DNA from: Clostridiisalibacter paucivorans DSM 22131
Lineage (GTDB): Bacteria > Bacillota > Clostridia > Tissierellales > Clostridiisalibacteraceae
Length of the DNA stretch: 33,694 bases
Assembly (NCBI RefSeq): GCF_000620125.1
Contig: NZ_KK211076.1
Coordinates: 1-33,694, forward strand
Reading direction: 5' to 3'
The notes under the pieces are model-generated. The model had not been told where the DNA came from. It worked only from the letters and a program-made list of their open reading frames with translations, and made no database searches. The translations under genes were made by a program, and so were the position numbers. Numbering within the stretch: position 1 is the stretch's first letter; every line of letters starts with the position of its first letter. Shown piece after piece: positions 1 to 33,694 of this stretch.

Positions 1-198
1 CATTACTGTCTTGATACATGTTTTCTTGAAACCTTTATTTCTATATATCTTCTTATCTCTTTCTTTCATTAGCTCATCATCTAGTTGATTAAGTAGCTCT
101 GTGATTATTTCACATGCCTGACGGCAAACAAATTCATAAATCCTTTTCTCTAAATCCTTGAAATTTATATCCATTTCCTTTAAACTTATCTTATACAT
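1..198 (-). CDS. ISLre2-family transposase, N-terminal part (cut by window edge)
   Basis: The reading frame starts at ATG 198 and runs open off the left edge, giving the first 66 residues. The start is preceded by AGGTGAT at a good distance. The text (INFKDLEKRIYEFVC, then ERDKKIYRNKGFKKT and IKTVM) matches my memory of the N-terminus of ISLre2-type transposases (UPF0236), where a conserved RDxxxYRxKGxxxTxIKT block precedes the catalytic part. Only the N-terminal region is present, so whether the element is intact cannot be judged. The DNA from 199 to 264 between this start and the gerA end should contain the element's end, but I could not identify its terminal inverted repeat. Confidence 0.8.
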   Translation of the reverse strand, partial: MYKISLKEMDINFKDLEKRIYEFVCRQACEIITELLNQLDDELMKERDKKIYRNKGFKKTCIKTVM

Positions 199-264
199 GT
201 AATCACCTAACTTTCTAGTTTTCTTCGCAGATACTATTATATTGGATGATGCATGTATATGAAA

Positions 265-280
265 GATGCCTTAAGGCATC
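265..280 (-). terminator. Hairpin over the gerA stop codon
   Basis: GATGCC TTAA GGCATC is a perfect palindrome (265-280) that contains the gerA stop codon (271-273). On the minus strand the following bases are TTTCATATAC, a poor U-tract. On the plus strand the stem is followed by TTTTTTATTTTTT. It may act as a bidirectional or plus-strand terminator shielding the ger operon from transcripts starting in the mobile element. Confidence 0.5.
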
Positions 281-1749
281 TTTTTTATTTTTTGTCCTTT
301 TTGCCTACTAAAATTATACTCTAAGTATTTTCGGTATTTGTTTGTGGTACTCAAAAAATCTGGTCTGTCCTTATTAGTATCTATGTTGCTCAATAAATAA
401 TCTTTTAAATCCTTCAAATTCAATGGGGTAACAGGGGCCATATATGGTACTCCAAAGCTTTCTGTTGATACCAATAGAATTATTACTATTGAATATCCCA
501 TAATAAACCCAAATAGTCCAAAGATTCCTGTCAATATGAGGAGTAAAAATTTTAAAATCCTAAAGGCATTTACAATAGTATAATCAGGTATGGCAAAGGA
601 TGACATAGAAGAAAGGGAAACTATTATTACCATTAATGGACTAACTAATCCTGCTGCTACTGCTGCTTGGCCTATAACTATAGCTCCTACTATACCTATG
701 GCAGGACCTATCTGTTTTGGTAATCTAATACTGGATTCCCTCAAGAGTTCAGAAATCATCTCCATTAATACTGCTTCAAAAAAAGCATTTACAGGCACAG
801 CTACCCTCGAAGAGGCTAAAGCTAATATATATTGGGACGGAAGTAAATCAGGTTGAAATCCCACTACAGTCACATACAACGAAGAAAGTGTTAAAGAGAT
901 AGTAAGGGCAATAATCCTTAATAATTTAGTAAATACAGATAAATATGTATTTTCATAGTGATCGTCCCCTGAATCTAAAAATTGATAAAAAGTTTTAGGC
1001 ATAATAAGGGCAAAATTACTACCTTCAACCAATAAACATACCTTGCCGTCTAATATATTTGCTGAGGCAGATTCTGAACGCTCTGCCACACCTATTTGTG
1101 GAAAAACATTATAACTTTCTGATATCATCTTTTGAATATATGAAGACTCAATTATTGCATCTATAGAAATCTTATTCAATCTTTTATTTACTTCTTCTAC
1201 ATACTTGGGATTTGTAATTCCTCTTATATATATCAATGCCACACTAGTTTTACTTTTTTTACCTAAAATCTTTTTTTCAATACATAAATCAGGGTCTTTT
1301 ATCCTATACCTTATCAAGGATAAATTAGTCTGAAAATTTTCAGTAAATGCATCTTTAGGTGCCCTTATAGTAGTTTCTATAAGGGGTGTGTCCACATTCC
1401 TTTTTTCCACTTTAAATGTTTCCATTACTATATATTTTTTGAAATTGTCTATTATTAATATACTTTTTCCTTGGAAAATATAGTCCCTGATTTTTTTCTC
1501 ATCACCATCTGTATATGCATTGTCTAAATATAATACTGTTTTTATAATACTATCAGGATCTAACTTTTCTTTTTTTGAATATGTCAATAAGGGTTTAATT
1601 ATCTCTCCAGATATCCTTTTTCTATCACTAATTTCTGGTATATATAATAAATACATATTATTTTTTTGTACGTCTATTTCCCGTACAACTATACCATTCT
1701 TATCTTTATTTATACATTCTAATTCCCTTATTATTGGATTTTTCAACAT
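271..1749 (-). CDS. gerA: Spore germination protein GerA family (receptor A subunit)
   Basis: A 492-residue protein of usual GerAA length. Residues about 1-270 are a soluble domain, followed by a cluster of hydrophobic segments between about 275 and 435 and a short basic tail. Recognisable family blocks include a PQIGVAERSES region, EGSNFALIMPKTFYQF, FQPDLLPSQ and EAVLMEMISELLRESSIRLP. GerA-family proteins sit in the spore inner membrane and form the germinant receptor with the B and C subunits. It is the last gene of the operon, 24 bases after gerC. Its stop codon lies inside a palindrome. The germinant cannot be predicted from the sequence. Confidence 0.95.
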   Translation of the reverse strand: MLKNPIIRELECINKDKNGIVVREIDVQKNNMYLLYIPEISDRKRISGEIIKPLLTYSKKEKLDPDSIIKTVLYLDNAYTDGDEKKIRDYIFQGKSILIIDNFKKYIVMETFKVEKRNVDTPLIETTIRAPKDAFTENFQTNLSLIRYRIKDPDLCIEKKILGKKSKTSVALIYIRGITNPKYVEEVNKRLNKISIDAIIESSYIQKMISESYNVFPQIGVAERSESASANILDGKVCLLVEGSNFALIMPKTFYQFLDSGDDHYENTYLSVFTKLLRIIALTISLTLSSLYVTVVGFQPDLLPSQYILALASSRVAVPVNAFFEAVLMEMISELLRESSIRLPKQIGPAIGIVGAIVIGQAAVAAGLVSPLMVIIVSLSSMSSFAIPDYTIVNAFRILKFLLLILTGIFGLFGFIMGYSIVIILLVSTESFGVPYMAPVTPLNLKDLKDYLLSNIDTNKDRPDFLSTTNKYRKYLEYNFSRQKGQKIKKMP

Positions 1750-1773
1750 ATATCATATCTCCCATATATCTAA

Positions 1774-2886
1774 TCATTTCAATACTTCAATTATATTGGT
1801 CCCTACAATCTTCAAATCTATATTAATCTTTATATCTGACCTTGGATATTCTGTTTTCCAGTCCAATTCTCTATATATTTCTGGATTTTGAGCATTGAAA
1901 TATTTAGCAAATCCATAAAAATCACATTTGTACTCTTCTTTAGATCTGTTAATCTGTTTCATAATATGTTCTTTTATTTTTTCTGTTGCTTGTTTTTCTA
2001 ATTTTTCAATTTCTTCTTTCGTTATTTTTTCATCCTTATATAAATATTGTATATTGGAATCCATCTTTAAATCTATATTTATATTTACTTTGCCTTTAGA
2101 GTAATCTGTTTTAATTTTTTTGTCTTTTACTTTTGTTCTTATGGAAGCCTTGTTATTGCTATAATTAAATACATCTACTGTAACAGCATCAGGTATCATC
2201 AAAAAAAGTATACCCTTTGCCTCATCAGCATTTACTACATCTATTAGCTTTGAATCTTTTATAATTCCCAATCCTAGATATTTAGATGTACTTTTCTCTA
2301 CTGTTATATATGGTATAACATATCCTATTTCTTCTATAGCCATATTATTCTCTATACTATAAGATGTAACATATATACTCATGCCATTTTCACTTAAATA
2401 TCTTATGGTATCCTCTATAGAGTGACCTACAGATATATTATTCTTTACTTTATTTGAAAATATCTCTTTCGGTGATTTATCACTTATGGCTACTAATGCA
2501 GAACTTCTCAATCCATATAATCTATCCACCCTATTTATATAACTCTTTATTCCATCTTCAGCATATCTTCTACTAAATACCAATACCCTTGTGGCCCCTG
2601 CAAAATCTAGAGATGGTTCCTGTCTGTCAATATCATTTCTAGCTTTTTCAAAGTTTTCTCCCTGGGCCTCATATAGATTGACTCCAGTTATTTCTACTTC
2701 TTCAGTGCTTTTAGTCGTTAATTCTGCAACCTCATTAATAAATTGAATTTCATTTGTATTTTCATAATAGTCTACACCAATTGACAAACTTACACTTTTT
2801 TTATTTAGATCTTTATAGTTCCAGCATCCACAAACAAAAATTGATAATATACATATTAATATAATCTTAATCACTAATTTTTTCAT
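1774..2886 (-). CDS. gerC: Spore germination lipoprotein GerC family (receptor C subunit)
   Basis: A 370-residue lipoprotein. The N-terminal hydrophobic segment ends in the lipobox VCGC (lipidated Cys21), followed by WNYKDLNKKSVSLSIGVDY, which is the typical GerC mature start. The family attaches to the outer face of the spore inner membrane and is needed for germinant receptor function. The gene starts inside the end of gerB (20-base overlap) with AAGGTG ahead of ATG 2886, which points to translational coupling. The C-terminal third (EKATEKIKEHI, then DFYGFAKYF) matches the helical C-terminal domain of the family. Confidence 0.95.
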   Translation of the reverse strand: MKKLVIKIILICILSIFVCGCWNYKDLNKKSVSLSIGVDYYENTNEIQFINEVAELTTKSTEEVEITGVNLYEAQGENFEKARNDIDRQEPSLDFAGATRVLVFSRRYAEDGIKSYINRVDRLYGLRSSALVAISDKSPKEIFSNKVKNNISVGHSIEDTIRYLSENGMSIYVTSYSIENNMAIEEIGYVIPYITVEKSTSKYLGLGIIKDSKLIDVVNADEAKGILFLMIPDAVTVDVFNYSNNKASIRTKVKDKKIKTDYSKGKVNINIDLKMDSNIQYLYKDEKITKEEIEKLEKQATEKIKEHIMKQINRSKEEYKCDFYGFAKYFNAQNPEIYRELDWKTEYPRSDIKINIDLKIVGTNIIEVLK

Positions 2887-3961
2887 TGTTTTTCACCTTT
2901 ACTCCAATATATATTATTATAGGCATTACTATTAAAAATAATGGGCTTACTTTAGAAACTACACTCAATACTGATTTAACTTGACTTATTTTTCTTGGTA
3001 ATATAGAAAGAATAAATGATACTAGTACTATGAATATAGTAATCTTGATAAAACTTATCTTAGGAAATATTTTTTTTGTAAAAAAAGCTGTCCCATAAAG
3101 CCAAATACTCGTAGAACATAAAATATCCATTGACCAAAATATGAAGAAAAAACCATCAAATCTCTTTAAAATATCAAGATATTGTATATCAATACCTCTT
3201 AAAACTTGGAATAATGTACTTTTCTGATTGATTATGCCCCTTATACCTGTAATGGATATATTAGATTCAAAAATTAGTATATATATAATCCCTATCAATC
3301 CAACTGTAATTAGGTTATATTTAAGTATAGACCTATTTTTCTTTTTATCCATAGGTATCATGTATAATATTTCAACTCCAATAAACGCAAATAATAATTT
3401 CCTTATTGCCCCAATATATTTAAAGATATCACTTCTCACGAAAAAGGGCTTCATATTAATGATTTCTCCATAACTAAATATAAATATTATGGTAGATATT
3501 ATTCCAAATATTGCTATTGTTATGTAAAGCTCAACTAATCTTGCAATCGCATTTAGTCTTTTTATAACTGCTAAAAACACTACCCCATAAAAAAGTATCA
3601 TTGTTGACCATACAGGTGTCTTATTTAAAAATAATAATTTTATTATCTCAGAATACATCCTTGTTATCATAGTAAATATGGTTAAAAAATATAGTATATA
3701 GCTAATTATTATTATTTTTGTAATAATAGAGCCAAAAATATCACTGGAATATTCATCTAGAGTCTTACCTGGATTATTATATTGAGTAGTAGTTATAATA
3801 TATGTCATGAACATCAATAATAGTGTCGATAAAGCTAAAGTAACCCATCCTCCTGTACCAGCACTACTAGCAACATCCTTTGGCAAGTCTATTATTCCAT
3901 ACCCCACCGTGACAGCATATAATATTAATGAAATTTGTCTATTAGTTAACCCAGTATTCAT
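2867..3961 (-). CDS. gerB: Spore germination permease GerB family (receptor B subunit)
   Basis: An integral membrane protein with about ten hydrophobic segments, of the spore-specific branch of the APC amino-acid permease superfamily. The N-terminus (TGLTNRQISLILYAVTVGYG, then LPKDVA) is typical of GerB proteins, which are thought to bind the germinant. Two ATGs are possible. The upstream one at 3967 has its AAAGGGG only two bases away, while ATG 3961 has normal spacing of eight, so 3961 is chosen (364 residues). It is the first gene of the operon; the order B-C-A differs from the common A-B-C arrangement. Confidence 0.93.
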   Translation of the reverse strand: MNTGLTNRQISLILYAVTVGYGIIDLPKDVASSAGTGGWVTLALSTLLLMFMTYIITTTQYNNPGKTLDEYSSDIFGSIITKIIIISYILYFLTIFTMITRMYSEIIKLLFLNKTPVWSTMILFYGVVFLAVIKRLNAIARLVELYITIAIFGIISTIIFIFSYGEIINMKPFFVRSDIFKYIGAIRKLLFAFIGVEILYMIPMDKKKNRSILKYNLITVGLIGIIYILIFESNISITGIRGIINQKSTLFQVLRGIDIQYLDILKRFDGFFFIFWSMDILCSTSIWLYGTAFFTKKIFPKISFIKITIFIVLVSFILSILPRKISQVKSVLSVVSKVSPLFLIVMPIIIYIGVKVKNNEKISD

Positions 3962-4060
3962 ACCCATATCCCCTTTTGAAGTAATTAATAAATATATTTC
4001 CTTTATTTTTTACAATTTCCATTATATATATTCTAGATTTTAATTATATGGGCAAATAAA

Positions 4061-4095
4061 AAAAATCAGGGATAATTTAATATTCCCTGATTTTT
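4061..4095 (-). terminator. Intrinsic terminator after the transglutaminase gene
   Basis: A perfect 12-bp inverted repeat, AAAAATCAGGGA (4061-4072) with TCCCTGATTTTT (4084-4095). The stop codon of the upstream gene (4077-4079) sits in the loop. On the minus strand the stem runs into a T-rich tract. A-runs on both sides suggest it works in both directions. Confidence 0.85.
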
Positions 4096-4874
4096 TCATA
4101 TTCTTTATTATCTTTTATCATATCGTAACTTGTCCCATTTTCTTTCATAGTCGCATCATAAATAGTATCTATTGTTACCCACTTGCCTTCTTCTTTTATA
4201 TAGACTTCATTCCATGCATGATATACATCTATATCATTTTTATTTCCCTTTACAAGCTTAGTGGGTATATTCAAACTTCTCAACATTGCGCCATATAAAG
4301 ATGAATAATCATAGCAAATACCTTTCTTTTCCTGTAAAGTATTATCTATATTAGGTATATAATTATCATTTATATTTTGTATCTTTTCACTATCATACTT
4401 TATATTTTCTATTATATACTCATATATTACCTTTATCTTATCTTTGTCATTGTTTATATCTTTAGTTAATTCTTTAGCCAATTTTATAGCTTCCATATCT
4501 TGTGACCACTCAACAGGTTGCGCAGATTGTAAATAAATCGACATATCATCTTCTATATCTACATTAATCTGTTTCTTCTCTAATATCTTGTATTTGTTAC
4601 CTGATACATTCTCTAAAAAAAATAATTCATATTCACCTGAGCCTAATTGTAAAGGAACAATTTCTTCAGTTTTATTTATACTATAATAGTACTTGCTATC
4701 ATCCTTTTGAACCATTAATTTAAAATTACCATTAAGATTTTCAGCATTTATTTTTAATAATCCCTTTTCTATATTATCTACATTAAATACTCCAACAGCA
4801 TCTGCCAATACAACAGTATTTAAAAATAATACTAATACAATTATAAATATAATGCTTGTCCCTTTTAACCTCAT
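4077..4874 (-). CDS. Secreted transglutaminase-like (papain-fold) enzyme under c-di-GMP riboswitch control
   Basis: A 265-residue protein with an N-terminal signal sequence (hydrophobic residues about 7-24, probable cleavage after VLADA). Residues about 28-120 look like a beta-rich extracellular domain. The C-terminal half is a transglutaminase-core domain with a complete triad: Cys187 in GICYDYSSLYGAMLR, His219 in DVYHAWNEVYI and Asp236 in WVTIDTIYD. Bacterial members of this fold can be cross-linking enzymes or cysteine proteases, so the reaction is not settled. The start at ATG 4874 is fixed by GGAGGG directly after a c-di-GMP aptamer. Two tandem aptamers (4889-5101) precede it and a strong terminator follows, so it is probably a monocistronic c-di-GMP-responsive gene. 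Neighbouring fibre, anchored and sortase genes suggest a role in modifying the cell surface matrix. Confidence 0.85.
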   Translation of the reverse strand: MRLKGTSIIFIIVLVLFLNTVVLADAVGVFNVDNIEKGLLKINAENLNGNFKLMVQKDDSKYYYSINKTEEIVPLQLGSGEYELFFLENVSGNKYKILEKKQINVDIEDDMSIYLQSAQPVEWSQDMEAIKLAKELTKDINNDKDKIKVIYEYIIENIKYDSEKIQNINDNYIPNIDNTLQEKKGICYDYSSLYGAMLRSLNIPTKLVKGNKNDIDVYHAWNEVYIKEEGKWVTIDTIYDATMKENGTSYDMIKDNKEYEKIREY

Positions 4875-4980
4875 AGTAAACCCTCCTTCGGTAACTGGCT
4901 GCCATTTTACAGGCCCTTTAGCTTTGCGTCCTTAGGTTTCCCTAAGTTTGCCTTTATCGTTTGAAAGTTTACTTTCAAAC
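4875..4980 (-). promoter_or_regulatory. Candidate translational expression platform around the second aptamer
   Basis: In the transcript a perfect hairpin, GTTTGAAAGT/ACTTTCAAAC with a 2-base loop (4959-4980), lies just 5' of the aptamer. Part of it, AGTAAACTTTC (4963-4973), can instead pair over 11 positions (two of them G-U) with GAGGGTTTACT (4875-4885). The latter contains the Shine-Dalgarno sequence and reaches the start codon. The two pairings exclude each other and the second would close off the aptamer and hide the ribosome-binding site. The complementarity is seen directly; the switching mechanism is inference. Confidence 0.5.
4889..4959 (-). ncRNA. Cyclic di-GMP-I (GEMM) riboswitch, gene-proximal copy
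   Basis: Read on the minus strand this holds the GEMM-I landmarks in order: GGCAAAC, a short hairpin with a GAAA loop (TTAGGGAAACCTAA), GGACGCAAAGC, GGGCC, then the 3' hairpin GGCAGCCAGTTACC. The 3' end runs straight into GAAGGAGGG, the ribosome-binding site of the transglutaminase-like gene. Placement suggests control of translation. It is the second aptamer of a tandem pair. Confidence 0.9.
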
Positions 4981-5013
4981 AATATAATTAAACATTTATT
5001 TTAATATATAAAT

Positions 5014-5036
5014 AAAAAAACTAACCGCTTCGGTAG
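5014..5036 (-). terminator. Riboswitch-coupled terminator of the upstream aptamer
   Basis: On the transcript CTACCG-AAG-CGGTTAG forms a hairpin (one bulged base) followed by seven Ts (5014-5020). Its 5' arm, CTACCG, is the 3' strand of the aptamer's last hairpin, so aptamer folding and terminator folding compete. Established logic for such overlaps predicts ligand-stabilised read-through, that is, an ON switch. Confidence 0.65.
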
Positions 5037-5101
5037 CTGGCTGCCATTTCAAAGGCCCTTTAGCTTTGCGTCCCTAAGTTTCCCTAGGTTTGCTATTATC
5101 G
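5031..5101 (-). ncRNA. Cyclic di-GMP-I (GEMM) riboswitch, gene-distal copy
   Basis: On the minus strand it shows AGCAAAC, the hairpin CTAGGGAAACTTAG, GGGACGCAAAGC, GGGCC and GGCAGCCAGCTACC, as in GEMM-I aptamers. It differs from the proximal copy at scattered positions but keeps the ligand-site and GAAA-loop landmarks. A terminator hairpin that competes with its 3' end lies directly downstream, followed 55 bases later by the second aptamer. Confidence 0.9.
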
Positions 5102-5129
5102 GTGGATAGTTATATATTCAATTATTATA

Positions 5130-5159
5130 TTTATACCCATGATACCATGTTTAAACCAA
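5130..5159 (-). promoter_or_regulatory. Possible vegetative promoter for the tandem riboswitch transcript
   Basis: On the minus strand TTGGTT (5154-5159), an 18-base spacer and TATAAA (5130-5135) resemble a sigma-A promoter, ending about 28 bases before the first aptamer. AT-richness makes chance matches likely. Confidence 0.35.
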
Positions 5160-5169
5160 AAAGTAAATT

Positions 5170-5808
5170 TTATTCTAAAATTTTCCCTTTTATAATTAAC
5201 CTTGAGGAAGGTTCCGTACTATAGTCACAAGTTACCAATGTTATAATTTTATCTTTACCATTTCCCAATAATACCTCTATATTTTCAGGTGATATTATAA
5301 CCTTTTGAAACACATCATACCTATAGGTATGCTTTCCATCATCAACTTCTATAATATCGCCAATATTTAATTCTCCCAGTCTATTGAAATTTCTTCCATA
5401 TGTTCTGTTTCTATGTCCAGCTATGGCATAATTACCTAATTTGCCCATTTCCCCAGTATTGTCTATACTGGCTACTGATATATCTAAATTTTTTTTTGTT
5501 GCTCCTGACAAAATAGGCTGGTAAAAATTTATCTTATCTATTTTCATTGTTCCTTCCATATTTTTTTCAATATATTTTTCTGTCCATTCAGCCTCTTCTT
5601 TTGAGCTTCTATTTTCCTCAACTTCATATGTATTCATTTCTTTTCTTTGTAAAATATTTTCACTGATTTCCACTTGTGAAAATGAAGTCTCCCAACCTTC
5701 TAGTATCTTTTTTTGTTTATAATCATTATACTTCTCCAAAGCTGTTGGATACAAGATTATTGCTATACCAACAAAAATTAATAGATAGGAAAATATTTTT
5801 TTAATCAT
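5170..5808 (-). CDS. Class D-type sortase
   Basis: A 212-residue protein with one N-terminal membrane segment (about 5-21) and an extracellular sortase domain from about 85. The catalytic residues are His132 (AIAGHRNRTYGRNFNRL), Cys194 (TLVTCDY) and Arg203 (SSRLIIKGK). Size, N-terminal anchor and the TLVTCD block fit class D sortases of spore-forming Firmicutes. Sortases join substrates carrying an LPXTG-type signal to peptidoglycan or to pilus subunits. The obvious local substrate is the protein at 6321-7139, which ends in MPKTGE, a membrane segment and GKRK. It appears to be the last gene of the tasA-side cluster, 50 bases after the PAS gene. Confidence 0.9.
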   Translation of the reverse strand: MIKKIFSYLLIFVGIAIILYPTALEKYNDYKQKKILEGWETSFSQVEISENILQRKEMNTYEVEENRSSKEEAEWTEKYIEKNMEGTMKIDKINFYQPILSGATKKNLDISVASIDNTGEMGKLGNYAIAGHRNRTYGRNFNRLGELNIGDIIEVDDGKHTYRYDVFQKVIISPENIEVLLGNGKDKIITLVTCDYSTEPSSRLIIKGKILE

Positions 5809-5857
5809 ACTATTTCATTCCCCATTATTGTATTTATAGTAAAAATCCATATGTCTT

Positions 5858-6241
5858 TTATCCATATTTTTGGGTCAATATCCTTACCTTCTCCATTTTT
5901 ATATCTGTTATATCACTTATAAACAATATTAAATACTGACTTTCATCACTTAATATACTTATTAGATACCATCGATTTAATTCTTTTAGATATTTTTCAT
6001 ATTTCTTACTAGTTTTTGGTATCATATTAAAATATATTTCTCTTAAATCAAAAATATTATCTTCAAAATCAGTAACAATATCTGTCATTCTTTTCCCTAT
6101 AAGGTCTGTACATCTTATTCCTAATATATCTTCAAAATTATTACTAGCATCAAAAAATATATAATCAATAAATCTTCCTGTTCTGTCAAGTAACGGCTTA
6201 AAGAACACATATACATCTTGTTTAGCAGAATATTCAAGCAT
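5858..6241 (-). CDS. Stand-alone PAS-domain protein
   Basis: About 127 residues, almost all one PAS-like fold: DVYVFFKPLLDRTGRFIDYIFFDASNNFEDILG, then DLIGKRMTDI, then ISDITDIKMEK. No output domain (kinase, GGDEF, HTH) and no membrane segment are present, so it is a small cytoplasmic sensor or adaptor. The start is ambiguous. An ATG at 6262 lacks a Shine-Dalgarno site, whereas ATG 6241 has AAGGAAG at a good distance, so 6241 was chosen. It lies between the anchored-protein gene and the sortase gene on the same strand, after a terminator-like hairpin. What it senses or contacts is not evident. Confidence 0.75.
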   Translation of the reverse strand: MLEYSAKQDVYVFFKPLLDRTGRFIDYIFFDASNNFEDILGIRCTDLIGKRMTDIVTDFEDNIFDLREIYFNMIPKTSKKYEKYLKELNRWYLISILSDESQYLILFISDITDIKMEKVRILTQKYG

Positions 6242-6298
6242 CCTTTTCACTTCCTTCAACATTAAACAATGTTTTAATAAATTCTTAATTTAAATTAA

Positions 6299-6323
6299 TA
6301 GCTGAGAGATTAGCTCTCAGCTA
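6299..6323 (-). terminator. Terminator-like hairpin over a stop codon
   Basis: TAGCTGAGAG-ATTAG-CTCTCAGCTA is a perfect 10-bp stem (6299-6323). The stop codon of the anchored-protein gene (6321-6323) forms the first bases of the stem. On the minus strand it is followed by the AT-rich TTAATTTAAATT rather than a pure U-run, so read-through to the PAS and sortase genes is plausible. Confidence 0.6.
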
Positions 6324-7139
6324 TTTTCTTTTTCCTATTGCTACTCCCCCTAATATAGCAATTATTCCAATAGAGTACATCACTATAGGTATATCTTCTC
6401 CAGTCTTTGGCATCAAAGGTATACCCTGAGGTACTTCTTCTTGTATTTCAATTATTTCTTCAACATTCTGTGCCTTTACTTTTTCTATATTTTTTGGAAC
6501 CCCTTGAGGTATTTCTTCTTGTATTATTATCTCTTCCTCTATTTCTTCTCTTGTATCATCATTTCTATCTTTTCTTCTCTTTCTTCCATTATCATTGTCA
6601 TCATCGTCATCATCAGTATTATCTCCAGACGATTTGGATTCAGCAGTGAATATCCACTTAACTTCTAAAGATTTTCCTTGAAACTCGTTTCCTGTTTCAG
6701 ATCCTGGAAGATGTATTTCAGCTTCTAGTTCTTCTATATCTCCTCTATCTATTTTGCCTAAGCTTATATTTTCTGTTGCAAAGTCTTTTATGATACCTTC
6801 AAATATCTTATCTCCTTGATATGTGATTTCCAATTCTAATTGATCAAACAAATCTATTTTTTCTATTTCTCCTACCTTTTCTGCTGTCATATATAGATTG
6901 AAAGGATCCTCATAATTGTTTTTGATGGTAAGTTTTGCACTTTTTCTATCTCCAGGATTAAGATTGCTTAAATCAAAAAGCTTTTCTCCAGAAGGTTCTA
7001 TAATGAGTCCTAAATCTTCTCCTATAATCTCGAGATCTTCAGCATAGGTATATGTTCTATTATTTAATATATTTCCATTTATAGTAATCACCGATAATAT
7101 GACTACTGTTATTGTCAAACAAACAACCCATTTTTTCAT
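6321..7139 (-). CDS. LPXTG-like cell-wall anchored protein with TasA-like N-terminal domain
   Basis: A 272-residue protein. Residues 1-33 are a signal sequence. Residues about 35-170 look like a beta-sandwich with the SNLNPGDRKSAKLTIKN phrase also seen in TasA/camelysin proteins (compare NWNPGD in the next gene upstream). Residues about 171-200 are a very acidic and then basic low-complexity linker (a run of Asp, then RKRRKDR). Two copies of a short phrase, EEIPQGVP and EEVPQGIP, precede the sorting signal MPKTGE (Met for Leu), a membrane segment and GKRK. This is a sortase substrate by architecture. Start at ATG 7139 with AAAGGAGGG and AGGTGA upstream. A sortase gene lies two genes downstream. 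Confidence 0.85.
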   Translation of the reverse strand: MKKWVVCLTITVVILSVITINGNILNNRTYTYAEDLEIIGEDLGLIIEPSGEKLFDLSNLNPGDRKSAKLTIKNNYEDPFNLYMTAEKVGEIEKIDLFDQLELEITYQGDKIFEGIIKDFATENISLGKIDRGDIEELEAEIHLPGSETGNEFQGKSLEVKWIFTAESKSSGDNTDDDDDDNDNGRKRRKDRNDDTREEIEEEIIIQEEIPQGVPKNIEKVKAQNVEEIIEIQEEVPQGIPLMPKTGEDIPIVMYSIGIIAILGGVAIGKRK

Positions 7140-7181
7140 GTCACCTGCCCTCCTTTATAAGGGGGTCTCCTTATTTTTGTT

Positions 7182-7208
7182 AAAGGCATATGAAAACCAT
7201 ATGCCTTT
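7182..7208 (-). terminator. Intergenic hairpin after the tasA-like gene
   Basis: AAAGGCATATG (7182-7192) and CATATGCCTTT (7198-7208) form a perfect 11-bp stem with a 5-base loop. On the minus strand it is followed by AACAAAAATAAGG, so there is no U-tract. It may be a weak terminator, an RNA-stability element or an attenuator that sets the ratio of fibre subunit to anchored protein. Confidence 0.5.
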
Positions 7209-7229
7209 ATAAATTGTAAACACTATTTT

Positions 7230-7829
7230 TTATTGATCATCTTCTTCTGGAGCTGGTGTTGGATCTACAGGTGCTGACCATTCTTTTACACCTACTGGAA
7301 GTTCTGTTAATTCCCAAGTATCCTTATATGCCTCATGTGATGCCTGCACAGCTTCAGCCTTTACTGATATCTTTAAAACTGCTCCTTGATAATCATTACT
7401 TGTTTCAGCCCCTATAAATTCTACTTCATCTAATAACAGACTTGTTTCTTCTCCTTCATTTAAAATATGTTTGTAATAATAATAATCCCCTTGTTTTACC
7501 CAATCAGAATTATTTGCAAGAATTAAATCTACATTTCCACTGGAAAGGTCATAGCCCTCTTTATGCCATTCTGGAGTTAAGCTAACCCTTACATAACTCT
7601 TCTTAGAACCATTACTTATTACTGATACGTCTTTATTAGTTGTGTCCCCTGGATTCCAATTAGTTATATCTGAAAAACCATGTTCATTAACTTCTATCTC
7701 TACTGTCCCTGCTGTAAATGCATTTACTACTGGCTCTGGATTACTTGTAAACCAAGCCATAGTTCCTCCAACAACTAAAAGTGATAACAATGCAACCGTT
7801 GATAAAATAACCATTAATCTCTTTTTCAT
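7230..7829 (-). CDS. TasA/camelysin-like matrix fibre protein (SipW-type signal peptide)
   Basis: A 199-residue secreted protein. The N-terminus has Lys-Lys-Arg, a hydrophobic core and GGTMAWFTSNPEPVVNAFTAG, the signature of the TasA/CalY family whose signal peptides are cut by the SipW peptidase. The mature part is a predicted beta-sandwich (TVEIEVNEHG, NWNPGDTTNKDVSVISNGSKKSYVRV, LLLDEVEFIGAET). Proteins of this family assemble into biofilm fibres or act as camelysins. It ends in an acidic, proline-rich tail (PTPAPEEDDQ) with no anchor signal. Start at ATG 7829 with AAGGAGGT. A c-di-GMP-I riboswitch precedes it and the SipW gene lies just upstream, so both processing enzyme and ligand control are linked to it. 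Confidence 0.88.
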   Translation of the reverse strand: MKKRLMVILSTVALLSLLVVGGTMAWFTSNPEPVVNAFTAGTVEIEVNEHGFSDITNWNPGDTTNKDVSVISNGSKKSYVRVSLTPEWHKEGYDLSSGNVDLILANNSDWVKQGDYYYYKHILNEGEETSLLLDEVEFIGAETSNDYQGAVLKISVKAEAVQASHEAYKDTWELTELPVGVKEWSAPVDPTPAPEEDDQ

Positions 7830-7841
7830 TTTATGACCTCC

Positions 7842-7869
7842 TTAAATTTTTGAGAACGTTAAAATTTAA
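7842..7869 (-). promoter_or_regulatory. Hairpin between riboswitch and tasA ribosome-binding site
   Basis: TTAAATTTT (7842-7850) and AAAATTTAA (7861-7869) form a perfect 9-bp AT stem. In the transcript it begins three bases after the aptamer's last conserved bases and ends directly at the GGAGG of the tasA-like gene (7837-7841). It is the likely expression platform, most plausibly acting on translation; how ligand binding changes it cannot be read off. Confidence 0.45.
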
Positions 7870-7871
7870 TT

Positions 7872-7942
7872 CGGCAACTGGCTACCATTTTACAGGTCCT
7901 CTAGCTTTGCGTCCTTAGGTTTCCCTAAGTTTGCTATTATCG
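7872..7942 (-). ncRNA. Cyclic di-GMP-I (GEMM) riboswitch before the tasA-like gene
   Basis: On the minus strand: AGCAAAC, TTAGGGAAACCTAA, GGACGCAAAGC, GGACC and GGTAGCCAGTTGCC, the same landmarks as the two other copies. The last helix carries compensating changes relative to the gene-proximal copy at 4889 (GGCAG/TTACC becomes GGTAG/TTGCC), which supports a conserved RNA structure. It lies between the SipW gene end and the tasA-like gene, so it controls the tasA side selectively even if the transcript starts further upstream. Confidence 0.9.
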
Positions 7943-7990
7943 TTTTCCTCCTATGTAGTTCCATTGATGTTTTGATACTATAAGATTTCT

Positions 7991-8551
7991 CTACACATCA
8001 TTCCCTTTCTTTCTTTTATACCTACTATAAAATTGAATAATAATAAGTAATATAAGGGGTACTACTATTAATGTTATAAATCCTGTTTTAGTCCTTATAA
8101 ATCCCATTAACACACCTATATATGGTACCCAAAATATTGATTTTCCTATGAGATGGCTTTCATTTAGTGGTAAAGGATCTTTCGTTTCATTTGCATCTCC
8201 CTTAGTTATAAAGCTTATTTCATCATCTTTTTTTATTTTTACTACTCTATGGGTAACAACGGTGTCCTCAAGACCTCTATAAGTTATTACATCACCAGAA
8301 TCTATATCATTAGCATCAACTTCTTTAACTATGACTAAACTACCTACTTTTATAGTGGGGGTCATGCTACCACTTTCAACTATATACATCCTATAGCTTC
8401 CTATTGAAGGAACATCTCCTGTCATTCTACTTTGTATTAGGAAAAATATTAATACAATCATTATTGCCATAAAGACATAAAAAATTATATTCTCAACTAT
8501 TTTCAATATCTTTATAAAAGAATTGTTTTTTTGTTTTATATCCTTTTCCAT
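7991..8551 (-). CDS. sipW: SipW-type signal peptidase I
   Basis: A 186-residue membrane protein with hydrophobic segments at about 20-40 and 153-173. The catalytic domain has YIVESGSMTPTIKVGSLVIV (Ser62) and VVTHRVVKI (His101). His replaces the Lys of ordinary bacterial type I peptidases, which defines the ER-type/SipW branch. Family members process TasA-like precursors and are usually found beside them. Here the tasA-like gene follows after a riboswitch. AAGGGG precedes ATG 8551 just after the stop codon of the vWA gene (15-base gap), so the two are co-transcribed. Confidence 0.92.
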   Translation of the reverse strand: MEKDIKQKNNSFIKILKIVENIIFYVFMAIMIVLIFFLIQSRMTGDVPSIGSYRMYIVESGSMTPTIKVGSLVIVKEVDANDIDSGDVITYRGLEDTVVTHRVVKIKKDDEISFITKGDANETKDPLPLNESHLIGKSIFWVPYIGVLMGFIRTKTGFITLIVVPLILLIIIQFYSRYKRKKGNDV

Positions 8552-8566
8552 TTTATCGCCCCTTCA

Positions 8567-11500
8567 CTATACTAATGCAACTGCAATTTTTTTCTCCTGT
8601 ACAATTTGAGGTAAGGGCTCTTTGAAATATAAAGCTATATCCTTGTTGGTGTCTTTTGTTGTATTCTCTCCATTGAACATATTTACCGTAAAACTATTTA
8701 TAGCTTCATCTTCATCATAAAACCAGCTGTCATTGCTTCTCTTATTGGTAACTGTTATATTTTTATCTAAACTATTAGCAGTAATATTGACAGCATTAGC
8801 ACTTATTCCTACTAATTTATAATTCATAGGCACAACTTCCTTTATCTGATAATTACCTGGCCTTAGATATCCTAATGTTACTGAATCTCCATCTCTAATT
8901 GATTTAGCCCATCTCTTTCCATCGGGACCATATATCCATATTACAAATTTTCTATTTGTACTCTCATTCTTAACTACTTTATTAATTGTAATGCTTCCCT
9001 TAATTACTTTTATAGCTATCTCGTCAGTATCTGTACATGCTCCACAGACTTCACTGCCATATTTGTCATTAACTGTCAATGTATATGTTGTATCATCTCT
9101 AGGAGAAACTTGGGGATTCATATCATGGGATATCCATTCAGGATCATTACTACTACTCCATGTATAAGTATATGGTGGATAACCTGAAGTCACAGTTAAA
9201 TTGTCTCCTAATCCTATGATATCTTCAATTATTATCTCCTTATCCTCTCCTAAATCCACCGATAATGGTGGTTGTACATTTACATTGGGTATAGGAAAAT
9301 CTTTTGTACTATGATTTCCATTTACATCGTTATAATCTAATTTAGCCCAATCATTAGTAGGTATACTCTCTCCTCCTTGAAATGAACATTTTGCCCTTAA
9401 TCTATAAGTTAAACTACTCTCATTGATTATAGTGCCAGGTGTCCATCTTATAGTTCTTGTATCTTCATCATAACTTACATCATCATTTTCGCTGAAATCA
9501 CTTAATAATACAAAATTATCATTTATTACATCAATAACCTCCGCATCCTTGGCAGAATAACCTAATTGACCAGCTATGTTCTCATATATATCCGATAAAT
9601 CAACTGCCGAATCTGTTTCATAATATCCTGCATTTTGTGCTCTATCCAATGTATCCCTTGCTATATCTAAAGAATTAGATGGAACTTCTCCTAATAAACC
9701 TACAGTAAATACTTGAACATCACCACCAAATTGAGCATTTCGACCAGCTTCATATGCTGCTATGGTATGACTATTATGGTTATCAGGATTACTAGGTCCA
9801 TATTCCCTTCCTATGCTTACTGTTGGGACTCCATCAGTTAATAACACTATGGCTTTATTTGCCTCTGGCCTTCCATAAGAGGACATCAAATTACTAGCCC
9901 TTATGAATCCAGCCTCAGTATTAGTACCTCCATTGGCTACGATACTATTAATAGCTCCTTTTAAAGAAGATAAGTTGTTAGAGAAATTGGAATTTATAGA
10001 TGTATCATCATATAGATTTCCATCGTCCCACCATCCCCAAAATAAAAAATCGTGATATTCTCCTACATATTCGAAACTTACCACAGCAACTCTATTATTG
10101 GGATTATTATTTAATACCTTTTCTGTAAATTCCTTTGCCGCATCCTTAGCATAATCCATAGAACTGGGACTACCTGATTTCATACTACCAGATCTATCTA
10201 TTACCAACACTACATCTAACGGGGTTTCTGGAGGTGTTCCAGTAATATCCAATTTCACTTCATATTCTCTACAGCCTTCTACTTCATTTGCCCTCTTATC
10301 TACTACTATAGTATCAGTATAATTTGTTACAATAGAATCTAAAGACTTAGCCATTAAACTCCTAGCCATTCTCTTACTTGAGATTCTTTTAATCACACCT
10401 AATTTTTCTAAATATTCCTCGGGTATTTTCTCATACATTTGTTTCTCTATAAAATCACTATCACATTCTTCGTGAATCTTATCTGGCCCCTTTAGCTGAA
10501 CTATTGATGTTTCTTCCTCATTTAATATTATTTCTTCACTTACTGCTGTAATATATACCTTATTAACTAACATCTTATTTTCTATTCCCTTTTCAGATAG
10601 CACCTGGTAATTTGTATGAATAGACCTTTCTTCACCTACAGGTAATAGTTCTATAAAATCATCTACTCCTGTCAAATCATCTTCAACACCTATATCAGTA
10701 ATATCAACATTACCATTATTAATTATATTTATAGTGTATTCTATAGGTTCCCAAAATTTATACGCATCCCTATCAGTTTCAACGGACACATATAAGCTTG
10801 GCTCAGGTATTACCTCTGGAACTATAGGCTCCAATGGCAACTCTGGTGGTATTACTTCTTCAGGTGGAATTACTGGCTCCTCTGGTAGCTCTACTGGCTC
10901 TTCGGGTGTCTCATCTGGCTCCTCTGGCGTCTCCACTGGCTCTTCTGGCGTCTCTGCTGCTTCTTCTGGCGTCTCTACTGGCTCCTCTGGCGTCTCTGCT
11001 GGCTCCTCTGGCGTCTCCACTGGCTCCTCTGGCGTCTCCACTGGCTCTTCTGGCGTCTCTGCTGGTTCTTCTGGCGTCTCCACTGGTTCCTCTGGCGTCC
11101 CCACTGGTTCTTCCGGCGTCTCTACTGGTTCCTCTGGCGTCTCCACTGGTTCTTCCGGCGTCTCTACTGGTTCCTCTGGCGTCTCCACTGGTTCTTCCGG
11201 CGTCTCTACTGGTTCTTCCGGCGTCTCTACTGGTTCCTCTGGCGTCTCCACTGGTTCTTCTGCACTATCTGATGAATCCTCTGTACTATCTGATGAATCC
11301 TCTGTACTATCTGTTGAATCCTCTGCATTATCCGTTGAATCCTCTGCATTATCCGTTGAATCCTTTACACTATCTGTTGAATCCTCTGCATTATCTGTTG
11401 AATCCTCTGCATTATCTGTTGAATCCTCTACATTATCTGTTGAATCCTCTGCATTATCTGTTGAATCCTCTGCATTATCTGTTGAATCCTCTACTTTTTC

Positions 11501-11608
11501 ATTTACTGAGTCACTATTACTCGCACCATATGCTATATTGCCAAAGCCACTGCCTAATATCAATACTAATATAAGCAGATAAGCAACCCCTAATTTCATT
11601 TTTCTCAT
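8567..11608 (-). CDS. Large secreted vWA-domain surface protein with long heptad-repeat stalk
   Basis: About 1013 residues. Order: signal peptide (to about 27), eleven heptads of the EDSTDN type (about 39-115), eighteen heptads of the EEPVETP type (about 117-242), a Pro/Glu-rich stretch, a DUF11-like beta domain (about 260-370), a von Willebrand A domain with metal site DRSGS at 471 and LLTDGVP, a PKD-like region (TYTWSS), and a SpaA-like beta domain near 870-960 (GSITINKVVKN, then YLRPGNYQIKEVVP). This resembles pilus-tip adhesins. Unlike those, it ends in IAVALV without a sorting motif, membrane segment or basic tail. GTG 11620 is possible, but its Shine-Dalgarno would touch the start; ATG 11608 has GGGAGGTG at a better distance. 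The sipW gene follows at 15 bases. Confidence 0.85.
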   Translation of the reverse strand: MRKMKLGVAYLLILVLILGSGFGNIAYGASNSDSVNEKVEDSTDNAEDSTDNAEDSTDNVEDSTDNAEDSTDNAEDSTDSVKDSTDNAEDSTDNAEDSTDSTEDSSDSTEDSSDSAEEPVETPEEPVETPEEPVETPEEPVETPEEPVETPEEPVETPEEPVETPEEPVGTPEEPVETPEEPAETPEEPVETPEEPVETPEEPAETPEEPVETPEEAAETPEEPVETPEEPDETPEEPVELPEEPVIPPEEVIPPELPLEPIVPEVIPEPSLYVSVETDRDAYKFWEPIEYTINIINNGNVDITDIGVEDDLTGVDDFIELLPVGEERSIHTNYQVLSEKGIENKMLVNKVYITAVSEEIILNEEETSIVQLKGPDKIHEECDSDFIEKQMYEKIPEEYLEKLGVIKRISSKRMARSLMAKSLDSIVTNYTDTIVVDKRANEVEGCREYEVKLDITGTPPETPLDVVLVIDRSGSMKSGSPSSMDYAKDAAKEFTEKVLNNNPNNRVAVVSFEYVGEYHDFLFWGWWDDGNLYDDTSINSNFSNNLSSLKGAINSIVANGGTNTEAGFIRASNLMSSYGRPEANKAIVLLTDGVPTVSIGREYGPSNPDNHNSHTIAAYEAGRNAQFGGDVQVFTVGLLGEVPSNSLDIARDTLDRAQNAGYYETDSAVDLSDIYENIAGQLGYSAKDAEVIDVINDNFVLLSDFSENDDVSYDEDTRTIRWTPGTIINESSLTYRLRAKCSFQGGESIPTNDWAKLDYNDVNGNHSTKDFPIPNVNVQPPLSVDLGEDKEIIIEDIIGLGDNLTVTSGYPPYTYTWSSSNDPEWISHDMNPQVSPRDDTTYTLTVNDKYGSEVCGACTDTDEIAIKVIKGSITINKVVKNESTNRKFVIWIYGPDGKRWAKSIRDGDSVTLGYLRPGNYQIKEVVPMNYKLVGISANAVNITANSLDKNITVTNKRSNDSWFYDEDEAINSFTVNMFNGENTTKDTNKDIALYFKEPLPQIVQEKKIAVALV
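10883..11260 (-). repeat. 18 x 21-bp tandem repeats coding EEPVETP
   Basis: Eighteen heptad units with few changes (VGTP, AETP, AAETP, DETP, VELP). The DNA units use GGCGTCTCC/TACTGG-type codons that are visibly richer in GC than the flanks. They are close enough to identical for slippage or recombination to change copy number without a frameshift. The unit is Pro/Glu-rich and would form an extended stalk. Confidence 0.9.
11264..11494 (-). repeat. 11 x 21-bp tandem repeats coding (A/V/T)EDSTDN
   Basis: Eleven heptad units, acidic and Ser/Thr-rich, directly next to the EEPVETP block and with the same 21-bp period but unrelated sequence. The last two units drift to TEDSSDS. Likely a flexible, possibly modified spacer after the signal peptide. 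Confidence 0.9.
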
Positions 11609-11824
11609 AAATATTTTCACCTCCCGTCTATACTAATAATATTTTTAAAATATCCTTTGCATTTGTATTAAATCTCTTATGCTAAATATAACATTTAGTG
11701 GTTTCATATAAAATTTATTCCAATTTCATATATATTATTACTTAATTTATTTCTGATTTTTTGTTAGTTTAATGCTAATTACATTTTAATTACATTTTAG
11801 TTACATGAATTTGAACAATAAAAT

Positions 11825-11844
11825 AACTGGGACTAATCCCAGTT
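11825..11844 (-). terminator. Intrinsic terminator downstream of the BTAD regulator
   Basis: AACTGGGA-CTAA-TCCCAGTT is an 8-bp stem with a 4-base loop, followed on the minus strand by ATTTTATTG. Confidence 0.65.
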
Positions 11845-11856
11845 CAAACTAATAAC

Positions 11857-11946
11857 AAAAAGTATAAAATAGTTAATAGTTCAATGATGAAATCCATAGG
11901 ATTTCCACCATCAACTACTAGCTACTAACTAATTTTATACCTTTGT
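11857..11946. repeat. Long imperfect palindrome (about 90 bases)
   Basis: Left arm AAAAGTATAAAAT.AGTTAATAGTT.. and right arm ..CTACTAACTAATTTTATACCTTT are complementary with a few gaps, and the centre AAATCC-ATA-GGATTT is perfect. The right arm holds CCACCATCAACTACTA (11905-11920), nearly repeated at 16205-16220. It may be a remnant of a small dispersed hairpin element or a second terminator of the regulator gene. Confidence 0.45.
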
Positions 11947-12016
11947 CGTAACTATATATTTGGCAATAATCTAAACTCAGACTCATCCCAGTATTCTATA
12001 ATTCATATGTATTCAA

Positions 12017-13249
12017 TTAAAAATTAGATAATATTTTATTAAACCGAAATCTTAGATTCCATTGAGCACATAACACCTCTTCTTCAAATGCCCTTTCAAT
12101 CCTAAACTCTATTTTATGTAAACAAGTTTCTTTTAAATTCGAAAACATTACTATAGATTGATTCTCATTCCAAAACGTAAATACATCACCTTTTCTAAGT
12201 CTTTTTGATAATATATTTTTTAATACATTCTTTGCCTGCCTCAATTCTACTTCTGATTTATTATCCATTATGCAATCTAAGGTAATAAGGGCTATAAAAG
12301 TATCTGTATTGTTTCTGTCACTCTTTCTCTTCTCTAAATTATATAGAAATTTAAAATACTCTAAATCACAATACATAGCTCCTTTAAAGTCTGTATCTTT
12401 CAATCTCTTTTCTATAAAAAATAAATCAGTTACAACCTTTTCTTCATTCTCAATCTGTATTTTTCTATAAATATCTTTCATTGCCATAGAAGGCTTTATT
12501 CCAAAATCTTTATATAATTTGTATGTAGTATATTCATAATGACTCATAGCTTGCTTTATTTGTCCTATCTTAAGTAATGCCTCCATATAATATATATGAA
12601 GAACTTCTTCAAATGGTTGAACCGATATCCCTATTTCACACACTTCTATTATTGTACTATAGTCTTCTTCACTTTTTAGATGCTCAATTAACTTTATAAT
12701 TGTCTGCAAATATATACGATTATATCTATTTCTTATAGGTATAATCCAATCCCCATAACTTCCTTCACCCATATATTCACCTTTATACATATAAACTGCC
12801 TCTTTATACTTTTGTATTGCCTCCAACTTATCTATAGAAAGTAGCTTATTTGCATGAAATATCTTTTCTTCAAATATTTCATAATCCATTTTACATCTTT
12901 CACATGTATTAAAAACATAATATCCATTTGAAAATTCAATATTGAATAAAGTATTGTCGCATTTTACTTCTTTCCTTATTTCTTCTAGTATTTTTCTAAG
13001 CCTAAATATTTGAGTTCTTAAAACATTTTTAGGATTGCTCGAGCTATTATATTCTAGGGCATGGTCTATTATAGTTTCAGCTAATAATTTTTTACCTTTA
13101 AAGGATATAAAGTATTTAAATAATCCCAATATTTTATAAGACCTACCTAACTTATCTATTATTGAATCCCCTCGTATTTTGATATCGAAATTGCCCAATG
13201 TTATTACTTCTATTCTATCCTCACACACCTCTTCTAAGCATTTATCCAT
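12017..13249 (-). CDS. BTAD-domain (SARP-like) transcriptional regulator with degenerate C-terminal domain
   Basis: A 410-residue cytoplasmic protein. Residues about 14-105 are an OmpR-type winged helix (TLGNFDIKIRG, LGRSYKILGLFKYF, NPKNVLRTQIFRLRKIL). Residues about 110-255 are a helical bacterial transcriptional activation domain (EKIFHANKLLSIDKLEAIQKY, IYLQTIIKLIEHL, EEVLHIYYMEALLKIG). Residues about 280-405 are a third domain whose text LRKGDVFTFWNENQSIVMF lines up with the RxxDxxxRxGGDEFxxll segment of GGDEF domains, with the signature lost. It is upstream of and co-oriented with the vWA-sipW-tasA genes and is the natural candidate regulator for them. A GGGGGTG sits before ATG 13249. The GGDEF relation is inference. 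Confidence 0.8.
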   Translation of the reverse strand: MDKCLEEVCEDRIEVITLGNFDIKIRGDSIIDKLGRSYKILGLFKYFISFKGKKLLAETIIDHALEYNSSSNPKNVLRTQIFRLRKILEEIRKEVKCDNTLFNIEFSNGYYVFNTCERCKMDYEIFEEKIFHANKLLSIDKLEAIQKYKEAVYMYKGEYMGEGSYGDWIIPIRNRYNRIYLQTIIKLIEHLKSEEDYSTIIEVCEIGISVQPFEEVLHIYYMEALLKIGQIKQAMSHYEYTTYKLYKDFGIKPSMAMKDIYRKIQIENEEKVVTDLFFIEKRLKDTDFKGAMYCDLEYFKFLYNLEKRKSDRNNTDTFIALITLDCIMDNKSEVELRQAKNVLKNILSKRLRKGDVFTFWNENQSIVMFSNLKETCLHKIEFRIERAFEEEVLCAQWNLRFRFNKILSNF

Positions 13250-13437
13250 TCTATAACACCCCCATTCTTTAGCAACAAATAAAAGAGATTTACTTATAAA
13301 AGTAATTTTTATTTAAATATTTCCAATAATAACTATTAATTGTATATACTTTATTTTATTCCTAATATAATTATAATAGTAAATTTCGTATTTCAATCTA
13401 AATTTTATCTAAATTTTTTATAATTGTAACTGAATGC

Positions 13438-13475
13438 AAAACAAGGTAAGAATCCATGGACTCTTACCTTGTTTT
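13438..13475 (-). terminator. Intrinsic terminator after the GNAT gene
   Basis: A perfect 14-bp inverted repeat, AAAACAAGGTAAGA (13438-13451) with TCTTACCTTGTTTT (13462-13475), just after the stop codon on the minus strand. Confidence 0.85.
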
Positions 13476-13483
13476 ATTGACAA

Positions 13484-14035
13484 TTAACTACTAACTCTAT
13501 TATATCTATCTAAATACATATATCTCTTATTACTATTCATTTCTTTAAATCCTAAACTTGAATAAAATCCTTTAAGATTTTTAACTCTTCTATTCCTTTT
13601 ATCTATATCCATATCATATAAAGAATCAAAAGAAGGATCAGATGTTATAGGGTCAGGGTACAATGCCATATACCTGACATTTTCATTTAACATACTTGAA
13701 ATATTAATTCTAAAGTTGTACAGTATTTCTCTACCTAATCCACTTCCTCTAAAATCAGGCTCAATATAAAATCTATCCAAATGGAAAATATTTTGACCCT
13801 TACCTTTAAAACACTTAGTTTCCATGCATAGATTACTACAAATACTAAATGTCTCATCTCCATACAGGTTTAATATTTCTAAAATCTTATCACTCAGTCC
13901 TTTTCTATTGATTCTTTGGAAATTAAAGAAATGTCCTGTCAATTCTCCTATTTTCATTGCTTTGTCTTTTTTTCTTTTAATTATATTGTACTTTAGTCCT
14001 TTGCAATAATAGTTATCTCTATTACCTACCTCCAT
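13484..14035 (-). CDS. GNAT-family N-acetyltransferase
   Basis: A small cytoplasmic acetyltransferase. The coenzyme-A binding loop is DFRGSGLGREILYNF, preceded by FYIEPD, and the C-terminal GFYSSLGFKEMN is the usual last strand of the fold. The substrate is unknown. The annotated ATG at 14035 has no Shine-Dalgarno in front. The frame stays open to a stop at 14096-14098, and a strong GGGAGG at 14090-14095 would serve a start near 14083, where only ATT or ATC codons are in frame. The protein may therefore be about 16 residues longer and start at a rare codon. It has its own terminator. Confidence 0.8.
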   Translation of the reverse strand: MEVGNRDNYYCKGLKYNIIKRKKDKAMKIGELTGHFFNFQRINRKGLSDKILEILNLYGDETFSICSNLCMETKCFKGKGQNIFHLDRFYIEPDFRGSGLGREILYNFRINISSMLNENVRYMALYPDPITSDPSFDSLYDMDIDKRNRRVKNLKGFYSSLGFKEMNSNKRYMYLDRYNRVSS

Positions 14036-14392
14036 TAAATAAGTATTATTAAAATTATGACATTCTAAATCAGTATTGATAATTTCAATCCTCCCTTAAT
14101 ATACAAACAACCCCTTCATCATATACTAATAGATTATCTTATTATGTAACCATATGCAATCTCCCAATATTTGTATTTACAAGGTAGTTTATTATTGGAT
14201 AAGGATTAAAATAAAGTTTTATATAGAATCTAATTAATTCTTTATATATCTCTATTTTTCAGTATTATTTAATATTTTGTTATAATAAGTAAGTTTACTT
14301 ATACTAAACATTTTTTGATATAAAAAAGTTAGCAGCTATTAACTACTAACTTTTTTATATCATTACTCTCAGCTAACTATTTTGATAAATAT
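14036..14392. other. 357-base region between the GNAT and CofE-like genes
   Basis: It contains the GGGAGG noted for the GNAT gene (14090-14095), an 18-base palindrome ATAAGTAAGTTTACTTAT (14284-14301) that looks like a possible operator, and the CofE-like gene's terminator (14317-14361). No further gene was seen. Confidence 0.5.
14317..14361 (-). terminator. Intrinsic terminator after the CofE-like gene
   Basis: A perfect 16-bp inverted repeat, GATATAAAAAAGTTAG (14317-14332) with CTAACTTTTTTATATC (14346-14361), 31 bases beyond the stop codon. The loop contains TTAACTA, part of a motif that recurs elsewhere in the window. Confidence 0.85.
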
Positions 14393-15580
14393 TTACTCTG
14401 TAGCATAATTATCAAAATATCCCTGCACTAAAACTACAGGAGTACCCTTGTCACCACTACCACTTGTTAAGTCACATAAGCTTCCTAATAAATCTGTAAG
14501 CTGTCTTGGTGTAGTTCCTAAAGATTCTTTTTTATTTAATAGATTCTCTCCTTTTTGTCTAATTTTTTCCTTCATTTTCTCAGTCATTTCTTCTGTATTT
14601 AATCCCACAAACTCGGTATCTGCTATATACTTTATTTTTATTTCATTTGGAGTACCTTTAAGCCCATCGGTAAAACCTGGAGAAACCACAGGGTCTGCCA
14701 ATTCCCATATCTTTCCCTTTGGGTCCTTAAATGCGCCATCTCCATACACCATAACCTCAATATGCTTTCCAGTCTTGTCCTTTAGATTCTGTTGCACTTT
14801 ATCTACAAAATCTTTTGAATCCCTGGGAAATAATTTTACCTTATCTTCTGTAGCTGTATTGGAACCCAATAGTCCATATTCTGGGTTAAATCCACTCTCT
14901 CCTATGGGCTTATCCAATATTTGATCTAATCCTAGAACTTTATCAGCACCTGCCTTTTGCAATATCTTTTTCGTTCTCTCGCTTTCATGTATATTGGCCA
15001 CGATAATATCTTTAGAATATTTTAAAGCTTTCTTAGGATCATTGCAAAGTACTATTTCTATATTATTATCTATTCCCAAACTTTTATAATATTCTACATA
15101 GTCAACACCTGTAAATGGGTGACTAACATTATTTCCAAAAAATTTTCTATATTTTTCTTCAGTCAACATATCTGAAGAAATATCTATATTCAAATCATCC
15201 ATTTTATCTATATCCATTAGGCAATTTCCAACTTCATCTGAAGGATAATTTAAAAACAAATAAACTTTTTTACCTGTTAATGCTATTCCCTTCAATACTA
15301 TAGAAAATCTATTTCTACTCAATATAGGAAACAATACCGCTATATCTCCATCAAATTTACTATTTATATCATTAGCTATTTCCTCTATTGTTACATAATT
15401 CCCTTGAGCTCTAGCCAATAAGGATTCTGTAATTCCCACTACATCCCTATCTCTAAGTGTAAATTCTCCATCTTTTGATGCTCTAATTATAGAGTCTACT
15501 ACTATATTAACTAGGTCATCTCCTTCTTTAATTATTGGAGTTCTTATCCCTCTAACTACTGTTCCAACCATTCTAGACAT
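14393..15580 (-). CDS. Coenzyme F420-0:L-glutamate ligase-like protein (CofE family)
   Basis: A 395-residue cytoplasmic protein. The N-terminus VVRGIRTPIIKEGDDLVNIVVDSI and RDRDVVGITESLLARAQGNYVT match the CofE/FbiB-type gamma-glutamyl ligase fold, as do YGDGAFKDPKGKIWELADPVVSPGFT and the C-terminal region. True CofE adds glutamates to F420-0 and is about 250 residues; this longer clostridial form has an extra central section (about 105-235). No other F420 biosynthesis gene is present here, so the substrate may be a different acid. Start at ATG 15580 with AGGAGG. A strong terminator follows. Confidence 0.75.
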   Translation of the reverse strand: MSRMVGTVVRGIRTPIIKEGDDLVNIVVDSIIRASKDGEFTLRDRDVVGITESLLARAQGNYVTIEEIANDINSKFDGDIAVLFPILSRNRFSIVLKGIALTGKKVYLFLNYPSDEVGNCLMDIDKMDDLNIDISSDMLTEEKYRKFFGNNVSHPFTGVDYVEYYKSLGIDNNIEIVLCNDPKKALKYSKDIIVANIHESERTKKILQKAGADKVLGLDQILDKPIGESGFNPEYGLLGSNTATEDKVKLFPRDSKDFVDKVQQNLKDKTGKHIEVMVYGDGAFKDPKGKIWELADPVVSPGFTDGLKGTPNEIKIKYIADTEFVGLNTEEMTEKMKEKIRQKGENLLNKKESLGTTPRQLTDLLGSLCDLTSGSGDKGTPVVLVQGYFDNYATE

Positions 15581-15682
15581 TTTCTTATTCCTCCTATGGT
15601 AAATAAAAAATTAAATATTCTTCATATTTTGCACAATGATATTATACCATTAAGATACAAAAAGTGTAACAAGAAAACCATG

Positions 15683-16141
15683 TTAATTTATCTTTTGCCT
15701 TTTAAGTAACATCTCAATATGAGGAATTCCATCTTCTAGATACTCTTTAGATACTTTTATAAATCCCAATGATTCATAAAATTCTTCTAAATAAGATTGT
15801 GCCGATATCCTTATTTTATTTTCTTTTAATTCATTAATTATGAAGTCAATAGCATTAGCCATAATATCCTTCGCAATACCTTTACCTCTAACATCTGCTG
15901 TAACTAATACCCGTCCTATTGAAACCTCCATATAAGAGACATTTTTATTGGGAATTCTTAAATACCCTATTACACGCTCATTATCCATTGCTACTAAATG
16001 ATAAGATTCTTGATCTTTTCCATCGCAATCCTGATACACACACTGTTGCTCTACTACAAAAACTTCATTCCTTATCTTCAATATATTATATAGTTCTTCT
16101 ACTGTGAGCTCTGAAAATTTTTTTATACTTATATTCACCAT
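15683..16141 (-). CDS. ElaA-type GNAT acetyltransferase
   Basis: A 152-residue protein. The N-terminal EVFVVEQQCVYQDCDGKDQESYHLVA is characteristic of the ElaA branch of GNAT proteins. The acetyl-CoA loop is IGRVLVTADVRGKGIAKDIM, and the end has FYESLGFIKVSKEYLEDGIPHIEML. The physiological substrate of the family is not known. ATG 16141 is preceded by AGGAGGT. It reads as a single gene, separated by about 100 bases from the CofE-like gene. Confidence 0.88.
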   Translation of the reverse strand: MVNISIKKFSELTVEELYNILKIRNEVFVVEQQCVYQDCDGKDQESYHLVAMDNERVIGYLRIPNKNVSYMEVSIGRVLVTADVRGKGIAKDIMANAIDFIINELKENKIRISAQSYLEEFYESLGFIKVSKEYLEDGIPHIEMLLKRQKIN

Positions 16142-16260
16142 TTTACCTCCTATATCTTATTAATATTTTAAATCCCATACATTCCATCACTAAACTAATA
16201 ACTACCACCATTAACTACTAATTTATTTTATATCTCTATTATAATAATAGCTTTAGTAAT

Positions 16261-16303
16261 AATCTATATATTTAATAAACTAATCTATATATAAACTATA
16301 TAT
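16261..16303 (+). promoter_or_regulatory. Phased short repeats upstream of the metal efflux gene
   Basis: AATCTATATAT occurs at 16261-16271 and again at 16282-16292 (21 bases apart), followed by AAACTATATAT at 16293-16303. They lie 40-80 bases before the CDF start. They could be a regulator site, but the sequence is simple and AT-rich. Confidence 0.3.
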
Positions 16304-16342
16304 GGGTAATATTATATATGAGATTATATAGGAGGGATATAT

Positions 16343-17239
16343 ATGCATAAACATCATTCCCATAATCATAATCATTCAACCACTTCAAATATAAAGATAG
16401 CTTTTTTATTAAACTTTTCATTCGCTATTATCGAGATAATAGGTGGTTTATTTATAAATAGTATCGCCATAATATCTGATGCTCTTCATGATTTAGGAGA
16501 TAGTTTTTCTTTAGGACTATCTTGGTTTCTAGATAAGTATTCTAAAAAAGATGCTAATTTAAAATACTCTTATGGATATAAAAGGTATTCCCTATTAGCA
16601 GCATTAATAAACAGTATCATTCTGATAGTAGGTTCTATTTTTATATTAAGTGAAGCTATACCTAGATTGTTAAATCCTGAACCTACAAACCCTAAAGGGA
16701 TGATAGCCTTTGCAATATTAGGTATAATAATAAATGGTCTTGCTGTGCTTAGACTCAAAAAAGGATCTTCACTAAATGAAAAGGTAGTTAGTTGGCACTT
16801 AATGGAAGATTTATTAGGATGGATTGCTGTGCTAATAGCTGGTATTGTTATGTCATTTACAAATATTTATATATTAGATCCCATATTATCAACAATTATA
16901 ACTTTGTATATCCTATTTAATGTAATAAAAAATTTAAATAAAACTTTTTCTCTCTTTCTTCAGGCAGTCCCAGAGGGATATGATCTAAGAGAAATAGAAA
17001 AAAATATATTATCTATTCGAAATGTGCTCAATACCCATCATATTCACATATGGTCTTTAGATAGCGAAAAACATGTATTCACTGCACATTTAGTAGTTAA
17101 TGACTCTACTTCATTAGAAGATATCAAAAAAATCAAGAAAAAAGTAAAGGTATATCTTCAATCCTTAGAAAATATAGAACATGTAACTTTAGAAATAGAA
17201 CAGGAAAATGAAGATTGCAGTATATCAGATGATATCTAA
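16343..17239 (+). CDS. Cation diffusion facilitator (zinc/cobalt efflux type)
   Basis: A 298-residue membrane protein with a His-rich start (HKHHSHNHNH), six hydrophobic segments and a cytoplasmic C-terminal domain. The transport-site motifs are SDALHDLGDS and WHLMEDLLGW (HxxxD in both helices), which is the Zn/Co/Cd pattern rather than the Mn or Fe pattern. The C-terminal HHIHIWSLDSEKHVFTAHLVV is the usual CDF metal-sensing domain. Family members exchange cytoplasmic divalent metal for protons. GGAGGG precedes ATG 16343. It is the only plus-strand gene in its neighbourhood; short phased repeats lie upstream. Confidence 0.92.
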   Translation: MHKHHSHNHNHSTTSNIKIAFLLNFSFAIIEIIGGLFINSIAIISDALHDLGDSFSLGLSWFLDKYSKKDANLKYSYGYKRYSLLAALINSIILIVGSIFILSEAIPRLLNPEPTNPKGMIAFAILGIIINGLAVLRLKKGSSLNEKVVSWHLMEDLLGWIAVLIAGIVMSFTNIYILDPILSTIITLYILFNVIKNLNKTFSLFLQAVPEGYDLREIEKNILSIRNVLNTHHIHIWSLDSEKHVFTAHLVVNDSTSLEDIKKIKKKVKVYLQSLENIEHVTLEIEQENEDCSISDDI

Positions 17240-17386
17240 TATCTCATATTGATCATGTCTAGATAGATCTATAACCCCATTTCCTACTTTTACAATAGGT
17301 CTAAAGGTATTGTAGGGAGAGTAGAAAAGCCATCACAAAATCATATATTTTTCAAAAAATCATTACACATATAACATAATAATGAA

Positions 17387-17429
17387 ACCCCTAATATTGT
17401 AACATTTTCCAATGTTAAACATTAGGGGT
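17387..17429 (-). terminator. Nested hairpin terminator of the amidohydrolase operon
   Basis: The outer stem is ACCCCTAAT (17387-17395) with ATTAGGGGT (17421-17429). Inside is a second stem, AACATT-TTCC-AATGTT (17401-17416). It follows the stop codon at 17454 on the minus strand; the U-tract is modest (TTTCATTATT). Confidence 0.7.
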
Positions 17430-17453
17430 CAATATTAAAATATATATTACATT

Positions 17454-18617
17454 TTATTCATTTAAAAAATCTATAGCATATTGTGCATATAGTGCAGAGC
17501 CTTTTTCCAATGCATCTTCATCCATATTGAATCTTTCATGGTGATGAGGATAGTCACACTCCTTGGCCTCATTCCTTATACCTACAAATGCTATTACTCC
17601 TGGGGCCTTTTCTAGATACATAGCAAAGTCCTCTCCCCCTGTTACCTTTTCCATCATTCCTACTGCATCAGTACCATATAACTTCTCCACAACAGTTGTG
17701 GCCAATTTAGACGCACCTTCTGTGTTTATAGTAGGAGGTGTTCCATAGGTATACTCCAACTGTGCCTCTGCTCTGTAACTATTTGCAGAATTTTTTGCTA
17801 TTCGTTCTATTACCTTAGGAAATCTACCCCTTATCTCTGGGTCAAAACATCTAGTAGTTCCTTCTAATACTGCACTACTAGATATTACATTAAATCTAGT
17901 TCCTGAATTAAATACTCCTACACTTACTACCGCTGATTGTAATGGGCTTATTTCCCTACTTACTACAGATTGCAAATCCATAACTATGGCTGAACCAGCT
18001 ACCACGGCATCTATACCTTGATGAGGCAATGAACCATGGCCTCCCAATCCCTTTACTATTATTTTAAACATATCTGCTGAAGCCATCCTAGGTCCAGCCT
18101 CTACAGATATTTTTCCATACTCTAAATCACTCCATAGATGTATACCAAAAACACCATCTACTCCGTCCATGCATCCTTCCTCTATCATCTTAGCTGCTCC
18201 TTGAGCTAACTCTTCAGCAGGTTGAAAAAAGAGTTTCACAGTACCTTCTAAATCATCTTTCACATCATTTAAAATCTTAGCTGCTCCCAATAACATAGAC
18301 GTGTGACCATCATGTCCACATGCATGCATAACACCTTCATTCTTTGACTTATACTCTACATCATTTGCTTCTGTCACTTGTAATGCATCCATGTCTGCTC
18401 TAAGTGCAACAGTTTTTCCCTTCTCTTTACCTTCTATTGTTGCAACTACACCTGTTCCAGCCATTGATACATAAGGTATTCCCATTTTATCTAATTCTTC
18501 CTTTACTCTTTTAGATGTCCTTACTTCTTCCCAACTTATCTCTGGATACATATGAAACTCTCTTCTTAAATCTATTACATAATCCTTATAATTTTTTGCC
18601 AAATTTGCTATATTCAT
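17454..18617 (-). CDS. M20D-family amidohydrolase (N-acyl-amino acid/hippurate type)
   Basis: A 387-residue cytoplasmic metal-dependent hydrolase. In numbering from the first of two adjacent ATGs: RADMDAL, HACGHDGHTSMLLG (Cys101, His103, His106), FFQPAEE (Glu136, Glu137), GIHLW (His161) and GGEDFAMY supply the binuclear metal site and catalytic acid. A dimerisation lid lies between. The family cleaves N-acyl amino acids such as hippurate, IAA-amino acids or N-acetylated substrates. ATG 18617 has the better spacing to GGGAGG; ATG 18620 would give an ATGA overlap with the upstream gene. It is the third gene of the sigma-54-driven operon. Confidence 0.92.
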   Translation of the reverse strand: MNIANLAKNYKDYVIDLRREFHMYPEISWEEVRTSKRVKEELDKMGIPYVSMAGTGVVATIEGKEKGKTVALRADMDALQVTEANDVEYKSKNEGVMHACGHDGHTSMLLGAAKILNDVKDDLEGTVKLFFQPAEELAQGAAKMIEEGCMDGVDGVFGIHLWSDLEYGKISVEAGPRMASADMFKIIVKGLGGHGSLPHQGIDAVVAGSAIVMDLQSVVSREISPLQSAVVSVGVFNSGTRFNVISSSAVLEGTTRCFDPEIRGRFPKVIERIAKNSANSYRAEAQLEYTYGTPPTINTEGASKLATTVVEKLYGTDAVGMMEKVTGGEDFAMYLEKAPGVIAFVGIRNEAKECDYPHHHERFNMDEDALEKGSALYAQYAIDFLNE

Positions 18618-19855
18618 CATTCTACCTCCCCTAAACTTAGTACTGTATTGTACATAACTTCTATACCTTTTTGTAACTCATAATAGTCAGTCCACTCTTC
18701 AGGACAATGGCTTCTACCATCTTTGCTAGGTACAAATAATAGCCCAACATCAGTTATACCTGCCATTATCATAGCATCATGTCCTGCACCACTTAACATA
18801 TCTATCTTCGAAAGACCTAATTTCTCACAGTTATTATTAAAATATCTTATTATATCAGTATTTAATTTCACTGGGTCTGCATTTAAACTTTCAAACACTG
18901 TATACTCTACAGATTTCTGTTCCTTAACCTTCTTAAGTTCTTCATGTATAAACTCTGTAATTTCATCTATACATTTACTATTTTTAGATCTTATGTCCAC
19001 CGTAAACTTCACTTCTCCTGGAACAATATTTGCTGCTCCAGGTAATATATTTAAGGTCCCCACTGTGGCCACTGAACCTTCTCCTACCTCTTTGGCCTTA
19101 TCACTTATCTTGCTTATAACTTTAGTAGCGCTATCTAATGCATCAATCCTCATAGTCATAGGTGTAGTCCCTGCATGGTCTGGTCTTCCCTTTATCACTA
19201 TATCTAACTGTTTAATTCCTACAATGTGATTTACTATACCTATATCCTTGTTTTCATGCTCTAAAATTGGTCCTTGTTCTATATGCAATTCTAGAAATGC
19301 TCTAATATCATTTGAATCTCTTTTTGCATGACCTATCTTATCTGGATCAAATCCAAATTCTTTCATAGCATCGGCTGTAGATATACCTTCCATATCTTTG
19401 TATATATCTAACTGCTCCCTAGTTATGGTACCAGCCATAGCTCTACTGCCAAAAAGACCACTTCCAAACCTTCCCCCTTCTTCTTCTATCATTGCAATAA
19501 ATTCTACAGGGTATTTAAGTTTTATATTTTTTTCTTTAATGACTCTAGCTGTTTCCAATGCAGCAACTACACCTGCATTGCCATCAAAATTTCCTCCATT
19601 TTTAACAGAATCATAATGGGAACCTAACATTATTATAGGGCCATCTTTAATGCTACCTTCTAATCTCCCTATTATTGTACAAGCTTCATCCTCATATACT
19701 TGAAGTCCTATTTTTTTCATTTCTCCCTTTATATATGCCCTTGCCTGTTTATCTTCTTCTGTTAAAGAAAATCTAGTAAGACCCTCTCCTGGAGTACTGT
19801 TAAATTGTCCCAATGTCTCAATATCTTTCTTAATTCTCTCTAATCTAGTATCCAT
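18617..19855 (-). CDS. Zn-dependent M20 amidase, N-carbamoyl-L-amino acid hydrolase/allantoate amidohydrolase type
   Basis: About 412 residues. Motifs in order are GSHYDSVKNGGNFDGNAGV, EEEGGRFGSGLFGSRAM, LELHIEQGPILE, a lid domain with GRPDHAGTTPMTMR and, near the end, GAGHDAMIMA. These are the binuclear metal ligands and substrate-gate motifs of the AllC/HyuC/beta-ureidopropionase group. Members hydrolyse carbamoyl or ureido groups with release of ammonia and CO2; the exact substrate is not fixed by sequence. The frame extends to ATG 19897, but AGGAGG directly before ATG 19855 decides the start, placing it 14 bases after the permease stop. Confidence 0.9.
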   Translation of the reverse strand: MDTRLERIKKDIETLGQFNSTPGEGLTRFSLTEEDKQARAYIKGEMKKIGLQVYEDEACTIIGRLEGSIKDGPIIMLGSHYDSVKNGGNFDGNAGVVAALETARVIKEKNIKLKYPVEFIAMIEEEGGRFGSGLFGSRAMAGTITREQLDIYKDMEGISTADAMKEFGFDPDKIGHAKRDSNDIRAFLELHIEQGPILEHENKDIGIVNHIVGIKQLDIVIKGRPDHAGTTPMTMRIDALDSATKVISKISDKAKEVGEGSVATVGTLNILPGAANIVPGEVKFTVDIRSKNSKCIDEITEFIHEELKKVKEQKSVEYTVFESLNADPVKLNTDIIRYFNNNCEKLGLSKIDMLSGAGHDAMIMAGITDVGLLFVPSKDGRSHCPEEWTDYYELQKGIEVMYNTVLSLGEVE

Positions 19856-19868
19856 GTTTTTCCTCCTC

Positions 19869-21053
19869 TTATAGCATCTTGACAAATATACCTGCAATAA
19901 CTACAGATACAATAGTTACTGAAGTAAATCCACCTACAAGCATCTTAGGCAACATCTGATCCATAAGGTACTCTCTCTCTTCATCAGTCTCTGCTAATGC
20001 CTTTGAGGCCTCTTCCGTCAACACATAGTTTGGTGGAAATCCATATAGTGCTGTAAGGGCTGTTGCAAATGCCATTTCCTTAGAATATCCCATCTTTTTA
20101 CCTGCCAACATAGAGAATATTGCCATCCCTGTAACCCCTAGAATGATTATTCCCAATAGGGGTAATACTATCTCTGCCAGCATACTTGGAGTAGCCTTAG
20201 CTAATTGGGCAAATATATACGCCATCAATGATGTCATTAACCATCCAAAGGAGCCTGATAAATTTAGTGGCTTCCTTTCTAAAAATCCTATTTCAGATGC
20301 TATAACTCCAAATATAAGACAGACAACATATTTAGAAACAACCTCATTGGTTACAGAAGCAAATGACACTGCTGCCCATGCCACTAATCCCAATTTAGCT
20401 AAATACATATATATAGTTTGATATTTTTGTGGAAGGGGAGGAAAGATTTTAAATTTACTTTTAGTCTCCACTACCTCCTCAGATTTAGATTGAGTAACAG
20501 TTTGAGCATTTCCACTTCTAAATATCTTCAAAAGCCTCTTTCCTTCTTTTTTTAGACAATATGCGGTCAATGGATATCCTGCAAAACCTTGCATAACATA
20601 CATTACTATTGCCAATACTCCAAGGTCCTCTAGTCCCTTAGCTGCAGCTGCATCAGACATCATTATTGCAGCTACTATACCACCACTCAATGGTGGCGTT
20701 GCAGCAACCACTGTCTCCCAACCAAATAATAGTCTTCCGATGGTCAATGTAGTAATACATAATCCAATAATTCCAATCAATGATATGGATATAGTCTTCC
20801 ATTGACCTAGCAATTCACTAATGCTCATCATAGTTCCCATATGAGTGATAAGTAGATACATAGCTAATAATGCCATGGGCATTCCCAGACTAGATATATC
20901 CACTAAATCCTTAGGAAATATAGTCCAAAATCCCAATAAAAATAGTACTGCGGAAACAAATACTGATGGTATAAATGCCTTTGTCTTGGCAGATATCACA
21001 TCTCCCACTGCCAATACAACTAAAATAATACAAAACGCCATAATAATACTCAT
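19869..21053 (-). CDS. Polytopic permease, possibly GltS/ion-transporter-superfamily like
   Basis: A 394-residue protein with about ten hydrophobic segments and a charged cytoplasmic loop near 185-210 (KSEEVVETKSKFK). The first half contains a Gly-rich PPLSGGIVAAIMMSDAAAAKGLEDLG re-entrant-looking segment, followed by MQGFAGYPLTAYCLKKEGKRLL. The second half has GVTGMAIFSMLAGKKMGYSKEMAFATALTALYGFPPNY, a likely inverted-repeat counterpart. The pattern recalls sodium:glutamate symporters. As first gene of the operon with two amidases, it probably imports their substrate. Start at ATG 21053 with AAGGAGGG. Confidence 0.7.
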   Translation of the reverse strand: MSIIMAFCIILVVLAVGDVISAKTKAFIPSVFVSAVLFLLGFWTIFPKDLVDISSLGMPMALLAMYLLITHMGTMMSISELLGQWKTISISLIGIIGLCITTLTIGRLLFGWETVVAATPPLSGGIVAAIMMSDAAAAKGLEDLGVLAIVMYVMQGFAGYPLTAYCLKKEGKRLLKIFRSGNAQTVTQSKSEEVVETKSKFKIFPPLPQKYQTIYMYLAKLGLVAWAAVSFASVTNEVVSKYVVCLIFGVIASEIGFLERKPLNLSGSFGWLMTSLMAYIFAQLAKATPSMLAEIVLPLLGIIILGVTGMAIFSMLAGKKMGYSKEMAFATALTALYGFPPNYVLTEEASKALAETDEEREYLMDQMLPKMLVGGFTSVTIVSVVIAGIFVKML

Positions 21054-21122
21054 TCAATTCCCTCCTTGAATTGTTGGAATTTGTTAAATTTTTAAAAAAT
21101 TATTGTAATTACTGTTATATAA

Positions 21123-21141
21123 CAAGCAATATATGTGCCAA
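21123..21141 (-). promoter_or_regulatory. Sigma-54 (-24/-12) promoter of the permease-amidase operon
   Basis: On the minus strand TTGGCAC-ATATA-TTGCTTG matches the consensus TGGCAC-N5-TTGC, with GG and GC ten bases apart as required. It lies about 70-90 bases before the permease start. A sigma-54 activator gene is encoded directly upstream. Confidence 0.85.
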
Positions 21142-21150
21142 CATTACAGA

Positions 21151-21195
21151 AAAACCTTAGACATTAGTATATAAGCCATCTCTGTCTAAGGTTTT
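21151..21195 (-). promoter_or_regulatory. Dyad upstream of the sigma-54 promoter (possible activator site)
   Basis: AAAACCTTAGACA (21151-21163) and TGTCTAAGGTTTT (21183-21195) form a perfect 13-bp inverted repeat with a 19-base gap, centred about 60 bases before the expected start of transcription. It may be the upstream activator sequence. Alternatively it is a second terminator for the activator gene. Confidence 0.5.
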
Positions 21196-21221
21196 CATAT
21201 AATTAATATTTCATAATAAAA

Positions 21222-21246
21222 AAAGTGATGAATTTCTTCATCACTT
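21222..21246 (-). terminator. Intrinsic terminator of the sigma-54 activator gene
   Basis: On the minus strand AAGTGATGAA-GAAA-TTCATCACTT is followed by TTTTTATT. It lies 17 bases after the stop codon. A partial extra copy of AAGTGATGAA overlaps the stop codon itself (near 21260-21269). Confidence 0.85.
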
Positions 21247-21262
21247 CAGATGAATTTTTTCA

Positions 21263-22672
21263 TCACTTTCTATTTTTTATCTTTTTCAATTTTTTAACTA
21301 CAGTTGACTGATCAATTCCCAATACTTGAGCAATCTTTCTTGTAGTCTTATATTCTTCTAAAGCCTTTAATAATAATTGAGTCTCCACTTGAGTAGTAGC
21401 TTCTTTGAGAGGCATAATATTTTTAACTTCTATATCATATTTTTCATTGAAATTACCCAATGTATTGTACACATAAGAACCTTGTATACAATCTTTGTCA
21501 CAGGTGATTAATAATCGCTCTATAGTGTTCTCTAACTCTCTAATATTACCTGGCCAATCATAACTATTTAATACATCATATGCCTCTGATGTAAGTCTTT
21601 TATTCATGCAGTGTTTTTTATTATACTTTTCAACAAAAAAATATGTCAATAGAGGAATATCCTTTTTTCTATCTCTTAATGGAGGTATTTTAACTGGAAG
21701 TACATTTAATCTATAATACAAATCCTCTCTAAAATTACCTTCATAGACCATATTTTTTAAATCCTTATTTGTAGCAGCCAATATCCTTACATCTACTTTT
21801 ATTGGACTAGAACCTCCAACTCTATATATTTCTTGATGCTCTAAGGCATGAAGCAATTTAACTTGTAAATGTATTGGAACCTCTCCTATCTCATCTAAAA
21901 ATATGGTCCCATGATTTGCTATTTCAAAAAATCCCTTTTTGCCTAATTTACTGGCCCCAGTAAATGCCCCTTCATCATATCCAAATAGTTCTGATTCCAT
22001 AAGATTCTCAGGTATTGCTCCACAATTTATATGTACAAATGGTTTATCTCTCCTTTTACTTATATTGTGTATGGTCTTAGCTATAAGGGTCTTTCCAACG
22101 CCAGTTTCTCCTTGTAATAGCACTGTTGCATTTACATTGGCAACTTGATTAACTAAAGTCATCACTCGTTTCATTTCCAATGTTTCTCCATATACTAACT
22201 TATTTTCTATCTCTTGTTTCTTTTGAAATTCTCTTCTATACCATTCTATTTGTTCTTCCGTTTCTTTCAGCCTATTCTTAATCTTTTCTATCTCTGTTAC
22301 ATCTTTTGCAACATTGATTATCCTCTTAAGTTTTCCTTTTTCATTAAACATGGGGATACCTATAACCATAAATCTTCTACCTGTTGCAGTAGTTTGCAAT
22401 GCTGTTTCTTTTTTGCTAGTTTTCATAACCATAGCAGTCATGGACTCATCTATTAATCCAATCTTTTCAACATCTATGGCACTACTTCCTATTATTTTAT
22501 CTTCTGAAACTCCAAAGTTTTTTTCTGTCCCTTTGCTTACCTTCAAAAAAACTCCTTTTTCATCTGCTATACTTATATGATCATAGGTTATATCAAAAAT
22601 TAATTTAAATTCATCATAAGCTTCTTTATAAAATTCCAATTTTTGCAATATTCTATCTTCTTGAAATTCCAT
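21263..22672 (-). CDS. Sigma-54-dependent activator with PAS sensor
   Basis: A 469-residue protein. Residues about 15-135 form a PAS domain (FDITYDHISIADEKGVFLKVSKGTEKNFG, then INVAKDVTEIEKI), followed by a coiled-coil linker. The AAA+ domain (about 160-390) has Walker A GETGVGKT, the sigma-54 contact loop GAFTGA near 235, Walker B GTIFLDEIGEVP and the arginine-finger region FREDLYYRLNVLPVKIPPLRDR. The C-terminus (about 430-469) is a Fis-type helix-turn-helix (TTRKIAQVLGIDQSTVVKKLKK). The architecture is that of RocR/PrdR-like regulators of amino-acid catabolism. The adjacent -24/-12 promoter makes the permease-amidase operon its probable target. Confidence 0.95.
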   Translation of the reverse strand: MEFQEDRILQKLEFYKEAYDEFKLIFDITYDHISIADEKGVFLKVSKGTEKNFGVSEDKIIGSSAIDVEKIGLIDESMTAMVMKTSKKETALQTTATGRRFMVIGIPMFNEKGKLKRIINVAKDVTEIEKIKNRLKETEEQIEWYRREFQKKQEIENKLVYGETLEMKRVMTLVNQVANVNATVLLQGETGVGKTLIAKTIHNISKRRDKPFVHINCGAIPENLMESELFGYDEGAFTGASKLGKKGFFEIANHGTIFLDEIGEVPIHLQVKLLHALEHQEIYRVGGSSPIKVDVRILAATNKDLKNMVYEGNFREDLYYRLNVLPVKIPPLRDRKKDIPLLTYFFVEKYNKKHCMNKRLTSEAYDVLNSYDWPGNIRELENTIERLLITCDKDCIQGSYVYNTLGNFNEKYDIEVKNIMPLKEATTQVETQLLLKALEEYKTTRKIAQVLGIDQSTVVKKLKKIKNRK

Positions 22673-22893
22673 TCACATTCCACCCTCTAGCATTAATAAT
22701 CTTAATTATTAACTTATAGTAAAACTAATAATATTGCAAGGACAATCTAGATTTATTCCTTATATATTATATATATTTTCTTAAAATTTTCTTTAGAAGT
22801 AATTTAGTCATATCTAATCATTGTATTAGCAATTAGATTGAAGGGCACACTATTTAATAAAATATAAATGCCTAATCCACATCCTCTAGGAGC

Positions 22894-24153
22894 GTGATAT
22901 ATTTGGAATACAATACTATATGGAAATTTTTATTGCTCATTATATTGCTATTCTTTTCTGGCTTCTTTTCTGCTTCAGAAACTGCCCTTATGTCATTAAG
23001 TAAGATTAGAATACGACATATGGCTGAAAAAAAGATAAAAAAAGCTGAACTTGTAAATAAATTGATTCAAAATCCCAATAGATTATTGGGTGCCATATTA
23101 GTTGGAAACAATATAGTAAATATAGGGGCCTCAGCATTGGCTACATCTCTAGCCATAGACTATTTTGGAAACTCTGGAGTAGGTATTGCCACAGGTATAA
23201 TGACTATATTAGTACTCATCTTTGGAGAAATAACGCCTAAATCATTGGCAACCCAGCACTCAGAAAAGGTCTCACTCAAGGTGGCCAGTATTATATCTAA
23301 TATAACAATAATATTGAATCCACTGGTTACCATATTAATCCGCATAACTAATATCATCATAAATATCTTTGGTGGCAAAACTGAAAAAAAGCAACCCTTC
23401 ATTACTGAAGAAGAACTCAAAACTATAGTTACTGTTAGTCATGAAGAAGGTGTCCTAGAAGGTGAAGAGAAAAAAATGATATATAATGTCTTTGAATTTG
23501 GTGATTCACAAGCAAAGGATGTCATGACTCCTAGGACAGATATGATTACTTTAGATATAAATTCTACTTATGAAGAGATACTATTTGTTTTTAAAGAAGA
23601 ACAATTTTCTAGAATACCTATATACGAAGATAGTTACGACAATATAGTAGGTATTCTATATATAAAAGATTTGATATTTTTTCAAACTAAACAAGAAAAG
23701 TTTAATATAAAAAAATATATGAGAACTCCATACTTTACATACGAATTTAAAAGTACGGCAGAACTATTTTATGATATGCGTAATAATCGTATCCCCATAG
23801 CCATAGTATTAGATGAATATGGGGGTACTGCTGGTATAGTCACCATAGAGGATTTAGTTGAAGAAATTGTAGGGGATATAGCCGATGAATATGACAAATA
23901 CGAAAAGGAGATAGAGGTAATAAAAGATAATGAATATATTGTAGATGGTAGTACTAGGATTGACATGGTAAATGAAATGCTGGGATTAGATATAGAATCC
24001 GAAGATTTCGACTCCATAGGCGGATTTGTCATAGGTATCATAGGTAAAATCCCCAAACCAGGTGAACAGGTCAATTACAATAATATAAAATTTATTATAG
24101 AAAGTATTGAAAAAAACCGCATAGAGAAATTAAAGATTATAATATCTATATAA
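22894..24153 (+). CDS. CNNM/CorC-type membrane protein with CBS pair (hemolysin C family)
   Basis: About 419 residues. A DUF21 transmembrane domain (about 10-185; [50 protein letters not shown]) is followed by two CBS domains (about 200-330; [56 protein letters not shown]) and a CorC_HlyC domain (about 340-415). Such proteins are linked to Mg2+ efflux or other divalent-metal handling. The start is not an ATG: GTG 22894 is two bases from AGGAG, and TTG 22903 is eleven bases away. Its end overlaps the convergent ZIP gene by eight bases. Confidence 0.92.
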
Positions 24154-24958
24154 ACAACAATAAGCTAACCGCCATCACAATCATCCCTCCTATTAGACCA
24201 TATATAGATAGATGATGCTCTCCATATTTTTCTGATGCAGGCAATAATTCATCTAAAGATATATATACCATTATTCCTGCTACCATAGCAAATAGTATAC
24301 CAAAGGTTAAATCGTTAAAAAGTCTAGATAACAATACATAACCTAATATAGCTCCTGCAGGTTCCGATAGCCCTGATATAAAAGAATAATAAAACGCCTT
24401 TCTTTTATTTCCAGTAGCATAATATATAGGCACCGATACAGCTATACCTTCAGGTATATTATGTATAGCTATGGCTACAGCTATAGGTAACCCTAGACTT
24501 GGATCTTTGAGTGCCGCTGTAAATGTAGCTAATCCTTCAGGAAAGTTATGTATGCCTATAGCCAATGCTGACATCATCCCCATACGCATTAAGCTCTGTT
24601 TCTTTACATCCTCATTTTCTTCATCTGTTATTTCTTCTACAGAACGCATAGAATGAGGATTTTCAAAACTAGGTACTAGTTTATCAATAATAGCGATTAA
24701 AAACATACCACCAAAAAAGCCCCCTGCAGTAGCCCAAGAGCCTGACTTGATTCCCATCTCTGCCACTAAAGATTCCTTCGCCTTTAACAATATTTCTGCA
24801 AAGGAAACATAAATCATAACTCCAGCAGAAAAACCTAACGATACAGATAAAAACTTAGTATTAGTTTTTTTAGCAAAAAATGCCAATGCACTACCTATCC
24901 CTGTAGCTAAACCAGCAAATAGTGTGAGGCCAAACGCAAATAAAATATTTTGTTCCAT
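24146..24958 (-). CDS. ZIP-family divalent metal transporter (ZupT-like)
   Basis: A 270-residue protein with about eight hydrophobic segments. The two transport-site motifs are [10 protein letters not shown] and [16 protein letters not shown], each with the His-Asn-x-Pro-Glu-Gly core of the ZupT/GufA branch. A short charged cytoplasmic loop ([15 protein letters not shown]) separates the halves. Family members import Zn2+ and other divalent metals. It is convergent with, and overlaps by eight bases, the CNNM-type gene, so two metal-related membrane proteins are antisense at their 3' ends. AGGAGA precedes ATG 24958. Confidence 0.92.
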
Positions 24959-25064
24959 ATAGTGTCTCCTTTCTTGTCAATATAATATTTTATACCCCTT
25001 TTTATATCAATTTCACAAAAACATAAAATTTTATAATATTTAGTATATATTTTGTTGAAAAATG

Positions 25065-25093
25065 TAGAAAAATGTAAAATTTTCTTGTATAAT
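25065..25093 (+). promoter_or_regulatory. Possible promoter of the GGDEF-EAL gene
   Basis: TAGAAA (25065-25070), a 17-base spacer and a perfect TATAAT (25088-25093) lie about 53 bases before the start codon. Confidence 0.45.
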
Positions 25094-25145
25094 TTTTATA
25101 TAGGCATACATATTCGATGTCAGTACTTTGATAGGAGGATACAAT

Positions 25146-27746
25146 ATGAGGATTGCATATAGCATAGCATTATATATTATTCCACCAATTATACTATTTT
25201 TTTCATCTTTTTCTTATGCCCAAAGATCTACTATAAAGTTACAATTAGATGAAAATTATCCTCCTTTTTCTTTAAAATATAATAATTATATATATGGATT
25301 TGATAAAGATTTAATGAATCTAATATTTAATAATAAAGATTATATTTTAAAGTATTCTTCTGGCTCTTGGAAGGATTTATTGACAAATGTAAAAAAAGAC
25401 AATATACATATAACAAGCTTGATTGCTAAAAATAAAGAGAGGGAAAAATTCCTTTTCTTTACTAAACCAGTGTTACAGTCATATACAGGAGTATATTCTA
25501 TTAAAAATTTTATTGACGTCTCATTAGAAAATTTGAGTCAGTATAAAATAGGTGTAGTAGATAGTTATTATGAAGAAGGCATACTGAGAGATATATTGAA
25601 TATAGATGACTACATAACCTACGAAAATCCCAATGACCTCATACATGGACTTATGTCTCAAGAGGTAGATATAGTGTTTTCAAACCAAGATGTAATGGAT
25701 TATTATATAATTCAAAAAAACTTAAAATCTATAATTATCCCTAGAATAACTAATAGATTTCCAGTGGACTTTTGTTATGGCATTAATAAGTCACATCCCG
25801 AATTAGTAAAATATATAAACAATCGCATTGAAGAATTGAAAAAAAATGGTATCTATGAGGAATTATATATTAAATATTTTTATGATCATTCTCAAGACTA
25901 TATGAGAAAAAAACAATATAAGACTTATTTTATAATTTCTATTTCTTTTATTCTTCTAATCATAATATTTATTTTTACAAGATTATATATAAAATACCTT
26001 AGACAAAAGATAACAAAAGAAAAGTCACTATCTCAAAATATTATAGATAATTCCAATATCTTTATAGTTCTATGGAAGATAGATGGCAGTATCATCTCTA
26101 TAAACAAATTTACTGAAAGAACTATAGGATATAGTGAAGAATACATAAGATTTAAGAAATGGGATCAATTTGTAGACTTTTCCAGTACAAATGTGGATAA
26201 AAATTTCATAATAGAAAAAGTAAATTCTGGTATTAATTTAGAGAATATTATAGCCCCCATAATATCTAAAGACAATAAAAAAATAGATGTTTCATGGAAT
26301 ATATGTATATTACCTCATATGGATAATGAAAAGATCTTTGGTATATCCATGGGTATCGATATATCTCAAAGGTTAAAAACAGAAAATCAACTTACTAATA
26401 CAATAGAAGAATACAAACAGGCACAGAAAAAAATAAAGTATATGGCATATTATGATAGCTTGACACAACTACCAAATAAAATAAATTTTAAATCTATGCT
26501 GACAAACTACATTAGCAACGCAATTAAAGATAATACAAAAATAGCAATACTATTTCTTGATTTAGATAATTTTAAAGCAGTAAATGATACCTTTGGCCAT
26601 TCCACTGGAGATACATTGATAAAAAAAGTAGCCTATAGACTTAAGTCCATATCTACTGGTCAAGTTTCAGTGGCAAGGATGGGAGGAGATGAATTTATAT
26701 TATCTATTACTAATATATACTCCCGTAGAGAAATAATAGATACATTAGAAGAAATAATAAACTTATTTAATACTCCATTTAATATAAATAATCGCAACCT
26801 CTATATAAGTGCTAGCATAGGTATTTCCATATATCCTGATAATGGTGTTACAGAACAATCTTTATTTAGAAATGCTGATGTAGCAATGTATAAGGCTAAA
26901 AAACAAGGAAAAAATAAGTATCACTTCTTTACCAATGCCCTATATGAAGATACTCTAAAGAGTTTAGAATATGAACAAGATTTGAGAATGGCATTATCTA
27001 GAAAAGAATTGGAATTACACTATCAACCAATTATAGATATATCAAAACATAAAATAATCTCTGTAGAAGGATTGTTACGATGGAGACATCAGTCTAAAGG
27101 AATGATATCACCAATGGATTTCATTCCCATAGCTGAAGAAACTGGACTTATTATTCCTATAGGTGAATGGGTAATAGAATCTGCATGTTCTCAATTGGTA
27201 AAATGGAGAAAACAAGGTATAAAAAATATAAAGATGTCTATTAATTTATCTCCATATCAAATCCAATATAGTAATCTAAGCAATACTATAAAAGATATAT
27301 TGGATAAAACATCTTGTCCTGCTGAACATTTACAACTTGAAATAACCGAATCAATGGCAATAGTAGACTTAGATAAAACTATATATTTCTTAAGAGAAAT
27401 GAAGGCTTTAGGAGTAAAGATAGCCCTTGATGACTTTGGTACAGGCTATTCTGGTCTAAATTATCTTGCTAAATTACCCATAGATACTGTGAAAATAGAT
27501 AAAGAATTCATAAAAGAAATACCTAATAATTGTCATTGTAGTTCTTTATTAAATGCCATAATAGAATTATCTCATCAATTGGGAAAAGATGTTATTGCTG
27601 AAGGTGTAGAAAATAAAATACAACTTGATTTATTAAATTCCTATAAATGTGATATGGTTCAAGGATATTATTTTAGCAAACCACTATCATCTTTAAAAAC
27701 TTTTGAATTTATGAAAGGCTTTGATATAGATACTGGAAAAGAATAG
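25146..27746 (+). CDS. Membrane c-di-GMP enzyme: solute-binding sensor, PAS, GGDEF and EAL
   Basis: About 866 residues. Order: signal-like N-terminus; family-3 solute-binding domain outside the membrane (about 25-255; LQLDENYPPFSLKYNNYIYGFDKDLM); membrane helix near 260-282; PAS domain (about 295-400); GGDEF domain with intact GGDEF at 513-517; EAL domain with EGL at 641-643, ITES, DDFGTGYSGL (Asp762, Asp763), VKIDKEFI, AEGVEN and QGYYFSKP. The usual inhibitory RxxD before GGDEF is absent (TGQV). EAL metal residues appear complete. It could make, degrade, or both make and degrade c-di-GMP according to an external ligand. TTG 25128 is in frame, but AGGAGG and ATG 25146 fix the start. Confidence 0.93.
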   Translation: MRIAYSIALYIIPPIILFFSSFSYAQRSTIKLQLDENYPPFSLKYNNYIYGFDKDLMNLIFNNKDYILKYSSGSWKDLLTNVKKDNIHITSLIAKNKEREKFLFFTKPVLQSYTGVYSIKNFIDVSLENLSQYKIGVVDSYYEEGILRDILNIDDYITYENPNDLIHGLMSQEVDIVFSNQDVMDYYIIQKNLKSIIIPRITNRFPVDFCYGINKSHPELVKYINNRIEELKKNGIYEELYIKYFYDHSQDYMRKKQYKTYFIISISFILLIIIFIFTRLYIKYLRQKITKEKSLSQNIIDNSNIFIVLWKIDGSIISINKFTERTIGYSEEYIRFKKWDQFVDFSSTNVDKNFIIEKVNSGINLENIIAPIISKDNKKIDVSWNICILPHMDNEKIFGISMGIDISQRLKTENQLTNTIEEYKQAQKKIKYMAYYDSLTQLPNKINFKSMLTNYISNAIKDNTKIAILFLDLDNFKAVNDTFGHSTGDTLIKKVAYRLKSISTGQVSVARMGGDEFILSITNIYSRREIIDTLEEIINLFNTPFNINNRNLYISASIGISIYPDNGVTEQSLFRNADVAMYKAKKQGKNKYHFFTNALYEDTLKSLEYEQDLRMALSRKELELHYQPIIDISKHKIISVEGLLRWRHQSKGMISPMDFIPIAEETGLIIPIGEWVIESACSQLVKWRKQGIKNIKMSINLSPYQIQYSNLSNTIKDILDKTSCPAEHLQLEITESMAIVDLDKTIYFLREMKALGVKIALDDFGTGYSGLNYLAKLPIDTVKIDKEFIKEIPNNCHCSSLLNAIIELSHQLGKDVIAEGVENKIQLDLLNSYKCDMVQGYYFSKPLSSLKTFEFMKGFDIDTGKE

Positions 27747-27768
27747 ACTATTCTTTTCCAGTATCTAT
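27726..27768 (+). terminator. Intrinsic terminator overlapping the end of the GGDEF-EAL gene
   Basis: A perfect 21-bp inverted repeat: 27726-27746 pairs with 27748-27768, and TTTT follows at once. The whole 5' arm, including the TAG stop (27744-27746), lies within the coding sequence. Confidence 0.88.
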
Positions 27769-27801
27769 TTTTAGAAATTTATCATTTTCTTAACTTATAT
27801 T

Positions 27802-30012
27802 CTAACATCCTGTCTCATAAGGATCTTTAGGTATAGGCATATCTTTTTTTATACCCTTAATAAAGCTATCCATCCATTTAGGCTGTTCAGGCACTCTATT
27901 CTCCTTAATCACATTTTGCCATTCTTCATCGGTCAGTCTACCTTGTGACTTATTCATATTTACAAATTCGTAATAGCTAAATACAGCACCTCTAGTAATA
28001 TACAGTTTACCATCTATTGGTACAACTACAAATATCTCACTAGCTGGACCTACTCCCACTTGAAAATATCCCCCTGCACTATATTGATTTGGACCTATAG
28101 TGTGTATATCGGATATAATCGCCATATTTTTATCGGTATCAGAGGTTATCTCAAACCATCTCATGCCATCACCAGCAAAAGAACTTGTAAGATATTCCAA
28201 TAATCCCCCATAAGTAAGTAAGTCATAATATTCTTGATCCGTTAATTCTTCATTATTAAGTTGCTTTACCGAACAATCTATCAAGAACTGTAATAACTCT
28301 TCAAATTTCTGTAATTTATCTTCCAAGCTTCCAGTCAAAAGGTTTCTATTTTTAAGATTTAATTTAGAATATTTAGTCAACCAAAGTAATCTCTCATATA
28401 CTTCTATATTTGGCTCTACATATCCCTTTATTTGTGGAGGCTCTTCACCACCTCCACATTCAGCACCACTCTGCTTACCATATAATACTGTATCATGTTT
28501 TAGTTCTGACCAACTAGCCAATGCCGTATTTAATGATTTATCTTCCCATACACTATTAGTCATAAAAGATGGATACCCGTCATCAAAAGTCCTAAGAAGC
28601 CCTTTTAATGTCCAAAGCCACCCATAATACATATTAGACCTGTATTTATCATCACTTATATTAGTAAACTTATTATTCATTTTATTAAATGCATCTACAT
28701 ATCCATCCCATTTTTCATTTTCTTTATTTACATCTATTTGAATATCATATGCCCTTTGAGACCCTAACACTGCCATAACATCAAGCCCTGATGGTATAGG
28801 TCTTTTTATAGGTTCTACCATTTCCTGTATGATTTCTGCATCAGGAACATATCTCTGTCCCATAAATCTAAATTGTTTTCCTACAGGCATATTTACCTGA
28901 GTATACTTAGCCTTTATTTTAGGCTCTGGTAATTTTTCTGCTTCTTCATATATTTTGTTTAATCTCTCTTTATCACTAAACTCACTTATATCGGGATTTT
29001 TTCCATATACATCTAAAATTAAATCTCTATAGTGATATAAGTTCAAATCATCCCCAGTTCCTACATAAAACCCTGTGGGTTCATATATATTTTCCCACAG
29101 CTGAATATCTATATCACCAGAGTCCTCATTGTTTAAAAACACAGTATAAGTTATAAGTAATGCCTGCAAAGTTTCCTCCATTGCCCTCTTTTCTTTTCCA
29201 TTTTCATCTAATATGTGAAGTGGAAAACCTACTTGTCCATACCACATCATAGCCTTGAAATATCTCTTTAAGTCGTCATTCCTAGTATAATGTCCTCTAG
29301 GTTTATACTGACTATAGTCCAATTGATATGGTAGTATATTGGATTTACTAAAACCCTTGTTTTCATCAATAAGTCCATACTCCTTTATAGCCATTTCTTT
29401 AGCACTTTGAGGTATATTTTCAGGTAACTCTTTATCAAGACATAATTGTGCTACAGAGAAAAAAGATATATTTTTTAACAATGTACTTTTTATTTGATCA
29501 TTTTTTGCATTATCATATAAATAAATAGATTTTTCAATCATATTGTTTGTAAGTTTTTCTAAAATACCTATGAGTTTTTCATTTTCCAATGTTCTAAGTG
29601 AATAATCATAAAATACATGATATACTTGAAGCACAGAATCAGTAGTTACAAAGGAGGGTATCTTCATATATTCATTGTTTTCATATATATAAAACAATTG
29701 TTCCTCCTTGGTTGGCATGACTACAAAACCATTTTCTATAATACTGTTCTTCTGTTCTTGAGTAAAGTCACCAAACTGTTCTAAATTCTCAATATTGGAT
29801 AAGTCCTTCTTTATCTCATATGGTGATACCTTCGCCTCATACTCCACAGGCTTAAATGGGATATTTACAGATTTGTCATCCCTTTGATAATCAAAATTTA
29901 TGTCCTCCGATGTAGCTATATTATCATTTCTAGTACAACCTATAGATACTAATAAAATAGTACTTATGTAAATACAACACAATAATAATGCTAGTTTTTT
30001 CCTCCTAAACAT
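27802..30012 (-). CDS. DUF3160 lipoprotein
   Basis: A 736-residue exported protein. A basic, hydrophobic leader ends in VSIGC (probable lipidated Cys26). The rest is the large DUF3160 domain: FVVMPTKEEQLFYIYENNEYMKIPSFVTTDSVLQVYHVFYD near the start, GVDVMAVLGSQRAYD-type text in the middle (GLDVMAVLGSQRAYD) and SGAECGGGEEPPQIKGYVEPN further on. The function of the family is unknown to me. It is largely helical by sequence, with no recognisable catalytic motif. It follows the FG-GAP-like gene with a short gap, so the two surface proteins are probably expressed together. Start at ATG 30012 with GGGGGAG upstream. Confidence 0.88.
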   Translation of the reverse strand: MFRRKKLALLLCCIYISTILLVSIGCTRNDNIATSEDINFDYQRDDKSVNIPFKPVEYEAKVSPYEIKKDLSNIENLEQFGDFTQEQKNSIIENGFVVMPTKEEQLFYIYENNEYMKIPSFVTTDSVLQVYHVFYDYSLRTLENEKLIGILEKLTNNMIEKSIYLYDNAKNDQIKSTLLKNISFFSVAQLCLDKELPENIPQSAKEMAIKEYGLIDENKGFSKSNILPYQLDYSQYKPRGHYTRNDDLKRYFKAMMWYGQVGFPLHILDENGKEKRAMEETLQALLITYTVFLNNEDSGDIDIQLWENIYEPTGFYVGTGDDLNLYHYRDLILDVYGKNPDISEFSDKERLNKIYEEAEKLPEPKIKAKYTQVNMPVGKQFRFMGQRYVPDAEIIQEMVEPIKRPIPSGLDVMAVLGSQRAYDIQIDVNKENEKWDGYVDAFNKMNNKFTNISDDKYRSNMYYGWLWTLKGLLRTFDDGYPSFMTNSVWEDKSLNTALASWSELKHDTVLYGKQSGAECGGGEEPPQIKGYVEPNIEVYERLLWLTKYSKLNLKNRNLLTGSLEDKLQKFEELLQFLIDCSVKQLNNEELTDQEYYDLLTYGGLLEYLTSSFAGDGMRWFEITSDTDKNMAIISDIHTIGPNQYSAGGYFQVGVGPASEIFVVVPIDGKLYITRGAVFSYYEFVNMNKSQGRLTDEEWQNVIKENRVPEQPKWMDSFIKGIKKDMPIPKDPYETGC

Positions 30013-30042
30013 TTAATCTCCCCCACTAAATAATAGTTTTTA

Positions 30043-30870
30043 TTATAATATTTCTGTTATAAATTTGTTGTCTTTATACTTTAAAATTATCCAATGTTTT
30101 CCATTAATCTCTTTTATATAGGCCTTTATATTATTGCCATCTTTTTCTATAGCAAATATATCATCAAAGGGTTCACTTTCTAACATTCCCTCAAACCCAA
30201 ATCCTTCCCATCTATATGTATTTATAACCCTCTGCCCATCTTTAAGCATCTCAATAGATACCAATTCATCTCTACCATCATCATTTATATCTACAAATAT
30301 ATAATCATCAAAGGGTTTAGATAATCTGGACCCTCTCCATTTGGGAAATAATATATTATCCTTCCAATTATATATATATGGTCTTTTGTCCATAATTGGA
30401 TGAAATTTTGTCTCTTTATATACACCTATGGATATCTCTATATTTTTATCTCCATCTATATCTGCCATTTGAATCTTCCATGGATTAAAATTAGTAAAAT
30501 CTCTATTATAGATCTCCATTAAACCATCATTGAATGTATATATCTTTATCCTCTGTCCATAAATCTCCTCTTCTTTACCAGTAATCAATAATATCTCATC
30601 AGTAAAGTCTCCATCTATATCTCCAATATCAATACTCTTTATGTAATTATAATTTCCATCTATATTATATTCTTCTAACAAAATATTTCCATGGGAATAT
30701 ATCTTCATGCCATTATCTTCTATATACACACTATGCTCCTTACCCTGTATAGACATCGTATACTGTTCATATCTATCAATATCACCTTCATAAAATTGAA
30801 CAAATATAAACAATAATAATATAAATAATATGTATTTATAATTCTTATTTTTCATAATACAGTAATGCAT
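30043..30870 (-). CDS. Membrane-anchored FG-GAP/VCBS-like repeat protein
   Basis: About 275 residues. One hydrophobic segment near the N-terminus (about 12-27) is followed by an extracellular beta-propeller-like part. Three calcium-loop repeats are visible: DIGDIDGDFTDEIL, MADIDGDKNIEIS and FVDINDDGRDELVSIE, in the DxDGDxxDE style of FG-GAP repeats. No enzyme motif is seen. The start is uncertain. ATG 30870 has AAGGA five bases before it and lies inside the cas6 end; ATG 30855 would overlap the cas6 stop as ATGA. Either way translation is coupled to cas6, although the functions look unrelated. The DUF3160 gene follows. Confidence 0.75.
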   Translation of the reverse strand: MHYCIMKNKNYKYILFILLLFIFVQFYEGDIDRYEQYTMSIQGKEHSVYIEDNGMKIYSHGNILLEEYNIDGNYNYIKSIDIGDIDGDFTDEILLITGKEEEIYGQRIKIYTFNDGLMEIYNRDFTNFNPWKIQMADIDGDKNIEISIGVYKETKFHPIMDKRPYIYNWKDNILFPKWRGSRLSKPFDDYIFVDINDDGRDELVSIEMLKDGQRVINTYRWEGFGFEGMLESEPFDDIFAIEKDGNNIKAYIKEINGKHWIILKYKDNKFITEIL

Positions 30871-31583
30871 CCAAATCCTTGGGAATTCTTTGCACCTATT
30901 CCACAGGATAGTGCTATCTTGATAAGGGTTTTATCTCCTTCTATCTTTAGCAGTCCATTCCATCCATTTATTATTAACCCCTTATATTTTGTAATCCTTT
31001 TTCTCATCTTCTTTTCATCCAATGGATATATATTGAATCTATCTTTATAATCATTATATCCTATTGCCTCTGCTTTCTTTATAAGATTTCTCTTTATTTG
31101 TTTAGAAAAGAGGGTATCATTGGGACTATAATATATAGTTTTCTTACTGCCCTCTATGTTTACAGTAGAATAAGTCACTACAGGTGACAACGTTTTTACT
31201 ACAATTGATTCATTCTCTATATTGTCATTGTCTATTTCAACACCCTTTAGTTTTATCTTTTGTCCCTTTAATCTCAAATCATTAGATTTTAGGCAACTAT
31301 TTATAAAATCATTGGTAAAATCATCTACAATGCTGCCGATAACTAAAGAAACCTCATTTTTAAAGGTTATAGTCTTATCTTGTTTATTGAAATCATATCT
31401 ACCCATAAGGTCACTAAATGTAAACAATTTAAATGTCCTTTTTTCATATTCAAATCCCTTCTCATGTAAAAATTCTCTAAATGAATCATCTGATATATTT
31501 TTATATATAAATCCTTGTACAATATTATTGTAATGTATAGGTAATTTCAGATTATCACATTGAAATAACAATTTAGCCTGCAT
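30852..31583 (-). CDS. cas6: CRISPR-associated endoribonuclease Cas6
   Basis: A 243-residue protein. The C-terminal GCGIGAKNSQGFGCITVL is the glycine-rich loop that defines Cas6. The N-terminal KLPIHYNNIVQGFIY matches the first helix region of the family, where His17 is a possible catalytic residue. Cas6 cuts the pre-crRNA within repeats, leaving the 8-base ATTGAAAC-type handle, which is what the repeats at the window end would give. The gene is separated from the array by two unrelated genes and overlaps the FG-GAP-like gene. No other cas gene is visible in this window; they may lie beyond the array. Start at ATG 31583 with AAGGGAG upstream. Confidence 0.9.
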   Translation of the reverse strand: MQAKLLFQCDNLKLPIHYNNIVQGFIYKNISDDSFREFLHEKGFEYEKRTFKLFTFSDLMGRYDFNKQDKTITFKNEVSLVIGSIVDDFTNDFINSCLKSNDLRLKGQKIKLKGVEIDNDNIENESIVVKTLSPVVTYSTVNIEGSKKTIYYSPNDTLFSKQIKRNLIKKAEAIGYNDYKDRFNIYPLDEKKMRKRITKYKGLIINGWNGLLKIEGDKTLIKIALSCGIGAKNSQGFGCITVL

Positions 31584-31659
31584 ATATACACTCCCTTTTA
31601 TATCTAAGATTTCAACCCCAATTATACCATATTTTGTTATAATTTTGTCTCTATATTTA

Positions 31660-31697
31660 AAAAGACAAGGACTAAAAATATATAGTCCTTGTCTTTT
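31660..31697 (-). terminator. Intrinsic terminator after the NdpA-like gene
   Basis: A perfect 15-bp inverted repeat, AAAAGACAAGGACTA (31660-31674) with TAGTCCTTGTCTTTT (31683-31697). It separates cas6 from the NdpA-like gene transcriptionally. Confidence 0.85.
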
Positions 31698-31711
31698 ATC
31701 ACATATATGTA

Positions 31712-32725
31712 TTATTTATTGATTACTTTTCCCACATTTTTTATTAAAATTGATATGGTCCCATCTATATTATTTATAAATTCCACCTTGTCATCATCTC
31801 CATAATACTCAGTTGGTAGGTTTATTTCGATTCCTGTGTCTGTCTTTATCTTTTGATTTCTAAACTTCTTTTCCTCCCTTTCAGTCTCCACAGGGATTAC
31901 TTCCTCACTAACTCCTGTTTTTTTAACTTGTTCCACATATTCTGTCTTTAATTCTGGATTCTTTTCAAATACATGATGTGCTATCTTTTCAACATTAATC
32001 CCGCTATCTTCATCAATACTTTGAGCTACAACCTTCTTAATCTCACCTTGTTTCAAATAGTCTTCGCCAAAATATTTTTTTGTGAATTTATCAGTTGCCT
32101 TAGTAAATAATTTTACCTTTTCACTGGAAGACACTTCAGTTGAACATTTCAAAAACAGATCGGAAAAATAGAACATCTTTTCTCCATCTATTTCATATTT
32201 CTTTTCCAATAATTTTAACGTAAAATCTTCTAAGTTAATAATGGCACACTCTTCAACCCTTTGACTTTCTGAAGGTAAAGTGGTCTTTTGCTTAATAATT
32301 GAATTAACCCTTCCATCTCCACTATTTTCTATATTATGTATATATGAATGTTTATAATTGAATTTTAAAATACCCAGGTGTAATACATTGTCCAATTTAA
32401 ATAATAGGCATACTATATCAGCCGATGGAATGTTGACATGTTTTTTCATTATGTCAAATAATCTGGAAGCAATTAATGCCGTTGTAGAAGTGAATTTATC
32501 CCAATTATTGGACATTTCTTCACATAACTCTTTTATTGGATTCTCTTCACCTACAAACTCAGCATTCTTTAATTTACTATCTCTTAGAATTTTTTCTATA
32601 TGTTTTCCAATAAACTCTATTATATCAGCCTCTAGTTCTTGCTCTTTATCAGATAATACTGGCATTTCTATAGTATTGTCAAGAATATGTACTATTAAGC
32701 TTTTGACATTAAAATCTATAGACAT
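31712..32725 (-). CDS. NdpA/YejK-like nucleoid-associated protein
   Basis: A 337-residue soluble protein. The N-terminus FNVKSLIVHILDNTIEMPVLSDKEQEL, then FIGKHIEKILRDSKLKNAEF, the KLDNVLHLGILKFNYKHSYIH block and SDLFLKCSTEVSSSEKVKLFTKATDKFTKKYF match the 37-kDa nucleoid-associated protein family (NA37/NdpA). Enterobacterial YejK is associated with the nucleoid; the role in Firmicutes is not established. Start at ATG 32725 with GAGGAGGAT upstream, and a 15-bp terminator follows the stop. It lies between cas6 and a LURP-one-like gene with no clear functional link to either. Confidence 0.82.
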   Translation of the reverse strand: MSIDFNVKSLIVHILDNTIEMPVLSDKEQELEADIIEFIGKHIEKILRDSKLKNAEFVGEENPIKELCEEMSNNWDKFTSTTALIASRLFDIMKKHVNIPSADIVCLLFKLDNVLHLGILKFNYKHSYIHNIENSGDGRVNSIIKQKTTLPSESQRVEECAIINLEDFTLKLLEKKYEIDGEKMFYFSDLFLKCSTEVSSSEKVKLFTKATDKFTKKYFGEDYLKQGEIKKVVAQSIDEDSGINVEKIAHHVFEKNPELKTEYVEQVKKTGVSEEVIPVETEREEKKFRNQKIKTDTGIEINLPTEYYGDDDKVEFINNIDGTISILIKNVGKVINK

Positions 32726-32763
32726 TGTTTCATCCTCCTCATATAGCTATTAAATAAAAATCA

Positions 32764-33273
32764 TTAATTATGGATTGAATTATCCATAGCTATGACCATT
32801 GCTAAAAATAATTCATCATTATCATCTTCAAAAATATTAATCTCATACTTATCTGTAATATCAAAAGTAGTCTTTTTTACTTTGGCTACTTCTAATTCCC
32901 TATTGGATATAGTAAACCTTCTACCCATAACATCTCCATTGATTACATAATCCCCTGTATCAGTATTAATAAGAAACTTTGGTTTAAATGCCTTCATCTG
33001 TCGCTTTATTGATGCTATATTCTTCCCACCACAAAACACATCATATCTTTCCATTAAAAAACCTGTTCTCTTATTTATAATAGCAAACTCAATCCCATCT
33101 AAATTCTTTATATATATCTTATGTCCAAATGAAAATACACTACCACATAAATTATCTAAAAATGCCATTAATCCATTGGCTAAAACCTCTAAACAAGGTT
33201 TATTATTACTATCATATATATGATATTTTTCATTTGCGGCCATAAGCTTTTGCTGAACAAAATATGTTTTCAT
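32764..33273 (-). CDS. LURP-one-related (tubby-like C2) family protein
   Basis: About 169 residues, forming one beta-barrel-like domain. The start MKTYFVQQKLMAANEKYHIYDSNNKPCLEV is typical of LOR/DUF567 proteins, and FDITDKYEINIFEDDNDELFLAMVIAMD closes the fold. Function in bacteria is unknown; the fold is related to phospholipid scramblases and tubby proteins. The frame extends to ATG 33324, but family alignment from memory favours ATG 33273; GGGGAG lies 12 bases before it. It lies 38 bases upstream of the NdpA-like gene and is likely co-transcribed with it. Confidence 0.78.
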   Translation of the reverse strand: MKTYFVQQKLMAANEKYHIYDSNNKPCLEVLANGLMAFLDNLCGSVFSFGHKIYIKNLDGIEFAIINKRTGFLMERYDVFCGGKNIASIKRQMKAFKPKFLINTDTGDYVINGDVMGRRFTISNRELEVAKVKKTTFDITDKYEINIFEDDNDELFLAMVIAMDNSIHN

Positions 33274-33442
33274 ACAAATTTTAAACTCCCCTTCTGTATT
33301 TAGATATCTAGTAAAAAGCACCATGTATTATCTTGATATATATCCTTACTTTCTCTATAATAACATTCTGTTTCAATTATATTAAGTATTATTACAGATT
33401 TCAAATTTTATTCTTTTATATTGAACTAAATAGCTTTAAATA

Positions 33443-33472
33443 ATAAAATCTATCCTTTTGGATAGATTTTAT
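33443..33472 (-). terminator. Hairpin between CRISPR array and LURP-one-like gene
   Basis: ATAAAATCTATCC (33443-33455) and GGATAGATTTTAT (33460-33472) form a perfect 13-bp stem with a TTTT loop, followed on the minus strand by TATTTAAAG. It probably ends the CRISPR precursor transcript arriving from the right. Confidence 0.7.
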
Positions 33473-33524
33473 ATTTGAACTCAGAAAAACTGTAAATAAA
33501 AGCCACATCAATATCTTAATTCTC

Positions 33525-33694
33525 CATTCAGCATAGTATATGTAAAGTAATAACAAACCACAAGAATAAAAATCCGAATCAGGATAGTAAGAAGTTTCAA
33601 TTCCTCATAGGTAAAGTAGTAACATCAACAAGGCAAAGAACCTTATCCAGAGTTTTATGAGTTTCAATTCCTCATAGGTAAAGTAATAACTTTG
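33525..33694 (-). CRISPR. Leader-distal end of a type I-B-like CRISPR array
   Basis: There are two 30-base repeats at 33594-33623 and 33661-33690, reading GTTTCAATTCCTCATAGGTA then AAGTARTAAC on plus, with one difference (GTAGTAAC versus GTAATAAC). The spacer between them is 37 bases (33624-33660). A decayed repeat at 33525-33554 keeps TGTAAAGTAATAAC plus part of the other end, and the spacer before it is 39 bases. On the minus strand the repeat ends ATTGAAAC, the usual Cas6-generated handle, so transcription is leftward. The decayed repeat on the left is then the trailer end, and the leader lies beyond the right edge. Confidence 0.9.

Follow-up and report, generated by a model that had tools for sequence, protein, structure and literature searches.

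What is gained by placing two sensors of the same class, one behind the other, in front of a single gene? We address this question for a locus of Clostridiisalibacter paucivorans DSM 22131 that lies within the window analysed here, the whole stretch of 33,694 nucleotides from contig NZ_KK211076.1. An initial annotation of this DNA had described two complete GEMM-I aptamers preceding one secreted transglutaminase-like gene, and this description holds. Both leader aptamers are full-length covariance-model matches that exceed the Rfam gathering score, the gene product contains a PF01841 transglutaminase core (E 1e-22), and a hydrophobic N-terminus (a signal sequence) and Cys/His/Asp motifs can be read directly in its translation. 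The elements are as follows.

5104-5029, minus strand: first c-di-GMP-I aptamer (aptamer 1), Rfam RF01051, 65.7 bits, with A at position 20.
4961-4886, minus strand: second c-di-GMP-I aptamer (aptamer 2), Rfam RF03167, 65.5 bits, with G at position 20.
4874-4077, minus strand: the regulated gene, encoding 265 amino acids with a transglutaminase core and a signal peptide.

Upstream of this gene are genes for a SipW-like peptidase, two camelysin-like proteins, a PAS protein and a sortase. A search of the whole 3.25-Mb genome found only three c-di-GMP-I aptamers and all are in the window, the third being at 7945-7870 on the minus strand. This third aptamer also scores above the Rfam gathering score, has A at position 20 and precedes the gene for a BsaA/TasA-like SipW-dependent matrix protein (7230-7829), with a platform that includes an A/U-rich stem just 5' of the Shine-Dalgarno (SD) sequence. 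A GGDEF-EAL protein encoded at 25128-27746 on the plus strand shares the window with all three aptamers, and the genome encodes 14 GGDEF and 6 EAL domains in total. A search of the same genome for c-di-GMP-II aptamers gave no match, but its controls were unmatched too, so this does not show their absence. At the extreme end of the window (33661-33690, plus strand) the sequence matches RF01315, a CRISPR direct repeat, and an array may extend further.

The two leader aptamers differ at position 20, which the initial annotation did not remark upon, and this raises the question of whether they sense the same molecule. Variants that prefer cGAMP commonly have A here (PMC9481103), as would suit a two-ligand gate in which aptamer 1 senses 3',3'-cGAMP and aptamer 2 senses c-di-GMP. 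However, among relatives the two bases swap places between first and second aptamers, and no changed GGDEF domain was seen in this genome. Known Hypr cGAMP synthases are altered at the Asp of the GHxxGD motif, and this residue is kept in all 12 readable of the 14 GGDEF domains. For these two reasons we set the cGAMP reading of aptamer 1 aside as highly improbable, and c-di-GMP as the ligand of both aptamers is the simplest reading. By analogy with Bc3-5, in which a G-to-A change appeared to reduce the c-di-GMP response (PMC4759541), the A at position 20 may lower the affinity of aptamer 1.

We looked for orthologs of the regulated gene in 249 genomes belonging to the order and 391 belonging to the class. 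Within the order, close orthologs mostly have an upstream c-di-GMP-I aptamer, usually with the SD right behind it, and many orthologs in the wider class have such an aptamer as well. A search of genome contigs with the single protein found one distant relative, without a riboswitch, plasmids yielded nothing beyond short aptamer-level matches, and phages nothing beyond distant protein relatives.

The wiring of aptamer 2 is the clearer of the two, and involves one strand for which two structures compete.

4973-4963, minus strand: anti-SD strand, the 5' arm of the SD-covering helix, identified from pairing, covariation and ensemble computation.
4885-4875, minus strand: 3' arm of the SD-covering helix with most of the GGAGGG inside it, identified from reading, covariation and ensemble computation.
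4983-4956, minus strand: hairpin that takes up the anti-SD strand, AUUGUUUGAAAG-UAAA-CUUUCAAACGAU, -11.2 kcal/mol.

Direct reading places aptamer 2 immediately next to the GGAGGG, as had been seen initially, and the proposed pairing over the SD is exact: 4973-4963 and 4885-4875 form 11 bp including two G-U pairs, and a duplex as good or better arose in one of 20,000 shuffles of both arms. Covariation of this pairing had been set beforehand as the test on which the proposal was to stand or fall, and it is present. Among 47 distinct SD-abutting leaders, the SD and anti-SD arms of one genome pair with a mean of -8.84 kcal/mol, compared with -6.68 kcal/mol for arms combined from different genomes (z -7.6, 0 of 2000 permutations); when the set is thinned to 32 leaders z is -5.5, and the distal half of the helix alone in the thinned set is matched in 54 of 2000. 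In an alignment of 40 leaders, five of which had been moved by one base at the spacer beforehand as a hand-made choice, 83% of the cells of the 11-pair helix are paired, as against 46-64% when the arms are slid by one to three columns. Changes on both sides are found in eight of the 11 pairs of this alignment, and the covariation score was reached by 0 of 500 shuffles, a significance that, as in the other covariation tests, is overstated because the sequences are related. The SD-covering pairing thus recurs, with covariation, in orthologous leaders across the Clostridia.

The 12-bp hairpin at 4983-4956, which is absent from the initial annotation, rivals the SD arm for the anti-SD strand. It is more stable than expected from dinucleotide shuffles (z -4.7), and comparable hairpins lie upstream in many leaders, with a mean z of -1.18 over 53 leaders. 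In the computed ligand-free ensemble this hairpin is ahead by 4.7 kcal/mol and most of the SD is unpaired, whereas imposing the extended P1 state of aptamer 2 pairs the SD. The arrangement therefore has both structural hallmarks of translational OFF control, namely a helix at the base of the aptamer with the SD inside it and a mutually exclusive alternative to this helix. P1 residues increase ligand affinity in this riboswitch class (PMC9262584), so ligand should push the leader toward the closed, SD-paired form, which would turn translation off. Because of the covariation of the SD-covering helix and the competing hairpin on the anti-SD strand, we consider it very likely that aptamer 2 is a ligand-OFF translational switch, a sign that had previously been put forward only conditionally and is now well supported.

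The role of aptamer 1 is more difficult to assign, in that one strand in front of a U-tract has two partners.

5111-5104, minus strand: 5' strand of the extended P1 of aptamer 1, AACUAUCC, with seven of eight positions paired with 5026-5019.
5026-5019, minus strand: 3' strand of the extended P1 of aptamer 1 and also the 3' arm of the local hairpin, the two partners being mutually exclusive.
5038-5019, minus strand: weak terminator-like hairpin, AGCUACCG-AAG-CGGUUAGUU, -5.3 kcal/mol, with a bulge.
5020-5014, minus strand: U7 tract, by direct reading.

Aptamer 1 had been described as coupled to a terminator built from its own 3' strand, and hence as ligand-ON by established logic. The hairpin at 5038-5019 and the U7 tract are indeed present and the layout is that of known ON switches, but the hairpin is weak, was not listed by a mechanical terminator scan, and competes for its 3' arm with the extended P1 (5111-5104/5026-5019), which had not been mentioned. 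The two structures end at the same U-tract and differ by 1-2 kcal/mol. In 16 other tandem leaders, all from more distant genomes, no hairpin is as stable (the best is -4.2 kcal/mol and most are -2.8 or weaker), so that a terminator conserved among homologs, as transcriptional ON control at aptamer 1 would lead one to expect, is found in 0 of 16. What is conserved in the first aptamers of tandem leaders is the P1 complementarity, which covaries (z -4.7). In most other tandem leaders P1 of the first aptamer leads straight into a U-tract; U-runs after these aptamers are longer than those after SD-abutting ones (mean 5.8 versus 4.2, p 0.001), and AGUUUUU is invariant among ten aligned first aptamers.

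These features bear directly on the possibility that the pair acts as a band-pass filter, in which aptamer 1 would be a transcriptional ON switch through the hairpin at 5038-5019 and aptamer 2 a translational OFF switch, with expression peaking at intermediate c-di-GMP. The arms of the hairpin are the P3 and P1 3' strands of aptamer 1 and it is mutually exclusive with the folded aptamer, following the same logic as in the ON switches Bc3-5 (PMC4759541) and pilM (PMC9262584), and the near-isoenergetic folds of aptamer 1 are switch-like. Against this, the hairpin is not only weak and bulged but also the only one of its stability among the tandem leaders compared, and the ligand-bound P1 would adjoin the same U-tract. 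A peak at intermediate ligand also requires aptamer 1 to respond at the lower concentrations, whereas an A at position 20 appeared to lower the response in Bc3-5 (PMC4759541) and transcriptional switches would usually be expected to require more ligand than translational ones. We therefore regard a band-pass pair as rather unlikely.

Comparison with related leaders provides further indications of the sign of aptamer 1. In one family with a single aptamer and a clear terminator (f19), the aptamer core is complementary to the 5' arm of the terminator in nearly all of 19 leaders, a classic OFF layout that predicts ligand-OFF behavior, and by inspection the leaders of family f70 and the L093 leader of family f9 look OFF-like at the first aptamer. 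Aptamer 1 of the window aligns with the first aptamer of family f39, including TTAGTTTTTTTATTT, and f39 lacks the local hairpin; on the protein tree f39 groups near the window protein with moderate support (82/74). A search for further f39 members that might contain intermediates of aptamer 1 yielded one new tandem leader, L178, also without the GCGG that follows aptamer 1 in the window and goes with its local hairpin. OFF at aptamer 1 is more likely than ON, but this preference leans on the relatives, and platforms of this kind can flip. Counting against OFF is the local hairpin at the U-tract, which occurs in the window alone and could terminate transcription in the ligand-free state, giving an ON response. 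Further points against it are that aptamer 1 has a short P1 rich in A and U, that the literature searched gave no example of P1 itself working as a terminator, and that part of the U-run may be a relic of an SD-to-AUG spacer.

A further possibility is that aptamer 1 arose by duplication of an aptamer-SD-start unit and is now decaying, with little if any effect on regulation, leaving aptamer 2 in sole control. By eye, the region 3' of aptamer 1 resembles an eroded SD, a U-rich spacer and a lost ATG when set beside single-aptamer leaders, and tandem leaders were gained or lost at least four times on the protein tree. However, aptamer 1 retains a full-length match of 65.7 bits, P1 of first aptamers covaries, and the U-runs have lengthened rather than decayed; we consider an inert aptamer 1 improbable. 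Among the relatives we note that the first aptamer of leader L039 is followed by its own SD, an ATG and a short signal-peptide-like open reading frame, which looks like the remnant of a duplicated gene start. Leader L116 contains a separate terminator-like hairpin, AAAGACTTC...GAAGTCTTTTTT, between its two aptamers (1120-1500), and L095 (G052:C11) has three consecutive c-di-GMP-I aptamers with terminator-like hairpins after the first two.

The two aptamers share a further complementarity in families f39 and f14, between the 5' P1 strand of the first and the anti-SD strand of the second (permutation z -3.0, 2 of 2000), as seen in L115, L116 and L113 of f39 and in L060, L061 and L063 of f14. This makes a relay possible there, in which ligand at aptamer 1 would free the strand that closes the SD. 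The corresponding pairing is absent from the window (-2.0 and -3.7 kcal/mol), and we have dropped the relay as an explanation of this locus.

On balance we favor a two-stage c-di-GMP repressor, OFF at both aptamers, of the secreted transglutaminase-like enzyme. The parts, their alternative pairings and the covariation are computed, and from these we infer both ligand responses and the sign of aptamer 1. Without ligand, the strand 5' of aptamer 2 would fold into the 4983-4956 hairpin, leaving the SD free for translation. With c-di-GMP, aptamer 2 would fold and its P1 would extend across 4973-4963/4885-4875 to close the SD, while at aptamer 1 the ligand-stabilised P1 would abut the U7 tract and favor termination, a response of the same sign. 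This configuration is preferred to the band-pass pair because the local hairpin is unmatched in the 16 tandem leaders, because P1 and the U-tract are shared, and because the terminator-type relatives read as OFF. The initial annotation had offered ON/OFF or ON/ON as the logic of the pair; it was right to consider OFF for the second switch, but OFF at both, which the relatives favor, was missing from its options.

Several known systems share parts of this design. Tandem c-di-GMP-I aptamers are enriched before COG1305 transglutaminase-like genes in the Bacillota (Morales and Merino 2025, PMC12452182), and these doublets are expected there to give a pseudo-cooperative response. The window has this aptamer class in front of this gene family, again as a doublet, whereas we found no description there of the SD-covering P1, of the hairpin that competes with it or of the U-tract variant. 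A 2022 survey counted 347 tandem c-di-GMP-I doublets and defined bi-mechanism tandems, such as SAM-II/SAM-V and others, in which one ligand is sensed twice, at transcription and at translation (PMC9481103), as may be so here; unlike in those tandems, the window uses the c-di-GMP-I class for both sensors, and for aptamer 1 a transcriptional role and its sign are putative. The Bc3-4-5 triple c-di-GMP-I riboswitch of Bacillus thuringiensis is likewise a tandem, and its terminator also spans the P3 and P1 3' strands as does the window hairpin, but its three units are all transcriptional ON switches and none covers an SD (PMC4759541). Cd1 (OFF) and pilM (ON) illustrate how homologous cyclic-dinucleotide aptamers give opposite outputs through platform wiring, although these are single aptamers with transcriptional control only (PMC9262584), and the Bc1 c-di-GMP-I leader shows incoherent transcription-translation regulation (PMC11218506). 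In the literature searched we did not find a description of an SD-covering P1 with a competing hairpin and its apparent conversion to a U-tract attenuator after duplication. The papers found on band-pass riboswitches come mostly from synthetic biology, and their titles and abstracts gave no natural example; if aptamer 1 proved to be an ON switch, the pair would be a natural one.

The data suggest a route by which a translational switch is duplicated and one copy becomes an upstream attenuator. They also suggest that high c-di-GMP turns off a secreted cysteine-type enzyme encoded beside sortase, SipW-like and matrix-protein genes, which may parallel, by analogy only, systems in which c-di-GMP shields adhesins from a secreted protease. 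The comparisons give the reported enrichment of these tandems a mechanism that can be tested: the gene would be repressed when its SD is occluded, a dedicated hairpin would compete for the occluding strand, and the arrangement recurs in many Clostridia.
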